Part shown: one piece after another, positions 1 to 64,000 of the stretch
Layout of the letters: each line of letters opens with the position of its first letter
How positions within the stretch are numbered: position 1 is the first letter of the stretch
Source of the DNA: Halobellus inordinatus
GTDB lineage: Archaea > Halobacteriota > Halobacteria > Halobacteriales > Haloferacaceae
Direction of reading: 5' to 3'
DNA length: 64,000 nucleotides
Assembly (NCBI RefSeq): GCF_024464655.1
Contig: NZ_JANHAV010000009.1
Location: forward strand, 1 to 64,000
Translations under genes and position numbers: made by a program
Notes under the pieces: generated by a model
Database searches by the model: none
What the model was told of the DNA's origin: nothing
The model's input: only the letters and a program-made list of their open reading frames with translations

Positions 1-158
1 ATGAGCGTGTAGTCCTGCCAGTCGCCGTAGGCGGCGAGGTAGTAGGCGTCGTCCTCCTCGTGGCGGACGTACATTCCCATCGTGTCGCGGAAGTGTTCGA
101 GCGACGCTTCGAGGTCTGGACAGTACAGCTCTGCGTGTGCAAGGGTCGCAATACCCAT
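1..158 (-). CDS. VOC-family (extradiol dioxygenase-like) protein, 3' part cut by window edge
   Basis: Only the first 52 or so codons lie in the window. The reading starts MGIATLAHAELYCPDLEASL and continues with a DTMGMYVRHEEDDAYYLAAYGDWQDYT-like stretch, which matches the N-terminal beta-alpha-beta-beta-beta module of the vicinal oxygen chelate superfamily. It resembles the N-terminus of the dioxygenase at 359-1300 (TPDLEES...DLMGMKVVEREDDTAYL), so it is probably a second ring-cleavage dioxygenase or a related VOC enzyme. A TATA-like stretch (TTATTTATTATG on the minus strand, about 178-190) sits the right distance upstream for a leaderless transcript. It is divergent from the dioxygenase gene. 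The metal ligands of the C-terminal half lie outside the window, so the activity is not assignable. Confidence 0.75.
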   Translation of the reverse strand, partial: MGIATLAHAELYCPDLEASLEHFRDTMGMYVRHEEDDAYYLAAYGDWQDYTL

Positions 159-326
159 ACACGCGGGGAGCGCATCATACATAATAAATAATTCGGTGAT
201 TCTCGGTAAATCACAAACAGCGGACTCGCACAAAGGTTCGACGGCCTCCCGGCGCGTTCCAAACCGTGGGCTCAGTCGTCGACAGCCGCACCGAACCGAC
301 GCACTCGCCGCAGTCTTAGAAAAATG

Positions 327-333
327 TATATAA
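327..333 (+). promoter_or_regulatory. TATA box of the catechol 2,3-dioxygenase gene
   Basis: TATATAAC lies about 28 nt before the ATG at 359. This is the usual archaeal spacing for a leaderless mRNA. Confidence 0.6.
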
Positions 334-358
334 CAGAACTGCAAAACTGATACACAGT

Positions 359-1300
359 ATGGCAGAACTTGCCAAACTTGGACACATAGCGTTCGAGACG
401 CCCGATCTCGAGGAATCGTTGTGGTTCTTCCGCGACCTGATGGGTATGAAGGTTGTCGAACGGGAGGACGACACCGCATATCTCTGTGCGCTCCGGGATT
501 ACGAGCACCACACGATGAGCCTCACCGAGGGCGAGAAAGGCGCCGTCGATCACATCGCGTTCCGCGCGCAGAACCCCGAATCCGTCGAGGAGTACGCAGA
601 GCGACTGGAAGAACTCGGGATGGACGTCACGTGGACCGAAGACGGTCACGAGGCGGGCATCGGCGACTCGATTATGTTCGAGCTCCCGGCGGGGCACCGC
701 TTCGAGATCTACTACGAGATGGACAAACCCGATATCGACGGAGAACAGCGCTCGAAGATCCCGATGCGGCGCTACAGCCCCGAGTACGCGAACCGCGTGT
801 ACCCCCAGCGGATCGACCACACCCACGTGCAGGACGGACAGCCCGAGAAGACCTCACAGCTCTTCGAGGAGGAGTTCGGGATGGGACTGAACGAGGTCTT
901 CAAATCCGAGGACGGCACGACCTGGGGTTGGTGGCACGCTACGACGCCGCTGCCGCACGACATCGCGGTCCACCGACTCGAAGAGGAGAAACACGAGTTC
1001 CACCACATCGCCTACCACCTCGATCACCTGCAGGATCTGTGGGACGCCGCCGACATCCTCTCGGAGAACAACATCGAGATCGACGGCGGCCCCGGCAAGC
1101 ACGCCATCACGAACGCGAACTACCTCTACGTCAAGGACCCCGCCAGTGGCATCCGTCTCGAACTGTTCGCCGGGCCAGGCTATCTCAACTTCGAGCCGGA
1201 CTGGGAGACCGTCGTCTGGCAGGAGGAAATCGGATCGGAATCCGACCACCAGTGGTTCGGCACGCAGTACAGCCTCGGCGGCATCCCGTACACCGAATAG
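359..1300 (+). CDS. Catechol 2,3-dioxygenase-type extradiol dioxygenase
   Basis: This 313-residue two-domain VOC enzyme is predicted to open a catecholic ring next to the diol using Fe(II) or Mn(II) and O2. The C-terminal catalytic module keeps the 2-His-1-Glu facial triad: H154 (RIDHTHV), H216 (EFHHIAYH) and E268 (GIRLELFAGPGYL). The second-shell acid/base His is H200 (PHDIAV) and the conserved Tyr is in NANYLYV. The tail (GPGYLNFEPDWETVVW) looks more like catechol 2,3-dioxygenases of the Bacillus type than like homoprotocatechuate dioxygenase, but either substrate is possible. It starts right after a good TATA box and is surrounded by lower meta-pathway genes on both strands. Confidence 0.88.
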   Translation: MAELAKLGHIAFETPDLEESLWFFRDLMGMKVVEREDDTAYLCALRDYEHHTMSLTEGEKGAVDHIAFRAQNPESVEEYAERLEELGMDVTWTEDGHEAGIGDSIMFELPAGHRFEIYYEMDKPDIDGEQRSKIPMRRYSPEYANRVYPQRIDHTHVQDGQPEKTSQLFEEEFGMGLNEVFKSEDGTTWGWWHATTPLPHDIAVHRLEEEKHEFHHIAYHLDHLQDLWDAADILSENNIEIDGGPGKHAITNANYLYVKDPASGIRLELFAGPGYLNFEPDWETVVWQEEIGSESDHQWFGTQYSLGGIPYTE

Positions 1301-1329
1301 CGTCGCGCCTCCGCGAACCACGCCGTCTT

Positions 1330-2112
1330 TTATTCGTCGCTGAGTCGGGCGTTGACCGTACCGATCGAGGAGAACTCGACGGAGATCACGTCGCCCGGCG
1401 CGAGATCGACGGCCGGCGTCAGCGACCCGCTCAAGACGAGATGACCGGCTTCGATCTGCTCGTCTAAGTCTGCGAGGGTGTTCGCAAGCCACGCGACCGA
1501 CCGGGCGGGGTGATCGAGCACGGCCGCACCTACGCCGGACGATTCGAGCGTACCGTTCTTGTAGAGCTTGACGCCTTCGAGCGAGAGATCCTGATCGGGA
1601 ACCGTCGTCTGCTCGCCCGTGACGTACAGCGCTGAGGAGGCGTTGTCTGCGATCGTGTCCTGGATCCGGATGTCCCAGTCGCGGACGCGGCTGTCGATGA
1701 CCTCGACGACAGGCAGCACCGAACTGGTCGCATCGAGCACGTCCAGATACGTCACCGGCGGCGAGAGCGACTCCTCCATAACGAACCCGATCTCGGGTTC
1801 GACCCGCGGCTGGAGGAGTTCGTCGCCGGGGATCTCTCGCCCCGCGACGAACATCGTATCGAGGAGGCGGCCGAAGTCGGGCTCCTCGACGCCGAGTTGT
1901 TCCTGAATACCGTCGCTCGTCAGGCCGATCTTGTGGCCGACGATCTCCGCCCCGTCGTCGAGACGGCGCTCGACGAGTCGCGTCTGGATGTCGTAGGCGT
2001 CCGACTTCGTCAGTTCGTGGTCCGCAGTGAGGCGATCGATCGGCGACTGCGTCCGAAGCGCCGTGTAGAGCGATTCGGCCAACTCCTCGCGGGTTTCTGC
2101 TGGAACTGCCAT
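1330..2112 (-). CDS. 2-oxopent-4-enoate hydratase / 4-oxalocrotonate decarboxylase family
   Basis: This 260-residue protein of the MhpD/XylJ/XylI family (FAH-like fold) begins MAVPAETREELAESLYTALR. I chose this ATG because a longer upstream reading is basic and lacks homology to the paralogue at 7508. Family marks are VGHKIGLTSDGIQEQLGV, the acidic metal-binding stretch PRVEPEIGFVMEE, and GVGAAVLDHPARSVAWLAN. The enzyme adds water to 2-hydroxypenta-2,4-dienoate or decarboxylates 4-oxalocrotonate, and the two family branches cannot be separated by eye. It converges with the dioxygenase gene, with only 29 nt between the two stops. The second copy at 7508-8293 suggests one hydratase and one decarboxylase, as in bacterial meta operons. 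Confidence 0.85.
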   Translation of the reverse strand: MAVPAETREELAESLYTALRTQSPIDRLTADHELTKSDAYDIQTRLVERRLDDGAEIVGHKIGLTSDGIQEQLGVEEPDFGRLLDTMFVAGREIPGDELLQPRVEPEIGFVMEESLSPPVTYLDVLDATSSVLPVVEVIDSRVRDWDIRIQDTIADNASSALYVTGEQTTVPDQDLSLEGVKLYKNGTLESSGVGAAVLDHPARSVAWLANTLADLDEQIEAGHLVLSGSLTPAVDLAPGDVISVEFSSIGTVNARLSDE

Positions 2113-2220
2113 ATGCTCGCTACTGAGTCGGGCATCAAATAGGTTGGTGTCCGGCATCCGAACGCGGGCCGCGAACGCTGACCCCCGTGATTTATGTCGA
2201 CGCCTGCCCCGCCTTGGAGT

Positions 2221-2607
2221 ATGGACGTAATTCACAGCGCGATTTGGGTATCGGACATCGACGAGACGCTCGACTTCTACGTCGGCGCGCTCGGCCTAGA
2301 GAAGACCAACGAGTTCGTCGGCGGCGACGACGCCCGGAACGTCTACGTCCGCGGCGAGAGCGACGCCGAGATCCAGTTCAAACACAAGCCCGGTCACGAC
2401 CTCGGCGAGCAGACCCGCGCCCGCTTCGACCACCTCGCGCTCGAAGTCGACGACACCGACGCGGAGGTCGAGCGCCTGCAAGAGGATACCGAGACAGAAC
2501 TGCTCCGCGGCCCGCTCGACTCCACGGGCGCGAGCGCGCGCGTCGCCTTCATCACGGACCCGGACGGCCACGTGATCGAACTGGTCGAGCCGCGAGAAGA
2601 TCTCTAA
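2221..2607 (+). CDS. Glyoxalase/VOC single-domain protein
   Basis: The 128-residue protein starts MDVIHSAIWVSDIDETLDFY and has one complete VOC module: betaalpha-beta-beta-beta with HSAIWVSDIDETLDFYVGALG, FDHLALEVDD and a C-terminal FITDPDGHVIELVEP. His at position 5, His in FDHLALEV and Glu in HVIELVE are plausible metal ligands. This resembles lactoylglutathione lyase-like proteins, but single-module members also act as dioxygenases, epimerases or resistance proteins, so the substrate is unknown. The ATG at 2221 aligns with the family start better than the longer reading from 2194. The stop codon TAA (2605-2607) is also the target duplication of a palindromic element that follows. Confidence 0.8.
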   Translation: MDVIHSAIWVSDIDETLDFYVGALGLEKTNEFVGGDDARNVYVRGESDAEIQFKHKPGHDLGEQTRARFDHLALEVDDTDAEVERLQEDTETELLRGPLDSTGASARVAFITDPDGHVIELVEPREDL

Positions 2608-2685
2608 TAGGGATTATCGTAACTGTTCAGAGACTCTCGCCGTACCGTCCGGCGAGACATCTATGCAGACGTACGATAATCCCTA
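2608..2685. mobile_element. 78-bp MITE-like palindrome with TAA target duplication
   Basis: Perfect terminal inverted repeats start TAGGGATTATCGTA at 2608 and end with the complement TACGATAATCCCTA at 2685. A nested 8-bp hairpin (TCTCGCCG at 2635-2642, CGGCGAGA at 2650-2657) occupies the middle. The element is bracketed by TAA at 2605-2607 and 2686-2688, a likely 3-bp target site duplication, and the first TAA is the stop codon of the upstream VOC gene. It lies between convergent genes, so it may also act as a bidirectional terminator. It has no coding capacity. Confidence 0.65.
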
Positions 2686-2737
2686 TAAGTTCCGAGAACC
2701 GGAGAGACAGAAAAACGAAACCGCGGTCGATTTGCCG

Positions 2738-3781
2738 TCAGTCGTCCGAGGCCGCTTCGGCGGCTTCGGCGTCTTTCTCGCTGGCGAGTCGCGAGGCGAC
2801 GTCGGTGATCAGGTCCTCCTGACCGCCGACGACCTCCATCTCGCCGAGTTCGATCAGGATCTCGCGGGGGTCGATGTCGTACTTTTCGCCCGCGCGACGG
2901 GTGTGCCGGAGGAACGAGGAGTAGACGCCGGCGTAGCCCAAAAGCAGCGAGTCGTTGTCGAGTTCGGGCATCTCGTCGTCGGAGATCATCGGGACGAGGA
3001 CGTCCTCGGCGGCGTCCATCGTGCCGAAGAAGTCCGGGTTGACGTCGTAGCCGGCTTTCTCCAGTGTACCGACGAGCACCTCCATCTGGGCGTTGCCCGA
3101 GCCCGCACCGAGCCCACGTAGACAACCGTCGATCGTCACCGCGCCGGAATCGAGCGCCGCGAGCGAGTTGCCGATCGCGAGCCCGAGGTTGTTGTGAGCG
3201 TGAAAGCCCACGTCGATCGAGAGTTCGTCGGCGAGCAGACTGACGCGGTCGCGGACGTCGCTCGGCAGCAACGCGCCGGCGGAATCCATCACGTAGACGG
3301 CGTCGGCGCCGTAGCTCTCCATCAGTTGGGCCTGTTCGAGAACCGTTTCGGGCTCTGCCATATGCGAGAGCATCAGGAGGCCGTTCGCTTCGAGGCCCTG
3401 GTCTTTGACGTACTCGAAGTGCTCCTCGGAGACGTCGGCCTCGGTGACGTGGGTCGCGATCCGGCAGATGTCCGCCCCGTGATCGATCGCCATATCGATC
3501 TCCTCGATCGTACCGATGCCGGGCAGCATCAGGACCGACAGCTCGGTGTCAGTGAGTTCCGGCGTCACGGCGTCGAGGTACTCCTCGGTGCTGGCCGCCG
3601 AGAAGCCGTAGTTGATCGAGGAGCCGCCCATTCCGTCGCCGTGAGAGACCTCGACGACGTCCATCTCGGCCGCGTTCAGGGCGCCCGCGACGTCTGCCAT
3701 CTCCTCGGGCGTGAACTGGTGGTCGACGGCGTGCATCCCGTCGCGGAGCGTCATATCGACCAGCCGGACCGAATCAGTCAT
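2738..3781 (-). CDS. mhpE: 4-hydroxy-2-oxovalerate aldolase
   Basis: This 347-residue DRE-TIM metallolyase splits 4-hydroxy-2-oxopentanoate into pyruvate and acetaldehyde. The N-terminus shows the family signature [20 protein letters not shown], with the catalytic Arg/Asp pair and an active-site His. The metal-binding motif [14 protein letters not shown] follows. The C-terminal helical communication domain that docks on the dehydrogenase is present ([21 protein letters not shown]). Start [10 protein letters not shown] was chosen because it overlaps the end of the upstream dehydrogenase gene by 8 nt, which implies translational coupling and matches the bifunctional DmpFG complex that channels acetaldehyde. 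Confidence 0.92.
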
Positions 3782-4715
3782 CGCTGACACCTCCGATGGG
3801 GCTGGCGTCGACTGGCTGCTGTGCGATCCGTTCGGCGGCACCGAGTGCTGCGCTTGTCATAATGTCGAGGTTGCCCGCGTACGGCGGGAGATGTTGGCCC
3901 TCGCCCTCGACTTCGATCATCGTGGTGAGGATGATCGAGTCGCCGAGGTCGAAGGCGACGTCGTCTTGGTCTTTGACTGTCGGTTCGAGCGTGACCTCGT
4001 AGCCGGGGACGTACGTCTGGACGTCCGCTTCGATACGGGAGACAGAGTCGCGGACCTCGTCGACGTCCGTGTTCTCGTCGACCATCGTGTAGACGGTGTT
4101 CCGCATCATAATCGGCGGCTCCGCCGGGTTCAGGGTGATGATCGCCTTCCCGTCGTCGGCCCCGCCGACCTCTTCGAGTCCCGCCGCGGTCGTCTGGGTG
4201 AACTTGTCGATGTTACCTCTCGTGCCCGGGCCGGCGCTCTTCGAGGCGATGTGCGAGATCATCTCGGCGTACTCGACGTTCGAGACGCGGTTGACGGCGT
4301 GGACGAGCGGGATCGTCGCCTGGCCGCCGCAGGTGACCATATTGATGTTCTGCGTCTCGCCGATCACGTCGTCGAGGTTGACGACGGGAACGGTGTAGGG
4401 ACCGATCGCGGCCGGCGTGAGATCGATCGCGAACAGACCGAGGTCCTCGTAGACCGGCGCGTGCTGTTCGTGAATGCCCGCGCTCGTGGCCTCGAAGACG
4501 ATGTCGAACTCGTCTGCGTGTTCTTCGATGCTGTCGATGCCTTCGGTGCCGACGTCGATCCCCTGCTCGACGGCGGCCTGGAGTCCTTCGGACTCCTCGA
4601 CCGGGAAGATACCTACCATCCGCTGGAGGTCGATATTCTCACTCCGGTCGAGAATCTTGTACATCAGGTCGGTTCCGATGTTACCCGGACCGACTATCGC
4701 CGCATCTAACGACAT
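3774..4715 (-). CDS. mhpF: Acetaldehyde dehydrogenase (acetylating), DmpF/MhpF type
   Basis: The 313-residue enzyme oxidises acetaldehyde from the aldolase to acetyl-CoA with NAD+ and CoA. It opens with a Rossmann nucleotide motif ([10 protein letters not shown]) right after the chosen start MSLDAAIVG. The catalytic Cys is C129 in [15 protein letters not shown]. The C-terminal part holds the family stretch [16 protein letters not shown]. The upstream in-frame extension is not family-like and was rejected. It is the first gene of a two-gene operon with the aldolase (8-nt overlap), the last two steps of the meta-cleavage pathway. Confidence 0.92.
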
Positions 4716-4905
4716 ATCGTTCGGTAGGAATTTATCGTACAAATAACTTCGCCCACGGTACGCGAGCAGATCGGGTAGGTCGGTGGGAAAATCCCGCGCG
4801 AAACGCGGATACGGACTCCGTACTGTCAATCACGCGATCCGAATGCGACCGCCGAATATGATGCGTACCCGAAAGTTCAAGCGATTTGCAGCGGTACTCG
4901 ACGAT

Positions 4906-5694
4906 ATGGGAGACGACCTCAGTATCGGAGACGACTTCACGTCGCGACTCCGCGCGTGCGAACCGGTCGCCGGCTGTTGGATCTCGATCGGCCATCCCGC
5001 CAGCGCCGAACTCCTCGCCGGCGTCGGCTACGACTTCGCCGTACTGGACGGCGAACACACCGAGATGACGCTGGAAGCGCTGGCGACGGTGGTCCGGGCT
5101 GTCGCTGCCGCGGGCACGGACACGGTCCCGATCGTTCGCGTCGCCTCGAACGATCCGACCGAGGTGAAGCGCGTCCTCGACCTCGGTCCGGTGGGCGTGA
5201 TGGTGCCGTCCGTCGAGACGGCCGCGGAGGCCGAACGCGCCGTCGACGCCTGCACCTATCGACCGCACGGGCGCCGCGGCGTCGCGGGCTACCGTGCGGC
5301 CGGCTACGGCGCGAACCTGCAGGAGTACGTCGAATCGGCGAGCGAGGAGGTGCTGACGATCGTGCAGGTGGAGTCCGAGCGGGGCGTCGAGAACGTCGCG
5401 GAGATCGCCGCAGTCAACGGCGTCGACGCGCTGTTCATCGGCCCGGTCGACCTCTCGGCCTCGCTGGACGTGTTCGGCGACTACGACGCCGACGCGATGC
5501 AGGACGCGGTCGAGCGGATCGTCGACGCGGCGGACGAGGCGAATACGCCAGTTGGCACGCTCGCGACGAGCCGTGCGGAAGTCGGCGTCCGCGACGACTG
5601 GGGCGTCGACTTCCTGGCGATGGGGCCGGATCTGGCGATGCTCGGTGAGACCGCCCGGGATTACCTCTCGACGTACCGCGGGCGGCACGAATAG
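4906..5694 (+). CDS. HpcH/HpaI-family aldolase
   Basis: This 262-residue class II pyruvate aldolase (TIM barrel of the phosphoenolpyruvate/citrate lyase beta superfamily) has the family sequence GCWISIGHPASAELLAGVGYDFAVLDGEHTEM. Metal-binding Glu is in IVQVESERGVENV and Asp in LFIGPVDLSASL, with an Arg in HGRRGVAGYRAAGYG. Family members cleave 2,4-dihydroxyhept-2-enedioate or similar 2-oxo-hydroxy acids. Start MGDDLSIGDDF was preferred because the longer reading adds a basic stretch with no homology. It diverges from the mhpFE operon. It could serve a homoprotocatechuate branch or a sugar-acid route instead. Confidence 0.82.
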   Translation: MGDDLSIGDDFTSRLRACEPVAGCWISIGHPASAELLAGVGYDFAVLDGEHTEMTLEALATVVRAVAAAGTDTVPIVRVASNDPTEVKRVLDLGPVGVMVPSVETAAEAERAVDACTYRPHGRRGVAGYRAAGYGANLQEYVESASEEVLTIVQVESERGVENVAEIAAVNGVDALFIGPVDLSASLDVFGDYDADAMQDAVERIVDAADEANTPVGTLATSRAEVGVRDDWGVDFLAMGPDLAMLGETARDYLSTYRGRHE

Positions 5695-5711
5695 TAGCGA
5701 TGCTGTCGGTG

Positions 5712-5736
5712 TCAGATCAGATCAGGTCAGGTCAGG
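5712..5736. repeat. Short tandem pentanucleotide repeat
   Basis: Five head-to-tail units TCAGA, TCAGA, TCAGG, TCAGG, TCAGG lie in the 86-bp gap between convergent genes. No function is evident. Confidence 0.7.
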
Positions 5737-5780
5737 AGTAGAACGACGTGAGAGAAGCAGAGTCCTGGCGTCAGTCCCTT

Positions 5781-7265
5781 TTAGAAGGGGTACTCGCGTG
5801 GTTCGCGCTGGACGGACGTCCACTTGGTCTGGGTGAACTCGTCGATGATCCACTTGCCGTTGTAGCGGCCCATCCCCGAGTCTTTCACCCCGCCGAAGGG
5901 GACGTGTGGTTCGACGTTGACAGTCTGGTCGTTGACGTGGACCATCCCGGCCTCGATCCGGTCGGCGATGTCGCGAGCGCGGCCACGATCGGCTGAGTGA
6001 ACCGACGCTGCGAGGCCGTACTCGGTGTCGTTTGCGAGTTCGACCGCTTCGTCGTCGTCGCTGAAGGGGATGATCGGCGCGACGGGTCCAAAGTGCTCGT
6101 TGCACGCGGCGGCCATCTCGTTGGTGACGTTCGTGAGGACGGTCGGCTCGACGAACAGGCCCTCGCCAGCACCGCCGGTTTCGAGAGTCGCCCCCTGCTC
6201 GACGGTGCGGTCGATGTAGTCGAGCATCTCCTCGCGCTGGTCCGCGTTGATGATCGGGCCGATCACGACGTCGTCGTCGAGCGGGTCGCCGATCTTCAGT
6301 TCGGCGGCGCGCTCGGCGAGTCGTTCGGCGTACTCGTCGTAGATCGACTCGTGGACGAGGTGGCGGTTGATCGAGATGCAGACCTGTCCCTGATTCCAGA
6401 ACGAGCCGAAGACGCCCGCATCGATCGCCGCGTCGAGGTCGGCGTCTTCGAGCACGACGTGGGGGTTGTTGCCGCCGAGTTCTAAAGCGGGGAACGCGAA
6501 GTGATCGACCGCGTTCTGGCCGACCATCTGCCCGACTGGGGTCGATCCGGTGAAAGCGATGACTTCACAGTCGGGGTGCGAGGCGACGCGGTCGCCGGCC
6601 TCGGGGCCGGTCCCGGTGACGACGTTCAGGACGCCCTCGGGGAGGCCGGCCATCTCGAAGAGGCGCGCGAGCAGCAACCCACCGGAGATCGACGTCTCCT
6701 GTGCGGGCTTGAGCACGACGCTGTTTCCGAGCGCGATGGCGGGCGCGACCGCGCGGATCGAGAGCTTCAACGGGACGTTCCACGGCGAGATCACGCCGAC
6801 GACGCCGACTGGCTCGCGCTGGATGATGTTCTCTTTGCCGGGGATCTTCGACTGATTGTGCCCGCCGGAGGAGCGAAACGCGAAGGATGCCGCGTCGTGA
6901 ACGAAAGTGATAGTCCCGCCGACTTCGATGTCCTGGCGCGGCTTCGTTCCGCCGCTCTCGACGGCGAGAATCTCTCGGATTTCGTCCTCGTACTCCTCGA
7001 TGAGGGTCGCCGCGCGGCGGACGACGGCGGCGCGTTCGTCGGGGGTCGTCTCCTCCCACTCCGCCTGGGCCCGCGTAGCGGCCTCGAAGGCGCGATCGAC
7101 ATCGTCGACTGAGGCCGCCGGGACCTCCGTGACGGACTCGCCGGTCGCGGGGTTCGTCACGTCGATTCGGTCTCTGTCGTCGGGCGTTTCCCACTCACCA
7201 TCGATGTAGAGGGCGTTCCAGAAGGCGTCGATCGAGATCTCCCGGGATACCTCACTCTCGGACAT
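5781..7265 (-). CDS. NAD(P)-dependent aldehyde dehydrogenase (muconic semialdehyde dehydrogenase candidate)
   Basis: This full-length 494-residue ALDH superfamily enzyme has the oxyanion Asn N163 in SPWNVPLKLSI, the general base E262 in LELGGNNPHV, the catalytic C296 in NQGQVCISINR, and the cofactor motif FTGSTPVGQ. C-terminal VPFGGVKDSGMGRYNGKW is the usual dimerisation and active-site end. In this context it would oxidise 2-hydroxymuconic or 2-aminomuconic semialdehyde to the dicarboxylate. Benzaldehyde dehydrogenase-like activity is an alternative. A TATA-like TATTATTTTAC on the minus strand near 7288-7298 lies upstream, so it is probably monocistronic and shares a divergent control region with the hydratase at 7508. 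Confidence 0.85.
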   Translation of the reverse strand: MSESEVSREISIDAFWNALYIDGEWETPDDRDRIDVTNPATGESVTEVPAASVDDVDRAFEAATRAQAEWEETTPDERAAVVRRAATLIEEYEDEIREILAVESGGTKPRQDIEVGGTITFVHDAASFAFRSSGGHNQSKIPGKENIIQREPVGVVGVISPWNVPLKLSIRAVAPAIALGNSVVLKPAQETSISGGLLLARLFEMAGLPEGVLNVVTGTGPEAGDRVASHPDCEVIAFTGSTPVGQMVGQNAVDHFAFPALELGGNNPHVVLEDADLDAAIDAGVFGSFWNQGQVCISINRHLVHESIYDEYAERLAERAAELKIGDPLDDDVVIGPIINADQREEMLDYIDRTVEQGATLETGGAGEGLFVEPTVLTNVTNEMAAACNEHFGPVAPIIPFSDDDEAVELANDTEYGLAASVHSADRGRARDIADRIEAGMVHVNDQTVNVEPHVPFGGVKDSGMGRYNGKWIIDEFTQTKWTSVQREPREYPF

Positions 7266-7474
7266 ACACGTCTACGAACACGTCCCACGAGTAAAATAAT
7301 ACCGACCCCGGAACTGGTTGCTCATTGTGGATCGAAGTCATAAATGTAACCATATTCAGTTACTCAACTCCAGTGTGCAGGCGAAGCAGGATCGCCGTGC
7401 ACCCGTGGACTGGTTTCGATCCGAAAACGGGACTGGGCCAACTCGCGGAGCGAACGTCGCTGTGAGTGTCGAAA

Positions 7475-7481
7475 GTATAAT
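7475..7481 (+). promoter_or_regulatory. BRE/TATA promoter of the second hydratase gene
   Basis: CGAAAGTATAAT (BRE-like CGAAA followed by the TATA box at 7475-7481) is about 29 nt before the ATG at 7508. This is a textbook haloarchaeal leaderless promoter. Confidence 0.65.
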
Positions 7482-7507
7482 GAATGCACCAGCGAACGTA
7501 GGAACGT

Positions 7508-8293
7508 ATGCCACTCAGCCAGGACGAGATCGACCGCTTCGCGACGACACTGTACGAGGCCTACGACGAGAAAGAGCCGATCGCGCCGCTATCGGACGAG
7601 ACCGAATTTTCGACCGAAGACGCCTACCGCATCCAGTTCGAGGTGTTCGACCGACTCAGCGAAGGCGGCCGCGAGGACATCGTCGGCCACAAACTCGGAC
7701 TCGTCAGCGAGGCGAAACAGGAACAGCTCGGGATCCCGGAACCGATCTTCGGGTATGTCGCCCACGAAACGGTACTGGATAACGAGCCCGTGCCGACCGC
7801 AGAGATGATCTCGCCCCGCATCGAGGCCGAGATCGGTTTCATCCTCGACGAAGACCTCACCGCACCGGTCTCGACGATGGACGTCCTCACGTCGACGCGG
7901 GCCGTCGTCCCAGTCGTCGAGATCCTCGAAAGCCGCTTCCAGGGTTGGTCGATCCCCTCGGCACAGGACGTGATCGCCGACCTCACATCCGCCGGCAAGG
8001 TCATCGTCGGCGAGCAGTACCGCGACGTCACTGACCTCGATCTGAAGATGGAGGGCGTCGCCGTCTCGGTGAACGGTGAGGTCGAAGCGACGGGCCTCGG
8101 TGCGGACATTATGGGTAATCCCGCGCGACCGGTGGCGTGGCTCGCCGACCGTCTGGCGGACGTCGACGACGGACTCCGCGAGGGCGAACTCGTGATGAGC
8201 GGCGGCATCACCGCAGCCATCGACATCGAACCCGGCGACGTCTACAACGTCGAGTTCTCGAACCTGGGCTCGATCGAAGTCCGCGCCGAGTAG
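7508..8293 (+). CDS. Second 2-oxopent-4-enoate hydratase / 4-oxalocrotonate decarboxylase paralogue
   Basis: This 261-residue protein is clearly paralogous to the product of 1330-2112: MPLSQDEIDRFATTLYEAYDE, VGHKLGLVSEAKQEQLGI, PRIEAEIGFILDEDL and GLGADIMGNPARPVAWLAD. In bacterial meta-cleavage operons, a decarboxylase (XylI) and a hydratase (XylJ) from this one family act as a complex. Two copies here fit that division, but which copy does which is not visible. It has its own leaderless promoter and faces the ALDH gene divergently. Confidence 0.85.
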   Translation: MPLSQDEIDRFATTLYEAYDEKEPIAPLSDETEFSTEDAYRIQFEVFDRLSEGGREDIVGHKLGLVSEAKQEQLGIPEPIFGYVAHETVLDNEPVPTAEMISPRIEAEIGFILDEDLTAPVSTMDVLTSTRAVVPVVEILESRFQGWSIPSAQDVIADLTSAGKVIVGEQYRDVTDLDLKMEGVAVSVNGEVEATGLGADIMGNPARPVAWLADRLADVDDGLREGELVMSGGITAAIDIEPGDVYNVEFSNLGSIEVRAE

Positions 8294-8491
8294 CGAATCC
8301 ACGCCCTCTGGTTTTCTTTTTGAAAACGGTGTGGGATGAGAGGGCGAAACGCGGTAGCTGCCGCTACAGGACTATTTACAGCTATATCTGGTTTGGAAAT
8401 AACACGCGTACGCCTGTTTGAACGGAATTAAACGACGTTTTTGAGAGTGTTCGTCACCGGGAAAATTCTGAATACGAAAACGCGCCCCCGA

Positions 8492-9469
8492 CTACTCGAT
8501 CAAGTCGTAGAGGTTGTCTGCGAAGATGTCTGCGCGCGTGTCGGAGTCGACGTCCATCCGTTCGACCGCGTCGATCGTCACGTCGACGGTACGACGGCCC
8601 CGCTCGGGGCTGAACGGGTAGTCAGTGCCGAAGACGACGTTCCCGTCGTTGAAGAACGAGTCGGCGCACTCAAGCGCCGGCGTGGACCCCGAGACGGCCG
8701 TGTCGGCGTAGAACTTCTTGAAGTACTCCTCGGCCGGCTGCGAGAGCGACGCGGCGTTCTCGTGGAAACCGGGGTAGTTCTTGGGATACGCCTGCCGCTG
8801 CTGATAGAACATCTCGATGCGCCGCCCGTAGAAGGGGACCATTCCCCCGCCGTGGTGCGAGACGATCTTCAGGTCGGGATATGCTTCCATCACGCCGCCG
8901 AACACCAGCCGCGACAGTGCGAGCGTCGTGTCGAACGGCCAGCCAAATAGACGGTGTTCCATATACTCGGAGGCCCAGTCGTACCACTCCCAGAGTTGCG
9001 GATGGATCCACAGCGGGGTGTCGGTTGCCTCGGCCTCCTCGAAGAGCGGCCAGAACTGCTCGTCGTCGATCGGGCGACCGTCGACGTTCGAGAAGATCTG
9101 AACGCCGGCCACATCCAGGTCGCCGACGCAGCGGTCGAACTCCGCGAGGAACGCCTCGCTCACCATCGGGAGCGTCGCGACCGGGATGAACGAGTCGGGG
9201 TGCTCGTCGGCGAGCCGACGGATCTCGTCGTTGGCGAGGCGCGTGATCTCCAGCGCGAGATCGTGATCCATCCCCTGGAACATCGTCGGGAGCGCGAGCG
9301 TGATGATCTGCTTGTCGACGCCGTAGTCGGCCATATCCTGCTTTCGCTGTTCGACGTCCCAGAGGAACTCCGGCCGACCGGAGAGGCCCTGAAAGCCGAA
9401 CTCGTCGGTCAGTTTCTCGAAGAAGTGCTCGGTCAGGATGTGCGTATAGCCGTCGACGATTTCTGGCAT
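8492..9469 (-). CDS. Amidohydrolase-2 family decarboxylase (ACMSD / CHMS decarboxylase-like)
   Basis: This 325-residue metal-dependent TIM-barrel protein of the amidohydrolase-related family includes aminocarboxymuconate-semialdehyde decarboxylase, gamma-resorcylate decarboxylase and 5-carboxy-2-hydroxymuconate-semialdehyde decarboxylase. The HxH motif is missing its first His (here GYTHIL), as in several decarboxylases. The ligands WIHPQLWEWYDW, IVSHHGGGMVPFYGRRIEMF and FGTDYPFSPERG (the Asp) are visible. Beside an extradiol dioxygenase and a semialdehyde dehydrogenase it suggests that the ring-cleavage product carries a carboxyl group removed non-oxidatively, as in the protocatechuate 2,3-cleavage or 3-hydroxyanthranilate routes. 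Confidence 0.8.
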   Translation of the reverse strand: MPEIVDGYTHILTEHFFEKLTDEFGFQGLSGRPEFLWDVEQRKQDMADYGVDKQIITLALPTMFQGMDHDLALEITRLANDEIRRLADEHPDSFIPVATLPMVSEAFLAEFDRCVGDLDVAGVQIFSNVDGRPIDDEQFWPLFEEAEATDTPLWIHPQLWEWYDWASEYMEHRLFGWPFDTTLALSRLVFGGVMEAYPDLKIVSHHGGGMVPFYGRRIEMFYQQRQAYPKNYPGFHENAASLSQPAEEYFKKFYADTAVSGSTPALECADSFFNDGNVVFGTDYPFSPERGRRTVDVTIDAVERMDVDSDTRADIFADNLYDLIE

Positions 9470-9567
9470 AGTGGCTACTACTCCCGAGGGGAGTGATAAT
9501 TGTTCTCACTAACGAGCGCGGCGGACTGGGCGTGAACCGCGGGTCGACTCGGCTCGGTGGCGGCGAT

Positions 9568-10335
9568 TCATTGCCGGGCGTACTTGATGTCCAAGGCGAG
9601 TTCGTGGGCGGTGCTCTCGACCTCCGCGGTGATGTCGTCGTCGAAGCCGGCGTTCCCGAGTCGCTTCGTGGGCGCGGAGATGCTGATCGCGCCGAGAACG
9701 TCACCGCCGAGTTTGACCGGCGCACCGATACACGTGAGCCCCTCCGTGCGCTCCTCGTTGTCCGTCGCGTATCCACGTTCCCGGATCCGATCGAGCTCTG
9801 TGAAGAGTGTCTCGCGGTCGGTGATGGTGTTCTCGGTCGCCTCCGGCAGCCCCCACTCGTCGACGATCGCCTCGACGCGCTCGCGAGGGAGTGACGCGAG
9901 GATGGCCTTCCCGATGCCGATGTTGTGCAGGCGAAGTCGGTATCCGACGTGCGTATCGAGGTTGACAGCGTAACTCCCGCGGGATTGATAGAGATACACC
10001 GCGCGGCCGTTCTCCTCGGTCGCCAGGTTCGCCAACATTCCGGTGTCGGTCGCGAGTTGGTCGATCTTCGACCGCCCGTACTGATACAGCGGTGAGCGAC
10101 TGCGAACGTGGCCACCCAGGGAGAGAAACTTCAGGCTGAGCGCGTACTCGTCGCCGTTCTTTTCCACGTATCCGTGCTCTCTGAGCGTACTGAGGTGGTT
10201 GTGAATGCCGCTCTTGCTCATCTCGAGGCGATCTTCGAGTTCGCTGAGCCGAAAGCCGTCGTCGGTATCGAGCGTCTCGATCAACTCCAACGTCTTCTCG
10301 CTGGTCCGTACGGGGTGGTTCGCCTTCTTGGTCAT
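9568..10335 (-). CDS. IclR-family transcriptional regulator
   Basis: This 255-residue regulator has an N-terminal winged helix (KTLELIETLDTDDGFRLSELEDRLEMSKSGIHNHLSTLREHGYVEK) and a C-terminal GAF-like effector domain (GMLANLATEENGRAVYLYQ ... GIGKAILASLPRERVEAIVDEWGLP ... CIGAPVKLGGDVLGAISISAPTKRLG). Start MTKKANHPVRTSEKTLE fits family members; the longer reading adds nine residues. IclR proteins commonly control aromatic and sugar-acid catabolism by binding a pathway intermediate, so it is the obvious local regulator of the meta-cleavage block. Its direct targets are not marked by any palindrome I could identify with confidence. Confidence 0.88.
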   Translation of the reverse strand: MTKKANHPVRTSEKTLELIETLDTDDGFRLSELEDRLEMSKSGIHNHLSTLREHGYVEKNGDEYALSLKFLSLGGHVRSRSPLYQYGRSKIDQLATDTGMLANLATEENGRAVYLYQSRGSYAVNLDTHVGYRLRLHNIGIGKAILASLPRERVEAIVDEWGLPEATENTITDRETLFTELDRIRERGYATDNEERTEGLTCIGAPVKLGGDVLGAISISAPTKRLGNAGFDDDITAEVESTAHELALDIKYARQ

Positions 10336-10362
10336 ATGTACCCGATAGATAAGGAAGTACAT

Positions 10363-10697
10363 ACATTTTCGGTGTGAAAACCAACTGTACTCCGGGTTGA
10401 AATATATTAAAATCTTATATAAGTTTATTTGTACAGGTGTGGGGGTTTTGAATAAGTCAGGAGTCCAATTCTGATGCGCTATTTTCGAATCATAAGTGTT
10501 GAATTCTCTCTTGGCCAGACAAAATATTTCATTACTCGTCTTTCAAATAAAACTATATAGTAGTTTACTTTTAGAAGTGCTTTTATACACTAATCGACAC
10601 CTGAATTTAACCAATCGAAATACTCTATCGATTTATGAGGCACAAGTCACGGCTTTGTACAGCAGCGTTTAAACTCCCCCCGACAGACTGAATCAAT
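10363..10697. other. AT-rich divergent intergenic region
   Basis: About 335 bp with no credible ORF and much lower GC than the flanks. It carries the promoter regions of the IclR gene (leftward) and gdhA (rightward). No clear operator repeat was seen. Confidence 0.6.
10667..10674 (+). promoter_or_regulatory. TATA box of gdhA
   Basis: GTTTAAAC is centred about 28 nt before the ATG at 10698, predicting a leaderless transcript. Confidence 0.6.
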
Positions 10698-11948
10698 ATG
10701 TCTGAAGCGAATCCGTTCGAAAGCCTTCAAGAGCAAGTAGACGACGCGGCGGCATATCTCGATGTCGGCGACGACGTCGTCGAACGCCTGAAGCATCCCG
10801 AGCGCGTGCTCGAAACCAACCTGTCGGTGGAGATGGACGACGGCGAGATTCGGCGCTTCAAGGCCTACCGCTCGCAGTTCAACGGCGACCGCGGTCCCTA
10901 CAAGGGCGGCATCCGCTATCACCCGAACGTCTCGCGCGACGAAGTCAAGGCGCTCTCCGGATGGATGGCGTACAAGTGCGCCATCGTCGGCATCCCGTAC
11001 GGCGGCGGCAAGGGCGGCATCATCGTCGACCCCGACGAGCACTCGGAGTCGGAACTGGAACGGCTCACCCGCTCGTTCGCCAAAGAGCTCCGTCCGCTCG
11101 TCGGTCCCGACCGCGACATCCCCGCACCCGACGTGAACACGGGCCAGCGCGAGATGAACTGGATCAAAGACACCTACGAGACCCTCGAAAACACGACCGC
11201 TCCCGGCGTCATCACCGGAAAGGCGATCTCCTCTGGCGGCAGTGAGGGCCGCGTCGAGGCGACCGGTCGCTCGACGATGCTCACGGCTCGCGACGCCTTC
11301 GAATACCGGGGTGGCGACATCGGCGACGCGACCGTCGCGGTACAGGGCTACGGGAACGCGGGCTCGATCGCTGCCAGACTGATCGAGGACCTCGGCGCAA
11401 CCATCGTCGCCGTCTCCGACTCCTCGGGCGCTATCTACGACCCCGACGGACTGGACGCCGTCGCCGTCAAAGAGCACAAGAACGAGACTGGCTCGGTGAC
11501 GGGCTACGGCGACGTCGAGGAGATGACGAACGACGATCTGCTGACGCTCGACGTCGACCTGCTCGTCCCGGCGGCGCTCGAAAACGCAATCGACGCCGAC
11601 CTGGCCGAAGACGTCGACGCCGACATCATCGTCGAGGCCGCGAACGGCCCCCTGACGCCCGACGCCGACGACATTCTCGCCGACCGCGACGTCCTCGTCG
11701 TCCCGGACATCCTCGCGAACGCGGGCGGCGTCACCGTCTCGTACTTCGAGTGGGTCCAGAACCGCCAGCGCTTCTCGTGGACCGAAGCGCGCGTCAACGA
11801 CGAACTCGAAGCGGTGATCACGAGCGCCTTCGACGACCTCGTCGACGCCTACGAGACGCACGACCTGCCGAACTTCCGCGTCGCGGCCTACGTCGTCGCC
11901 ATCCAGCGGATCGTCGACGCCTACACTAACAGCGGCAACTGGCCGTAG
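10698..11948 (+). CDS. gdhA: Glutamate dehydrogenase
   Basis: This 416-residue hexameric-type Glu/Leu/Phe/Val dehydrogenase interconverts glutamate and 2-oxoglutarate plus ammonia. The substrate-binding motif YKGGIRYHP and the catalytic Lys K105 in [13 protein letters not shown] are intact. The cofactor domain has the fingerprint [15 protein letters not shown]. The length is normal for the family. The start at 10698 is supported by the TATA spacing. The flanking genes are not functionally related. Confidence 0.93.
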
Positions 11949-12125
11949 ACGGCGTTCACACGCCGATCGGGTACTCCGCTTCTTTCGTCTGTGTCGGATT
12001 CGATTACTCGGGCGTCCAGCCTCGCGTGTTCGTTCCGACGCCGGTTCACTCGGTGCTGTGCTCCCGCGCGGCACACCGCCAGCAACCCGAGCGATTCAAG
12101 TTCGTGCCGGGCGCGGGAGTATACA

Positions 12126-13055
12126 ATGCGTCAGGACCACCTCATCTCCGCGACACAACTGTCGCGGGAAGACATCGAGGCGGTGCTCGACCGCGCGGCG
12201 GAGATCGACGGCGATATGGACGCCTGGCAGGGGCGGCACGCCGGATCGGTCCTCGGCCTCTGTTTCTTCGAGCCGAGCACCCGTACGCGGATGAGCTTCG
12301 ACACTGCGATGAAACGACTGGGCGGCCGAACGATCGATATGGGGTCGGTCGAGTCCTCCTCGGTCAAGAAGGGCGAAACGCTGGCCGACACGATGCGCGT
12401 CGTCGAGGGCTACGCCGACGCGCTCGTGCTCAGGCACCCCCTTGAGGGCTCGGCGAAGATGGCCACCGAGTTCGTCGACGTCCCGCTCGTCAACGCGGGC
12501 GACGGGGCTGGACAGCACCCCACACAGACCCTGCTCGACCTCTACACGATGCGGGAGAACGCCGGTCTCGACGACGTCACGATCGGCATTATGGGCGATC
12601 TGAAGTACGGGCGAACAGTCCACTCGCTCGCGGCCGCGCTGACGAACTTCGACGTCCGCCAGCACTTCATCAGCCCCGAGAGCCTCAGTCTCCCGCGGAG
12701 CGTCCGTTACGACCTCCACGAGGAGGGCGCACAAGTCCGTGAGCACACCTCGCTCGAGGAGGTCCTCCCGGATCTCGACGTCCTCTACGTCACCCGCATC
12801 CAGCGCGAGCGCTTCCCCGACGAGAACGAGTACCTGAAAGTCGCCGGTGAGTACCAGATCGACACCGACGACCTCGAACGGGCGAAAGAGTCGCTGACCG
12901 TGATGCATCCGCTCCCGCGCGTCGACGAGATCGCGCCCGAAGTCGACGAGACCAGCCACGCGAAGTACTTCGAGCAGGCTCACAACGGCGTCCCGGTCCG
13001 TATGGCGCTGCTCGATATGCTGCTTGAGAACGCTACCTCGGAGGACGGCCAATGA
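12126..13055 (+). CDS. pyrB: Aspartate carbamoyltransferase catalytic subunit
   Basis: This 309-residue subunit condenses carbamoyl phosphate and aspartate to carbamoyl aspartate, the committed step of pyrimidine synthesis. The carbamoyl-phosphate loop [12 protein letters not shown] (residues 47-58) and the flexible [10 protein letters not shown] loop are intact, as are [12 protein letters not shown] and the C-terminal [12 protein letters not shown] chose [16 protein letters not shown] because the upstream in-frame extension is unrelated. It overlaps pyrI by 4 nt (ATGA), indicating co-translation. Confidence 0.95.
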
Positions 13056-13522
13056 GCGACGCCGACCGAGAACTCCGCGTCTCGAAGATCCGAAACGGAA
13101 CCGTCATCGACCACCTCGAGGCTGGACAGGCGCTGAACGTCCTCGCACTCCTCGGCATCGACGGCTCCGGCGGCGAGGGCGTCTCCGTCGGGATGAACGT
13201 CCCCTCGGACAAGCTCGCGAAGAAAGACATCGTGAAGGTCGAAGACCGAGAGCTGAGTCAATCTGAGGTCGACGTCCTTTCGGTCATTTCGCCGGAGGCG
13301 ACGATCAACATCATCCGCGACTACGAAGTCGTCGAGAAGAAGCGCATCGAGCGGCCGGAGTCGGTCGATGACGTGCTCGCGTGCCCGAACCGGAACTGCA
13401 TCACGAACGCCGACGAACCGGTCCAGACGCGCTTTATCGTCCTCGAAGATGGCCTCCGCTGCGGTTACTGCGGCGAGATCGTCCGCGAAGACGAGGTCGC
13501 CACACACCTGAACGTGTCCTGA
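13052..13522 (+). CDS. pyrI: Aspartate carbamoyltransferase regulatory subunit
   Basis: The 156-residue allosteric subunit binds nucleotides in its N-terminal domain ([23 protein letters not shown]) and the catalytic chain through a C-terminal zinc domain. The four Cys are C111, C116, C137 and C140 (CPNRNC and CGYC). Length and motifs are typical of the archaeal PyrI. It is translationally coupled to pyrB by a 4-nt overlap. Confidence 0.95.
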
Positions 13523-13641
13523 CTCGACTCTCGCTCAGGCGAGTCTGGCGGTCGGCCCCGCCCGATCACGTCCGGGAGAAATCACGCTTCGCCTGTCGTC
13601 GAGGGGAAATGACTTTGTACCGAGACGATGTATCTCTGAGT

Positions 13642-13749
13642 ATGTCCGGAAAAGCGAAATTCATCCTGGTACTGGCGCTCATCGCACTCGTCTACTTCGT
13701 CGTCTCCGGCGGCGAGGAACCCGTCGAAGTCGACATCGACGAGGAATAA
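13642..13749 (+). CDS. 35-residue single-pass membrane protein
   Basis: The reading MSGKAKFILVLALIALVYF, followed by a short acidic tail VVSGGEEPVEVDIDEE, has one transmembrane helix after a basic N-terminus. That is a normal positive-inside membrane microprotein with its acidic tail outside. A longer in-frame reading from 13381 lies in the shadow of pyrI and is rejected. No family is recognised. It stands alone 119 nt after pyrI, with CGAGACGATGTATC upstream as a weak promoter candidate. Confidence 0.55.
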   Translation: MSGKAKFILVLALIALVYFVVSGGEEPVEVDIDEE

Positions 13750-13924
13750 CTCGAATCCTGCCTTTTCGACGGACGTGACGCGTCAGCGATAGTTATCGAC
13801 AGCGAGAGGTGGCACAGGCTATCGCTTGGAGGGCCGGCTGGCTGACCCCTAGCCTATGTGACGGCCGCCCGCGGCCGGTCCGACGGAACGAACGACTGAT
13901 ACCGCTCGGCGCGAAACGCCGACT

Positions 13925-14767
13925 ATGTACGGTATCGTTACGCGGAACGCCGAGGAGGTCGACTGGAGCGAGTTCGACACCGGCTTCTACGAGGTCAAAG
14001 ACGTGACCGGCCGGGCCGCAGAGCCGCTCTCGAATGCGGTGAATATGATCTCGTGTTTCGGCGACAACGCGGCCGTAAACTCGGATCCGGACCTCGCCGC
14101 GGCCGACGCCGAGGGGAACCGCGCGACCCGCGAGCAGCCGTACTTCGACTGGTCTCACGTCTGTCCCACGAACGAGGAGTACCGCGCCGGGCTCCTCGAA
14201 ATCGTCGAGGACTGCGCCGCCGAGAACGGCGATGTCAGACTCGACGACATCGGGTTCCCGCGCGAAGGCTACTGCCGCTGTGACCGCTGTGAGAGCCGCT
14301 TCGCAGAGAGTGAGTACGAGGACCGACAGGCGTGGCGCGCCGCCGAGATCACAGACTTCGTCGCTGCGGCCGCCGAGCGGATTCCCGGCCGGACCTATCT
14401 CACGCTGTATCCCGATCCGTATCCTGGCCACCTCTACCGGCGCGCCGGCATCGACGTCGAAACCCTGGCCGACTACGTCGACGAGTTCGTCGTGCCGCTC
14501 TACGATATGCACTACGCGACGACGTACTGGCTGGAGACGATCGCAAAGGGGTTCGAGAGTCTTCTCGACCCGCTCGAAACGCCGTTCTCGATCGAACTGT
14601 ACGCGGTCGACCTCGACCTCGACGATCTCGTCCACGCGACGGAGGTCGCGGAGGCATACGCGGAAAACGTCCACTTCGGCTACGACGCGTCGAACGCCGC
14701 GGCCGCGATCCGGCGGAAGGACGCCGATAGCAGATCGGGCGTCACGCACCGCCCGGACGACGGCTGA
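13925..14767 (+). CDS. Conserved haloarchaeal protein, probably TIM-barrel (glycosidase-like)
   Basis: This 280-residue soluble protein has alternating beta-strand and helix segments: DFDWSHVCPTNEEYRAGLLEIVEDC, DIGFPREGYCRC, RTYLTLYPDPYP, YVDEFVVPLYDMHYAT, FSIELYAVDLDLDD and NVHFGYDASNAA. The arrangement and the acidic residues at strand ends recall TIM-barrel glycoside hydrolases. A CxCDRC motif near residues 118-123 could bind a metal. I do not recognise a characterised homologue, and the enzyme role is inference from fold-like patterning only. Confidence 0.6.
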   Translation: MYGIVTRNAEEVDWSEFDTGFYEVKDVTGRAAEPLSNAVNMISCFGDNAAVNSDPDLAAADAEGNRATREQPYFDWSHVCPTNEEYRAGLLEIVEDCAAENGDVRLDDIGFPREGYCRCDRCESRFAESEYEDRQAWRAAEITDFVAAAAERIPGRTYLTLYPDPYPGHLYRRAGIDVETLADYVDEFVVPLYDMHYATTYWLETIAKGFESLLDPLETPFSIELYAVDLDLDDLVHATEVAEAYAENVHFGYDASNAAAAIRRKDADSRSGVTHRPDDG

Positions 14768-14842
14768 TCCCTTTCGGTCAGTTTTCCCGACCACTCCGCG
14801 CTACCGACTCGGTGTCTCGGCCACCCCGTCCTGCACGCCGTT

Positions 14843-14956
14843 TCAAACGGCTCCGGCGAGGAACGCGACGACGACGATACCGCCGACGAAGATGAGTGCT
14901 GCGAACGCGAACAGGCCGGCCAGGAGTCGACGCTGCCCCGATGTCGCTTCTGCCAT
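14843..14956 (-). CDS. 37-residue membrane microprotein
   Basis: An unlisted small ORF reads MAEATSGQRRLLAGLFAFAA and then LIFVGGIVVVAFLAGAV before TGA. It has a short polar head with two Arg and one long transmembrane helix. The codon pattern is strongly haloarchaeal (third-position GC), and the opposite strand offers no better reading. It lies between two convergent genes. No family is recognised. Confidence 0.5.
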   Translation of the reverse strand: MAEATSGQRRLLAGLFAFAALIFVGGIVVVAFLAGAV

Positions 14957-15022
14957 ATCCGGTGTACGGCCCGGTGCCGTTTATACTCACGGGCGGATGG
15001 CTGCCGTCCACGAGGGTCTCGG

Positions 15023-16069
15023 TCATCCCCGGAACGTCTCGAACGTCTCTCCGGCGAGGCCCGGGCCTGCCGGAACCCACATCGCGCCGTCCTCGACCGG
15101 CGCCGGGTCGGGGCCGACGTCGTCTGCGAGCAGCGACCCGGTTGCGAGGCCGCAGGCGCGGACGTCTGGAAGGGCAGCGGCGACGTGTAGCGCGCCGACG
15201 CGCGCGACGACCGCGTCGATGGTGGTCGTGACGACGGTGTCGACACCCCGCCTCGCGGCTCGGCGGGCGACCTCCAGCGTGCGGCGCGGCCCCCCGAGCG
15301 CCATCGGCTTGCTGACGAGCACGTCTGCCGCGCCGGCGTCGAGGATCTCGTCAGGGCCGACCGCTGCTAGCGACTCGTCGAGTGCGACGTCGACGCCCCG
15401 ACCGCGCAGTTCGGCGTGCCCCGAGATGTCGTTTGCCGGCAACGGTTGTTCGACGTATGCGAAGTCGAGATCGGCCGCGATGTCGAGCATCCGTCGCGCG
15501 GTCGACGCAGTCCACGCACCGTTCGCGTCCGCGCGGAGTTCGACGTGTTCGCCGGCAACGTCCCGAGCCGCGCGAAGTCGCGCCTCGTCTTCCTCGGGAG
15601 GTCTCGCGCCTACCTTCACTTTCACCGCGGGGTAGCCATCATCGACGGCTTCCCGGGTCGCCGCCGCTGTCTTCTCCACTGTTCCGTCACCAACGGTGGC
15701 GTTGACCGGAACGGACGTTGCGGGCGAATCGGCAGCGAGGTACGTCGCGAGCGACTCACCGGCGGCGCGAGCCTCCGCGTCGACTGTCGCGAGTTCGAGG
15801 CCGTGCCGTGCGGCGGGTCGCGCTTCCGCAGACAGTTCGGTGACCGCTATCGCCGTCTCTGCTTCGTGCGTTCCAGATGCTACCTCGGCGAGCGCGGCGT
15901 CACACGCCTCGTACGATTCGGTCCAGCCCGCGAGCGGCGTCGCCTCGCCGACTCCGTCGACGCCGTCACGTTCGACGCGGACGAGAAATCCATCGCGGCG
16001 CTCGATCCGGCCGGCCGCGGTGTCGAGTGGGGACGCCAGTCGGAGTGAGAACGGCTCGTAACGGATCAC
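15023..16069 (-). CDS. menC: o-Succinylbenzoate synthase
   Basis: This 348-residue enolase-superfamily enzyme dehydrates SHCHC to o-succinylbenzoate in menaquinone synthesis. The barrel shows the KxK motif (AVKVKVGA), and metal ligands in ELRADANGAW, YVEQPLP and VALDESLA. The last catalytic Lys is in VLVSKPMALGGP. Dipeptide epimerases share the fold, but position next to menA, menB, menD and menF decides for MenC. Its ATG overlaps the menA stop by 4 nt, so the two are co-translated. Confidence 0.93.
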   Translation of the reverse strand: MIRYEPFSLRLASPLDTAAGRIERRDGFLVRVERDGVDGVGEATPLAGWTESYEACDAALAEVASGTHEAETAIAVTELSAEARPAARHGLELATVDAEARAAGESLATYLAADSPATSVPVNATVGDGTVEKTAAATREAVDDGYPAVKVKVGARPPEEDEARLRAARDVAGEHVELRADANGAWTASTARRMLDIAADLDFAYVEQPLPANDISGHAELRGRGVDVALDESLAAVGPDEILDAGAADVLVSKPMALGGPRRTLEVARRAARRGVDTVVTTTIDAVVARVGALHVAAALPDVRACGLATGSLLADDVGPDPAPVEDGAMWVPAGPGLAGETFETFRG

Positions 16070-17016
16070 AGCGGGAGCCCGGTGAGCGAGAGCCCAACAG
16101 CGAACAGGACGGCGTATCCGGCGAGCAGTCGACCCGTTCGTTCGAGCGTGGGATTCAGCACCTCACCAGCCGTCTCGGTGAGCATCGTCCGCGTGATGTC
16201 GAGCGCTAACGGAATCGTGAGATACGGGAGCGCGATGCCGAGCGTGAATCCCGGTTGTCGAAGGAACCACAGCGGAGCCGCGTACGCGAGCACGAGCATC
16301 GCGATCCACTCCGCGCGAGCGAAGCCGTACCCGAACCGGACGGCGAGCGTCCGTTTACCCGTCGTGGCGTCCTCCTCTTTGTCGCGGACGTTGTTGACCA
16401 CGAGAATGTTCGTCGAGAGCGCCGCGACCGGGAGCGACGCGACGACGACAGCGACGGGAACCGTCTCTGGCGGGATACCGACCGGTAGTGGCCCTGCAAG
16501 TACAGCTGCAGCCTGCACGTAGTACGTCCCGGCGACGGCGACGAGGCCGAAGAAGATGAAGACGAAGAGGTCGCCGAGCCCGTGGTAGCCGAGCGGGTAC
16601 GGGCCGCCGGTGTAGGCGATTCCCGAGGCGACGGAGAGTAGGCCGATTACGACGATCGGTACGCCGCCAACGTAGACGAGGTACGTGCCGAGCAAGATCG
16701 ACGCGGCGAACGTGAGGTACATCGCCCGCTTGACGCTCGCGGGATCGATGAGGCCGCCAGCCGTGACGCGGGTGAACCCCTCGCGCTCTTCGGTGTCTGC
16801 GCCCTGGATCGCGTCGTAGTAGTCGTTGGCGAAGTTGGTCCCGATCTGGATCAAGCCGGCCCCCACGAGCGCCGCGAGTGCGGGCAGGACGGCGAAGACG
16901 CCGTCGTGGAGCGCCAGGCCGACACCGACGACGACCGGCGAGGCCGCCGCCGGAAGCGTCTGCGGACGGGCGGCGATCACCCACGCCTCCCGTCGCGTGA
17001 TGTCCTGCGTGCTCAT
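16066..17016 (-). CDS. menA: 1,4-Dihydroxy-2-naphthoate polyprenyltransferase
   Basis: This 316-residue UbiA-family integral membrane prenyltransferase has eight to nine hydrophobic helices. It attaches the polyprenyl tail to DHNA. The two Asp-rich motifs are [19 protein letters not shown] and [20 protein letters not shown]. Start [20 protein letters not shown] is the usual MenA beginning; the long upstream extension runs into repeat DNA. It is the first gene of menA-menC. The repeat block 17055-17457 separates it from menB. Confidence 0.93.
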
Positions 17017-17054
17017 TGTCGAACTGTCGGGACGGAGGTGCTGTGAAACTTCCC

Positions 17055-17160
17055 ATCCACCTTTTTTCACCGGGGCCTCGCGCTGCCTGCGGCAGCGCTC
17101 GACCCCGGCCAAAAAACCTGGAGGGAAAAAGCCGCTCGGCTCGCTTCGCTCGCCTCGCGG
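17055..17160. repeat. Left arm of a large inverted repeat between menA and menB
   Basis: The arm runs ATCCACCTTTTTTCAC, then an internal hairpin, then AACCTGGAGGGAAAAAGCCG and a CTCG-rich hairpin. The same blocks occur in reverse complement at 17343-17457. The internal hairpin sequences differ between the two arms while the flanking blocks are nearly identical, so the arms are two divergent copies of one palindrome-bearing repeat. Confidence 0.7.
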
Positions 17161-17195
17161 TGAACGCCGCGCGAAGCGCGGCGACACTTCACTTC

Positions 17196-17277
17196 AGTAG
17201 CGTTTGCATCTGCCGACACAGCCGATCGTACGATGTCGGGCGATCAGATGGACGAACACGTGGAAACCTCGTATAGC
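17196..17277. mobile_element. Degenerate copy of the 36596-type palindromic element
   Basis: AGTAGCGTTTGCA at 17197 matches the left end of the element at 36596. The central CCGATCG-ACG...GTCG-GCGATC hairpin and the right end (GAACACGTGGAAAC...GTATAG against GAAGACTTGCAAAC...CTATAG) also align with several mismatches. It lies between the two arms of the large inverted repeat. Confidence 0.45.
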
Positions 17278-17342
17278 TGCGTCGAATAGCGAGAGTTAGT
17301 GTTGTTGTCGGCTGGGTCCTGATCCGTTGTCGACTAAATGTA

Positions 17343-17457
17343 CCGCGAGCGAGGCCGTAGGCCGAGCGAGCGGCTTTTTCCCTCCAGGTTTTTGCGCGGT
17401 GGGTTCCCGCAGCGGCGCAACGCGCCGCGAGGAAACCCACCGTGGAAAAAGGTGGAT
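17343..17457. repeat. Right arm of the large inverted repeat
   Basis: On the minus strand it reads ATCCACCTTTTTCCACGG, a CCCACC-type hairpin, AAAAACCTGGAGGGAAAAAG and a CTCG-rich hairpin, matching the arm at 17055-17160. It ends at the menB stop codon, so it may serve as the menB 3' end. Confidence 0.7.
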
Positions 17458-18374
17458 TAGTAGTGCCAGGGATACTGACTGAAGTCCGGATCGCGCTTCT
17501 CCAAGAAGGCGTCGCGGCCTTCCTGCGCCTCCTCGGTCATATAGGCGAGTCGCGTCGCTTCGCCGGCGAACACCTGCTGGCCGACGAGGCCGTCGTCGGT
17601 CAAATTGAACGCGTATTTGAGCATTCGTATCGCAGTCGGTGATTTATTGGTCATCTCCGCGGCCCACTCGAGGGCGACGTCCTCGAGGTCCTCGTGCGGG
17701 ATCGCTTCGTTCGCCATTCCCATCTCAACGGCCTCCTCCGCAGAGTACGTTTTCCCGCGGAAGAACACCTCTCGGGCCTTCTTCTGGCCGACCTGCTTGG
17801 CGAGGTACGCCGAGCCGAACCCGCCGTCGAAGGAGGCGACGTCGGGGTCGGTCTGGAGGAACTTCGCGTGCTCCTCGGAGGCGAGCGTCAGGTCGCAGAC
17901 GACGTGCAGCGAGTGGCCGCCGCCGACGGCCCACCCGGGCACGACGGCGACGACGGGCTTGGGCATAAATCGGATGAGACGCTGAACTTCGAGGATGTGG
18001 AGTCGGCCCGCTTTCGCCTCCTTGACGAGCGGGTCGTCGCCCTCGTCGGCCTCGTCGTCGTCGCGGTACTCGTAGCCCGACTCGCCGCGGACGGACTGAT
18101 CACCGCCGGCGCAGAACGCCCACCCGCCGTCCTTTGGCGACGGCCCGTTACCGGTCAGGAGGACGCACCCGACGTCGGCCTGCTTGCGGGCGTGATCCAG
18201 CGCGGCGTAGAGTTCGTCGACCGTGCCCGGGCGGAACGCGTTGCGTTTTTCCGGACGATTGAAGGCGATGCGAACGACGGGGACGTCGCTCGCGCGGTGA
18301 TAGGTGATGTCGTCGAACGCGTCAGCGCCGTCGACCTGCTCCCAGCGCGTCGCGTCGAAGAGTTCTGAGACCAT
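17457..18374 (-). CDS. menB: 1,4-Dihydroxy-2-naphthoyl-CoA synthase
   Basis: This 305-residue crotonase-superfamily enzyme closes the naphthoate ring from o-succinylbenzoyl-CoA. Visible marks are the acyl-CoA/oxyanion loop AFCAGGDQSVRGESGYEYRDD, VVPGWAVGGGHSLHVVCDLTLASEEHAKFLQTDPDVASFDGGFGS, and the C-terminal QEGRDAFLEKRDPDFSQYPWHY that is diagnostic for MenB. It follows menD on the same strand after a 98-nt gap. The long repeat downstream separates it from menA. Confidence 0.95.
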   Translation of the reverse strand: MVSELFDATRWEQVDGADAFDDITYHRASDVPVVRIAFNRPEKRNAFRPGTVDELYAALDHARKQADVGCVLLTGNGPSPKDGGWAFCAGGDQSVRGESGYEYRDDDEADEGDDPLVKEAKAGRLHILEVQRLIRFMPKPVVAVVPGWAVGGGHSLHVVCDLTLASEEHAKFLQTDPDVASFDGGFGSAYLAKQVGQKKAREVFFRGKTYSAEEAVEMGMANEAIPHEDLEDVALEWAAEMTNKSPTAIRMLKYAFNLTDDGLVGQQVFAGEATRLAYMTEEAQEGRDAFLEKRDPDFSQYPWHY

Positions 18375-18472
18375 ACCGGGAGACCGGTGGGAATCTGCAA
18401 AAAGATTCGTTTCGCGTCGCAGTCACGTTCGCGTGGTCGTTCAGTCCGCGTGCGCTGGGACGAGTCCGATAG

Positions 18473-20257
18473 TTACGTCGTGTCTTCGAGCACTCGCTCG
18501 ACCGTCCGCTCGCGGAGCTCATCGCGGACGCGGTGACTCGCTTCCGCGTCGGTCGCGACTTCGACGACGTGGGAACCCTCGCTGGTCGTCGCCTCGGCGT
18601 ACGCGTCGCGGAAGGCGTCGCGGTCGTCGCCCTCGACGCGCGCGAACGAGAGGTCGTACAGGTCTTCGGTCGGTTCGAAATCGAGCCCGTGCGGTGTCAC
18701 GAACTGCGAGGTGAACGGCGGATCGTACGCCTCGATCGGGAGCATATGGAAGATGCCGCCGCCGTCGTTGTTGACGAGGACGATCGTCGCCTCGACGTCG
18801 GACCGCCCGAGCGCCAAGAGGCCGTTCATATCGTGGTAGTACGCCAGATCGCCGGTGACGAGCGTCAGATCGTCGGTCGTCGCCGATCCAGCCCCGAGCG
18901 CCGTCGAGACGATGCCGTCGATGCCCGAGGCCCCCCGGTTGCCGAGCGGGGTGTACGTCTTCGTCGTGGGCGTTCCGAAGCGGTCGAGATCTCGAACCGG
19001 CATCGAGTTCGAGACGAAAATCGTCGAGGGGTCGGGCGCGAGGTCGACGACGTCTTCGAGCACGCGCCCTTCGCAAAATCCGTCGCGCTCGTCGAGCACC
19101 GTTTCGTGTGCCGCCTCCGCGTCGGTCCAGCGCTCCTGCCACGTGCGACTTCCGGGGCCGGCGAGGAGCCGAGAGAGCCGACCGAGCAACCGCGAGGAGT
19201 CGGCGACGACGAGGTCGGTCGCGGTGAACTCCGCCTCACGCCAGCCAGCGGCAGGGTCGACGACGTACTGATCGGCGTCGACAGCCGCGAGATACTTGCG
19301 TAGCGGTTTCGACGTGGGCGACGCACCCACGCGGACGACGACGTCGGGATCGGGCCACGCCTCGCGGACGCGCTCGCCGAGGAAGGCGTCGTACCCGCCG
19401 ACGACAGGTGTCGTGCGGACGAGACCTCCGTAGCGGACGCCCGAAAGCGGGTCCGCGAGCACCGGGAAGCCGCTGGCGTGAGCGAACGCCGCGACGGCTT
19501 CTGGGTCGACACCGGGCGAGTCCGAGGGCCCGACGACGAGCAGGCCGCGCGGTTCAGAGAACTTCTCGGCGAGTGTACGTAACGCGTCGTCGTCGAGTTC
19601 AGGTGCGCCGGCTGTCGTGTCGACGAAGGCGCCGTCCCGCCCCGCCGTGGCGCTCTCGGGGAGATCAGTCGGCACGTCGCCTTCGACCGGCGTCGGCTCC
19701 AGCGGCTTGCGGAAGGGGACGTTCAGGTGGACTGGCCCCGCCGGAGTGCCCGTCGCTTTCGTGACCGCGCGCGCCGCCGTCGTCCGGAGCGAGCGGAGTT
19801 TTCGCGGCGTCGCTTCCGGTTCGGCGACGTCGCGGTACCAGCGGACGGCGTCGCCGTAGAGCTTCTCCTGGTCGATCGTCTGATTCGCGCCGGAATCGCG
19901 GATTTCGGGGGGACGGTCCGCCGTCAGCAGCAGCATCGGGACGCGGGACTGAGAGGCTTCGATCACCGCCGGGTGGTAGTTCGCGGCCGCCGTCCCCGAC
20001 GTGCAGACCAGCGGCGTCACGTCGCCGGTCCGTCGTGCGCGACCGAGCGCGAAGTACGCCGACGACCGCTCGTCGAGGTGCGAGAACACGTGGATGTCCT
20101 CGTGGCGGTCGAAGGCGACCGTCAGCGGCGTCGATCGGCTACCGGGCGAGATACAGACCGCGTCGATGCCGGCGGCAGCGAGTTCCTCGACGAGCGCGCG
20201 TGCCCAGAGCGTGTTTCGATTCGGGTCGGTCGTCGAAGATCGATTCGGATCAGTCAT
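18473..20257 (-). CDS. menD: 2-Succinyl-5-enolpyruvyl-6-hydroxy-3-cyclohexene-1-carboxylate synthase
   Basis: This 594-residue thiamine-diphosphate enzyme joins isochorismate and succinyl semialdehyde. The N-terminal Pyr domain has VCISPGSRSTPLTVAFDRH and the catalytic Glu region. The C-terminal PP domain has VTGDLAYYHDMNGLLALGR followed by IVLVNNDGGGIFHMLPIE, the ThDP/Mg motif. The length is usual for MenD. Start MTDPNRSSTTDPNRNTLWARALVEEL lies 22 nt from menF, so menF-menD-menB form an operon. Confidence 0.95.
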   Translation of the reverse strand: MTDPNRSSTTDPNRNTLWARALVEELAAAGIDAVCISPGSRSTPLTVAFDRHEDIHVFSHLDERSSAYFALGRARRTGDVTPLVCTSGTAAANYHPAVIEASQSRVPMLLLTADRPPEIRDSGANQTIDQEKLYGDAVRWYRDVAEPEATPRKLRSLRTTAARAVTKATGTPAGPVHLNVPFRKPLEPTPVEGDVPTDLPESATAGRDGAFVDTTAGAPELDDDALRTLAEKFSEPRGLLVVGPSDSPGVDPEAVAAFAHASGFPVLADPLSGVRYGGLVRTTPVVGGYDAFLGERVREAWPDPDVVVRVGASPTSKPLRKYLAAVDADQYVVDPAAGWREAEFTATDLVVADSSRLLGRLSRLLAGPGSRTWQERWTDAEAAHETVLDERDGFCEGRVLEDVVDLAPDPSTIFVSNSMPVRDLDRFGTPTTKTYTPLGNRGASGIDGIVSTALGAGSATTDDLTLVTGDLAYYHDMNGLLALGRSDVEATIVLVNNDGGGIFHMLPIEAYDPPFTSQFVTPHGLDFEPTEDLYDLSFARVEGDDRDAFRDAYAEATTSEGSHVVEVATDAEASHRVRDELRERTVERVLEDTT

Positions 20258-20279
20258 CGAGATACAGGTCGACAGAGCG

Positions 20280-21653
20280 TCATTTCGTGTCGTCAGTCTC
20301 CAGTTCGTCGAGAATTGGGCGGTACTTCAACTGCACTTCGTCCCACTCGCGGTCCGGGTCTGAGTCGGCGACGATGCCGACGCCGGCGAACAGGGTCGCA
20401 ACGTCGCCGTGAGCCACAGCCGAGCGGAGCGCGACGGCGAAGGTGCCGTAGCCGGCGGCGTCGATCCAGCCGACCGGAGCGGCGTACCAGCCGCGGTCGA
20501 ACGGCTCCGTCTCGCGGATGGTTTCGAGGGCCGCCTCGGGCGGGAGGCCGCCGACAGCGGGCGTCGGATGCAGCGCCTCGACGAGTGAGAGGACGTGCTC
20601 GTCGCGGTCAAGCGTCGCCGTGATCGGCGTCCAGAGGTGCTGGACGGTGGCGAGGCGCTTGATCCGCCGGGGGCCCGGGCTGACGGACGCCGCGAACGGC
20701 GAGAGTTGTTCTTCGACTGTTTCGGCGACCAGATCGTGCTCGTGGGCGTTCTTCTCGTCGCGTGCGAGCTCCTGCGCCAGCCACTCGTCTTCAGCGGGCG
20801 TCTCACCGCGTCCCGTCGTCCCCGCGAGCGCGTCGGTTTCGACCGTCCGACCGCGGACGGAGACGAGCCGCTCGGGCGTCGCCCCGAAGAACGACGGCTG
20901 CGGCCGCCCGTCTGCGGGTTCGGGCTCGACCAGGAAGCGATAGCAGTCGGGGTACTTCTGCCCAAGGCGGGACAACACGTCGGGCAGCGACAGGTCGTCT
21001 TCGAGGTCGACATCGAGCGCCTGTGCGAGGACGACCTTCTTGAGGTCGCCCGAGTTGATTCGGTCGACCGCGGCCTCGACGCCGGCCGTCCAGTCGGCGC
21101 GGGCCGTGGTCCGCCGTCGACCGCTGACGCCGGGCGGGTCGACGAGCGGTTCGGCGTCCGGGAGCGACTCGATCCGCTCGCGTGCATCGGCGAGTCGGGC
21201 TTCGACCGCCGCCGAGTCGACGTCGTCGCCGACGGCGTTGACCGTCAGCCACGCGTCGGCGTCGGGGTCGTCGCCGTCCGTCCACGTCACCTGCACGTGC
21301 GGGAACACGAATCTCGCCCCGGGGAAGTCCTCCCACGGCGGGCCGGACGTACTGTCGCCGTGGAAGGCGAACCCACCGAACAGACGCGGTCGCGCGGCTT
21401 CCGTTCCGGCGTGTACGTCGCCGGAGGCGAACAGCGTCTCGGCGGCTTCCCGGATCGCGTCGAATCGGTTCGGTCCGTCGGCCGTCAGGGTCGCCGCCGC
21501 ACCGCTCCCGACCACCGTCGCCTCCTTGGGGGCACTCCAGACGGTTCGCGGCCCGTCGGCTTCGCGGAGCACGGCCCGAAACGACGGCGCTGCGATAGGG
21601 ACCGATCGGCTGACGAGGTGATGCCCCGCCGCGTCGGTCCGCAACGATTCCAT
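20280..21653 (-). CDS. menF: Isochorismate synthase
   Basis: This 457-residue chorismate-binding enzyme converts chorismate to isochorismate and opens the menaquinone pathway. The catalytic C-terminal domain shows SFFGATPERLVSVRGRTVETDALAGT, the DEKNAHEHDLVAETVEEQL stretch, HPTPAVGGLPPEAAL and FAGVGIVADSDPDREWDE. It is the first gene of the menFDB operon, immediately before menD. Salicylate or PabB activity is less likely because of the men neighbours. Confidence 0.93.
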   Translation of the reverse strand: MESLRTDAAGHHLVSRSVPIAAPSFRAVLREADGPRTVWSAPKEATVVGSGAAATLTADGPNRFDAIREAAETLFASGDVHAGTEAARPRLFGGFAFHGDSTSGPPWEDFPGARFVFPHVQVTWTDGDDPDADAWLTVNAVGDDVDSAAVEARLADARERIESLPDAEPLVDPPGVSGRRRTTARADWTAGVEAAVDRINSGDLKKVVLAQALDVDLEDDLSLPDVLSRLGQKYPDCYRFLVEPEPADGRPQPSFFGATPERLVSVRGRTVETDALAGTTGRGETPAEDEWLAQELARDEKNAHEHDLVAETVEEQLSPFAASVSPGPRRIKRLATVQHLWTPITATLDRDEHVLSLVEALHPTPAVGGLPPEAALETIRETEPFDRGWYAAPVGWIDAAGYGTFAVALRSAVAHGDVATLFAGVGIVADSDPDREWDEVQLKYRPILDELETDDTK

Positions 21654-21737
21654 TACCGGCTTTCAGGACGCCACGCTCTTTTATTTGACTATACCACCAA
21701 AATCGAAGAATCGGCCGCCCGTTCGCGTACTACTTAT

Positions 21738-22331
21738 CTAACCGTACCGCTCCTCGTTCCACGGATTTGCGGTGTCTGAGTAGCCGCGCCGTTCCCAGTA
21801 GCCACGTTCGGGCTCGGTCAGGAACTCCACGCCCTCGACCCACTTCGCGCCCTTGTAGGCGTATTTGTGTGGCGTCACGACTCGCAACGGACCGCCGTGG
21901 TCCTCGGCCAGCCGGTCGCCGTCGTGTTCGTAGACGAAGAGGACTTCGTCGCGGAGGCACTCCGAGAGCGCCAGATCCGTCGTGTAGCCGTCGATCGCGT
22001 GAAACAGCACGTGGACGGCGTCGTCACGAACGCCAGCCAGGTCCGCGATCGTCGGGAACGTGACGCCGGTGAACTCACAGTCGAAGGTGCTCCAGCCGGT
22101 GACACAGTGGAAGTCCTGTCGTTGCGTCGTCGACGGCAGCTCTCGAAACTCCGCGTACGAGAGGGAGAGATCCCCGTCGACGGCGCCCCACACGTCGAAG
22201 GACCACGTTTCGGGCGTCCACGACGGGGTGCCGCTCTTCGAGAGAACTGGAAAGCCGTCCGTCTCGTGCTGTCCGGGCGGGAGTCGCCGGTCGCCGAACT
22301 CCCGATAGAGGTCCGTGACGTCCTCGACCAT
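21738..22331 (-). CDS. Sulfite oxidase-fold molybdopterin oxidoreductase (YedY/MsrP-like)
   Basis: This 197-residue single-domain protein has the oxidoreductase molybdopterin-binding fold. C76 in RQDFHCVTGWS is the predicted Mo ligand. TFPTIADLAGV, HAIDGYTTDLALSECL, DHGGPLRVVTPHKYAYKGAKWVEGVEFL and the ending RGYWERRGYSDTANPWNEERY are family blocks. There is no signal peptide, so it is probably cytoplasmic. The natural substrate is unknown, although sulfoxide reduction is known for relatives. It is monocistronic. Confidence 0.85.
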   Translation of the reverse strand: MVEDVTDLYREFGDRRLPPGQHETDGFPVLSKSGTPSWTPETWSFDVWGAVDGDLSLSYAEFRELPSTTQRQDFHCVTGWSTFDCEFTGVTFPTIADLAGVRDDAVHVLFHAIDGYTTDLALSECLRDEVLFVYEHDGDRLAEDHGGPLRVVTPHKYAYKGAKWVEGVEFLTEPERGYWERRGYSDTANPWNEERYG

Positions 22332-22496
22332 ACCGTAACTGATGCCCGAGGCGACCTAACGGTGCCGGCTTTCGACGAGAGTTGTCGTCATCGAATCAGT
22401 GTGTGGCTCCGACATCAATAATTATCTTCGAGACAAAAATATATATTTTAATCTGGTAAACGATGTTTTCCCATACCCTGAATATTCGCCGCAGGG

Positions 22497-22504
22497 TTTA
22501 AATA
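22497..22504 (+). promoter_or_regulatory. TATA box of the RHH gene
   Basis: TTTAAATA, embedded in a GGG...CCC frame, is about 29 nt before the ATG at 22533, which predicts a leaderless mRNA. Confidence 0.65.
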
Positions 22505-22532
22505 ACCCGCCTTCAAACCCCCTCACGTTCAA

Positions 22533-22742
22533 ATGCCCAAGGTGAACATCAACGTCCCCGAGCACCTCGAGATGCAGATCGCGCAACTCGTCGATCAGGG
22601 CGAGTTCGTAAACCGCGAGGAAGCCATCGCAGAGCTCCTCTCGACGGGTATTCGTGCGTTCAAAACGAGCGGCCCGATGGACGAAGAAGACCGCTTCGAA
22701 GACGACGGGATGATGGGTCACGAAGACGAGTACGTCTTCTAA
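22533..22742 (+). CDS. Ribbon-helix-helix (CopG-like) small DNA-binding protein
   Basis: The 69-residue protein begins MPKVNINVPEHLEMQIAQLV, a beta-strand followed by two helices (QGEFVNREEAIAELLSTGIRAF) typical of dimeric RHH regulators. A charged tail PMDEEDRFEDDGMMGHEDEYVF follows. It is conserved in haloarchaea, and its targets are unknown. It stands alone with its own strong promoter and is not paired with a recognisable toxin gene, so a toxin-antitoxin role is not supported. Confidence 0.8.
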   Translation: MPKVNINVPEHLEMQIAQLVDQGEFVNREEAIAELLSTGIRAFKTSGPMDEEDRFEDDGMMGHEDEYVF

Positions 22743-22923
22743 CACGCCTCACGCGATAGGAGCGTCTGCACGTCTTCCTCACAACTCGGTCGCACGGCAG
22801 CGCGCGGTCGGACGTGTCTCGGGTGCACACGCTGCGGCAGGTCGCCGGGTCGCCCTCCCGTCTCCGAACGAGAAGCGACGGCTTCGGTCGGCGTCCGACC
22901 GTGTCAGTTCCCACCAATAATCC

Positions 22924-22929
22924 TTAAAA
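22924..22929 (+). promoter_or_regulatory. TATA box of the UPF0058 gene
   Basis: CCTTAAAAC is about 26 nt before the ATG at 22953. Confidence 0.55.
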
Positions 22930-22952
22930 CGGCCTCTCACGTATCCACGTCT

Positions 22953-23231
22953 ATGCACAAGGACGAGCTCTTGGAACTGCACGAACAGATGGTCATCATC
23001 AAAGACAACTTCGCCGCACGCGAGGACGTCGACGGAAGCATCTTCGACCCCTACGAGGAACTCGACATCGATCCCTCACACGTCCACAAGTCCAAGAGCG
23101 AGCACAAACACGCTGTCTTCGTCCTCGGAAACGCGCTCGCGACGGCGATGAGCGAAGACGAGTTCTCGAACGCCGGACGGGTCGGCAAGCGGATGGAAGA
23201 ACTCGCCAAGGACGCAGAAGGGAAGCTCTGA
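22953..23231 (+). CDS. UPF0058 family protein
   Basis: This 92-residue archaeal protein has the family text MHKDELLELHEQMVIIKDNF, the central HVHKSKSEHKHAVFVLGNALA, and a C-terminal helix ending RMEELAKDAEGKL. It is predicted to be all-helical. UPF0058 members are widespread in Euryarchaeota with no established function. It is transcribed alone from a leaderless promoter. Confidence 0.85.
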   Translation: MHKDELLELHEQMVIIKDNFAAREDVDGSIFDPYEELDIDPSHVHKSKSEHKHAVFVLGNALATAMSEDEFSNAGRVGKRMEELAKDAEGKL

Positions 23232-23414
23232 GTCGGACAGCGGCCGATCACGGGCTGACGCGACTCACCGCGCGACCTGCAGCGTCACTCGGCTTTCATC
23301 GGTTGCAGTCGGCGCTCGACTCCCGGTAGTCGCCGTCGGAGTCGCCGCGGTCGTCCCATCGCGCCGATCCGAAACGCCGTAGTTTCTTAACCGCTCGTCT
23401 ACTCCGGGTGTACG

Positions 23415-25067
23415 ATGGACGCTCTCCCGGTCGATCTCTTCCTGCGCGTCGCGGTCGTAGCCGCTCTCGTGTTCTCTCTCACCGCGGCGTTCCTCTTCGA
23501 TCAACCCTCCGCCTTCGGTGCACAGTTGCGACAGCGTTTCGTCCTGGGTCTCCCCTGGGGAACGCTCGTCTCGGCCGGCTTCGTGCTCGTGGTCTACCTC
23601 TTTTTGCAGGGCGGGTGGGCCCGCTGGAACGCGCCGGTGACGCTCCCGTTCCGGGCGTGGTCGTACCTGTACCCGCTCGGGATGCTCTCGGCGGCGTTCT
23701 CACACAACGGTCCGGGCCACCTCATCGGGAACCTCGTCGGGACGCTCACGCTCGCTCCGCTCGCGGAGTACGCGTGGGGGCACTTCACCCGCGAGCGAGG
23801 CTCACAGTCGTTCTCGTCGTGGCGCACGAACCCGTACGTCCGCGCGTTCGTGATCTTTCCCGCTGTCGTCCTCGCGGTCGGACTGCTCACCTCGTTCTTC
23901 GCGATCGGCCCGATCATCGGCTTCTCCGGCGTCGTGTTCGCGTTCGCGGGGGCCGCGCTCGTCAACTATCCGCTCGGAACCGTGATCGCGCTCGCCGGCG
24001 GCGGAGCCCTCCGATTGGTGTACAACGCGCTCCAGACGCCGATCCTCACCCGGAGCGCGCGCCCGGCCTACATCTCGCCGTGGTGGGCCGACATCGCCAT
24101 TCAGGGCCACGCACTCGGGCTCCTGCTCGGCGTCCTCGTAGGTCTCGTCGTCGTCCGTGCCCGACGTCGGGCCGATCGTCCCAGCGCCCGGCGACTCTGG
24201 CTCGGGACGCTCCTCTTCGCCACCGAACAGTCGCTGTGGGCCGTCTACTGGTTCCGTGGCGGTGAGACGTACGTCCTCTACCGGGCCGCGGGAGTCGTCT
24301 TGGTCGCACTGCTGGCGCTGGTCGTCGCCTCCGCCGTCGTCGCCCGCGACGACGAGATCTTTCGCTGGGAACTCGCCGGCGACAGCGGCGTCGTCCGGAA
24401 CTGGCAGGTCGCCGTCGGCGTCCTCCTGCTCTCGACGGCCGCCATCGCCGGGCCGGCCGTGCCCGCGAATCTGTACACGGCAACCTCGGGCGACCTCCCG
24501 GGCGACGAGCTGACCGTCCGCGACTACGAGGTGACCTACGCGGAGAACGTCGAGAACGGTCTCGTTGCGGCGGTCGACATCGAGGCGTTCGGCGAGACGA
24601 CAGCCGTCAACACCTCGGGCGTCATCGTCCGCAGCGAGCAGCGCGGTATCTGGAGCACGGCGGTCCCGAAAGGCCGGTTGGCGTTCGACGGCCAGGTCGC
24701 CGTCCGTCTCGGCGGCGTCGGCTGGCGCGAGACCGTCTACGCACAGCGCGACGGCTGGAACGTCCTCGGCAACCGGACAGCCTACCGCGTCGCGCTCGGC
24801 AACACCGACTCCGCGCGCGTCGTGTACACGTCCGATCCGGTCACTGCCGGGCCGGTACTCGCCGGGCGGAACGTGACGGTCGTCCCGAACGAGAGCCAGT
24901 ACTATCTTCGGGTCACCGAGGGGAACGACTCACTCAGTGCGGGTCTCCCCGCGAAGAACGAGTCGGTGACCGTCGACGGCCTGACGTTCACACGGAACCG
25001 CTCGCGCGTGTTCGTTTCCTACGACGAGACGAGACTGCAACTCCTCTCGAAAGAGACCTACGAGTAG
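23415..25067 (+). CDS. Rhomboid-family intramembrane serine protease with C-terminal extracytoplasmic domain
   Basis: The 550-residue polytopic membrane protein carries a rhomboid core in roughly residues 50-250: the loop HNGPGHLIGNLVGTL, the catalytic Ser in GFSGVVFAFAGAALV (about residue 171) and the His in GHALGLLLGVLVG (about residue 232). Three more predicted helices follow, then a C-terminal soluble domain of about 180 residues with NTS and NRT sites suitable for N-glycosylation. It cleaves membrane-anchored substrates within the bilayer. The long C-terminal domain is a haloarchaeal elaboration of unknown role. Confidence 0.87.
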   Translation: MDALPVDLFLRVAVVAALVFSLTAAFLFDQPSAFGAQLRQRFVLGLPWGTLVSAGFVLVVYLFLQGGWARWNAPVTLPFRAWSYLYPLGMLSAAFSHNGPGHLIGNLVGTLTLAPLAEYAWGHFTRERGSQSFSSWRTNPYVRAFVIFPAVVLAVGLLTSFFAIGPIIGFSGVVFAFAGAALVNYPLGTVIALAGGGALRLVYNALQTPILTRSARPAYISPWWADIAIQGHALGLLLGVLVGLVVVRARRRADRPSARRLWLGTLLFATEQSLWAVYWFRGGETYVLYRAAGVVLVALLALVVASAVVARDDEIFRWELAGDSGVVRNWQVAVGVLLLSTAAIAGPAVPANLYTATSGDLPGDELTVRDYEVTYAENVENGLVAAVDIEAFGETTAVNTSGVIVRSEQRGIWSTAVPKGRLAFDGQVAVRLGGVGWRETVYAQRDGWNVLGNRTAYRVALGNTDSARVVYTSDPVTAGPVLAGRNVTVVPNESQYYLRVTEGNDSLSAGLPAKNESVTVDGLTFTRNRSRVFVSYDETRLQLLSKETYE

Positions 25068-25077
25068 CGGGGGCGCC

Positions 25078-25713
25078 TTACTCGTCGCCGCCGGACCACT
25101 CGATCCGGTACACCTCGGCGTCGATGTCTTCGGAGTCCGCGTCGTGGAACTCGAACTGCCGATCGAGCGAGAGCGTCGCGCGGAAGGCGTGCGTCACCGT
25201 ACCGCCGTGGTCGGCGGCGAACGCTTCGATGAACTCCTGTGAACCGCCGTTGTGGACCGAATACGACACGTCTGCGAGCCGAGCGGCGGTTTCGAGGAAC
25301 GCCCGATCGGCGTGTTCGTTGCCGCGCTGGGCGCCGAAGGGCGGATTCATCAACACGGTCGTCGGTTCTGCGGGACACAGCGGTGCGCGCGTCGCGTCGG
25401 CGAGCACCCAGTCGATCGAGGTCTTCGTCCCGACGCGTCGTCGGTTCGCCGTGGCCGTCGTCAACGCTGTCCGATCGACGTCGACGCCGACCACCCGGGA
25501 CGGGCCGCGGAGCGCGGCACCGAGCGCTAACATTCCCGTTCCGGTCCCGAGGTCGACGACGAGTCGGCCCTCGATGTCGCCGTTCAGGTCGGCGACGTGG
25601 ACGACGTGGGCGGCTAACTCCGGGGGCGTCGGATACTGTTCGAGGTCCGCACGCGGGTCCTCGAAGCCCGCGACGACCGCCAGTTGCGTCTCCAGTGCCG
25701 ACTTCGTCGCCAT
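25078..25713 (-). CDS. METTL5-like RNA N6-adenine methyltransferase
   Basis: The 211-residue class I SAM methyltransferase starts MATKSALETQLAVVAGFEDP, and the conserved LEQYPTPPELAAHVV follows, as in the archaeal and eukaryotic METTL5 group. SAM motif I is VVDLGTGTGMLALGA, motif II VVGVDVDR, and the catalytic NPPF motif is in TVLMNPPFGAQRGNEHADR. Family members methylate a small-subunit rRNA adenine, which is expected here but not proven. The much longer upstream reading overlaps the nuclease gene and has an arginine-rich shadow composition, so it was cut. Confidence 0.85.
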   Translation of the reverse strand: MATKSALETQLAVVAGFEDPRADLEQYPTPPELAAHVVHVADLNGDIEGRLVVDLGTGTGMLALGAALRGPSRVVGVDVDRTALTTATANRRRVGTKTSIDWVLADATRAPLCPAEPTTVLMNPPFGAQRGNEHADRAFLETAARLADVSYSVHNGGSQEFIEAFAADHGGTVTHAFRATLSLDRQFEFHDADSEDIDAEVYRIEWSGGDE

Positions 25714-25876
25714 CAGATCCACCTCCGTGAGGCGCTGCGGAGGCTCCCGCTCGCGAGACGGTGCGGCGCGAAGTTCGGTCTCATCGCGATGAAATACCCG
25801 CCGATAATACAAAAAGGCTTCTCGAAAACGGGGAGTTATTCGGCTGGCGGGGAGCACGCGGCGTTGCCGTCGCGCG

Positions 25877-26872
25877 TCAGTACGAGCGCCGAACGACGGT
25901 CGATCCGCTCGCATCGCGGACGGTGACCACGTCCCCAGCGTTGTTCCAGATCGCACCGCTGGCGCCCCAGTAGAGCGTCGAATCGCTGTCCGTTCCGGAG
26001 CCGGTCCGGAGTGTCAGCGTCGCGCCGGGATCGAGCGTGGTGCCCTCGGGGACGGTGTAGGTGTGGTCTGCGTCGTCGGTGACGGTCCACCCCGAGAGGT
26101 CGAGACGTTCCTCGCCAGCGTTACGGAAGACGACGTACTCGTCGTTCAGATTCTCGTTGTCGTTGCCCTCCGCGTCGGCGTGAATCGTGTCGATCGCGAG
26201 CGGCCCTTCACCACCGTCGGCGAGCGCGGTAGTTTCGCTCGCAGTCGCCGTCACGTCACTCTCGATACAGGACCACAGCCCACGACGGGACTCGCGCGCC
26301 GTCACTTCCATGTCCTCGTATCGTTCACGTTCGGTAAAGGTACTGTCGTACACGCGAGCGTGGCCCTCTCTGAGCAGGGCGTAGTTGAACGACTCGCCGT
26401 CGACATAGACGTACGCGAGCAACCGCCCGTAGTAGCCCCGTCGATCCGACTGCTCGTCGAAGACGAGCGTCACGGATTCGCCCGCGAGTCGGTCTTTCGC
26501 GTACGCAGAGGCGTCCTCGCCGGCCCGGCCGAGACACGCCGCTCCGGCGGTCGTCTCGGGGATACCCTCGAACTCGTCGGGTGTGTTCTCGCCGTACACC
26601 TCGGGCGTGTCGACGCCCAGCAACCGGACAGTCTCGCGCGTCCCGTTCGGATACGCGACTTTTATCGTGTCGCCGTCGACGACCTCCGTGACCGTGACGT
26701 CGACGCCCTCGACAGGTGCCGCGGTGGTTCCCTCGCTCGTGCTGCCAGTCGCCGGCGTCGCGGTGGCCGCCGATTCCGCCGGGCCGGTACCCGCTCCCGG
26801 CGTCCCGCCGAGACAGCCGGAGGCGACCACGAGAAGCAGGACGACGAGGGTTACAGCGCGCATACCTGCCAT
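25877..26872 (-). CDS. Secreted lipoprotein: thermonuclease (SNase) domain plus lamin-tail domain
   Basis: The 331-residue protein has a lipoprotein signal (VVASGC, lipidated C20) and a Thr/Ala-rich linker. A staphylococcal-nuclease domain at about 55-195 follows (VVDGDTIKVAYPNGTRETVRLLGVDTPEVYG; YYGRLLAYVYVDGESFNYALL). A C-terminal lamin-tail domain at about 230-331 contains DEYVVFRNAGEERLDLSGWTVTDDADHTYTVPEG. It is probably anchored outside the membrane and degrades DNA for nutrient uptake. The LTD may bind surface or substrate. It is transcribed alone, divergent from TFB. Confidence 0.88.
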   Translation of the reverse strand: MAGMRAVTLVVLLLVVASGCLGGTPGAGTGPAESAATATPATGSTSEGTTAAPVEGVDVTVTEVVDGDTIKVAYPNGTRETVRLLGVDTPEVYGENTPDEFEGIPETTAGAACLGRAGEDASAYAKDRLAGESVTLVFDEQSDRRGYYGRLLAYVYVDGESFNYALLREGHARVYDSTFTERERYEDMEVTARESRRGLWSCIESDVTATASETTALADGGEGPLAIDTIHADAEGNDNENLNDEYVVFRNAGEERLDLSGWTVTDDADHTYTVPEGTTLDPGATLTLRTGSGTDSDSTLYWGASGAIWNNAGDVVTVRDASGSTVVRRSY

Positions 26873-26941
26873 CGAGTGGCCGGGGCATATACCGCTTGGG
26901 GGTCGCGTTCGCAGAGTAATCTAGAGAGTCTGTCACAAAGG

Positions 26942-26949
26942 CTTAAATA
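26942..26949 (+). promoter_or_regulatory. TATA box of the TFB gene
   Basis: CTTAAATA is about 27 nt before the ATG at 26973. Confidence 0.6.
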
Positions 26950-26972
26950 GGCCCTTCACCACAAACCTTATA

Positions 26973-27926
26973 ATGGAACGTTCGCGTCGTCAGCGCCAGC
27001 GAGAGCAGGAGACCGAACAGACAGACGACGAGCGACTCGTCTGCCCGGAGTGCGAGTCGTCGGACATCGTCACGGACGCCGATCAGGGGGAGTTGGTGTG
27101 TGACGACTGCGGCTTAGTTTTGGACGAACAACAGATCGACCGCGGGCCCGAGTGGCGGGCATTCAACCACTCCGAGCGGCAGTCGAAGTCCCGCGTGGGC
27201 GCGCCGATCACGGAGACGATGCACGACCGGGGGCTGACGACGACGATCGACTGGAAGGACAAAGACGCCTACGGGCGCTCGCTCTCCTCGGAGAAGCGCT
27301 CGCAGATGCACCGATTGCGCAAGTGGCAAGAGCGCATCCGGACGAAGGACGCAGGCGAGCGCAACCTCCAGTTCGCGCTCTCGGAGATCGACCGGATGGC
27401 GTCGGCGCTGGGCGTCCCACGATCGGTACGGGAGGTCGCGTCTGTCATCTATCGCCGCGCGCTCAACGAGGACCTCATCCGCGGCCGGTCCATCGAAGGC
27501 GTCGCCACCTCCGCGCTCTACGCCGCCTGCCGGCAGGAAGGCATTCCGCGCTCGCTCGACGAAGTCGCGGAGGTCTCGCGCGTTCCCCAGAAGGAGATCG
27601 GTCGGACGTATCGCTACATCTCCCAGGAACTCGGCCTCGAACTGAAGCCGGTCGACCCAAAGCAGTTCGTCCCCCGCTTCGCCTCGTCGCTCGGGCTGAG
27701 CGAGGAAGTCCAATCGAAGGCGACCGAGATCATCGACGTCTCCGCAGAACAGGGCCTCCTCTCGGGGAAGTCGCCGACGGGGTTCGCGGCCGCGGCGATC
27801 TATGCAGCGTCGCTGCTCTGCAACGAGAAGAAGACCCAGCGCGAGGTCGCCGACGTCGCGCAGGTGACGGAAGTCACCATCCGGAATCGCTATCAAGAGC
27901 AGATCGAAGCGATGGGCTTCCGCTGA
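26973..27926 (+). CDS. tfb: Transcription initiation factor IIB
   Basis: The 317-residue TFB binds the BRE next to TBP and recruits RNA polymerase. The zinc ribbon uses C24, C27, C43 and C46 (CPEC and CDDC). The B-finger/linker is [24 protein letters not shown]-like and ends [22 protein letters not shown]. The two cyclin-like repeats lie at about 115-205 and 210-300, the second including a helix-turn-helix near [18 protein letters not shown]. Haloarchaea carry several TFBs, so which paralogue this is cannot be told. Confidence 0.95.
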
Positions 27927-27959
27927 ACGGTCTCCTCTCCTCGCAGGCTCGAACCGCTC

Positions 27960-30638
27960 TCACTCCTGGATTTCGACGCCCGTGATCTCGAATCGCGCCC
28001 CGCCGGTTTCGCTATCGGTGACGGTGACGGTCCAGCCGTGTGCTTCGGCGATCTGATCGACGATATTGAGCCCGAGCCCGGTCCCGTCGTCCGCGGTCGA
28101 GTAGCCGGTCGCGAACACGTCCTCGCGCTCCTCGGCGGGGATTCCGGGGCCGTCGTCGGCGACGTAGAAGCCGCCGTCGACGTCGCCGATCGTGACTGTC
28201 ACGTCTTCGCCCGCGTGTTCGATGGCGTTGCGAAGGAGGTTCTCGAACAGTTGCCGGAGCCGCGCCGGATCCGCGATTATCGTGCGATCCGTGTCGATCA
28301 CGAGCGACGCCTCCGCCGTCGAGACGGTTCGCCAGCACTCGTCCATCAGGTTGCCGAGCGCGACGGCGTCAGTCGCGTTCGCGCGGCCGCCTTCGCGCGC
28401 TAGGACGAGCAGGTCTTCGATCAGTTCTTCCATCCGTTCGAGCGCCTCTGCGGCGACATCCAGATGCTCCGCTCCGACCCCCGCACTCGGGTGGTCACTC
28501 GCACGTTCCGATCGGACCAGCTCGATCCGCCCTTCCGCCACGTTCAGCGGATTGCGGAGGTCGTGGCTGACGACCGTCGCGAACTGTTCGAGGCGGTCGA
28601 TCTGCCGTTCGAGTTCCTGTTCGTACTCGTGACGCTCGGAGACGTCGCGGCTGAACGCGATGAACCGCTCGTTGCCGTGAAATCTGATCTTCGTGATCCA
28701 GACCTCGACGGGGAAGGTCGTGCCGTCGCGTCGCCGGTGCCGACCCTGAAGCTTTATCCGCTCGCCGATGGCGGTGTCGTCCCAGACGGTCCGGAGTTCG
28801 TCGGCGGAGTGGTCCGCCTCGATGTCGGCGACGTTCATCGAGAGCAGCGCCTCCCGTGAGTAGCCGAGGTTCTCGACGTTCTGTCGGTTGACGTCGACGA
28901 CGTTCCCCTCGGCATCGTGGACGGTGATCGCGTCCGGCGACTCCTCAAAGAGCGCCCGGAGCCGTTCTCTGCTCCGTTCGAGTTCCTGTTGGCGCTCCTT
29001 CTGTTCGGAGATATCGGCGTTGACCGCGACGAAGCGCTCGATATCGCCGCCCTCGCTTTCGACCGGGGCGATCGTCTGATCGACGACGTATCGATCGCCG
29101 GATTTCGTCTTGTTGACGATCTCACTTCGCCAGACGTCGCCGTCCAGAATCGTCCCCCACAACTCCTCGTAGAACTCCCGATCGTGCTCGTTGGACTTCA
29201 GGATCCGCGGGTTCTGTCCGAGTACTTGGTCGGCGTCGTATCCCGTAGTCTGTTCGAACGCCGGGTTCACGTAGACGATCGTGCCGTCTCGCTTCGTGAA
29301 GTACACCGAGTGCCCCGAGGCTTCGATGGCCTCCCGAAAGAGCCGAAGCGAGCGGTCGCGCTCTTTGCGTTCTGTGACGTCTCGGACGATTCCATCGACG
29401 TACGTGCCGTCGGATTCTCCGGTCTTCAGAAGGGTGAGGGATCCCCAGCGGTGTTCGCCCGTCAGCGTCCGAATCGGCACGTCGTAGTTCTGCACGACTC
29501 CGTCGCGGCCGAGTCGACGACGTAGTTCGGCCAGGTCTGCTGCCTCCCGAACGAAGTCCTCGACGGCGTGCCCCGCGACTCCTTCGGGAGTGTCAGCGCC
29601 GAGTAACGTCGCGAGCGTCGAATTCGCCTCGACGATCTGGCCGTTCGGATCGGGGGGCGCTCGGAAGATGCCGGCCGAGGACGCGTCGAGTAATCGCTCG
29701 TAGCGCTCGCGGTGGGCGTCGGCATCGACGCGGTGGAGTGCGTGTGCGACGTCCTCGCCCAGTTCCGTGAGGAGGTCGCGTTCCTGCGCGTCGAAGGCGT
29801 TCGTTCGGTCCGCATAGACGTTGAGAACGCCGTAGAGGCCGTCGTCGTACACCAGCGGAATGGCCGCGCTGGACCGATAGCCGCGGTCGAGCGCGTGGGC
29901 GCGCCACGGTTCGTACCTCGCGTCTTCCGGGATGTTCTGTACGACCGAGAGTTCCCGCGTCAGGACGGCGTTCGCGGTGGGACCGGGCTCTTCTAGACCG
30001 CTGTCGGTCGTGATCTCGATGGCATCTAGATAGCCCTGATCGACGCCCGCGGCGGCGACGGGTTCGACGGCGTTCGCGTCCGCGTCGTGCCTGCCGATCC
30101 ACGCGAAGCGATAGGGATCGGCCTCGCTGATGAGCCGGCACGTTTGGCGTTCGATCTCCGTTCGGGTGTCAGCGTGTACGACGGCCCGATTGGTCTCGCT
30201 GCGCACGCGACGGATGCGTTCGAGCTCGGCCGCACGCTGGGCGTTACGGTACCGTTCGACGGCGTTCGTGATCCGGTTGGCGAGGAGTTCGTACTGCTCG
30301 CTTTGTGTTCCCTTCCGGAGGTAGTCTGTCGCGCCGCGTGTGATAGCGTCGCTCGCGAGCGACTCGCTTCCCTCGCCGGTGAAGAGGATGAACGGGAGGT
30401 CGGGATCCTGCTCGCGGACCGCTTCCAGCAGTTCGATCCCGTTCATTTCGGGCATCTGATAGTCCGAGACGACGCAGTCGAACGACGCCGCGCCGTCCGT
30501 GAGCCGTTCGAGACCGCCGGCCGCGACAGATTCAGTGACGACTTCTAGGCGGTCGTCCTGCCGAGCGAGCACCGTCGACGTGAGGTCTAAGAAGTGGGGG
30601 TCGTCGTCGACGTGCAACACCCGTATCCCGCCAGTCAT
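27960..30638 (-). CDS. Hybrid sensor histidine kinase: receiver-GAF-PAS-PAS-PAS-HisKA-HATPase
   Basis: From the chosen start MTGGIRVLHVDDDPHFLDLT the protein is 892 residues and soluble. Its N-terminal receiver has phospho-acceptor D59 (VVSDYQMPEMNG) and K109. A GAF-like domain follows at about 160-320 (PYRFAWIGRHDADAN ... LYGVLNVYADRTNAFD). Three PAS/PAC units contain RWGSLTLLKTGESDGTYVDGIV, VYFTKRDGTIVYVNPAFEQTTGYDADQ and DAITVHDAEGNVVDVNRQNVENLGY. The kinase core has VVSHDLRNPLNVAEGR (His about 690), the N box LLRNAIEHAGEDV, and the G boxes VADDGPGIPAEE and DDGTGLGLNIV. The ligand and partner are unknown. A minus-strand TATA (CATTTATACC, about 30668-30677) supports the start. Confidence 0.9.
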   Translation of the reverse strand: MTGGIRVLHVDDDPHFLDLTSTVLARQDDRLEVVTESVAAGGLERLTDGAASFDCVVSDYQMPEMNGIELLEAVREQDPDLPFILFTGEGSESLASDAITRGATDYLRKGTQSEQYELLANRITNAVERYRNAQRAAELERIRRVRSETNRAVVHADTRTEIERQTCRLISEADPYRFAWIGRHDADANAVEPVAAAGVDQGYLDAIEITTDSGLEEPGPTANAVLTRELSVVQNIPEDARYEPWRAHALDRGYRSSAAIPLVYDDGLYGVLNVYADRTNAFDAQERDLLTELGEDVAHALHRVDADAHRERYERLLDASSAGIFRAPPDPNGQIVEANSTLATLLGADTPEGVAGHAVEDFVREAADLAELRRRLGRDGVVQNYDVPIRTLTGEHRWGSLTLLKTGESDGTYVDGIVRDVTERKERDRSLRLFREAIEASGHSVYFTKRDGTIVYVNPAFEQTTGYDADQVLGQNPRILKSNEHDREFYEELWGTILDGDVWRSEIVNKTKSGDRYVVDQTIAPVESEGGDIERFVAVNADISEQKERQQELERSRERLRALFEESPDAITVHDAEGNVVDVNRQNVENLGYSREALLSMNVADIEADHSADELRTVWDDTAIGERIKLQGRHRRRDGTTFPVEVWITKIRFHGNERFIAFSRDVSERHEYEQELERQIDRLEQFATVVSHDLRNPLNVAEGRIELVRSERASDHPSAGVGAEHLDVAAEALERMEELIEDLLVLAREGGRANATDAVALGNLMDECWRTVSTAEASLVIDTDRTIIADPARLRQLFENLLRNAIEHAGEDVTVTIGDVDGGFYVADDGPGIPAEEREDVFATGYSTADDGTGLGLNIVDQIAEAHGWTVTVTDSETGGARFEITGVEIQE

Positions 30639-30697
30639 ACCAAGTGGACTTTGGCTACTGTTGGTATAAATGGGGCAGTTTGATTCCGACGGGTGGG

Positions 30698-32422
30698 TCA
30701 TCGTTTCTCTGGGGCCGTGAACACGACGACCTCGCGGTTCCACAGACCAAGGCGGTATGTCGTCGCCTCGTAGTCAGAGCCGAGTCGCTCCGCGAGCTCG
30801 GTGTGGTGTGTGGGCGCAGCGATCACGACCGGGGGCGCCGACGCGTTCGCGTACGCCGAATCGAACGTCGAGGCGTTCGCCGTACTCGTCGCGTCCGCGC
30901 CCGCCGCTTCGACGTACCACGTCAGCGGCAGTCGGTTCCCCCAGGCGTCGCCCACCGGCGGGAACCGGGTCGTCCGGTCAGGCGGGACGTGGTACGCCGC
31001 ACCGACGTAGAGAACCTCGGCCGTCGACGAGTCGCCGTCGGCAGCAGCGCGTGCCGCCGCTTCGATCGGTTCGAGGTCGCCGCTCGGCTGGGCGAACTGC
31101 GCGAGTCGGTTGTCGCGGTCGGAGGACCCGTAGACGCTTCCGGCGGTGACGGCACCCACCTGCGCGACGACCGCGAGGACGACGAGGGCGACCGCGACGA
31201 CGGTTCCGGCATCGACGTCGGGGCCGGATGCGGCAGCAGCCCCGCGGCGGAGGAACGCGGCGAAGCCGACCGCTGCGGGGAGCGACAGCGGGACGACGAC
31301 GTGCACGAGCGTCCACGGGGCTGAGACCTCCGCGATCGTCGGGAACAGGATGACCGCCAGAAGCCCCCAGTAGCCGACGCCCTCGATCAGCGGCCGGCGG
31401 GCCGACGCGTAGCGCACCCAGAGCGTGGTTCCGACGCCGACCGCGACGACCGGGAGCGCGACCGCAGTCAGGGTCCCGGCCGCGTCGCCGAGATACGGGA
31501 GCAGCGAGTGCGTGCCGTCGGGATAGCGGTTGACGACGCGGACGCCGACGAAGCGCCAGAGCGCGCCGACCGTCCCCTCGTAGATCGCGAGGTGGAACTC
31601 CGTCGGATCGTAGAGCCCGACGTCGACGCCGGGACCTGCGCGGGGCGCGAACAGAAAGACCGTCGTGCCGATGAAAAGCAGCGCGGCGCGGGCGGCCGCC
31701 GTCGTCGTCCCAGCGAGTCGCGCTCGGAGCGCTGCCGCCGCCGCCCGGGCGCTCGCTCCGCCGTCGGCGGCGACGCTGTGCTGCTCGACGACGAGGACCC
31801 ACACTGCGAGCCAACAGCAGAGATAGCCAGCGACGAACCCCGAAGCGGACGCCGCGAGCGACAGCGCGACCGCAGCAGCGTACGCGTCGCGTCGGCTGTC
31901 GCGATCCCACGCCCGCAGGGCGAAGCCGACGAACGCGAAGCCGAACAGCGCAAGCGGCACGTCGCCGCGGAGGAAACGCGAGTAGTAGAGGACGAGTGGC
32001 TGAAACGCGAGGAGAGCGGCGAACAGGACCGTTTCGGCGTCGTCGAGACGGTCGCGAAAGAGCAGTGCGACGAGCGGGAGCGCCGCCCCGAGGACGGCGA
32101 TAGGGAGTCGGGCGACCCACTCTGAGACGCCGACGAGGGCGAACAGCGTGCGGCCGACGAGCGGGAGCAGCGGGCCGCCGGCGATCGGACGGTACTGGTA
32201 GGCGCCGGTGTCGAGATAGCGGAGCGTCCAGTAGCCGACGCGCGCCTCGTCCCAGTGAAACGGGCGCGCGCCGAGACCGACGAGTCGGACGAGGAGACCA
32301 GCGAACGCGAGGGCGACGACGACGCCGAGAACGCGGTCACGTCGGAACGAGAGGCCGGCGAGCGACGCCGACACCGGCGTTCGCTCGGAACCCCCGGGCG
32401 CGGCGTCGCCCTCGCGAGACAT
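30698..32422 (-). CDS. Agl23-like polytopic membrane protein (GT39-like, TIGR03663 type)
   Basis: The 574-residue protein has ten or more transmembrane helices. An early acidic loop ARPFHWDEARVGYWTLRYLDTG recalls the catalytic Asp/Glu loop of GT-C glycosyltransferases and of the haloarchaeal flippase-associated family Agl23. GGPLLPLVGRTLFALVG and YYSRFLRGDVPLALFGFAFVG are further family stretches. It could act in lipid-linked glycan transfer for surface N-glycosylation. I started at MSREGDAAPGGSERTPV because the upstream 35 residues overlap the promoter of the divergent gene. Its stop lies 60 nt from the kinase start. Confidence 0.78.
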   Translation of the reverse strand: MSREGDAAPGGSERTPVSASLAGLSFRRDRVLGVVVALAFAGLLVRLVGLGARPFHWDEARVGYWTLRYLDTGAYQYRPIAGGPLLPLVGRTLFALVGVSEWVARLPIAVLGAALPLVALLFRDRLDDAETVLFAALLAFQPLVLYYSRFLRGDVPLALFGFAFVGFALRAWDRDSRRDAYAAAVALSLAASASGFVAGYLCCWLAVWVLVVEQHSVAADGGASARAAAAALRARLAGTTTAAARAALLFIGTTVFLFAPRAGPGVDVGLYDPTEFHLAIYEGTVGALWRFVGVRVVNRYPDGTHSLLPYLGDAAGTLTAVALPVVAVGVGTTLWVRYASARRPLIEGVGYWGLLAVILFPTIAEVSAPWTLVHVVVPLSLPAAVGFAAFLRRGAAAASGPDVDAGTVVAVALVVLAVVAQVGAVTAGSVYGSSDRDNRLAQFAQPSGDLEPIEAAARAAADGDSSTAEVLYVGAAYHVPPDRTTRFPPVGDAWGNRLPLTWYVEAAGADATSTANASTFDSAYANASAPPVVIAAPTHHTELAERLGSDYEATTYRLGLWNREVVVFTAPEKR

Positions 32423-32558
32423 AGCGGTCCCTCGCGGCCCGGAGGGTAGAAACTTTGTGATCCAGAGGCCGCCGACACCGACCGTGTGCCCATCGTCAAC
32501 GACCGCGGTCACCGACCCGATCCGCAACGCACAAACGGCGTCCCGACCCAGCGCGGGT

Positions 32559-32936
32559 ATGACCGTCGTCGACGCGCTGCCGCCGCGGCCGCTAGAACCT
32601 CAGGAACTGCTCCAACTGAACGACGCCGAGGCGCTCGAACTGGCCGTCCCGATCGAGGACGAGGGCCGCGCCTCCGGCGTGCTCGTCGCCACCGGAGAGT
32701 GGGTGAAAGGCCTCGCCTTCGACGTCGACGCGGAGTCGTGGACCGTCGTCGAGACCGTCAGCCTCGGTGAAGGCGTCGAGCGCGTCGACGGCTTGCAGGC
32801 CTGCGAGGCGGCCATCCTTCGATTCCGCGGCGACGACCCTGAGGCGATGACCGCCGAGAACGCACCGGGAACGTACGAGCCGGAGGTCGACCAGTCGGCC
32901 GGGGCCGACGAGGCTACCGGAGCCGAGGACGAGTAG
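32559..32936 (+). CDS. Conserved haloarchaeal hypothetical protein
   Basis: The 125-residue protein starts MTVVDALPPRPLEPQELLQL and has a compact beta-rich core (SGVLVATGEWVKGLAFDVDAESWTVVETV) and an acidic, disordered tail (YEPEVDQSAGADEATGAEDE). No family function is recognised. It is divergent from the Agl23-like gene and upstream of the universal stress protein. Confidence 0.7.
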   Translation: MTVVDALPPRPLEPQELLQLNDAEALELAVPIEDEGRASGVLVATGEWVKGLAFDVDAESWTVVETVSLGEGVERVDGLQACEAAILRFRGDDPEAMTAENAPGTYEPEVDQSAGADEATGAEDE

Positions 32937-32992
32937 CTGTCGACGAGGACGGGGCGACGGCCGGCGAAACCGAATGACAATCGAGCGTACCT

Positions 32993-32999
32993 TCTAAAA
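32993..32999 (+). promoter_or_regulatory. TATA-like box of the USP gene
   Basis: CTTCTAAAACC is about 30 nt before the ATG at 33028. Confidence 0.5.
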
Positions 33000-33027
33000 C
33001 CTTCGCGACGTAGGGCCGGGTGAGACG

Positions 33028-33498
33028 ATGTACGACAAGATTCTCGTTCCGACTGACGGAAGCGCCGCGACCGAGGGCGCAGTCGAACACGCCATCGAAC
33101 TCGCGAAACAGTACGACGCGACGGTACACGCGCTGTACGTCGTCGACACGGGTGCGTACTCCTCACTGGAGATGGGCTCGGATATCGTCATCGAGGCCCT
33201 TCAAGAGGAAGGCAACAGCGCGGTCGAGGAGGTCGAAGAGCGCGGCGAAGAGGCCGGCGTGGACGTCGTCACGACTGTCGAGACGGGTATCGCACACCGC
33301 GTCATCGTCGACTACGTGGCCGAGGAGGGAATCGACCTCGTCGTGATGGGGACGCACGGCCGAACCGGCGTCGGTCGCTTCCTCCTCGGGAGCGTTGCCG
33401 AGAAGGTCGTCCGCACCGCCGACGCGCCGGTGATGACGGTCCGCTCAGAGGACAAAGAGGCGGAAGCCGACGGCGGCCCCGCAGTCGACGAGGCATAA
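33028..33498 (+). CDS. Universal stress protein UspA family
   Basis: The 156-residue protein opens MYDKILVPTDGSAATEGAVE, the typical Usp strand and nucleotide-contact Asp. It contains the ATP-binding pattern G-x2-G-x9-G-S in GTHGRTGVGRFLLGSVAEKVV, then TADAPVMTVR. An acidic low-complexity tail follows. It is probably an ATP-binding homodimer with a regulatory or stress role. It has its own promoter. Confidence 0.92.
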   Translation: MYDKILVPTDGSAATEGAVEHAIELAKQYDATVHALYVVDTGAYSSLEMGSDIVIEALQEEGNSAVEEVEERGEEAGVDVVTTVETGIAHRVIVDYVAEEGIDLVVMGTHGRTGVGRFLLGSVAEKVVRTADAPVMTVRSEDKEAEADGGPAVDEA

Positions 33499-33575
33499 TC
33501 CGGACGACACGCCGACACGGCCGGGACGCGACCGCTTCGCAAAGAGTTTTGAAACGGTCCACCGAACGGCGAGGT

Positions 33576-33902
33576 ATGACCGAGTACACCGTCGAGTTCG
33601 TCGGCACCGGCGAGACCGTCGACGTGTCGGACAAGCAGACGATCCTCAAGGCCTGTCTCGAAGCGGGCATCGCTCAGGAGTACTCCTGCCGCGTCGGGAT
33701 GTGTCTCGCCTGTTCGGCGGAGATCGTCGAGGGCGAGGTCACCCAACCCGCCGCACGTGGGCTCACCGACGAGGAGCGCGAAGACTACGCGCTGACGTGT
33801 ATGGCCCGCCCGCAGAGCGACCTGAAGCTGAAGCGCGGCGTCTACCCACCGAGCATCGAGCAGGACGCAGCCGACGCCGCTGCTGCAGCGGACGACGACT
33901 GA
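33576..33902 (+). CDS. Plant-type [2Fe-2S] ferredoxin
   Basis: The 108-residue ferredoxin has cluster ligands C38, C43, C46 and C75 in the CX4CX2CX28C pattern (YSCRVGMCLACSA and YALTCMARP). Start MTEYTVEFVGTGETVD was chosen over a reading nine residues longer. Unlike the main haloarchaeal ferredoxin it lacks the large N-terminal acidic insert. The tail DAADAAAAADDD is low-complexity. It transfers electrons to an unidentified partner and is transcribed alone. Confidence 0.9.
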   Translation: MTEYTVEFVGTGETVDVSDKQTILKACLEAGIAQEYSCRVGMCLACSAEIVEGEVTQPAARGLTDEEREDYALTCMARPQSDLKLKRGVYPPSIEQDAADAAAAADDD

Positions 33903-33938
33903 GGTCGGTTCCCTGGCGGGTAGAAGAGCGAGAGAACG

Positions 33939-35825
33939 CTATTTGTCGGATCGGTCCGTGTCGTCTCCGGGCCCGCTAACAGAGACGCCGCCATCGGTTC
34001 CCACGAACGCGAACGACTCGTCGGATTCAGAGTCCTCGCCGTTCTCCATTGAACTCCCGTTCGAGAGCACGTCACGCGGTGGGCCGTCCGCGTTCGTCGT
34101 GTCGATTCCAGCCGGCGGTTCGGCGTCGAAATCGAGGTCGGAGGGCATCTCACTCCCTCCGGAGCCCATCGACTCGGCGTCGTCGTCGGCCGTAACGAGG
34201 CGATCCGCGGCGTCCTGGATCGTGTCCATCCGCTGGGTCTGTTCGCGGCTGGCTTCCGCGACGTCGTCGACGCGGTCTGCGATCTCCTCGGAGCGCTCGC
34301 GCGTCGTCTCGACCATCGCCGTCACCTCCTCGGCGCTGACCGCCTGCTCGTCGGTCGCGGTCGCGACCTCGGCGATTCCTTCGGTCGTTCGCTCGACTGC
34401 GTCGACGATCTCATCGAGGCTGTCCATCGCGTCCTCACCGCGGTCGATACCCTCGTGGAGTTTGTCGGTCGTCTCCGAGAGGCTCTCGATCGTCTCGGCG
34501 GCGTCGGTCTGGACGCGACCGACAGTCTCCTCGACGTCGCTTGCGCGCTGTCGGGACTCCTCGGCGAGTTGTTTCACCTCGTCGGCGACGACGGCGAATC
34601 CGTCGCCGGCCTCGCCCGCCCGCGCCGCCTCGATCGAGGCGTTCAGTGCGAGCAGATTCGTCTGCTCTGCGATCTCGTCGATCGCTTCGATGACTTCGTC
34701 GACTTCGTCGATCTGCGCCTGGAGTCGTTCGAGATCGGCTGAGGCCTGGTTCGCGGCGTCTGCGACTTCCTCCATCACGTCGATCGCCTCGTCGGCGGCG
34801 GTCTCGCCGGATCGCGCACGCGAGACCGCCTCGTCGCTCGTGTTTTCGACGTCCTCGGCGGTCGCAGCGATCTCCTCGACGGTCGCACTCATCTGTGAGA
34901 CCTCCGCGGCGACCTCCTCCATATCGTCCGCCTGGTCGTTTGCGATGTCGCGGATCGTCGCAGAGCGTTCGGCGACGACCGACGAGGCCGAGGAGACGTC
35001 TTCGATCGGGTCTTTGAGGTCCTGTTTGACCTCGCGGGCCAACTCCTCGCGGTGTTCCGCCTCGCGGCGCGCCTCCTCGCTGTAGGCGTGAATGTAGGTG
35101 TCCATCGCGATCTGCTGGTCGATCGCGAGCACTTTGAGGAGAGAACTGGCCCGGTCGACCACGGCGTCGACTGCGGCGTCGACGTCGTTCGTGTCGGCGT
35201 CGGCAGCAGCGTCGGCACCGCCCGCTCCGTCATCGTCGTCGCGTTCGTTCGCGCCGCCGACAATCCGTGAGAACAGACCGTCGTTTGCGTCGTCGGGGTC
35301 GTCCCCGCCGGACTGCGTCGTGGAAGCAGATTGAGCCGTGTCGCTCTGAGCGGAGCCACCGAACTCCTCTTTGACCGCATCCCCGATAGCCGACATCAGA
35401 CCGTCGTAGTAGATGCTGTACGCGCCGAGATAGAACTTCGGCCCCATATCCAACATATTGTGGATCTTGCCGATGCGAGCGCGCTGGGCGAAGTAGTCCC
35501 GACCGTACTCGCCGCTGGCGAGCGAGCGCAGATACTGCGATTGGGTCTTTTTCAGTTGATCGACGCCCTTGCTCGACCGACCGAGGACCTCAGTGGCCCG
35601 AGGGTCGCTCGTCAGGTGGTCGTAAAAATCGTCGACGATCTCATCGGCTATTTCGTCGAACGTCGGTTCGAGCGCACGCATCCGCTCTTTGTCCGCCTCC
35701 GTGAGGCGAACGAAGGACTTGCGCCACTCCCGTTCTGATTCGTCGATTCCCAATGCGTCGATTAGCTCGTCGCCGTCGACGAGGCCCCTCGTGTCGTCGG
35801 TTACTACGACGCCTCGGTCGTTCAT
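33939..35825 (-). CDS. hemAT: HemAT-type globin-coupled chemotaxis transducer
   Basis: The 628-residue soluble transducer begins [20 protein letters not shown]. Residues about 20-190 form a protoglobin sensor ([19 protein letters not shown]; the probable haem-ligating His in [26 protein letters not shown]). An acidic Gly/Asp-rich insertion follows ([11 protein letters not shown]...[13 protein letters not shown]), then the methyl-accepting signalling coiled coil with the invariant hairpin [47 protein letters not shown]. It senses O2 and signals to CheA/CheW. No transmembrane helix is present. The start was chosen because the 178 residues upstream are shadow composition. Confidence 0.9.
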
Positions 35826-35971
35826 ATGTAGGGGACCAACATCTCGACATAAGATTGTTCGCTCCCCGGTATCAGGTCTGATACTCCTCCGCCGACGACG
35901 GTGCGGCGAGTGCGACGCACTGTCGCAACGGCGGCGGAAACGGTTAGGTGCTGCGACCGCTCGTTTTCGAT

Positions 35972-36598
35972 ATGAGCCGCGAAGCTCGCGACGGAGACTG
36001 GCTCCGTGAGAAAGTCGAATCGGCGGAAGCTTCGTCGCTGGCGCTGCTCGGGTCCGAACAGTTTCTCTACGCGGCCGCCGGGGGCGATCCGATTCCCGAG
36101 GCGCTGCTCGTTGCCGCCGCAGCGAGCGAACACGCGGCGCGGGAGACGTTCCGACAGTGGACCGAAGACGAGGGAGACGACGACGCCCGCGCTGCTTTCG
36201 AGTCGGTCGTCGAACAGGAGACGGGACACCGCAGCCGGGTCGTGAGCGAACTGGACGGCTGGAGCCCCGAGAGCGGGCCCCCAGGGCCGATGCACGCGTA
36301 TCTCCGCGCCCGTGACGCGACTGTCGAGCGCATCGCCGGCGGGATGGTCGGCCGTCCACTGGTCACGCTCCGGACCCACGAGCGGCTCGTATCCTTCTTC
36401 ACCGCCCGCGGCGACGACCGGCGCGCGGGTCTCTTTCGAGACCTCCGCGCGGAGACGGCGGCCGCCCTCGACGACGGCATCTCACTGCTCGAAACGCGGT
36501 GTGCGAGCGATTCGGCGTGGGAGACCGCCAGGCTCGTCGCGACGTACACGGTCCGGTTGGCCGGCGACGACACGGCCGACACGCTTCGAGGGCTATAG
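35972..36598 (+). CDS. Conserved haloarchaeal all-helical protein (ferritin/rubrerythrin-like pattern)
   Basis: The 208-residue protein starting [20 protein letters not shown] is predicted to be almost entirely helical. Repeated E..H and E..R patterns ([51 protein letters not shown]) resemble the ligand spacing of ferritin-like four-helix bundles. Metal binding is possible but not proven. It is divergent from hemAT. Its TAG stop (36596-36598) is also the first bases of the palindromic element that follows. Confidence 0.6.
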
Positions 36599-36675
36599 TA
36601 GCGTTTGCAACTGATTGCTCATCCGATCGCACGCAGTCGTGCGATCGAGTGAGTGAAGACTTGCAAACGTTACTA
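36596..36675. mobile_element. 80-bp MITE-like palindrome
   Basis: Terminal repeats TAGTAGCGTTTGCAA and TTGCAAACGTTACTA match at all but one position. A nested 9-bp hairpin, GATCGCACG (36625-36633) with CGTGCGATC (36638-36646), is central. Size and build match the elements at 2608, 40289, 41022 and 59688, but the terminal sequence differs. The flanks are CTA and TAG, so no exact target duplication is visible. The left end overlaps the stop codon of the upstream gene. Confidence 0.6.
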
Positions 36676-36782
36676 TAGGTACCGACCCGGCAGTGTCGAA
36701 CAGCGGGTGAGAGCGGTCGTCCTGTGGTCGGGGTCGGCCGGCCGACATTCCGGTGAGAGCGGGCAGTGCGAACCGGCCGCCC

Positions 36783-38021
36783 CTACGCCTCGTCGAATAG
36801 TTCCTCGCCGTCGACCATTCGCTCCGCGACGGCGTCCATATCGAGCGTCACGCCGAGACCGGGCGTTTCGGGGACCTCGATCGAGCCGTTCTCGATAACC
36901 GTCTCCTCGACGAGTTCGTCCCACCAGCCGAGTTCGTAGGAGTGATACTCGACGGCCAGCGCGTTCGGAATCGCCGCGCCGACGTGGGCAGCCGCCATCG
37001 TGGCGACGGGCGAGGCGACGTTGTGCATCGCGACGGGAACGTAATACTGGTTCGCGACGTCGGCGATCTTCCGCGTCTCGCGCATCCCGCCGACTTTCGG
37101 CAGATCGGGGGCGACGATGTCGACCGCCTGATTTTCGATCAGCCGGCGCACCTCCGTGACGCGATAGCGATTCTCGCCGACGGTGATTGGCGTCGTCGTC
37201 GACTTCGTGACTTCCTCTTGGACGTCGAGGTTCTCCGGCGGGACGGGGTCTTCGAGCCACCAGACGTCGAAGTCTTCGATCGCGGCCGCGAGGCGCTTTG
37301 CGGACCCACCCGAGAACGTCCAGTGGCAATCGAAGGCGACGTCGGCGCGGTCCTTCACACGCTCTGTGACCTGCTCGACGATCTCGGCTTTGTGTCGGAT
37401 CTCACCGGGACGGAGATGCCGGTTCGCGCGGTCTTTCTCCAGCCCCGAGGGCACGTCGAGGTCGAACTTCAGCGCGTCGTAGCCGAGTTCCTCGACGACG
37501 CGCTCGGCCTCGTCGGCGCAGGCCTCCGGGTCGGCCTCGTCTTCGGTGTGGCAGTCACAGTAGACACGCATCTCGTCGCGGTACTTGCCGCCGAGCAGTT
37601 GGTACGCCGGGAGTTCGAGAATCTTCCCTGCGAGGTCGTGCAGGGCGACTTCGATGCCCGAGATGGCCGTGACAGTGACGCCCTCGACTGAGCCCTCGCC
37701 GGACATCTTCTGGATCAGGTGTTCGTACAATCGGTCGATGTCGAGGGGGTTCTCGCCGACGATCATCGGCTTCATCCGCTGGATGAGTTCCGGCACGCCG
37801 GCCCCCCAGTAGGCCTCGCCAGTCCCGACGATGCCGGCGTCGGTGTAGACCCGCACGAGCGTCCACGGGAAGTTCCCGTCGACCATCGTCGTCTGCACGT
37901 CGGTGATCTCGACGTCGCGGCCGCCACCGCGTTTCGCCGTCACGCCCATCGTCTCCGCGGAGAGCTCTCGCATCGTGTACTCCGCGTTCGGGTCGTGCAG
38001 CTCGGAGTAATCCGTTCCCAT
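36783..38021 (-). CDS. Enolase-superfamily sugar-acid dehydratase (XacD-like xylonate/arabinonate dehydratase)
   Basis: This 412-residue mandelate racemase/muconate lactonising enzyme starts MGTDYSELHDPNAEYTMREL. The capping domain is VRVYTDAGIVGTGEAYWGAGVPEL. The barrel holds the catalytic Lys region YDALKFDLDVPSG, metal ligands in VAFDCHWTFSG, WWLEDPVPPENLD and ITVGENRYR, and the His base in VAMHNVASPVATM. It strongly recalls haloarchaeal XacD, which dehydrates D-xylonate to 2-keto-3-deoxyxylonate; L-arabinonate or gluconate are alternatives. No pentose transporter or dehydrogenase gene is nearby. Confidence 0.82.
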   Translation of the reverse strand: MGTDYSELHDPNAEYTMRELSAETMGVTAKRGGGRDVEITDVQTTMVDGNFPWTLVRVYTDAGIVGTGEAYWGAGVPELIQRMKPMIVGENPLDIDRLYEHLIQKMSGEGSVEGVTVTAISGIEVALHDLAGKILELPAYQLLGGKYRDEMRVYCDCHTEDEADPEACADEAERVVEELGYDALKFDLDVPSGLEKDRANRHLRPGEIRHKAEIVEQVTERVKDRADVAFDCHWTFSGGSAKRLAAAIEDFDVWWLEDPVPPENLDVQEEVTKSTTTPITVGENRYRVTEVRRLIENQAVDIVAPDLPKVGGMRETRKIADVANQYYVPVAMHNVASPVATMAAAHVGAAIPNALAVEYHSYELGWWDELVEETVIENGSIEVPETPGLGVTLDMDAVAERMVDGEELFDEA

Positions 38022-38077
38022 AGCAGTCGATTTACTCGGTACAGTGAAAGTCTTTGGTCGTCGGCCGGCAGTCGATC

Positions 38078-38695
38078 TCACTCCGGCGGCGGACGGTTGT
38101 GAACGCCGATCCGCGCCTGCTCGTGCGACCGGTAGTGAAACACGGCGGAGACGGAGAAACTGAGTACGACGAGTCCCGCCCAGCCGGCGTCGGGGAGCAG
38201 CCCGAACGGGAAGAAATCGAGCCACGCGACGAGCAGGAGGGCGGCGCTGACGGCTGACAGCGCCAGATAGTACTCGTGCCAGGGGAGGTCGTTGCCCCGC
38301 ACGACATCCAGATAAATATTGACCTCCTCTTTGGCGGCTGTCGGCCGAACCGTTCCGCGGTCTTTGTCGTAGACGACGAGCCCGGCGTTGTGAAGTTTCG
38401 GCAGGTGAAGCTGTTGGAGTGCCGTATAGACCGACTTTCGATCCTCACGAGCGACTCGCTCGACGGTCGTTCCCTTCTCCCAGGCGGCGACTGTCTCCGC
38501 CAGCGACCCGATGTCGTGGGCGTCCGACCCCGAAAGAACCCGCAACACGTACCGCCGCCGGTGATTCGCGAGCACCTCGAAGAGTTCCTCCTCGGAGAGG
38601 GACTCTACCGACCCGTCGGGTTCTGGGTCGAGTGTCGCGGGCCGCACACTAACGCCAGAAGGTTTCACGTAACGGACATTATCTTTCGACAGCAT
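38078..38695 (-). CDS. DUF7344-type winged-helix membrane protein
   Basis: The 205-residue protein has an N-terminal winged-helix domain (ELFEVLANHRRRYVLRVLSG ... ALQQLHLPKLHNAGLVVYDKDRGTVRPT), a linker (EVNIYLDVVRGNDLPWHEYY) and two C-terminal transmembrane helices, so it is probably a membrane-tethered DNA-binding regulator. It is the most divergent of three such genes in the window; the others are at 40368 and 52885. The IS605-type relic sits about 90 bp upstream of its start. Confidence 0.75.
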   Translation of the reverse strand: MLSKDNVRYVKPSGVSVRPATLDPEPDGSVESLSEEELFEVLANHRRRYVLRVLSGSDAHDIGSLAETVAAWEKGTTVERVAREDRKSVYTALQQLHLPKLHNAGLVVYDKDRGTVRPTAAKEEVNIYLDVVRGNDLPWHEYYLALSAVSAALLLVAWLDFFPFGLLPDAGWAGLVVLSFSVSAVFHYRSHEQARIGVHNRPPPE

Positions 38696-38782
38696 AAGTA
38701 TCTCCCTTCGTGTTACGGAAGCATCACGTCAAGTAGCACGAGAATACCGGATCCGTCACTTATACGCTGAACAGGCGCAATA

Positions 38783-39279
38783 CCACGGCGTTCACGCCGT
38801 GGATACGCGCCGTCACTTGGGAGAGCACCCACGTTCGACAGCACTCTGAGTTTCGGAATACTGGCGTTTAAGTGACAGGCAACCGTGTTAATGGATAGGA
38901 ATCGGTCGGAACGGAGCGGATTCCGAACCGTCCTTCGGAGGTGGCCTGTCCACCCATCTAATGAGACAGTATCCGAAAGAGCAGACGGTGAACGTCACAT
39001 CCTCGAAGGGTGTGCCCATGTGCCGACTGCCCAAAGCGAGTCAGACGATACCCCCGAGTCTGCTGACGCCTGCTGGCGTCCCCGTGGCCAAAACAACACC
39101 GGGACGCCGAACACGGTCGAGGATAGGGGTACCGGCGGCTTGGCACCGCCAGCAGTCTACCAGTCCGATACTGTGGGACTACCCGCGCCCGAAAGGGCTG
39201 GTAGTCCGGTGATTGGGCTGCGAACCTGAAACTCCCACCGCTCGGGATTCCTCCGCGTTTACGCGGAGGAGGATGTCAA
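38783..39279 (+). mobile_element. Decayed IS200/IS605 (IS1341-type) element with omega-RNA-like right end
   Basis: The left end has the palindrome CCACGGCG-TTCA-CGCCGTGG (38783-38802). The right end has the 10-bp hairpin TCCTCCGCGT-TT-ACGCGGAGGA (39249-39270), followed by GGATGTCAAG, the kind of end I recall for haloarchaeal IS605-type elements. Only a 114-codon plus-strand frame ending at 39229 survives; its tail looks like the C-terminal extension of a TnpB, and the RuvC core is gone. Two strong hairpins lie near the right end, GGCGG/CCGCC near 39133-39149 and GGACTACC...GGTAGTCC with a GCCC-GAAA-GGGC tip (39176-39207), consistent with an omega-RNA scaffold. The exact outer boundaries are uncertain. 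Confidence 0.6.
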
Positions 39280-39284
39280 GTAGT

Positions 39285-39295
39285 GATTAGCTATG
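39285..39295 (+). promoter_or_regulatory. GATTAGCTATG motif, copy 1
   Basis: The motif lies 27 nt before the frameshifted zinc-ribbon gene and is shared with sites at 41276, 46970 and 51906. The relic element ends just upstream and may have separated it from older promoter DNA. Confidence 0.35.
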
Positions 39296-39321
39296 CCGCC
39301 ACTCTACGAAGCATTCGCGTG

Positions 39322-40145
39322 ATGAGGATCGCCGGCGAGCGGAAGATACAGTGGCGGCGGCCGGAGTACACCGGGCCGAACAGATGCCTCGCGTGTACTG
39401 CCGTCAGCGTCGCACTAACCGGAGTTCTGGCTGTCGGCATCAGTTTCGTCAGCGTTCCGGTCGGCGTCGCTGTCGGCGTGGTCGGACTCGCGGCGATCTA
39501 TTTCCGCGGGTACCTCGTGCCGGGGACGCCGACGCTGACCAAGCGGCACCTCCCCGTTTCGGTGCTCCAACTGTTCGACGGGCACGACACTCCGGAGGTC
39601 ACGTTCGGCGCGGGACCGTCCGCGGTCGTCGATATCGAGCGGTTTCTGGGCGACGTCGGCGCTCTCGAACCGTGCCGAGGTGGCGGGGACCTGTGTCTCT
39701 CGCCGAGATTTCGAGATGCGTGGTTCGAGCAGATCGACCGGGTAAATCCGGATGACGCGGTCGAATTGCTCTTCGAGGGCACCGTCGGCGACCAGCCCGT
39801 TTCGACAGCGCGGCGATCGCACGCGTTCGTCGCGATGGCCGATTCGGTGACGGTCGGCAAGTGGGAGTCAGAAGCCGCGTTCCTCGCTGACTGCGCCGCG
39901 GACGCAGTGCTTCGTGACCGCACTGCGGCCAGACGGAGGTTCAGCGAGAGGCACGTTTGGAGGTGCTCGGCGCGCTTCGACTGTGGCTCGATCGCTGCCC
40001 CGCCTGCGGTGGAGTGATTTCGCTCGACGGGGAGACGGTCGAGTCGTGTTGTCGGTCCTTCGAGGTCGTCGCCGCGACGTGTAACGAGTGTGGGACGCGG
40101 GTGTTCGAGGCGCGGCTCCCGCCGGGTGAAGTCCAGGTAGAGTGA
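39322..40145 (+). pseudogene. Frameshifted zinc-ribbon membrane protein, paralogue of 51942-52766
   Basis: The first frame (MRIAGERKIQWRRPEYTGPN to about 39945) and a second frame (EVLGALRLWLDRCPACGGVI to the TGA at 40145) together align with the whole of the intact 274-residue paralogue. Comparison shows one nucleotide missing near 39940-39957, where the intact copy reads LDYETRLEVLGAL. The N-terminal half has two transmembrane helices and the YFRGYLVPGTPTLTKRHLP motif. The C-terminal half keeps the zinc-ribbon Cys. It is a recent pseudogene, a sequencing error, or a recoding site; decay is the simplest reading. Confidence 0.75.
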
Positions 40146-40288
40146 CGTTACGAGACAGTAATGTGACTCGGTCAAAGCAGCAATCGATCGTATTTCTCTG
40201 TCAAATCGGTTCCGGCTACCGACGGAGAGACCGTTTGGTCGGCGGTTCGGGCAGTGGGACAATAGCGCGGGCAGTGAGCGAGCGTTCA

Positions 40289-40367
40289 TACTGTCGGACA
40301 GCAGTTCGTGAATGATGTTGGCACCCACGGGATGCCGATGATTTTCACATAGTTCTGTCCGACAGTA
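40289..40367. mobile_element. 79-bp MITE, copy A
   Basis: Ends are TACTGTCGGACAG and CTGTCCGACAGTA, with a nested hairpin around GGCACCCACGGGATGCC (loop imperfect). TCA duplications stand at 40286-40288 and 40368-40370. The right TCA is the stop codon (TGA on the minus strand) of the DUF7344 gene. It is the same length as copies B (41022) and C (59688). Confidence 0.75.
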
Positions 40368-40904
40368 TCAGGACAATCGGGAGAGGTAGAACCACCGATG
40401 TGACCAGATCTGATAGAGCGCCGAGCCTGCGATGATCGCGAGGAACGCGCTCGCGAAGACGAGCGGGTCGACCGCAGCGAACAACGGCACGCCGGTGAGC
40501 GAGAGCACGACGAGAAACAGCGCGAGCGTTCCTAGCGTCCGGTAGTACGTCGCCCAGGTGACGCCGTACTTCGTCACGACCTCCATATACACGTCGACCG
40601 TGCGTGCCTCCTTGCGGAGTCTGATCGTCTTTCGATTACGATCGTAGTCGACGACGCCGGCCGAATCCAGTCGAGGCAGATGACTCTGGTGCAGCGAGAT
40701 GTAGACACTATCGCGGATGTTCCGCGGCGCCGGTGATTCCCCCGTCTCGATTTCGGCGATCTCCTCGGCGAGGTCCCGGAGCATCACCTCGCGCCCGCGA
40801 TCCTGGAGGTACTTGATCGCGTACCGACGTCGATCGTTGCGAAGTAAGTCGTGAATATCCGTTTCTGAGATTCTTTGTCTCGTGGATTGTGATCTATAGC
40901 TCAT
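40368..40904 (-). CDS. DUF7344-type winged-helix membrane protein, left copy
   Basis: The 178-residue protein starts MSYRSQSTRQRISETDIHDL and is nearly identical in layout to the protein at 52885: a winged helix (LLRNDRRRYAIKYLQDRGREVMLRDLAEEIAEIE ... VYISLHQSHLPRLDSAGVVDYDRNRKTIRL), the linker VDVYMEVVTKYGVTWATYYR, then two transmembrane helices. It is likely a membrane-bound regulator. It is convergent with the frameshifted zinc-ribbon gene, the same arrangement as at the right edge of the island. Its stop codon is part of the MITE A target duplication. Confidence 0.8.
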   Translation of the reverse strand: MSYRSQSTRQRISETDIHDLLRNDRRRYAIKYLQDRGREVMLRDLAEEIAEIETGESPAPRNIRDSVYISLHQSHLPRLDSAGVVDYDRNRKTIRLRKEARTVDVYMEVVTKYGVTWATYYRTLGTLALFLVVLSLTGVPLFAAVDPLVFASAFLAIIAGSALYQIWSHRWFYLSRLS

Positions 40905-40940
40905 ACCTGCCCTCGGGTAATTATTCATTGTTCACACAAG

Positions 40941-40950
40941 TATATAGTAA
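40941..40950 (-). promoter_or_regulatory. TATA region of the left DUF7344 gene
   Basis: On the minus strand GATTACTATATA is found here, and GATTACTATAT also precedes the paralogue at 53451-53461, about 36 nt before each start codon. The shared sequence indicates a conserved promoter. Confidence 0.5.
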
Positions 40951-41021
40951 TCATCTTCAAGAAAACAAAGCAGAAGCGCTGAACGTGTCGTTAACCGCGG
41001 ATCGATCCTCTTGGTATCTCA

Positions 41022-41100
41022 TACTGTCGGACAGCAGTTCGTGAACTATGTTGGCACCCACGGGGTGCCGATACGCTTCACATCGTTCTGTCCGACAGTA
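41022..41100. mobile_element. 79-bp MITE, copy B
   Basis: Same ends as copy A and a perfect nested hairpin GGCACC-CACG-GGTGCC. TCA duplications at 41019-41021 and 41101-41103. It lies in the intergenic region upstream of the first exported-protein gene. Confidence 0.78.
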
Positions 41101-41275
41101 TCACTCGGCGGCAGCAGGATCGTCTTTCCACTCTGATTTGCCGTTCAATGTCGTCATTCCCCGCTCGCCTCGGATCCGTCGATCTCCGAAGTCGATTCCG
41201 TTGTTTCTGCAGTCCACGAGCCTCCGAAACGTGGCGTTAAGCGCCCGTGAGCCCCGTTAGCCAGGAAAACTCGCA

Positions 41276-41286
41276 ATTAGCTATGG
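41276..41286 (+). promoter_or_regulatory. ATTAGCTATGG motif, copy 2
   Basis: The motif lies 44 nt before the structured leader of the first island gene. A TTAAGCG element is found about 40 nt upstream at 41237. The same motif precedes other island genes. Confidence 0.4.
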
Positions 41287-41319
41287 GGGTATGAGGGGTG
41301 GGGGTAGAGTGTGGAAACA

Positions 41320-41406
41320 CCCACTCAGGGCGCCGCGGCGGACCAGCGACGATCGGTCCTCGCGACGGCGGTTCGACTCCGCCGGTGGGCATCCCCCAAC
41401 GGGGGA
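41320..41406 (+). ncRNA. Cloverleaf 5' leader 1 (T-arm mimic plus start-proximal hairpin)
   Basis: The closing helix is CCCACT (41320-41325) with GGTGGG (41384-41389). It encloses CGCC/GGCG (41331-41340), GGACC/GGTCC (41340-41344 with 41355-41359) and GGCGG-TTCGACT-CCGCC (41367-41383), which is identical to a tRNA T-arm consensus. A separate hairpin CCCCC-AAC-GGGGG (41393-41405) ends 10 nt before the ATG. Leaders 2 and 3 have the same plan with different paired bases. No anticodon arm is present, so it is not a tRNA gene. It is called ncRNA as a cis-acting RNA element. Confidence 0.6.
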
Positions 41407-41415
41407 ACACAAACC

Positions 41416-42663
41416 ATGACAGAACGGTTCGAAATCTCACGACGGAAGGCACTGGCGGCTCTTGGAACGATCGGCGTCGCGTCTGCGGGCGCAGGACTCG
41501 GTACGAGCGCGCTGTTCACGGACGAGGAGTCGTTCGAGAATAACAACCTCGTGGCTGGTTCCCTCGACCTGTTCGTCGACTACTGGACGTCGTCGGATCA
41601 GGGCAGCTACGGAAGCAGTGTCGACAGTGGACGGGTGGACGGCGACGGAGACGCGATGTACGCGTACGAACTCTCCGACGTCAAGCCGGGCGACAGCGGT
41701 GCGCTGGCGTTCTGCCCGAAGATCGTCGACAACCCCGCCTGGCTCTGGCTGGGTTCGGGCGGCCTCGTCGACTACGAGAACGGCCAGACGGAACCCGAGA
41801 TGGACGCCGACGCGAGTGGCGGCGGCTCGATCGGCTCACCAAACGACGGCGCGGGGTCCGGCGAACTGAGCGAGTCTATCCAGGTCACGATCTCGTACGC
41901 GGAAGGCATCACCCCCATCGAAGAGGACGGAGACCTCGTCGGCTTCGAGTGCGTCGACCCGGTGGCGCTGAACAATCCCGAGGACTACACCCTCGCGGAC
42001 CTCAGCGATGAACTCCTCTTCGGCTTCCTGATGGACGTCGCGCGGGGCGAAGAAGGCCCGCAGCCGTACCCCGGCTCGCCCGACGTCGAGACGCAGACCG
42101 GCCCGTGTCTCTGCATCGAGTGGGAGCTCCCGATCGAGGTCGGCAACGAGATCCAGACCGACGCCCTCGACTTCGACTTCACCTTCGTCGCCGAGCAGTC
42201 GCGGCACAACGACTCGCCGATGAGCCCCTTCGTCGACGTCGACGCGTCGAGCACGGTCGTCACCCAGCCCGCTGACGCACAGGCCGGCTACCCCGGCTCC
42301 TTCACCCTCCGCGCGAACGAGAACGTCGTCGAAGTCGACCTCTCCGGCCTCGCGGAGTCCTTCCCCGCTGACACCGCCGGTATGGACAACGTCGGCGTGT
42401 TCCTCGGCGATGCAGGCGGGAACTACCAGGTCGAGGTGAAGCTCCAGTCCGACGGCACGTTCGTCCTCGCGAACAACAACGCTGGGGCATCGGTCGGTGA
42501 CTTCAGCCCGGTTCTCGACGGCGACATAATCCGGATGGACACGGCCGGATTCGGCTCCGTCGGCGTCATCGCGAACATCGTCGACGGCAACGCGAGCACC
42601 ACGCAGGCGGTCGCGACACCCGGCGACGACAGGCCGTGGCAGGGCCCGCTCTACGTCATCTGA
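41416..42663 (+). CDS. SipW-dependent-type exported protein, TasA/camelysin-like, with extra C-terminal domain
   Basis: The 415-residue protein starts MTERFEISRRKALAALGTIG with a Tat-like SRRK and a hydrophobic stretch ending in TSALFTDEES, the hallmark leader of TasA/camelysin proteins. The core runs VDYWTSSD..., ELSDVKPGDSGALAFCPKIVDNPAWLWLG and the end signature CIEWELPIEVGNEIQTD then FTFVAEQSRHND near residues 235-275. A further beta-rich domain of about 140 residues follows (STVVTQPADAQAGYPGSFTL...). Cys pairs are conserved with its neighbours. It is the first gene of the island and is led by a cloverleaf leader. A fibre subunit or cell-surface role is inferred. Confidence 0.82.
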   Translation: MTERFEISRRKALAALGTIGVASAGAGLGTSALFTDEESFENNNLVAGSLDLFVDYWTSSDQGSYGSSVDSGRVDGDGDAMYAYELSDVKPGDSGALAFCPKIVDNPAWLWLGSGGLVDYENGQTEPEMDADASGGGSIGSPNDGAGSGELSESIQVTISYAEGITPIEEDGDLVGFECVDPVALNNPEDYTLADLSDELLFGFLMDVARGEEGPQPYPGSPDVETQTGPCLCIEWELPIEVGNEIQTDALDFDFTFVAEQSRHNDSPMSPFVDVDASSTVVTQPADAQAGYPGSFTLRANENVVEVDLSGLAESFPADTAGMDNVGVFLGDAGGNYQVEVKLQSDGTFVLANNNAGASVGDFSPVLDGDIIRMDTAGFGSVGVIANIVDGNASTTQAVATPGDDRPWQGPLYVI

Positions 42664-42689
42664 GCCGGCGATTCCTGCACTGCGCTTCC

Positions 42690-42763
42690 CCCACCCCGGT
42701 GGACCGGCCCGACGGCGGGTCGTGACGGTTCGACTCCGTCGGTGGGTCTTCCCCGAACGGGGA
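42690..42763 (+). ncRNA. Cloverleaf 5' leader 2
   Basis: The closing helix is CCCACC (42690-42695) with GGTGGG (42741-42746). Inside are CCGG-TGGA-CCGG (42696-42707), CCCG-ACGG-CGGG (42708-42719) and the T-arm mimic GACGG-TTCGACT-CCGTC (42724-42740). The downstream hairpin TCCCC-GAAC-GGGGA is at 42750-42763. The stem bases differ from leaders 1 and 3 but stay paired, while loop TTCGACT is unchanged. Confidence 0.62.
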
Positions 42764-42794
42764 GCGTCCGCGGCCGGACGACGAACACAGACCA

Positions 42795-44249
42795 ATGACA
42801 GAACACGAATTCGACATCTCGCGGCGGAAAGTCCTCGGTGCACTCGGTGCGGTCGGCGTGGCCTCGGCCGGCGCCGGCCTCGGCACGAGCGCGCTGTTCA
42901 CGGACGACGAAACGTTCGAAAATAATCAGCTGACGGCGGGGAGTCTCGACCTCAAGCTCGACTACAAGTCGACGTACAGGGGCGGCCCCGGTCGGCTCGA
43001 CGCGATCAAAGCGATGGGCTACCCGGACGCCGAGGACCTCGGCGACGGCGTCTACCTCCTCGATCAGGCCCCCTCGCCGGCGGATATGCAGGCGTGGGAA
43101 GACCTCGTGACGGGCGAGGAGTTCCAGTTCTGTTCGCCGGAGGCCGACGAGTTCCTCGTCAACGGCGACGGCATCCCAGTGTTCACCCTCGAAGACGTCA
43201 AGCCGGGCGACTACGGCGAGGTGACGATCAGCATTCACATCTGTGACAACCCCGGCTGGCTAGAGATGGTCGGCGGCCTCCGCTCGAACGCAGAGATGGG
43301 TATGACCGAGCCCGAGATGGGCGTCGACGACCTCAACGCGGGCGAGATCGGCGAACTCGCCGACCGAATGCAGGTGCGAGTCTGGTACGACGAAGACTGC
43401 GACAACGTCTACGAGCCGACCGGCACCGGTGAACAGCAGGAACTGGAGGTCGCGCTCGTCAGCGACGTCTCCGGGTCGATGGGCGGCTCGCCGCTCTCGG
43501 CTCTGAAGACCGCCGCGAACGGGTTCGTCGACAACCTCTCCAGCCCGGACGAGGCCGCCGCCATCTCGTTTTCGACCACTGCGACGACCGACCAGGAACT
43601 GACGACGAACTACCAGGCGGTCAAGAACGCCATCAACAGCTACTCCGCGGGCGGCGGGACCTCGATCGCCGCAGGTATCGCCGAGGGAGCTGACGAACTG
43701 CTCAACGGCACGAACGCCACCGCTAGCGCGTCGAAAGTGATGATCCTGCTGAGCGACGGTCAGTCCAACGCATCGGCTGCACTCAGTGAGGCCGACGACG
43801 CCAAGGTCGCGGGCATCCGCATCTTCACGATCGCGCTCGGCAACGCAGACACGAGCCTCCTCGAAGACATCGCGACCTCGCCCGACGACGCGTTCATCGC
43901 GCCCAACCCCGCCGATCTCGACACCGTCTACGCGGAGATCGCGCAGGTCGTCCTCGCGGGCGAACTGCTGATCGCCGAAGGATCACTCGCGGACGTGATG
44001 GCGCTCCTCGAAGAGGGCGTCGAGCTCGACGGCGACCGCTCCGCCGAGGGTCGACAGCCGTACCCCGGCCAGACCACCCAGTGCGTCGGCTTCGAGTGGG
44101 AGCTCCCCATCGAGGTCGGCAACGACGTCCAGACGGACAGCGTCTCCTTCGACGTCGGCTTCAACGCCGTCCAGTCGCGCCACAACGAGATGGGCGACAG
44201 CCCCGGGGTCGCTGGCGGGATAAACGAGACGAACAACACGTCGCCGTAG
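42795..44249 (+). CDS. SipW-dependent-type exported protein with inserted von Willebrand A domain
   Basis: The 484-residue protein starts MTEHEFDISRRKVLGALGAV, with its leader ending TSALFTDDET. The TasA-like part (LEDVKPGDYGEVTISIHICDNPGWLEM ... VRVWYDEDCDN) is interrupted at about residue 215 by a vWA domain: DVSGSMGGSPLS is the MIDAS, with SFSTTATTD, GGGTSIAAGI and ILLSDGQSN, running to about 385. The TasA end returns as CVGFEWELPIEVGNDVQTDS and SRHNE. A metal-dependent adhesive domain is thus held in a loop of a fibre-type fold. It is preceded by cloverleaf leader 2 and follows the first gene by 131 nt. Confidence 0.87.
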   Translation: MTEHEFDISRRKVLGALGAVGVASAGAGLGTSALFTDDETFENNQLTAGSLDLKLDYKSTYRGGPGRLDAIKAMGYPDAEDLGDGVYLLDQAPSPADMQAWEDLVTGEEFQFCSPEADEFLVNGDGIPVFTLEDVKPGDYGEVTISIHICDNPGWLEMVGGLRSNAEMGMTEPEMGVDDLNAGEIGELADRMQVRVWYDEDCDNVYEPTGTGEQQELEVALVSDVSGSMGGSPLSALKTAANGFVDNLSSPDEAAAISFSTTATTDQELTTNYQAVKNAINSYSAGGGTSIAAGIAEGADELLNGTNATASASKVMILLSDGQSNASAALSEADDAKVAGIRIFTIALGNADTSLLEDIATSPDDAFIAPNPADLDTVYAEIAQVVLAGELLIAEGSLADVMALLEEGVELDGDRSAEGRQPYPGQTTQCVGFEWELPIEVGNDVQTDSVSFDVGFNAVQSRHNEMGDSPGVAGGINETNNTSP

Positions 44250-44270
44250 CACGGGTGCTGGCGACGTTCA

Positions 44271-44359
44271 ACCTCGTGCCGGTGCTTCGCAACCTCGGTT
44301 GCGAGCGGCCACGGCCGCGACGCGGTTCGACTCCGCGACGGGGTGTCCCCCGCAGGGGA
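44271..44359 (+). ncRNA. Cloverleaf 5' leader 3
   Basis: The closing helix is ACCTCGT (44271-44277) with ACGGGGT (44338-44344), seven pairs including one G-U. It encloses TCGCAACC/GGTTGCGA (44287-44304), GCGGCC/GGCCGC (44305-44318) and the T-arm mimic CGCGG-TTCGACT-CCGCG (44321-44337). The downstream hairpin TCCCC-CGCA-GGGGA is at 44346-44359, 8 nt before the ATG. The helix sequence is fully different from leaders 1 and 2, yet the pairing is kept. Confidence 0.62.
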
Positions 44360-44367
44360 ACTCACCT

Positions 44368-45948
44368 ATGACAGACAACGATCAGACGTACGCACTCTCG
44401 CGACGCAAAGTGCTCGGAGCCCTCGGTGCGGTCGGCATCGCTTCGGCGGGCGCCGGCCTCGGCACCACCGCGTACTTCAACGACACCGAATCGTTCGAGA
44501 ACAACACGCTGACTGCCGGGACGCTTGATCTCAAGATCGACTGGCAGCAGTCCTACTACGGGCCGACGGAGTCCTGGGAGTACGTCAACGCGCACCCGGA
44601 CCACGACGGCGACGGCGAGCAGTCGATCGAGATCGGCGGCGAAACGTACGCCTACGGCGACGAGAGCCGTAATCTCGTCGATTACCTCACCTGTTCGAAC
44701 TTCGATCAGAACTACGCGGCGAGCTACAACGGCCAGGAGCACCTGATCGAACTCGACGACGTGAAGCCCGGCGACAAAGGCGAGGTCACGTTCAGCCTGC
44801 ACCTCTGTGACAACCCGGGGTACATCTGGATGCGTGCTGCGGACATCGTCGAGAGCGGCGGCGTGAACACCGAGCCCGAACGGGTCGCTGAAGGCGGCGA
44901 CGCGAACGAGGCGAACCTCGCGGAGAACGTCGACGTGCGGATGTGGTACGATCAGAACTGCGACAACCGCCTCAACAGTGCGGACATTATGCTCACGATC
45001 GACGTCTCCGGGTCGATGCTGTACAGCCAGTACGGCGGCGTCGTCAACGACGACCCGATTCTCGGCTACGACGAGACGACCAAGATCGACCTCGTCGAGG
45101 TCGGTGCGGCGGCTCTCGTGCAGGAGCTCATCGACACCGACGCGGACGCGCGTGTCGGCGTCGTCTACTTCAACGGCTCCTCCGGCGGCGACCCCCACAT
45201 CGAACTCGGGTCGCCGCTGACGTCAGATATCGCGGGTCTCATCGCGCCCAGCGGCGCGCTCAACGGCCTCCGTCAGGTCCTCGCCGACATCGTCGGCGCG
45301 AGCACGACGGACCCCTCGGGCGGCGCCGGCATCAGCACGGGGACGTACATCGGCGAGGGCGTCCTCGAAGCCCAGGCGGAACTCGCAAACAACGGCAGAG
45401 TCGACACGACGCCGATCAACGTCGTTCTCTCGGACGGCAACTCCTTCCAGGGTGGCGACGGCACGCCGTACGCCTCCCCGACGAGTGCCGCAGACGACGC
45501 TCGCGCGTCCTCGCCCGCACCCGCGACGAACGTCTACACCATCGGTGTCGGTGCCGACACGAACGACACCATCCTCACCGAGATGGCCGGTGCAGCGGGT
45601 AGCGCCGGCGATGACCCCGCATACTTCCGGGACGTCCCGGACCCAACGAACCTCGTGTCGACGTTCCAGACGCTGGCGGACCTGTTCACCAGCGAAGTCG
45701 TCTTCTTCGAGGGGACGCTCGCAGAAGCGCTGGGTGCGCTCGACGGCGACGGCATCCACCTCGACGGCGACCGCACGAAGCCCGAGACGACCGAGTGCTT
45801 CGAGCCCGAGGTCGGCCACTGCATCGGATTTGCGTGGTCCCTGCCCCTCGAAGCCGGGAACGAACTCCAGGGCGACTCGGTCGCGTTCGACCTGTCGTTC
45901 TACACCGAGCAGTGCCGCCACAACGACGGCGTCGAGCAGACGGCATAG
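44368..45948 (+). CDS. Second SipW-dependent-type exported protein with inserted vWA domain
   Basis: The 526-residue protein starts MTDNDQTYALSRRKVLGALG, leader end TTAYFNDTES. TasA-like strands (LDDVKPGDKGEVTFSLHLCDNPGYIWM; VRMWYDQNCDNRL) precede a vWA domain with MIDAS DVSGSMLYS at about residue 212, running to about 435 (VVYFNGSSGG; GAGISTGTYIGEGV; NVVLSDGNSF). The end is CIGFAWSLPLEAGNELQGDS and EQCRHND. The vWA is about 50 residues longer than in the gene upstream and different in sequence, so the two are old paralogues. It follows cloverleaf leader 3. Confidence 0.87.
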   Translation: MTDNDQTYALSRRKVLGALGAVGIASAGAGLGTTAYFNDTESFENNTLTAGTLDLKIDWQQSYYGPTESWEYVNAHPDHDGDGEQSIEIGGETYAYGDESRNLVDYLTCSNFDQNYAASYNGQEHLIELDDVKPGDKGEVTFSLHLCDNPGYIWMRAADIVESGGVNTEPERVAEGGDANEANLAENVDVRMWYDQNCDNRLNSADIMLTIDVSGSMLYSQYGGVVNDDPILGYDETTKIDLVEVGAAALVQELIDTDADARVGVVYFNGSSGGDPHIELGSPLTSDIAGLIAPSGALNGLRQVLADIVGASTTDPSGGAGISTGTYIGEGVLEAQAELANNGRVDTTPINVVLSDGNSFQGGDGTPYASPTSAADDARASSPAPATNVYTIGVGADTNDTILTEMAGAAGSAGDDPAYFRDVPDPTNLVSTFQTLADLFTSEVVFFEGTLAEALGALDGDGIHLDGDRTKPETTECFEPEVGHCIGFAWSLPLEAGNELQGDSVAFDLSFYTEQCRHNDGVEQTA

Positions 45949-45986
45949 GCCCACGAGACGGACCGTACGGCTGGGACGCCGGATCG

Positions 45987-46006
45987 CTGCCGCACGGATG
46001 CGGCAG
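45987..46006. terminator. Perfect 8-bp hairpin between island genes
   Basis: CTGCCGCA-CGGA-TGCGGCAG lies 40 nt after the stop of the upstream vWA gene. It may end or protect that transcript. The next gene lacks a cloverleaf leader. Confidence 0.4.
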
Positions 46007-46053
46007 TCGACTCGCTCGCTGTCTGGCGCGTAATTCCTCGAAACGGATTCAAA

Positions 46054-46809
46054 ATGAAGACACCCACACGACGGCAGATACTCGCGGCGGTCGCTGGCAC
46101 GGGCCTCGTTGCGGTCGGCGCGGGGCCGGTGCGAGCGGCTAGCGGACTCGCGCCGGTCGAACTGAATCAATCGGCGCAGATCCAGGCCGGCGACTCGTTA
46201 CCGGCTGTCGCGCTCGACTGGCGTGAGACCGTCAACAGCGTCGTCACGGAGGACACGAGTCTGGCAGCCGTCGCGACCGATCGTACGGGCGACGTCGGCC
46301 TCGTCGTCGACGAAGCGGTCCTGCCGGGCGATACTGGTGCTGTGACGCTCCGGGCGACGCTCGTCGACGGCGTGGAGGGCGAGGCGGTCGAATCCGCCGA
46401 GCTATCGCTCCACTTTTCGCTGACGGAAACTGCTGAGAATGGCCTCACAGAGCCCGAGCGAGAGGCGAACGACACGACGCCCGCCATCGGCGAACTACAG
46501 GACGCCGCGACGATCGAGATCTGGAACGATATGGGCATCGGGACCGGGAACGGCAGCAACGAGGACATCCCGTTTCTGACCGACGGCGACGACGTGATCG
46601 CGTCGGGTACGCTCGCGGCGGTCGCCGACGACCCTGCGTTCGCCGATGGCGGATACGGACTCACCCGAGACGGTGAGTCGTGTCTCACGGTCGGCGAGGC
46701 GGTCTACGTCTCGTTCCGCTGGGCGATTCCCATCGACGTAGGCAACGTCGTTCAGAGCGACAGTGCGCGGTTCACCGTCGGGTTCGCCGCTCGGAGGTGT
46801 CGTGAATGA
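46054..46809 (+). CDS. Exported TasA/camelysin-like protein without vWA
   Basis: The 251-residue protein starts MKTPTRRQILAAVAGTGLVA with a Tat-like TRRQ leader that ends near VRAAS. Beta strands include DVGLVVDEAVLPGDTGAVTLRATL and AELSLHFSLTETAENGLTEPERE. The family end is VSFRWAIPIDVGNVVQSDSARF and then GFAARRCRE. It lacks the FTDEES-type cleavage motif seen in its neighbours, so its processing may differ. It is co-directional, 105 nt after the second vWA gene. Confidence 0.75.
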   Translation: MKTPTRRQILAAVAGTGLVAVGAGPVRAASGLAPVELNQSAQIQAGDSLPAVALDWRETVNSVVTEDTSLAAVATDRTGDVGLVVDEAVLPGDTGAVTLRATLVDGVEGEAVESAELSLHFSLTETAENGLTEPEREANDTTPAIGELQDAATIEIWNDMGIGTGNGSNEDIPFLTDGDDVIASGTLAAVADDPAFADGGYGLTRDGESCLTVGEAVYVSFRWAIPIDVGNVVQSDSARFTVGFAARRCRE

Positions 46810-46969
46810 CCGCTGTCCGAGCGGTATCGCGCACCACCGCCATTCGGTCGCGTTTCATCGCGTTTAACGCCTCATTACGTGCTGAAATGCCTTTCTGCGC
46901 CACCGGATCGACGACCGTTCGAGGCGTTCAAGACGACGATGCCGGAACAGGGGGCTCGCCTAACGCGGC

Positions 46970-46980
46970 GATAGCTATGC
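46970..46980 (+). promoter_or_regulatory. GATAGCTATGC motif, copy 3
   Basis: The motif lies 64 nt before the signal peptidase gene and is preceded by CCTAACGCGG. It is close to the ATTAGCTATG motif at three other sites. The 235-nt gap here holds no ORF. Confidence 0.35.
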
Positions 46981-47044
46981 CCGCTAGCGTCCATCTCTCT
47001 CCCAGTGATGATTCACGTGCAGGCGAGACTGGAGGGGCGCGACG

Positions 47045-48169
47045 ATGACGAGTGAGCGCAGCGCGCTGCGAACGGTAGCGAACGTACTCGGCGTGCTCTT
47101 GCTCGTCGGTCTCGTCGCGCCGTTCGTCGTCTACGGCGTCCCGCAGGTGGCCGGCGCAGACTACAGTTTCGTCGTCCTCTCCGGCAGTATGGAACCCGCG
47201 ATGAGCCCCGGCGACGCGATCGTCGTCCGTGAGGCCGCGCCGGGTGAGGTCACAGAACGGGACGTCATCACCTTCCGGACCGACAGCGAGACGCCGACGA
47301 CCCACCGCGTCATCGACGTCATCGAACGGGACGGGACCGTCGCCTACGTGACGAAAGGCGACGCCAACGAGGACCCAGACAGCGGAACCGTCTCTCACGA
47401 GCAGGTGCTCGGCGAGGTGCTGGTGACGCTCCCGCTGCTCGGCTACGTCGTCCGATTCGTCAACACCCCCGTCGGCTTCGCCGTGGTCGTCGTCGGGCCG
47501 TTGGTCGCCTTCGTCATCTCGGAGGTCTGGACGCTCGTCCGATCGGTCGACGGCGAGGGGGTCGACAGCGAGTCGACCGACAGCGAATCGGCAGACAGCG
47601 AATCAGTAGACAGCGAGACAGATGCGGCGGCGAGCGGCGGTACGTCGCCGCAGGGAGCAGAAGCCGAGGAGAGAGACGACACGCCGGCGTCGGCCGAGCC
47701 AGCGTCGACCGACTCGACGCCAGCCGAATCGGGGTCGACGTCGGCGACTGCGTCGTTCACCCTGACGCGGTCGAGCCTCCAACTCCTGGGCCTGGTGTTC
47801 GCGTTCTACCTCCCGTACAGCGCCTACGTCGCCTACACCACGATCGCAGCGTGGACGATCGCGGTCGCGATCGCGACCGCGATCGGGCTCCTGTTCGTCG
47901 TCGGCCTGTACGTCGGTACCCGCGGCGACGAGAACGCAAACGGGGAGGCCAACAGCGACGCGGACGGCAGCGTGGAGAGTTCCACCGAGGAGGCCGACAG
48001 CGACGCGGACGGCAGCGTGGAGAGTTCCACCGAGGAGGACGACAGCGACGTGCCGAGTGAAGTTCCGATGCCGCCGGCCGGTGAAGACGGCGCCGACGCC
48101 GTCTATCCCGACCGATCGACCGCTGCCGACGGCGGCAGCGAAGTCAGGGGGCGAGACGACGATGCGTGA
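47045..48169 (+). CDS. SipW-like (ER-type) signal peptidase I with long acidic insert
   Basis: The 374-residue S26B peptidase has an N-terminal transmembrane helix, catalytic S48 in VLSGSMEPAMSPGD, H87 in PTTHRVIDV and Asp candidates in TKGDANEDPDSG, that is Ser-His-Asp in place of the bacterial Ser-Lys pair. After a second helix (about 140-160) comes an acidic repeat region (DSESTDSESADSES), then two more helices (YSAYVAYTTIAAWTIAVAIA...) and another acidic repeat tail. It is predicted to remove the leaders of the neighbouring TasA-like proteins. Its stop overlaps the next start by 8 nt. Confidence 0.88.
   Translation: MTSERSALRTVANVLGVLLLVGLVAPFVVYGVPQVAGADYSFVVLSGSMEPAMSPGDAIVVREAAPGEVTERDVITFRTDSETPTTHRVIDVIERDGTVAYVTKGDANEDPDSGTVSHEQVLGEVLVTLPLLGYVVRFVNTPVGFAVVVVGPLVAFVISEVWTLVRSVDGEGVDSESTDSESADSESVDSETDAAASGGTSPQGAEAEERDDTPASAEPASTDSTPAESGSTSATASFTLTRSSLQLLGLVFAFYLPYSAYVAYTTIAAWTIAVAIATAIGLLFVVGLYVGTRGDENANGEANSDADGSVESSTEEADSDADGSVESSTEEDDSDVPSEVPMPPAGEDGADAVYPDRSTAADGGSEVRGRDDDA
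47951..48040 (+). repeat. Two tandem 45-bp coding repeats in the signal peptidase tail
   Basis: Units 47951-47995 and 47996-48040 differ at only the first and last codons and encode (N/D)SDADGSVESSTEE(A/D). This in-frame duplication is very recent, and copy number may vary. Confidence 0.85.
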
Positions 48170-49364
48170 CTTCGAGACAGAACAGAACGGGAGCGAGCTG
48201 TCCACCGAAACAGCTGCGCACAGCGGCGCGGAGGGGCAATCCCTCCCGGAACGACCTTCGAACACAGCGGAGACGATAGATGTGACACGAGAGCGCGGAA
48301 CCGACGAACAGCGAGGTGAAAGTGATCGGGGGCAGGGCCGGATCGGCTTCGGGTTGTCGCGGCGACAGCTCCTGTACGCGGTCGCTGCGACCGGCGCGGC
48401 GGCCGGCTCGGGCAGCGGCGTCGCGGCGATGCTCACCGACACGGAACGCGTCGGCTCACAGTTCACGGTCGGCACGCTCGACCTCGACGTCGACGTGCGC
48501 TCGCCGTCGAGTTGGCAGCACGGCGCCTACACCGGCTCGCTCGGGATCAACGAGTCGGAAACGGCCGTTTTCGAGCTGTCGGTCGACAGCAACCCGGCGT
48601 ACGTCTGGCTCGTCACCCCCTGCCCGTCGTGTGAGCCGATCGAATCGAAACTCGACGTGCGGCTCGATCTGACGATTCCGGGAGCGGGCACGGTGACGCT
48701 CTTCGACGGAACGCTCGGTGCGTTCCGTGCGGCGTACGGATCGGGGGCGTTGCTCTCGACGCAGGCGCTCGCAAGCGACGGCGAGACGTGGACCGTCTCG
48801 TTCACCTGGTCGCTGACCGAGCCGGTCGCAGACACGGACGTAGCGTTCGGATTCGAGTTCCGGGCCGTCCAGCAGCGACACCTCGGCGACCCGCGCGCGT
48901 ACGATCTCGGCCTCCCGGCGTGTGCACCGTGCGAGGACACCGGCGACTGCGGGAAGGACATCAGCTACGTCGCGTTCTGTAGCGACGAGCCGATCGACCC
49001 CGCGGGCGTCGCCTTCGCGCGCCATCCGTGCGGTGATACCGATCGATACGCGACGCTCGAACTCACCGCGCTGCCGGCGCACGTCGACCGCGTCCTGCTC
49101 AAACACGGGACGAACTTGGACGTCTTCGCCTACGACGGCGAGGCGATGCCGTTCCGCATCACCACCGGCGGTGGCCAGTCCGATCTCGTGATGGTGGCGA
49201 CCTACGAGCAGGACGGCAACGAGTACCCCGGGAGCGGGACGCCGCCGCGGAGCAACAGCGACCCGTGCCCGGGCACGTACTCGCTTAAACACGAGTTCGG
49301 AGCCTCGAACGGCGACGACCAAATCGATCACGGACAGGGCGATTCGAGCGGCGGTGACAAGTAA
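48162..49364 (+). CDS. Exported TasA-like protein with internal signal-anchor
   Basis: The 400-residue protein starts MRDFETEQNGSELSTETAAH, overlapping the peptidase gene. About 60 polar residues precede a leader-like stretch (FGLSRRQLLYAVAATGAAAG ... VAAMLTDTERVGSQFTVG), the usual SipW-type leader moved inward. The fold continues with LDLDVDVRSP, FELSVDSNPAYVWLVTPCPSC, and the end WTVSFTWSL and FRAVQQRHLGD near residue 250. A Cys-rich C-terminal domain of about 140 residues follows (ACAPCEDTGDCGKD...AFCSDEP...). The role is unknown; it is co-translated with the peptidase. Confidence 0.8.
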   Translation: MRDFETEQNGSELSTETAAHSGAEGQSLPERPSNTAETIDVTRERGTDEQRGESDRGQGRIGFGLSRRQLLYAVAATGAAAGSGSGVAAMLTDTERVGSQFTVGTLDLDVDVRSPSSWQHGAYTGSLGINESETAVFELSVDSNPAYVWLVTPCPSCEPIESKLDVRLDLTIPGAGTVTLFDGTLGAFRAAYGSGALLSTQALASDGETWTVSFTWSLTEPVADTDVAFGFEFRAVQQRHLGDPRAYDLGLPACAPCEDTGDCGKDISYVAFCSDEPIDPAGVAFARHPCGDTDRYATLELTALPAHVDRVLLKHGTNLDVFAYDGEAMPFRITTGGGQSDLVMVATYEQDGNEYPGSGTPPRSNSDPCPGTYSLKHEFGASNGDDQIDHGQGDSSGGDK

Positions 49365-50676
49365 TGAGAAATCAGACGACACTGGCGGTGGCGCGATGAC
49401 GTTCGATAGCTGGCGGTGCGACGGAGGCAGACGGCTGCTCGCAGTCGCCTTGGCGCTCGTCGTCGTCGCCTCCGTATCAGGAAGTGCGACGACGGCACTG
49501 CTGTCGGACCGCGAGTCGATCGACGTCGGCTTGACCGTCGACGATCACGGCGGCGTCGCCCAGTTCCACGTCGAGTCGATCGCGACCTGTCCGGTCGAAA
49601 CGGTCGAGCACGACGCCGCGACGCTGCAACTCACAGAGCGGTTCGACGTCGAGGGCGACGGCTGCGCCCAGATCTCGGTTTGGGTCTCGGAGTCCTGGCT
49701 CGACCGCGTCGGCACGGACGTCGGCGACGTCGTCATCGGTCACGAGAACGCGAGCGGATGGGCGTACTTCGAGACGACGGTCGTGCGCGAGCAGGCCGGC
49801 TGGTACGAACTGGCCGCAGTCACGGACGGATTCAGCCCCTTCGGCCTGTTCGTGCCCAACGAAACGTTCGTGGACACCGCCGCAGGCGCGGCAGCCAACG
49901 GAGCGAGCGGACCGGACGAAGCCGCCGCTCCCGGCGTGCCCGGTGACCGCGGTGACCTGAACGTCTCGGACAATGTGACGGGGAGCGACCCAGGCAACGA
50001 AACCGTCGGTGAAGTGGCCGCAGACCCGGTCAAAGACGAGACCACCGGGAACGCGACGGCCGGAGGCGGGATCGTCGGAAACGCAACGCAGTCCGGGAAC
50101 GGCGCGAACGACGAGTCCGGCGAGCCGGGCGCAGCGCCAGAGGCGGAAGCGAACGCGACCACGGACGCGTCGACTTCGGAGTCGGGTGAGACTGTCGAAG
50201 GGTCCGAGCCGTCAGGCGACGACACGCCCGCGGCGAGCGACTCGCCCGACGAATCGCCGTCGGAGCCGAACGACACCGAAACCGACGCGGACGGATCTGG
50301 TGACGACATAGCCGACACTGACGGAGCGAGCGGCGACGACGCCGCTGGCGATGAGACAGAGAGCGGCGACGGTGACGCCGCGGCGGGTGGCGATGGAAAC
50401 GACGAGACAGAGGGTGACGCCAGCGTCGAGCAATCGAGCGACGGCGATCCGGGCGCCGACGAGTCCACCGAGGCGCCAGTCGACGGTTCCTCGTCCGAGA
50501 ACCCGGGCGAGAGTGAACCCGGCGACGAACCAGAGAGTACGTCCGATACGGCTACCGGCGAGAGCAGCAGCGGAGACGACGAGAAGGCCGAGAACGAAGA
50601 CAGCGAGTCGGCGTCTAACAGCTCTGACACGGGCGACGCAGCGAGCGGGGCTGACTCGGGTACGGGCGCGGAGTGA
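49354..50676 (+). CDS. Exported protein with long acidic Ser/Gly/Asp/Glu low-complexity tail
   Basis: Translation may begin at the GTG at 49354, which overlaps the previous stop, or at the ATG at 49396 (MTFDSWRCDGGRRLLAVALA). A signal segment ends ATTALLSDRESIDVG. The folded part is only about 130 residues (VAQFHVESIATCPVETVEHD ... GWYELAAVTDGFSPFGLFVP), and the last block resembles the end of PGF-pre-PGF domains. The remaining 250 residues are an extreme low-complexity D/E/S/G/A tail with many N-x-S/T sites, fit for a hydrated, glycosylated matrix. No C-terminal anchor is visible. Confidence 0.72.
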   Translation: MTSNEKSDDTGGGAMTFDSWRCDGGRRLLAVALALVVVASVSGSATTALLSDRESIDVGLTVDDHGGVAQFHVESIATCPVETVEHDAATLQLTERFDVEGDGCAQISVWVSESWLDRVGTDVGDVVIGHENASGWAYFETTVVREQAGWYELAAVTDGFSPFGLFVPNETFVDTAAGAAANGASGPDEAAAPGVPGDRGDLNVSDNVTGSDPGNETVGEVAADPVKDETTGNATAGGGIVGNATQSGNGANDESGEPGAAPEAEANATTDASTSESGETVEGSEPSGDDTPAASDSPDESPSEPNDTETDADGSGDDIADTDGASGDDAAGDETESGDGDAAAGGDGNDETEGDASVEQSSDGDPGADESTEAPVDGSSSENPGESEPGDEPESTSDTATGESSSGDDEKAENEDSESASNSSDTGDAASGADSGTGAE

Positions 50677-51878
50677 TGACCCCATCGGGCGTCCCGGCGA
50701 CGCTCTCGCGGAAACACCTCCTGGCGGTCGTGGTGATCGCGATGGCACTCACGGGAGCGGGCGTCGGTGTTCTCTCGGACGGCTTCACGCTTTCGCGAGG
50801 CCCCGCCCCGGCCGAGGCCGGTGACGCTGCGGCGTCCCTCGCGACGATCGAGGTCACAGCGTCCGATCCCGCCGACGTCCGGAACGACGCCGGTGATGTA
50901 GGCGTCGTCAGCGGGACGCTCGGCGGGACGCTCACGCTCGCCGAGGGAGTCGATCGAGTGGAGTTCGTCGTCCAGACGCGACTGCCGAACGGAACGTGGG
51001 CGGTCGCAGCGTCCGGGACCGCGACGGGGGTTCCGGCCGGTCAGTTGAACCTGGAACCGGGCATCGGCGGGCCAGACACGATCTACCTGGATGCCGCTCA
51101 GTCTGCGGGCTTCGACGTCCAAGAACCTGGGACCGTCGCGGTCCGCCGCGGCGCGATCGCGGTCACGGCGCGACTGTTCGTCGGCGACGAAGTAATTGCG
51201 ACAGTCACGGACGTCGACGGCTACGAGCTCACCGTCGATCGGCCAGCACCGGCGACGGTGTCGTTCGCGCCGGTGGACGAGTCGGCGACGGAGGAAAACA
51301 GCGGTTCCACCGGAGCCAGCGATCCGACCGACACGACCAGGCGCACGATCACTCAGATCGGGTCGGGATCGGACGCCGGTCCCGAATCAAGTAGTGGAGC
51401 CGACGCAAGCGACGCGGACGAGACGACAGACAGCACCACGCCGACGACGGCGTTCTTCGGGACCGGGGACGTGGTCCCGGGGAGTGCCGGCAAGTCGGCG
51501 GCGGTCCTGGAGCCGACGTCGGCGGAGATGACTACGCTAGAGGTCACTGTCGGGGCCGCGATCGACGCCGAAAACGGCGTGACAGAGCCCGAATCGGTGG
51601 TCGACGAGACGCCCGAAGATGGCGAACTCTCGTCGAAGGTGGACGTCAGGATCGTCCTCGTTCGAGAGTCCGGTGATCGACAGTACGTCGTCGGCAGTGC
51701 AGACGCATTCGTCCCACTGGCGACGGCTGCCGGCGCGACAGAGTCGCTGGCGATCGAGTCGAACGAGCGCGTCTCGCTGGTCGTCGAGTGGCGGATCGAC
51801 GCCACTGTCGGGAACGAGATTCAATCAGACAGCACGACGGCCTCGGTCCACTACCGCTTCACGTCGGAGCCGTCTTGA
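50673..51878 (+). CDS. Exported TasA-like protein, last gene of the island
   Basis: The 401-residue protein may start at either ATG of ATGATGACC (50673 or 50676) and overlaps the previous gene. The signal segment is KHLLAVVVIAMALTGAGVGVLSDGF. A beta-rich N-terminal domain (TLAEGVDRVEFVVQTRLPNG...) and a Ser/Thr/Asp linker precede the C-terminal TasA half, ending VVEWRIDATVGNEIQSDSTT and VHYRFTSEPS. There is no vWA domain. Overlaps with its neighbours suggest that 47045-51878 is one transcript. Confidence 0.75.
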   Translation: MMTPSGVPATLSRKHLLAVVVIAMALTGAGVGVLSDGFTLSRGPAPAEAGDAAASLATIEVTASDPADVRNDAGDVGVVSGTLGGTLTLAEGVDRVEFVVQTRLPNGTWAVAASGTATGVPAGQLNLEPGIGGPDTIYLDAAQSAGFDVQEPGTVAVRRGAIAVTARLFVGDEVIATVTDVDGYELTVDRPAPATVSFAPVDESATEENSGSTGASDPTDTTRRTITQIGSGSDAGPESSSGADASDADETTDSTTPTTAFFGTGDVVPGSAGKSAAVLEPTSAEMTTLEVTVGAAIDAENGVTEPESVVDETPEDGELSSKVDVRIVLVRESGDRQYVVGSADAFVPLATAAGATESLAIESNERVSLVVEWRIDATVGNEIQSDSTTASVHYRFTSEPS

Positions 51879-51905
51879 ACAGACGCACTGCGTCGGTTAA
51901 GCGAC

Positions 51906-51917
51906 GATTAGCTATGG
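51906..51917 (+). promoter_or_regulatory. GATTAGCTATGG motif, copy 4
   Basis: It lies 25 nt before the zinc-ribbon gene at 51942, with GGTTAAGCGAC immediately upstream as a TATA-like element. The same pair TTAAGCG plus ATTAGCTATGG precedes the first island gene. Confidence 0.45.
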
Positions 51918-51941
51918 TGACAGGAGGTCACCAGACGACCG

Positions 51942-52766
51942 ATGAAAGCGATCGGAGAGACTCAGTTCAGGTGGCGGCAGCCGGAGTACACCGGGGCGAA
52001 CCGGTGTCTCCCGTGCACAGTGGTCAATGTAGCAATCACGGGTATTCTGGCGACCGGACTCGCCTCGGTCCGCCTCTCGCTCGGGATCGCGCTGCTCGTC
52101 GTCGGGGTCGCAGCGATCTACTTCCGCGGGTATCTGATCCCCGGAACGCCGACGCTGACCAAGCGCTATCTCCCAGATTCGGTGCTGGGGCTGTTCGACG
52201 CCCACGAGGCTCCGGTTCCGCTCGGCGCAGGGGAACAGGACCCGGCCGACATCGAGCGGTTTCTGGTCGACCTCGACGTCCTCGAACGGTGCCAGGGGGG
52301 CGAAGATCTGTGCCTGACGCCGGAGTTCCGGAGGTCGTGGGACACGCAGATAGAACGCCGGCTGGCTGACGATAACGCACTCGGCGATCAGTTGCTGTTC
52401 GAGGGCCTCGGCGTCGACCGGGACGCGATAGAGACGAAGCGGCAGCCGAACGCGTTCGTCGCGGTCGCCGATTCGGTGACGATCGGGCGGTGGGAGTCCG
52501 AATCCGCCTACTGCGCGGACGTCGCGGCCGACGCCGTGCTCCACGCGCGGTCGGCAGCGTGGGAAGAACTCGACTACGAAACCCGACTGGAAGTGCTCGG
52601 CGCGCTCCGACTGTGGCTCGATCAGTGTCCCGACTGCGATGGCGCAGTCACCCTGGACGAGGAGACGGTCGAGTCGTGTTGTCGCTCCTTCGAGGTCGTC
52701 GCCGCGACGTGTGACGACTGCGGGACGCGCCTGTTCGAGGCGCAACTGTCACCGAACGCTCTCTGA
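51942..52766 (+). CDS. Zinc-ribbon membrane protein, intact right copy
   Basis: The 274-residue protein starts MKAIGETQFRWRQPEYTGAN. Two transmembrane helices at about 24-65 are followed by YFRGYLIPGTPTLTKRYLPD, a soluble domain with VERCQ-like Cys and EDLCLTPEFRRSW, and a C-terminal zinc ribbon at about 229-265 (QCPDCDG ... SCCRSFEVVAATCDDCGTRLF). No function is known. It is convergent with the DUF7344 gene; the same pair, with this gene broken, lies left of the island. Confidence 0.75.
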   Translation: MKAIGETQFRWRQPEYTGANRCLPCTVVNVAITGILATGLASVRLSLGIALLVVGVAAIYFRGYLIPGTPTLTKRYLPDSVLGLFDAHEAPVPLGAGEQDPADIERFLVDLDVLERCQGGEDLCLTPEFRRSWDTQIERRLADDNALGDQLLFEGLGVDRDAIETKRQPNAFVAVADSVTIGRWESESAYCADVAADAVLHARSAAWEELDYETRLEVLGALRLWLDQCPDCDGAVTLDEETVESCCRSFEVVAATCDDCGTRLFEAQLSPNAL

Positions 52767-52884
52767 ACTGACGGGCTCGGCACCGACACGAGAACGGGAC
52801 GCTTCTCCGGCGCACTTCGATTCCGAGGAGGCGACTATCGGAACGTCTCGTATCTTCTCGTGATCGTCGATCCGCAAGGAGCGC

Positions 52885-53415
52885 TCACGAGAGCTGATTC
52901 AGATACAGCCAGCGACGCGACCACAGTTGATAGAGCGTCGAGCCGGCGATGATCGCGAGAAACACGCTGGCGAAAATGAGCGGGTCGACCGCGGAGACGA
53001 GCGGTACCTCGGTGAGCGACAGGACGACGAGAAAGAGCGAGACCGTGCCGAGCGCCCGATAGTACGTCGCCCACGTCACGCCGTACTTCGTGACGACCTC
53101 CATATACACGTCGACTGCGCGGGCGCTGTCTTTGAGTCGGATCGTCTTTCGGTCCCGGTCGTAGTCGACGACGCCGGCGTCGTCGAGCTTCGGGAGGTGA
53201 TTCTGGTGCAGCGAGATGTAGACGCTGTCGCGGATGTTCCGCGGCGGCGGCGACTCCTCAGTCTCCAGTTCGGCGATGTCTTCGGCGAGATCACGAAGCA
53301 TCACCTCGCGCCCGTGTTCCTGCAAGCACTTGATCGTGTGTCGCCGTCGGTCGTTCCGGAGGAGGTCGTGGATGTCCGTCTCCGAAAGCCCCGTCTGCAT
53401 CGATCGGATACTCAT
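52885..53415 (-). CDS. DUF7344-type winged-helix membrane protein, right copy
   Basis: The 176-residue protein starts MSIRSMQTGLSETDIHDLLR. It is paralogous to the protein at 40368 along its full length, with a winged helix (LRNDRRRHTIKCLQEHGREV ... VYISLHQNHLPKLDDAGVVDYDRDRKTIRL), the linker VDVYMEVVTKYGVTWATYYR and two transmembrane helices. It is probably a membrane-bound regulator of the island or its paired gene. The promoter region carries the same GATTACTATAT stretch as the left copy. Confidence 0.8.
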   Translation of the reverse strand: MSIRSMQTGLSETDIHDLLRNDRRRHTIKCLQEHGREVMLRDLAEDIAELETEESPPPRNIRDSVYISLHQNHLPKLDDAGVVDYDRDRKTIRLKDSARAVDVYMEVVTKYGVTWATYYRALGTVSLFLVVLSLTEVPLVSAVDPLIFASVFLAIIAGSTLYQLWSRRWLYLNQLS

Positions 53416-53450
53416 ATGACAGGTCTAACTACGTGTCAACGAGGTAATCA

Positions 53451-53460
53451 TATAGTAATC
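53451..53460 (-). promoter_or_regulatory. TATA region of the right DUF7344 gene
   Basis: GATTACTATA on the minus strand, 36 nt before the start codon, is shared with the left copy at 40943-40952. Confidence 0.5.
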
Positions 53461-53617
53461 AACCCGATTAACATCGTGCAGGAATGCTCAATGAGTCGTT
53501 AATCGGGGGGTTCACGGGTTACACGACACCGCAGAGAGTTGAATCACTATTGCGACCCCACTCCGCGTCGATAAGACGCTATTTTTCGCGGCTGTCGTGA
53601 GTTAGTGAGTGCTCCAC

Positions 53618-54001
53618 TCACCCGATCAACAGTCGGACGTTGTAGACCATCGTGAACGTGCCGACGAGCGAGAGAACCACCGGTGGGAGGTACGCGAAGA
53701 ACTCGTCGCCGTCGGCCGCCGCGACCAGCGAGATGGCGAGTATGATGCCGAACACGGCGTACTTCAACAGCGCGAGTCCGTAGATGCCGAACGCGTCGAC
53801 GCTGAGCCTGACCAACGCGTTGGCCTCGCGAAGATCCGGGCTGTGTTCGATGATCGCGATCGTGGTGACGATGTCGCCGACACCGTAGGTCGCGAGCGCG
53901 AGCACCCACAGGCGAACGAAGTTGGACGACTCGGCCAGGCCGCCGTCGGGCGCGAGGTACTTTTGCGCACCGCGTAAGCGCTTCATCGCGTCGGACGCCA
54001 T
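53618..54001 (-). CDS. DUF5658-like small polytopic membrane protein
   Basis: The 127-residue protein starts MASDAMKRLRGAQKYLAPDG and has four hydrophobic segments. The motif SPDLREANALVRLSVDAFGI after the first helix resembles the E-x-N-P/A-L-x-R signature of DUF5658 proteins. Its start codon overlaps the stop of the HAD gene by one base (TGATG), so the two are co-translated. The function is unknown. Confidence 0.75.
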   Translation of the reverse strand: MASDAMKRLRGAQKYLAPDGGLAESSNFVRLWVLALATYGVGDIVTTIAIIEHSPDLREANALVRLSVDAFGIYGLALLKYAVFGIILAISLVAAADGDEFFAYLPPVVLSLVGTFTMVYNVRLLIG

Positions 54002-55284
54002 CACCACTCGTCCAGGCGGTTCAGTACCGAGACGATTCGCAACACGGACCCGGCATCGCCCGGGTCGTAGACCAGTTCGTCCGTCGAGCGGACGTGATCG
54101 AGCACCGACTCGGAGGCGTGTTTCGGGGCCGCTGCGATCCCGGCGTCGGCGTCTGCGGCCCACTCCATCACCCGCAGGTCGGACTTGCTGTCGCCCATCA
54201 TCAACACGAACGGGTCGTCGATGCCGAGGACGTCCAGCGCACCGCGAACGCCGGTCGGTTTGTCGAGGTCGAGCGAGCCGATCTCGGCCGCGTCGGCGTG
54301 GTAGTAGGCGACGTCGATCCGATCGAAGCGAGCCTGCACGTCCGCGGGGATGTCGTCGACCTCGCGTGTCGACGTCGCGTCCTCGCTGTCGAGCACGTCG
54401 GCGATCTCGGGGTCGGAGGCGGCGTAGTACGCCCGTGCCCAGTCCGCAGAGCGCCCCGGCCCCTCGCTGTCGCCCGTCCGCGACTCGATACCGACGTCGC
54501 TGATGCCCTCGACGGCCTCGACGACTGCCCGTCCGAGCAGGTCGACAAGATAGACGAGGCCTTCGTCGATGACGGCTTCGGCGGCGTCGCTGCCGACGTC
54601 GAAGTTCGGCTTCAGCGTCACGTTGAACTCGTTGCCCTGGAGGTGGACCGAGCGGCGGAGTTCTTCCGGGGCGGCCGTCAACACGCGCGAGCGCACGAGC
54701 GAGAAGACCTCACGCACCTCTTCTTCGAGCGTCTCGTAGAGGAGTCGCTTCGTGTCCGAGCCGTGACCGGGCGTGAACACGCCGGTGCCCGCCTCGTAGA
54801 CGATGCTGAACGACCCCGAGTGAACCAACTCGGTTCCGAGCCCCTGAATCATAAATCCCTTGACGTTCTCGAGCGTCTGCCCCGTGCAGATGATTATCGG
54901 GAGTCCCGTCTCGTGGAGTTCGGTGAGGAGATGCAGCGTCTCGCGGGGGATCTCGTTGTCCGTGCGGCCGGCCGAACGGAGCGTCTCGTCGACGTCGAGT
55001 ACGAGCGCGTTGACCGGGCGACCGTACTTCGAGTAGAGGTCCAGCGCCGTGAACGTCTGTTCGCGCGTGGCTCGCGCCGCGATGTCGGCGAGCGTCTCAC
55101 CGGCGGCGAACGACTCGGCAATCTCGCGTTTGCGCGCCTCCAGGTCGTCGCTCGCATCCTGCCAGTATTCGAGGGCGACGCGGGAGTCGACGGGTGGAAA
55201 GAGATCGACGAAGTTCTGGAGATCGCGGAGCGTATCCGTCTCGTACTCCTGGTAGAGTCGATAGAGGAGATCGTACCGGTCCAT
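54001..55284 (-). CDS. HAD-superfamily hydrolase with helical N-terminal domain
   Basis: The 427-residue protein starts MDRYDLLYRLYQEYETDTLR. About 95 mostly helical residues precede the HAD core, whose motif I is LVLDVDETLRSAG with both catalytic Asp. Motif II is IIICTGQTLENVKG, and the last motif is FVLMMGDSKSDLRVMEWA. The cap region fits sugar- or sucrose-phosphatase-like (Cof-type) HADs. A phosphatase acting on a small phosphorylated substrate is likely. It is followed directly by the DUF5658-like gene. Confidence 0.78.
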   Translation of the reverse strand: MDRYDLLYRLYQEYETDTLRDLQNFVDLFPPVDSRVALEYWQDASDDLEARKREIAESFAAGETLADIAARATREQTFTALDLYSKYGRPVNALVLDVDETLRSAGRTDNEIPRETLHLLTELHETGLPIIICTGQTLENVKGFMIQGLGTELVHSGSFSIVYEAGTGVFTPGHGSDTKRLLYETLEEEVREVFSLVRSRVLTAAPEELRRSVHLQGNEFNVTLKPNFDVGSDAAEAVIDEGLVYLVDLLGRAVVEAVEGISDVGIESRTGDSEGPGRSADWARAYYAASDPEIADVLDSEDATSTREVDDIPADVQARFDRIDVAYYHADAAEIGSLDLDKPTGVRGALDVLGIDDPFVLMMGDSKSDLRVMEWAADADAGIAAAPKHASESVLDHVRSTDELVYDPGDAGSVLRIVSVLNRLDEW

Positions 55285-55421
55285 ACGTAGTCCCCGTCCT
55301 CCGATGGTAAAAGCACACCTGCCGAGGCGGTAACCGGAGCCAAACCGAGTTCGAGGCGGGTCCACAACCAGTCGTTCCGGTGAGGGAAACGCTCAAACCA
55401 GCGACCGCCGTACACCGGGGT

Positions 55422-55868
55422 ATGGCAGACTGGACCGACAGCATCGTCGGCGATCGGATGACTGTCGACAGGGAGTTCAACGATCGGGTCGAGAGTTCGC
55501 GGTTTACGAGCCAGGAGTGGGGCCTCATTATGACGGCGACCGAGTTCGACATCGAGCACGCCGACGATCCCGACCGGGCACGGATCGTCGCCGACACGGA
55601 GAAGCTTCCGCAGATTATGCCCGAACTGGAGAACGTCCGTTCCCAGATGGCGCAAATGGGTGGCGCCCCGAGCGAGGAGAAGTCGAGCAGCGGCGGCCTG
55701 ATGGACTCTCTCAAGGGCGCGCTCGGTCTCGGCAACGGCAGTAGCGGGACCGACCAAGAACGAGTCGATGCCGCCGAGCGGTTGACGCAGGCCTACGCCG
55801 ACGCGCTCCAGAAGCACTTGGAGTCGAAGAACAAGTGGGAGCAGGTGCGAAACGCGTACCTGGAGTAG
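55422..55868 (+). CDS. Conserved halobacterial DUF protein (possibly DUF5799)
   Basis: The 148-residue protein starts MADWTDSIVGDRMTVDREFN. The first 85 residues are a folded mixed alpha/beta region (WGLIMTATEFDIEHADDPDR), then a Ser/Gly-rich linker (SEEKSSSGGLMDSLKGALGL) and a final helix (RLTQAYADALQKHLESKNKW). No biochemical role is known to me. It is divergent from the HAD gene and 85 nt before rtcB. Confidence 0.7.
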   Translation: MADWTDSIVGDRMTVDREFNDRVESSRFTSQEWGLIMTATEFDIEHADDPDRARIVADTEKLPQIMPELENVRSQMAQMGGAPSEEKSSSGGLMDSLKGALGLGNGSSGTDQERVDAAERLTQAYADALQKHLESKNKWEQVRNAYLE

Positions 55869-55953
55869 GCGGTCAAGCGGTCGGTGCGGTCGTCGGTAGT
55901 CGAAGCGGGCATCGAGGAGAACGCTTTCCTCACAGGCTATCGTTGGTTGGAGT

Positions 55954-57474
55954 ATGACCGACGATAGCGACGACGTTCGCGAGTTCGACGGGATTCGTCT
56001 CGAACGCGTCCGCGAACACGTATGGGAGATTCCGCGGGAAGACGAGATGCGCGTTCCGGCGCGGGTGCTCGCGAGTGAAGCGTTGCTCGAACAGATCAGC
56101 GACGACAAGACGCTCCAGCAACTCCGCAACGCGACGCACTTGCCGGGTATCGCCGAACGGGCCGTCTGTATGCCCGATGGGCACCAGGGCTACGGTTTCC
56201 CCGTCGGCGGCGTCGGCGCGACCGACGTCGAAACCGGTTGTATCTCACCGGGGTCGATCGGCTACGACATCAACTGCGGCGTCAGGATGATGCGCACGAA
56301 CCTGACGTACGACGACCTCCGCGGGCACGAGGAGGAACTCGTCAGCGCCCTCTTTTCGAACATCCCCTCTGGACTCGGTGGCGGCGGCGTCGTCGAATCT
56401 GATATAGAGACGATGGAGCAGATTCTCGACCGTGGCGTCGACTGGGCGCTCGAACACGGCTACGCCGTCGAAGACGACCTCACCCACTGCGAGGACGAGG
56501 GGATGCGCCCCGACGCCGATCCGAGCGCCGTCTCACAGAAGGCCAAAGACCGCGGGAAAAACCAGATCGGGAGCCTCGGCTCAGGAAATCACTTCCTCGA
56601 AGTCCAACGCGTGACCGACGTCTATCGATCGGACGTCGCCGCGGAGTTCGGCCTCGAAGAGGACCAGGTGGTCGTCCTCATCCACTGTGGCTCTCGGGGA
56701 CTCGGTCACCAGATCTGTTCGGACTACCTCCGGAAGATCGAACAGGAACACGGCGACCTGCTCGCAGAGCTCCCGGACAAAGAGCTGGCAGCGGCGCCCG
56801 CAGGCTCAGACCTCGCCGAGGAGTACTACGGCGCGATGTGTGCGGCCATCAACTTCGCGTGGGTGAACCGACAACTGATAATGCACCGGACGCGACGCGT
56901 CTTCGAGCGCATTTTCGACCGCGACTGGGAGGAGATGGAGATGGAACTCCTCTACGACGTCGCCCACAACATCGGCAAGAAGGAGGTCCACGAGGTCGCC
57001 GTCGACGCCGACGGCCACCCGACCAACCCCGAGGACGCGGTCGACCGGGCCGAGCGTGAGCTCTACGTCCACCGGAAAGGCGCGACTCGCGCGTTCCCGG
57101 CCGGGCGGCCCGAGATCCCGTCGGCGTACCGTGACGTCGGCCAGCCGATCATCATCCCCGGGAGTATGGGTTCAGGATCGTACGTCCTCCGCGGCGGCGA
57201 GCACTCGATGGAGCTCTCGTTCGGGTCGACCGCACACGGCGCTGGGCGGACGATGAGCCGAACGCAGGCGAAAAGCGAGTTCTGGGGCGAGACCGTCCAA
57301 GAGGAGCTGCGCGACCAGCAGAAGATCTACGTGAAAGCGCAGTCGGGCGCGACTGTCGCCGAGGAAGCCCCGGGCGTCTACAAGGACGTCGACGAGGTGG
57401 TTCGCGTCTCAGACGAACTCGGCATCGGCGACAAGGTCGCACGGACGTTCCCGGTCTGTAACATCAAGGGCTGA
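55954..57474 (+). CDS. rtcB: RNA-splicing ligase RtcB
   Basis: The 506-residue 3'-phosphate RNA ligase joins tRNA exons after intron removal. The metal and GTP motifs are VCMPDGHQGYGFPVGGVGAT, the active-site C108 in GYDINCGVRMMRT, LGSGNHFLEVQ, IHCGSRGLGHQ and the guanylated H428 in GSTAHGAGRTMSR. The length is normal for archaeal RtcB without an intein, and none is present. No archease gene is adjacent. Confidence 0.97.
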   Translation: MTDDSDDVREFDGIRLERVREHVWEIPREDEMRVPARVLASEALLEQISDDKTLQQLRNATHLPGIAERAVCMPDGHQGYGFPVGGVGATDVETGCISPGSIGYDINCGVRMMRTNLTYDDLRGHEEELVSALFSNIPSGLGGGGVVESDIETMEQILDRGVDWALEHGYAVEDDLTHCEDEGMRPDADPSAVSQKAKDRGKNQIGSLGSGNHFLEVQRVTDVYRSDVAAEFGLEEDQVVVLIHCGSRGLGHQICSDYLRKIEQEHGDLLAELPDKELAAAPAGSDLAEEYYGAMCAAINFAWVNRQLIMHRTRRVFERIFDRDWEEMEMELLYDVAHNIGKKEVHEVAVDADGHPTNPEDAVDRAERELYVHRKGATRAFPAGRPEIPSAYRDVGQPIIIPGSMGSGSYVLRGGEHSMELSFGSTAHGAGRTMSRTQAKSEFWGETVQEELRDQQKIYVKAQSGATVAEEAPGVYKDVDEVVRVSDELGIGDKVARTFPVCNIKG

Positions 57475-57666
57475 TTTCCCACGGGACCAGCAGGCGCTCT
57501 GTGTGACGAGAGGGCGAGCAGGTGGCGCCTCCGACGACTACGACCCCGCGACGGCGCGCCACACACCCGCCGTGACCGTCACGGTCTGCGTTCAGACCAC
57601 GCGGGTGCTGGCCCCGGTATCGTATAAAAAGCCTCGCGCGAGCCGGGAGTGGTCGGTGTCGCGGCA

Positions 57667-57903
57667 CTACTCGCTGTGTGTGCAGACGACGAGCCGGTCG
57701 TCTTCGCGGGCGACGCACAGCCGTTCGGAGCCGGCGAGGCCGAACGAGTGCGTTCGGCGTTCGGTCAGCAGCAGTCGCGTGAAGGGCTCCCCGCAGGCCG
57801 GGCACTCCACGCCGTCCCGATTTTCGTACAGCGTCACGTCGCCGTCCTCTCGGAGGAGTTTCATTCGATGCCGGACGGCGTGCTGGTCGAAGCGATCAGC
57901 CAT
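57667..57903 (-). CDS. Small zinc-ribbon protein (DUF7385-like)
   Basis: The 78-residue protein starts MADRFDQHAVRHRMKLLRED. It has one CPAC pair in VECPACGEPFTRLLLTE and a later Cys in ERLCVAREDDRLVVCTHSE, enough for one zinc site. Similar proteins have been labelled flagella cluster protein in haloarchaea, but no flagellar genes are here. It may be co-transcribed with the gene upstream, 79 nt away. Confidence 0.7.
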   Translation of the reverse strand: MADRFDQHAVRHRMKLLREDGDVTLYENRDGVECPACGEPFTRLLLTERRTHSFGLAGSERLCVAREDDRLVVCTHSE

Positions 57904-57982
57904 CAGCGGGAGAAGTGCCTGCGGGCGATAAAGTCGTTGCCGTCGCGCGGTCGAGGTCGTGCGGTCGGTGTTGCGCCCCTCT

Positions 57983-58696
57983 TCAGCCGAGTCGAGAGAG
58001 GCGGTCCTGAGCCGTCGTCAGCGCCATCTCGTCGTCGTCGACGAGATACGAGACGAGGTCGCGCGCCGCTCGAACGAGGAGTTCGGACTCCTCGGCTGGG
58101 ACGTCGCCGTAGACCGCGTCGACGCGCTTGACGTGCGTCGCGAGCGTCTCTCGGACCTGTCGTGCGGCCGGGTCCGGATTGTCGTCGAGCCACGTCCCGA
58201 GGTCCGAACAGAAGGCGTCGAGTACCTCGGCGTACGCGAGGCCGCGCGCGTCGGTCATCGACGCCGGAACCGACGACGGATCGGGGCGCTGGCCGTCGTC
58301 GGCGCCACGGAGGAGTTCGAGGACGTACCACTGCATCTCGTCGTCCGGGTCCCGAGTCCGTCCGAAGATGTCGACCGCGTGTAGCAGTTCCGCGGCGGCG
58401 AGGACCGTGTCGTCGACCGACTGGAGCTCGCCGGCGCGGACGAAGCCGCGCTGACGGACGTAATCACGGAGAGTCGTTTTCAACTCCGAGGCGATATCGT
58501 CGATATCGGTCGCGTCGTCGAGTTCGGCGCGGGGCGCGGAGAGGTCCAACTCGACCGCGCTGTCAGTGTGTCGCTCTCGGTCACCGGTCCCGACGCTCCG
58601 CATACTCCCACAGTCCGGGCAGTTCACCTGGCCCGTATCGAAGTACGACCACTCCCGCCCGCAGTCTTTGCAGCGGCGGCGGCCACGGATTCGCAT
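57983..58696 (-). CDS. TFIIB-type zinc-ribbon protein (DUF7117-like)
   Basis: The 237-residue protein starts MRIRGRRRCKDCGREWSYFD. The N-terminal ribbon uses CKDC and CPDC (about residues 9-33). The rest is a predicted helical domain (DDIASELKTTLRDYVRQRGF; LLHAVDIFGRTRDPDDEMQWYVLELL; ALTTAQDRLSRLG). It is conserved in haloarchaea with unknown function. A role in transcription or RNA handling is only suggested by the ribbon. Confidence 0.72.
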   Translation of the reverse strand: MRIRGRRRCKDCGREWSYFDTGQVNCPDCGSMRSVGTGDRERHTDSAVELDLSAPRAELDDATDIDDIASELKTTLRDYVRQRGFVRAGELQSVDDTVLAAAELLHAVDIFGRTRDPDDEMQWYVLELLRGADDGQRPDPSSVPASMTDARGLAYAEVLDAFCSDLGTWLDDNPDPAARQVRETLATHVKRVDAVYGDVPAEESELLVRAARDLVSYLVDDDEMALTTAQDRLSRLG

Positions 58697-58937
58697 ACCG
58701 GCCTTTCTCCGGCGAGCGAGAAAAGCGCGTCGCGATGGCGATGCCGACTCCGCGCTGTGACAGATTCACGAAACAAAACCGCAGGACAGGCGCGGGATGC
58801 GACGCCGAAACACAATCGGTAAAACGGCGATGTCAGCTGTGAGCGGCCGGGATACGTCGGCTCTCGACGAGCGCGAGGGGGAACGAATTCCCGTCGTAGC
58901 CGACATATTTATGTGCAGCAGTCGGTTACAATCGGGT

Positions 58938-59018
58938 GACGCTTCGTCTGGAGGGCCGAAGCGTCAGCGGGGACCAATTCAGGGCGGCAAGCATCCGCGT
59001 GCTTTTCACGCGGCTTGC
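58938..59018. ncRNA. Candidate structured RNA or terminator block
   Basis: Stem GACGCTTCG (58938-58946) pairs with CGAAGCGTC (58957-58965). A second stem has GCAAGC (58987-58992) with GCTTGC (59013-59018) and inner CGCGTG (58996-59001) with CACGCG (59007-59012), followed by TTCCTTTTCC. It may be a small RNA ending in a terminator, or the 3' end of an unseen transcript. Confidence 0.3.
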
Positions 59019-59367
59019 TTCCTTTTCCGACCAGTATCGAAGAGAAACGCCTCTGTCACTCGCCTGTATAGAGGTTGATCACGCAGCGAGCAGTGTCGCC
59101 TCCTGTGGTCGGGCGTCGACGACGAGCGAAATCCGTGGTGGATGGAATCGTAAGATATCTGTAACGGTTGTCGGACGCGATCGGGCCGCGAATGGAGTCC
59201 GCTACCGGGCGTGTGATAATAATTAATCAGACATATTAGGACCCTGATCAGGTAGTGGTAAGCGTAACGATATGTTTAGGAAAGCTCATCGATACGTATC
59301 GAGTTTTCGGCCCGTGATCGGCACTCCCAAGCGCACAGTGGGTCGATATGTTTATTTTGGAGAACAC

Positions 59368-59374
59368 TAATATA
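59368..59374 (+). promoter_or_regulatory. TATA box of the PadR gene
   Basis: CTAATATACAAG is about 20-25 nt before the ATG at 59391. PadR proteins often bind their own promoter, so this is also the likely operator region. Confidence 0.55.
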
Positions 59375-59390
59375 CAAGTAGAATCCACCG

Positions 59391-59687
59391 ATGTACGACC
59401 TGACAGGATTTCAGCGCGACCTGCTGTACGTGATCGCCGGACTCGACGAACCCCACGGGCTCGCGATCAAAGAAGAACTCGAAGAGTACTACGAGAAGGA
59501 GATCCATCACGGCCGGCTCTATCCGAACCTCGACACGCTCGTCGAGAAAGGACTCGTCGACAAAGGGCAGCGTGATCGCCGTACGAACTACTACACGCTC
59601 ACCCGCCGCGGCCGCCGCGAGATCGCGGCACGCAAAGACTGGGAGAGCACGTACATCAACGTCTCCTTCGAAGGCATCGACGACTGA
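59391..59687 (+). CDS. PadR-family transcriptional regulator
   Basis: The 98-residue protein starts MYDLTGFQRDLLYVIAGLDE. Its winged helix contains GLAIKEELEEYYEKEIHHGRLYPNLDTLVEKGLVDKGQRDRRTNYYTLTRRGRREI, the PadR signature, with almost no C-terminal dimerisation helix. This is the short haloarchaeal type. The target is unknown and no obvious efflux gene is adjacent. Its TGA stop is also the target duplication of the MITE copy C. Confidence 0.9.
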   Translation: MYDLTGFQRDLLYVIAGLDEPHGLAIKEELEEYYEKEIHHGRLYPNLDTLVEKGLVDKGQRDRRTNYYTLTRRGRREIAARKDWESTYINVSFEGIDD

Positions 59688-59766
59688 TACTGTCGGACAG
59701 CAGTTCGTGAATCACGTTGGCACCCACGGGGTGTCGTTACGCTCCACATCGTTCTGTCCGACAGTA
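59688..59766. mobile_element. 79-bp MITE, copy C
   Basis: Ends TACTGTCGGACAG and CTGTCCGACAGTA match copies A and B. The nested hairpin is GGCACC-CACG-GGTGTC with one mismatch. TGA duplications are at 59685-59687 and 59767-59769; the left one is the PadR stop codon. Confidence 0.77.
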
Positions 59767-59850
59767 TGAAACGGCGCGAGGTGGCTGCTACGTCGTCGGC
59801 CCGTAATCGTCGATCCGGGCAGTAAGCCACCTCGCGCCCAGGATGGTACC

Positions 59851-61191
59851 TCACTCTGTGGTCGGCTCTTCGTCTCGTGATTCTGCCAGTTCCGCTCCGA
59901 ACTCGAACTCGCCAGTAGCGTCGCCGCCGTCCCGGTCGCCGCGTGAGGAGCCGCCTGCCGTCTCCGTGCCACCGTCCGTCTCCGGGGAGTCATCTGCCGG
60001 CCCATCGGCTGAGTCGTCGGATTCGGCTTTCGGCCCGTCGGCGACGACGTCGGGATTCGCCGCTGGTACCTGTGTCGATCCCCGCGGCGTCACCACACCC
60101 GGATCGACCGTGTACGGAACGAGCGGCTCCCGGGCGATCAGCACCGGCAGCACGTGGCGGGCGAAGTTCACGATGAGCACGAGCACGATCGGCCCCAGGA
60201 AGATGCCGTACCAGCCGAACAGCAACGGGCCGAGCGTGTAGGCGATCATCACCGCGCCGACGTGGAGGTTGCGGCCGGAGACGTACGGGCGAAGCACGAG
60301 ATCCGGAATTGTATCGACGATGACGAACGAGACGGCGACGAAAACGGCCGTGAACCACAGCGTCGTCGGATCGAAGAGATACGACGTAACGCCGAGATAG
60401 ATCGCGACGGGGGCGTAGACGAGTTTCATCCCGACGACGGGGACGAGACTCGCGACGCCAGCGAGCAGGCCGATGAGGGCCGCCGCGGGAATCGCGACCC
60501 CAGGCGGAGCCACGAGATTCAGGATCGAGTACGCGATGACGCCGATCGTCCCCGTGAGGACGGCGTTGAGGATGTTTCCGAAGAAGATGTTCGTGAAGTC
60601 GCGGTCGGCGCCGCCGAGGAACGCCTCCATCACACCGCGGTCGTCGGCAATTCGCGAGTTGAGCCAGCGCGAGAGCTTCGCGTCGTCTCTGAGCAGGTAG
60701 AACGCCAGTGCGATCATCGCGAACAGATGCACGAGGCCGACGCCGACGAACGCGAGAACGTTGCTCGCAGAGCCGATCGAGGAGACGACCTGCTGGACCT
60801 GCGCGAACGTCAGCGACGCTGGATCGAAGGTGAGGAGCTGCTCGAAGTCGGTCAACCGTTCGAGCTGATCGGCCGAGATCGGATACTGCGAGAGGTCGAA
60901 GACGCCCTGGTTCGTGAGTCGAACCAGTTCGCTGACGGCGACTGCTCCCGTGTACGTGATGAGCGCGAGCGCGGGCAACGCCAACACGAAGAGCGCGATC
61001 GCGGCCGCGAGGCTGGGCGGTCGGATCCGCTTTTTGATCCGCCGGTAGATCGGCCGAGTGGCGTAATAGAGGAAGAGGCCGAAGACGAACGTCCCGATAA
61101 AGGAGTAGACGATGTACGCGAGCGCCGCTCCGAGGGCGAGTCCCACCACCCACCACGAGAGTCGCGAACGACCCATCTCGAGAACGGACAT
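59851..61191 (-). CDS. AI-2E-family (TqsA/PerM-like) membrane transporter
   Basis: The 446-residue protein starts MSVLEMGRSRLSWWVVGLAL. It has about eight transmembrane helices with family stretches FVFGLFLYYATRPIYRRIKK, DFTNIFFGNILNAVLTGTIGVIAYSILNL, and DTIPDLVLRPYVSGRNLHVGAVMIAYTLGPLLFGWYGIFLGPI. The last 75 residues are a polar acidic tail (PADDSPETDGGTETAGG...). Relatives export small molecules or exchange ions. Haloarchaea are not known to use AI-2, so the substrate is open. Confidence 0.85.
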   Translation of the reverse strand: MSVLEMGRSRLSWWVVGLALGAALAYIVYSFIGTFVFGLFLYYATRPIYRRIKKRIRPPSLAAAIALFVLALPALALITYTGAVAVSELVRLTNQGVFDLSQYPISADQLERLTDFEQLLTFDPASLTFAQVQQVVSSIGSASNVLAFVGVGLVHLFAMIALAFYLLRDDAKLSRWLNSRIADDRGVMEAFLGGADRDFTNIFFGNILNAVLTGTIGVIAYSILNLVAPPGVAIPAAALIGLLAGVASLVPVVGMKLVYAPVAIYLGVTSYLFDPTTLWFTAVFVAVSFVIVDTIPDLVLRPYVSGRNLHVGAVMIAYTLGPLLFGWYGIFLGPIVLVLIVNFARHVLPVLIAREPLVPYTVDPGVVTPRGSTQVPAANPDVVADGPKAESDDSADGPADDSPETDGGTETAGGSSRGDRDGGDATGEFEFGAELAESRDEEPTTE

Positions 61192-61305
61192 ACCGAACGA
61201 GGGACCGCGACGGGACAAAAAGCTACCGCGCAAATCGACGGTGTCGTACGATCGAGTGCCCGAAGACGTGCGAACGCGACAGGACGCGGCGCGAACGGAC
61301 GAGAA

Positions 61306-61896
61306 TCACGCTCGGTCTCCGGTCGTATTCGCGGTCGAAGCGGGTGTCGCCTCGGCTGCGCCTGCCGCTGTCGATCCGACGTTGCAGGCGAGCGCCGTCG
61401 AGACAACGCGTGCGCGGATGCTGCTGTCGGGGCGGACGGCGACGTGCGTCGCCGAGTCGTTGCAGTCGACGAAATCTCGGCGAATGCCAAGCGTGCGATC
61501 AGTATCCGTCGGCGGCGCCACGTCGAGGACGTAGTCGGTCGGGCGATACACCTCGACGAGCAGCGAGCCGTAGGCCGGGAACGTGGGCGCGGCGTCGAGA
61601 ACGGACGCGTCGGCGTCGACGTCCCGGAGGCGGATGCCGATCGACCGGCGCTCGGAGTCGTCGTTCCAGACCACGACGCGGTGGTGGTGGTCCTCGGAGG
61701 GATCACCGACGCGACGGGTCTCAAACGGGTCGCCAGCGTCGAACTCCGAGATGGTTCCGTAGCCACTCGGAGGCAGCGATTCGGGCGTCTGCGACCTCGT
61801 GGCGGGGTCGGATCCCGTCGGAGAGAGACACCCCGACAGACAGCCGAACGCGAGGGTGGAGGCGAGCGAGAGGAGGCGGCGGCGACGCATTGTCAC
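61306..61896 (-). CDS. Hypothetical Tat-type lipoprotein
   Basis: The 196-residue protein starts MTMRRRRLLSLASTLAFGCL with twin arginines and the lipobox LSGC, so it is probably lipid-anchored outside. The mature part is beta-rich (HHHRVVVWNDDSERRSIGIRLRD; GSLLVEVYRPTDYVLDVAPP) with a single Cys pair (FVDCND and ALACNV) and a Thr/Ala tail. No family function is recognised. Confidence 0.75.
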   Translation of the reverse strand: MTMRRRRLLSLASTLAFGCLSGCLSPTGSDPATRSQTPESLPPSGYGTISEFDAGDPFETRRVGDPSEDHHHRVVVWNDDSERRSIGIRLRDVDADASVLDAAPTFPAYGSLLVEVYRPTDYVLDVAPPTDTDRTLGIRRDFVDCNDSATHVAVRPDSSIRARVVSTALACNVGSTAAGAAEATPASTANTTGDRA

Positions 61897-62064
61897 TACA
61901 GATGATTGACGGTATCATACCAGTTGGGATAGGTGGAACGCTCGTTTGAGTTACCGGCTAGCGGTGGGGACGGCCGTCACAGGTCCGCTGTCTCCCGGTT
62001 TACGCTCCCGGTTTACGTCCTCGGTTCACTGCCGTCCGGTTCACGCTCCCGACACGCTCGCCGC

Positions 62065-63045
62065 TCAGGTCCACTCGTCGAGGCCGGTCTGGACGAGCGA
62101 GGACTCGATGCGCTCGAAGCCGCGTGCGACCTCGTCGGCGGCGACCTCCCACTCCTCGGTGACGTACGCACGCGCGGCCTCGATATCGGGCGAGAGGTCG
62201 GTATCGAACGCGTAATCGTCCGTGACAGGCGGGTCGAGAAAGAGGTCTCTGACGCGGTCGGCGTTCTCGATGTACGCCCCGCGGGCGTCGAGCACCGCCC
62301 AGAGGTCGCCGTGCTCGCGGATGTCCGACAGCGCCGTCTTCGGCCCGACGCCGGAGATGCCCTCGTTGAAGTCCGTGCCACAGAGGATCGCGACGTCGAC
62401 GAGTTGTTCGCGGGCGATCTCGTGTTTGGAAAGCGTCGCTTCGAGGTCCATCAGTTCCGGATTCCCCTTCGAGGTGAGTTGTCGGAGCGTGTACGGCGCA
62501 CCGAACAGCAGCGTGTCGTAGTCCTCGCTGCCGACGTAGTCGGCGTCGCCGCGAAGTGCCATATGCGACGCCTGAGCCTCCCCCTCCGCGGGTGCCTCGA
62601 CGACCGGAACGTCCAAGAGTTCGAGGAGTTCACGCGTCGTCTCGTGGATGACGTCCGTGAGGCGCTGGGTCCGCGCTTCGAGGCGGGCGGCGGCGACGTC
62701 GTCGCCGCGCTCTTCGGCGGCCGCCTTCTGTTCCTCGGCTTTCTCGCGAGCGGCGCGTCGCTCGGCGACTTCGTCGTCTTTCAGTTCCGTCACGCCGCCG
62801 TCGAAGACGAACACCGGCACGAGGTCGTGTTCGAAGAACTTCGGCAATCCCTGCACGAGGCCGATCAGGTTCGCCACCTCCTCGCCCGCGTCTGTGGTGT
62901 ACGCCTCCTCGCGCGTGAACTTGACCGTCGTCGTCAGATACCGATACAGCCAGTTGTGCGCGTCGACGGCGACGACGCTCCCGGCCACCTCGTCGAAGTC
63001 GACCTCCGAAAGCACCGCCAGACTCCGCAGATCTGCGTTACCCAT
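62065..63045 (-). CDS. fen: Flap endonuclease 1
   Basis: The 326-residue structure-specific nuclease removes 5' flaps in Okazaki-fragment maturation and repair. The N region has [20 protein letters not shown] and VPVFVFDGG. The I region has [37 protein letters not shown] with the clustered metal acids, and [22 protein letters not shown] is the H2TH DNA-binding motif. The C-terminal QTGLDEWT is a PCNA-interacting box. All key residues are present. Confidence 0.96.
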
Positions 63046-63108
63046 TGCCTGGAATTCGACCGCACGGCAGTTTAATCGTCCGGGTCCGAGCCGGCTTCTG
63101 GAACGCGA

Positions 63109-63690
63109 TCAGGACTGGCGGTGCGCAGGGAGGACCGCGGGCGGGGCAGCGCCGACGCGGTCGGCCAGAAACGACGCTTCCGGCTCTCCGAGGCCGCGCT
63201 CGCGGTATCGGTCGAGTCCGTCCTGGTACGTCCCCGCATCCGCCGTCGCGAGCACGTCTTCGGACGCGTCGGCCGGCCGTTCGAGAACGAGTTCGGCGAG
63301 GCCCGTTTCCCGGCCGGTCCACTCGAACCCGGCTTTGTACATCGCCTCGTAAGCGAATGGGTTGTTGACGGCGATCCGCAGTCGATCGTAGCCCCGTTCG
63401 GCAGCGCGTGGGGCGACGAAGACCGCGAGTCGGGGGCCGAGGCCCTCGCCCTTCGCGTCCGAGCGGACGGTGACGTAGCGGTACCAGAGCGTGTCCGACT
63501 CGGTCCGGTCGGCGTTGAACGCGAGCGCGGCCAGTACGTCGGTGTCGAACTCCTCGCTGTCACTGCTTCCATCCCGGACGACCGCCTTGCCCGTGTTCGA
63601 CATCACGAACTTCCCGGCGTAGGCGAACCGTCTGTAATCGAGCCTGAGCGTCGGCCCGTCAGACGGCCAGCCCAGCACGACGTACTCCAT
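63109..63690 (-). CDS. GNAT-family N-acetyltransferase
   Basis: The 193-residue protein starts MEYVVLGWPSDGPTLRLDYR. The acetyl-CoA-binding motif A is VTVRSDAKGEGLGPRLAVFV, a variant of R/Q-x-x-G-x-G/A, and motif B is RIAVNNPFAYEAMYKAGFEW. A C-terminal extension of about 50 residues is charged (YRERGLGEPEASFLADRVGA). The substrate is unknown. It lies 63 nt downstream of no gene and upstream of fen on the same strand. Confidence 0.82.
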   Translation of the reverse strand: MEYVVLGWPSDGPTLRLDYRRFAYAGKFVMSNTGKAVVRDGSSDSEEFDTDVLAALAFNADRTESDTLWYRYVTVRSDAKGEGLGPRLAVFVAPRAAERGYDRLRIAVNNPFAYEAMYKAGFEWTGRETGLAELVLERPADASEDVLATADAGTYQDGLDRYRERGLGEPEASFLADRVGAAPPAVLPAHRQS

Positions 63691-63767
63691 CGTGGAGGGA
63701 GACGGAGGGCACAGAAAAGAGTGCGGCGGTCCGACAGTTCCTTTCCCGCCGCTGCCGTAGCGAGTCT

Positions 63768-64000
63768 ATGTCCTCTCGTTTCGGACCCGGCGATGTCCGA
63801 TTTTTCGACCGTGTCGCTCGACTCTACGACGTCGCGATGCCGCCGGCGCGGGTGGGTCGATTGCGCGACGCCTTCGCCTTCGCCGACCGGCCGATCGACC
63901 GCGTGATCGACCTGGCGGGCGGGACCGGCCGGGCCTCGCGGGGGCTCGCTAGCGTGGGAATCGATCCGGTCGTCGTCGACGTCTCCGCCGGGATGCTCGC
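63768..64000 (+). CDS. Class I SAM methyltransferase (UbiE/MenG-like), 3' part beyond window
   Basis: The first 77 codons read MSSRFGPGDVRFFDRVARLY, then the SAM motif I VIDLAGGTGRASRGLASVGI and motif II PVVVDVSAGMLA. The opening resembles small-molecule or quinone methyltransferases of the UbiE group. The rest is missing, so the substrate cannot be inferred. Confidence 0.8.
   Translation, partial: MSSRFGPGDVRFFDRVARLYDVAMPPARVGRLRDAFAFADRPIDRVIDLAGGTGRASRGLASVGIDPVVVDVSAGML

Follow-up and report, generated by a model that had tools for sequence, protein, structure and literature searches.

tRNA-like elements ahead of SipW-type surface protein genes in haloarchaeal operons resemble the 5S rRNA t-element and may be mRNA cleavage signals

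Results

Structured leaders in a Halobellus surface protein cluster

The window, that is, the whole 64,000-nt stretch of Halobellus inordinatus DNA analysed here (contig NZ_JANHAV010000009.1), contains a cluster of genes for proteins with SipW-type signal peptides, the first three of which are each preceded by a structured leader:

41272..41287, + strand: candidate operon promoter cgcaattagctatggg, about 32-47 nt upstream of t-element 1
41319..41392, + strand: putative t-element 1, upstream of gene 1 (model R1, 58.3 bits, E 7.5e-9); P1 41319-41324/41385-41390; D-loop-like GG 41327-41328, followed by the inner hairpin; T-stem 41366-41371/41379-41384; T-loop TTCGACT 41372-41378; N73-N74 41391-41392
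41393..41405, + strand: P4 hairpin of leader 1, CCCCC-AAC-GGGGG (from sequence and fold), directly 3' of N74; predicted 5' end of the processed mRNA
41416..42663, + strand: gene 1, SipW-dependent-type signal peptide protein, 415 aa (TIGR04088, 20.1 bits above cut-off)
42689..42749, + strand: putative t-element 2, between genes 1 and 2 (R1 56.8 bits, E 1.5e-8); P1 42689-42694/42742-42747; GG 42698-42699; two inner hairpins; T-stem 42723-42728/42736-42741; T-loop 42729-42735; N73-N74 42748-42749
42750..42762, + strand: P4 hairpin of leader 2, TCCCC-GAAC-GGGG (from sequence and constrained fold)
42795..44249, + strand: gene 2, SipW-type signal peptide and von Willebrand A domain, 484 aa (TIGR04088 27.3 bits, PF00092 2e-25)
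44271..44346, + strand: putative t-element 3, between genes 2 and 3 (R1 44.6 bits, E 4e-6); P1 44271-44276/44339-44344; GG 44281-44282; two inner hairpins; T-stem 44321-44325/44333-44337; T-loop 44326-44332; N73-N74 44345-44346
44347..44358, + strand: P4 hairpin of leader 3, CCCC(C)-GCA-GGGG (from sequence and constrained fold)
44368..45948, + strand: gene 3, SipW-type signal peptide, camelysin-like start and VWA domain, 526 aa (TIGR04088 32.8 bits, PF12389 7.8e-8)
47045..48169, + strand: signal peptidase I, SipW-like, same gene cluster, without a t-element (TIGR02228 106.7 bits, NF046067 1.6e-30)

The candidate promoter sequence recurs at a similar distance 5' of the homologous first gene in loci of the Halobellus type (L044, L050, L058, L067 and L114). 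All three leaders contain the parts described in the original prediction: a closing helix (P1) whose 3' strand directly follows the T-arm, a 5-bp T-arm with the loop TTCGACT (GGCGG/CCGCC, GACGG/CCGTC and CGCGG/CCGCG) and a CCCC/GGGG hairpin (P4) just before the ATG, the distance from the P4 G-run to the ATG (41416, 42795 and 44368) being about 10, 32 and 9 nt in leaders 1, 2 and 3. The helices exist with extents other than those first drawn: by comparison the closing helix has 6 bp (ACCCAC/GTGGGC, CCCCAC/GTGGGT and ACCTCG/CGGGGT in leaders 1-3), the outermost closing-helix pair is unpaired in leaders 1 and 2, and the T-stem mostly gains a sixth pair. The single inner hairpin of leader 1 is long. 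Free energy alone prefers other folds by 5.8 kcal/mol in leader 2 and 1.9 kcal/mol in leader 3 (folding z-scores of leaders 1, 2 and 3: -1.4, -0.3 and -2.2); the case therefore rests on comparison.

Rfam 15 gave no match at gathering score for the leaders in the window, a permissive Rfam search returned only a weak tRNA-Sec (RF01852, 19 bits; cut-off 47), and ARAGORN found no tRNA in the window. A known Rfam riboswitch or leader family was rejected on these grounds, as was a tRNA gene, given also the variable inner part. The family was found neither in Rfam 15 nor in the literature searched; the tRNA-like genes reported in haloviruses HF2 and Hardycor2 are of another kind, namely tRNA fragments of the attP type. 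The leader elements share with tRNA (RF00005) and tRNA-Sec the T-arm sequence and an acceptor plus T helix of 12 bp, but they have neither a D stem nor a conserved anticodon arm.

Conserved core of the family

Comparison of the copies indicates that the conserved core is the tRNA "elbow" and not a cloverleaf, which we reject as the defining form: the inner part ranges from about 9 to more than 60 nt with 0-2 hairpins, and many relatives have no inner hairpin, so that the cloverleaf of the original prediction does not hold as a general form. The core opens with the closing helix (6 bp) and a D-loop-like stretch in which GG is invariant; a T-arm of 6 bp (T-loop consensus TTCGAYT) and N73 followed mostly by U74 (T in 107 of 122 leaders) complete it. 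With the sixth T-stem pair, present in most copies, the closing helix and T-stem amount to 12 stacked pairs, as in the acceptor and T-stem of tRNA, and this length is constant (pairs 1-12 are paired in 78-100%, pair 13 in 51% and pair 14 in 21%). When P1 was picked from pairing alone in 99 compact copies, the GG was present in 98, 89 of them at offset 1-3 (23.6 expected).

In 107 of the 119 relatives scored, P4 begins 0-1 nt past the closing helix; its G-run usually ends 6-11 nt 5' of the ATG. It is optional, being absent from the L215, L216, L217, L165, L166 and L167 copies, several of the copies that lack it being otherwise perfect. An obligatory hairpin that hides the Shine-Dalgarno sequence as a translational switch was therefore rejected, and the earlier suggestion that the last hairpin conceals a ribosome-binding stretch has lost support.

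The excised element might itself be the end product, a small tRNA-like RNA that acts in trans once RNase P and tRNase Z have cut on its two sides, and its recognition features are indeed shared with t-elements reported as substrates of both enzymes (PMC4326828). We consider this very improbable, because only the elbow and helix are kept, and an inner part that varies in both sequence and length argues against a conserved function in trans.

Covariation and strand asymmetry

Pairing is kept despite base changes, as originally proposed. Across 69 sequences, 96.3% of cells were paired, against 88.1% in shuffled data (0 of 500 shuffles) and 33-52% when the partners were slid; double changes occur in 10 of 12 pairs, and 63 cells are altered on both sides compared with 14.4 in shuffles (0/500). 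Reversed-pattern controls gave no match in any genome listed. Judged by sequence comparison, the leader structures are not chance. T-stem pairs 3-5 include 17 G-U pairs and a single A-C, and thus the element is read as a sense-strand RNA.

These data bear directly on a possible role at the DNA level, in which the elements would be left over from tRNA attachment sites or would mark the borders of cassettes by which surface-protein genes are shuffled. tRNA 3' ends are frequent att sites and related surface genes do stand in tandem arrays, but the compensatory changes, the G-U pairs on one strand only, the fixed orientation and distance to the next gene and the negative ARAGORN result contradict such a role. 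Degenerate tRNA genes or att sites were rejected on the same evidence together with the negative Rfam search; the DNA-level reading, extremely improbable in our estimate, is largely refuted by covariation and strand asymmetry.

Distribution and gene context

Within the haloarchaeal order, 96 of 293 genomes carry members of the family; outside it there is a single weak match. The original prediction had named a lack of homologues with covarying stems in other genomes as the outcome that would count against it; such homologues exist, and a conserved structured RNA with a T-arm mimic before SipW-type genes is borne out. About 95% of the haloarchaeal copies lie upstream of genes for SipW/TasA-type or other secreted proteins, mostly within putative operons, and 91 of 122 start at most 60 nt from an upstream same-strand stop codon. 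By position, the elements fall between genes of one predicted transcript. Similar modules recur in virus contigs, where they precede unrelated genes; a phage search with gene 2 matched nothing.

Among SipW genes picked by protein family alone, 18 internal genes have the element, every gap being 66-147 nt, as do 3 of 22 first genes and none of the 8 closely coupled genes (gap <10 nt). In the homologous operons of Haloarcula and Halorientalis the element is absent and a 10-nt gap takes its place. The intercistronic site near the AUG and the lack of the element at tightly coupled genes might suggest a translation aid, an elbow mimic that contacts the ribosome and helps re-initiation on the next operon gene. 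This is highly improbable, given that there is no conserved anticodon-like part, that anywhere from about 5 to 50 nt separate the element from the AUG and that 5S rRNA, which is untranslated, has the same element.

Comparison with the 5S rRNA t-element

tRNase Z of Haloferax volcanii cleaves a t-element before 5S rRNA to generate the 5S 5' end (Holzle et al. 2008, 2012, as cited in PMC4326828 and PMC3296008), and in the same species RNase P and tRNase Z cleave t-elements that flank crRNA in vivo (PMC4326828, PMC4946936). The latter are likewise tRNA-like elements within a transcript, but they were engineered from the 5S element, whereas the leaders are natural mRNA elements. The 5S t-elements of the order have the same parts, end exactly 2 nt upstream of 5S and invariably have T at N74. 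Common to leaders and 5S t-elements are a 6-bp P1, an NNNGG stretch, a T-arm with a TTCGANY loop (TTCGANT in the 5S comparison) stacked on the acceptor-like helix to 12 pairs, an optional inner hairpin and two nucleotides with U74 (mostly U in the leaders) ahead of 5S rRNA or the predicted mRNA start. The leaders differ in preceding protein-coding genes of operons instead of 5S rRNA, in an outer A-U pair where the 5S t-element has a conserved A.C mismatch, and in the P4 hairpin that usually follows.

R2, a covariance model trained only on 15 haloarchaeal 5S t-elements, placed the organism's own 5S t-element first in its 3.4-Mb genome (49.4 bits) and the three leaders second to fourth (40.9, 22.9 and 22.9 bits), followed by a partial match at 22.7 bits; across the genome, E is only about 0.02 for leaders 2 and 3. 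Within the window, leaders 1, 2 and 3 were the top three matches (40.9 bits, E 3.5e-9; 23.2 bits, 3.4e-4; 24.1 bits, 1.8e-4), and 39 other loci gave 100 matches, most of them on leaders. Because a model built from 5S sequences alone ranks them in this way, we read the leaders as mRNA t-elements.

Discussion

The fold and location of the leaders are shown by comparison across genomes, and we propose, with a probability of roughly two in three, that they are mRNA t-elements at which tRNase Z cuts the operon transcript into single-gene mRNAs. These anticodon-less mimics, which stand at gene borders and copy the elbow and acceptor helix of tRNA, would be cut 3' of N73 or N74, giving one mRNA for each gene. 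The downstream mRNA would begin with P4 or, where P4 is absent, a few nucleotides from the AUG; it would carry a 5' phosphate, P4 could protect it against 5' exonuclease, and it would fit the leaderless initiation that haloarchaea favour. Each abundant surface subunit would thereby be uncoupled from transcript-wide stoichiometry. The genome has a gene for RNase Z. In H. volcanii, 72% of transcripts are leaderless, and structured leaders are untypical of haloarchaea (PMC4983044); a study of transcript processing in H. salinarum and H. volcanii contains nothing on tRNase Z or RNase P (PMC8303175). Two findings count against splitting: the first gene of the window has an element although it lies behind a candidate promoter and needs no splitting, and only about a third of the family-picked SipW genes have one. 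Further tRNA-like elements of H. volcanii were reportedly not cut in vitro (Holzle et al. 2012).

The leaders might instead be uncut cis-regulatory RNAs, through which an elbow-reading protein (a tRNA-modifying enzyme or a dedicated regulator) or a ligand controls translation, perhaps via P4 and G-rich sequence close to the start codon. The proximity of the element to the AUG, at 5-30 nt, a weak Shine-Dalgarno that could lie at the end of the P4 G-run, the very tight link to one functional gene class and the competing folds of leaders 2 and 3 would suit such control. We regard it as rather unlikely, as perfect copies exist without P4, first genes, the natural site for a regulatory leader, mostly lack the element, the same fold is a processing signal at 5S rRNA and the viral look-alikes precede unrelated genes. 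Of the proposal that the leaders respond to a tRNA-binding factor, the link to tRNA-recognising factors is retained in the more specific form of the 5S t-element architecture; since that architecture is a tRNase Z signal (PMC4326828), a cleavage signal is likelier than a switch.

More broadly, an anticodon-less t-element with an immediate short hairpin may be an overlooked general operon punctuation that cuts polycistronic mRNA both in haloarchaeal TasA/SipW surface-fibre operons and in archaeal, probably cyanobacterial and probably actinobacterial viruses, whether inherited or separately invented; we hold this joint claim tentatively, at slightly less than even odds. tRNA punctuation is known from mitochondrial transcripts, and t-elements from plant mitochondria. 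In both the organelle and the leader case tRNA-shaped signals separate the genes of polycistronic RNA, but the leaders encode no real tRNA and belong to archaeal operons and viruses, where cleavage is proposed from their architecture.

To our knowledge, little is known of how archaea set unequal subunit levels within one operon. The cleavage reading directly predicts that RNA 5' ends will map to N73-N74 in each of the roughly 200 elements listed. If it is true, tRNA punctuation, known from organelles, would extend to archaeal and viral mRNA, tRNase Z would gain a role in mRNA maturation, and archaeal genetics would acquire a compact cleavage part.

A conserved RNA structure before SipW-type genes

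All tests agree that the family to which the three leaders belong is an RNA structure. Before three SipW-type genes (elements starting at 41319, 42689 and 44271, plus strand), the original prediction had described a cloverleaf carrying a T-arm mimic, plus a C/G hairpin at the end; the sequences stand in essentials, but the cloverleaf does not hold as the general form. In the window, the exact sequence GGTTCGACTCC occurs in the three T-arms only. ARAGORN and Rfam made no call at the three leaders, and a permissive Rfam scan gave a weak tRNA-Sec likeness in two of them and nothing else.

The first search for relatives used a pattern combining the T-arm and the C/G hairpin, with the reversed pattern as control. 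It matched in 55 of the 293 genomes of the haloarchaeal order (Halobellus, Halorubrum, Haloarchaeobius, Halobacterium and Natronococcus among them), and the control had zero matches in every genome listed; scattered bacterial contigs also match, mostly at tRNA or tmRNA ends. The aligned relatives share a closing helix of 6 bp (P1, mostly ACCCAC/GTGGGT), NNNGGNR, 0-2 optional inner hairpins, a T-stem of 5 bp with a sixth pair in most, the loop TTCGAYT, and two nucleotides 3' of P1, N73 and mostly U74, often followed by a TCCCC-n-GGGGA hairpin (P4). A covariance model built from 69 copies (R1) has matches in 96 of the order's 293 genomes and in 43 of its 87 genera; across the phylum, a single, weak match lies outside the order (E 1.4e-4).

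Homologues with covarying stems thus exist in other genomes: changes are compensatory in 10 of 12 pairs, and 63 cells changed on both sides were observed vs 14.4 in shuffles (0/500), while slid-partner controls pair at only 33-52%. P1 percentages are biased upward because P1 was located by pairing; T-stem pairs 3-6 and pairs 13-14 played no part in selecting copies, and T-stem pair 6 covaries nonetheless (CG 89, GC 8). From 78% at pair 12, pairing drops to 51% at pair 13 and 21% at pair 14. The resulting helix length, 12 bp, is that of tRNA, as 7 plus 5. With P1 chosen by pairing alone, GG is found in 98 of 99 compact copies; 89 have it at offset 1-3, where 23.6 would be expected. T-stem pairs 3-5 contain 17 G-U vs 1 A-C, which indicates that the element functions as sense-strand RNA. 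Folding energy is where the structural case is weakest: in leaders 2 and 3 it does not by itself select the t-element fold.

Similarity to 5S rRNA t-elements

According to PMC4326828 and PMC3296008, a tRNA-like t-element (a mimic of the tRNA elbow) precedes 5S rRNA in H. volcanii and is the site of tRNase Z cutting; in vivo, RNase P and tRNase Z also cut t-elements that flank a crRNA (PMC4326828). Before 5S in H. inordinatus itself we find ACCGAC ACTGG TGT...GATGG TTCGAAT CCATC A GTCGGC AT, directly followed by 5S, and the same layout precedes 5S in fifteen other loci, with P1 ACCGAY in most and, nearly always, a GG at offset 3. Their sixth T-stem pair covaries (UA 7, CG 4), and exactly two nucleotides lead to 5S, N74 being T without exception. 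At the outermost pair (A3 column pair 1/64), the 5S t-elements of nearly all 15 species carry an A.C mismatch, but A-U predominates in the mRNA elements.

A covariance model trained on 15 of the 5S t-elements and nothing else (R2), run unfiltered on the window, places the three leaders on top (40.9, 24.1 and 23.2 bits; next 17.4). Genome-wide, the organism's own 5S element comes first (49.4) and the leaders second to fourth (40.9, 22.9 and 22.9), the next match (22.7) being partial; this ranking indicates that nothing else in the genome resembles 5S t-elements as closely as the leaders do. Leaders 2 and 3 have modest genome-wide E-values (0.02), yet a chance match is unlikely given their rank and location.

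Genomic location

The SipW-dependent signal peptide model TIGR04088 matches all of genes 1-3, VWA domains are present in genes 2 and 3 as well, and further downstream the same cluster contains a SipW-like signal peptidase I. Two similar DUF7344 proteins, candidate regulators, flank the surface-protein cluster:

40371-40928, minus strand, DUF7344 protein on one side of the cluster
52888-53415, minus strand, DUF7344 protein on the other side

Upstream of the operon lies a perfect 14-bp inverted repeat, ATACTGTCGGACAG / CTGTCCGACAGTAT (41021-41034 and 41088-41101, ~54 nt apart), which may be an operator or the end of a small mobile element.

Of 195 copies selected solely for the RNA motif, 126 are followed by a gene of the SipW GAGLGT type and 15 by one of the GTGAFT type; the other haloarchaeal copies, inspected by eye, also mostly precede secreted-protein genes, so that we estimate ~95% of haloarchaeal copies to lie before SipW-type or secreted-protein genes. 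Bacterial contigs, mis-framed ORFs and a few unrelated genes account for the exceptions. Most copies (91/122) begin at most 60 nt from the stop codon of a preceding gene on the same strand, without a TATA-like box.

Conversely, when SipW genes were picked by protein family, 18 internal genes bore the element, all in gaps of 66-147 nt, vs none of 8 coupled genes (gap <10 nt) and 3 of 22 first genes of operons, the first gene in the window being such an exception. The contrast between internal and first genes (Fisher p = 0.026) is a weaker feature than the confinement to one gap class. Homologous SipW/VWA operons on plasmids of Haloarcula halophila (L244) and Halorientalis marina (L246) have no t-element and 10-nt intergenic gaps, so the element is gained or lost along with the intergenic space.

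Similar elements in viral contigs and a probable provirus

Run against viral contigs, the same pattern finds 8-12 copies, one per small gene, in each of the IMG/VR phage contigs L270 and L280 (GC 0.58-0.60) and L294 (GC 0.53). Each is a contiguous 12-bp T-loop minihelix followed by N73, T74 and TCCCCATTAGGGG; the minihelices lie 5' of CTTCCCCATTAGGGG or a close variant, then an AGGG stretch and the small gene. Their helix sequences are unrelated:

GCCCGCC-GGGGG-TTCGATT-CCCCC-GGCAGGT, phage minihelix
CTAGGGG-CAGGG..CTCCTAG, phage minihelix
GTCTGCA-CAGGG..TGCAGAC, phage minihelix

Portal and protease identify one such contig as a tailed phage; its portal has distant relatives mainly in mycobacterial and arthrobacter phages. 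Compact t-elements with a bulged GG, a hairpin at once after and then a gene occur in L297 and L081 (apparently Thermosynechococcus-linked) and in L284 (IMGVR_UViG_2974794068); the hairpins differ (TCCGC/GCGGA, TCGGC/GCCGA and CCGGC), so the place of the hairpin is kept while its sequence changes. TCCGC/GCGGA and TCGGC/GCCGA come from a further virus contig and one contig with an apparent link to Thermosynechococcus. R2 scores several of the viral-contig elements.

Haloarchaeal locus L173 (G257:C1:2289000-2300000) is probably a provirus with the same signal. Its t-elements, with C/G hairpins, precede virus-like genes in a chromosome; among the proteins there is a match to phrog_13083 (348 bits), and an ERCC4-type nuclease is close by:

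2995-3063, minus strand, t-element
3978-4038, minus strand, t-element
8628-8723, minus strand, t-element
9935-9995, minus strand, t-element

The leaders had been proposed as a cis-regulatory RNA. Covariation bears out a structured RNA; as for a switch specific to SipW genes, the layout shared with the viral elements favours a processing signal instead, and common descent is not claimed.

Predicted processing

The leaders combine fold, conservation, sense strand and intercistronic location with an architecture equal to that of the published tRNase Z substrate, and an RNase Z gene is present in the genome. We infer that these mRNAs are cut by tRNase Z, possibly together with RNase P. Other H. 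volcanii tRNA-like elements reportedly stayed uncut in vitro in a 2012 paper. For 107 of the 119 copies scored, P4 begins 0-1 nt past the closing helix; the predicted cleavage point is the foot of P4, and the new mRNA 5' end would bear a phosphate and start with a stem wherever P4 exists. Copies lacking P4 have AUG within 5-20 nt in clear cases (L165, L167, L215, L216 and L217), and their products would be close to the leaderless state, which accounts for 72% of H. volcanii transcripts (PMC4983044). The widespread RNA element is real, and its members are best read as t-elements in mRNA, predicted cleavage signals.
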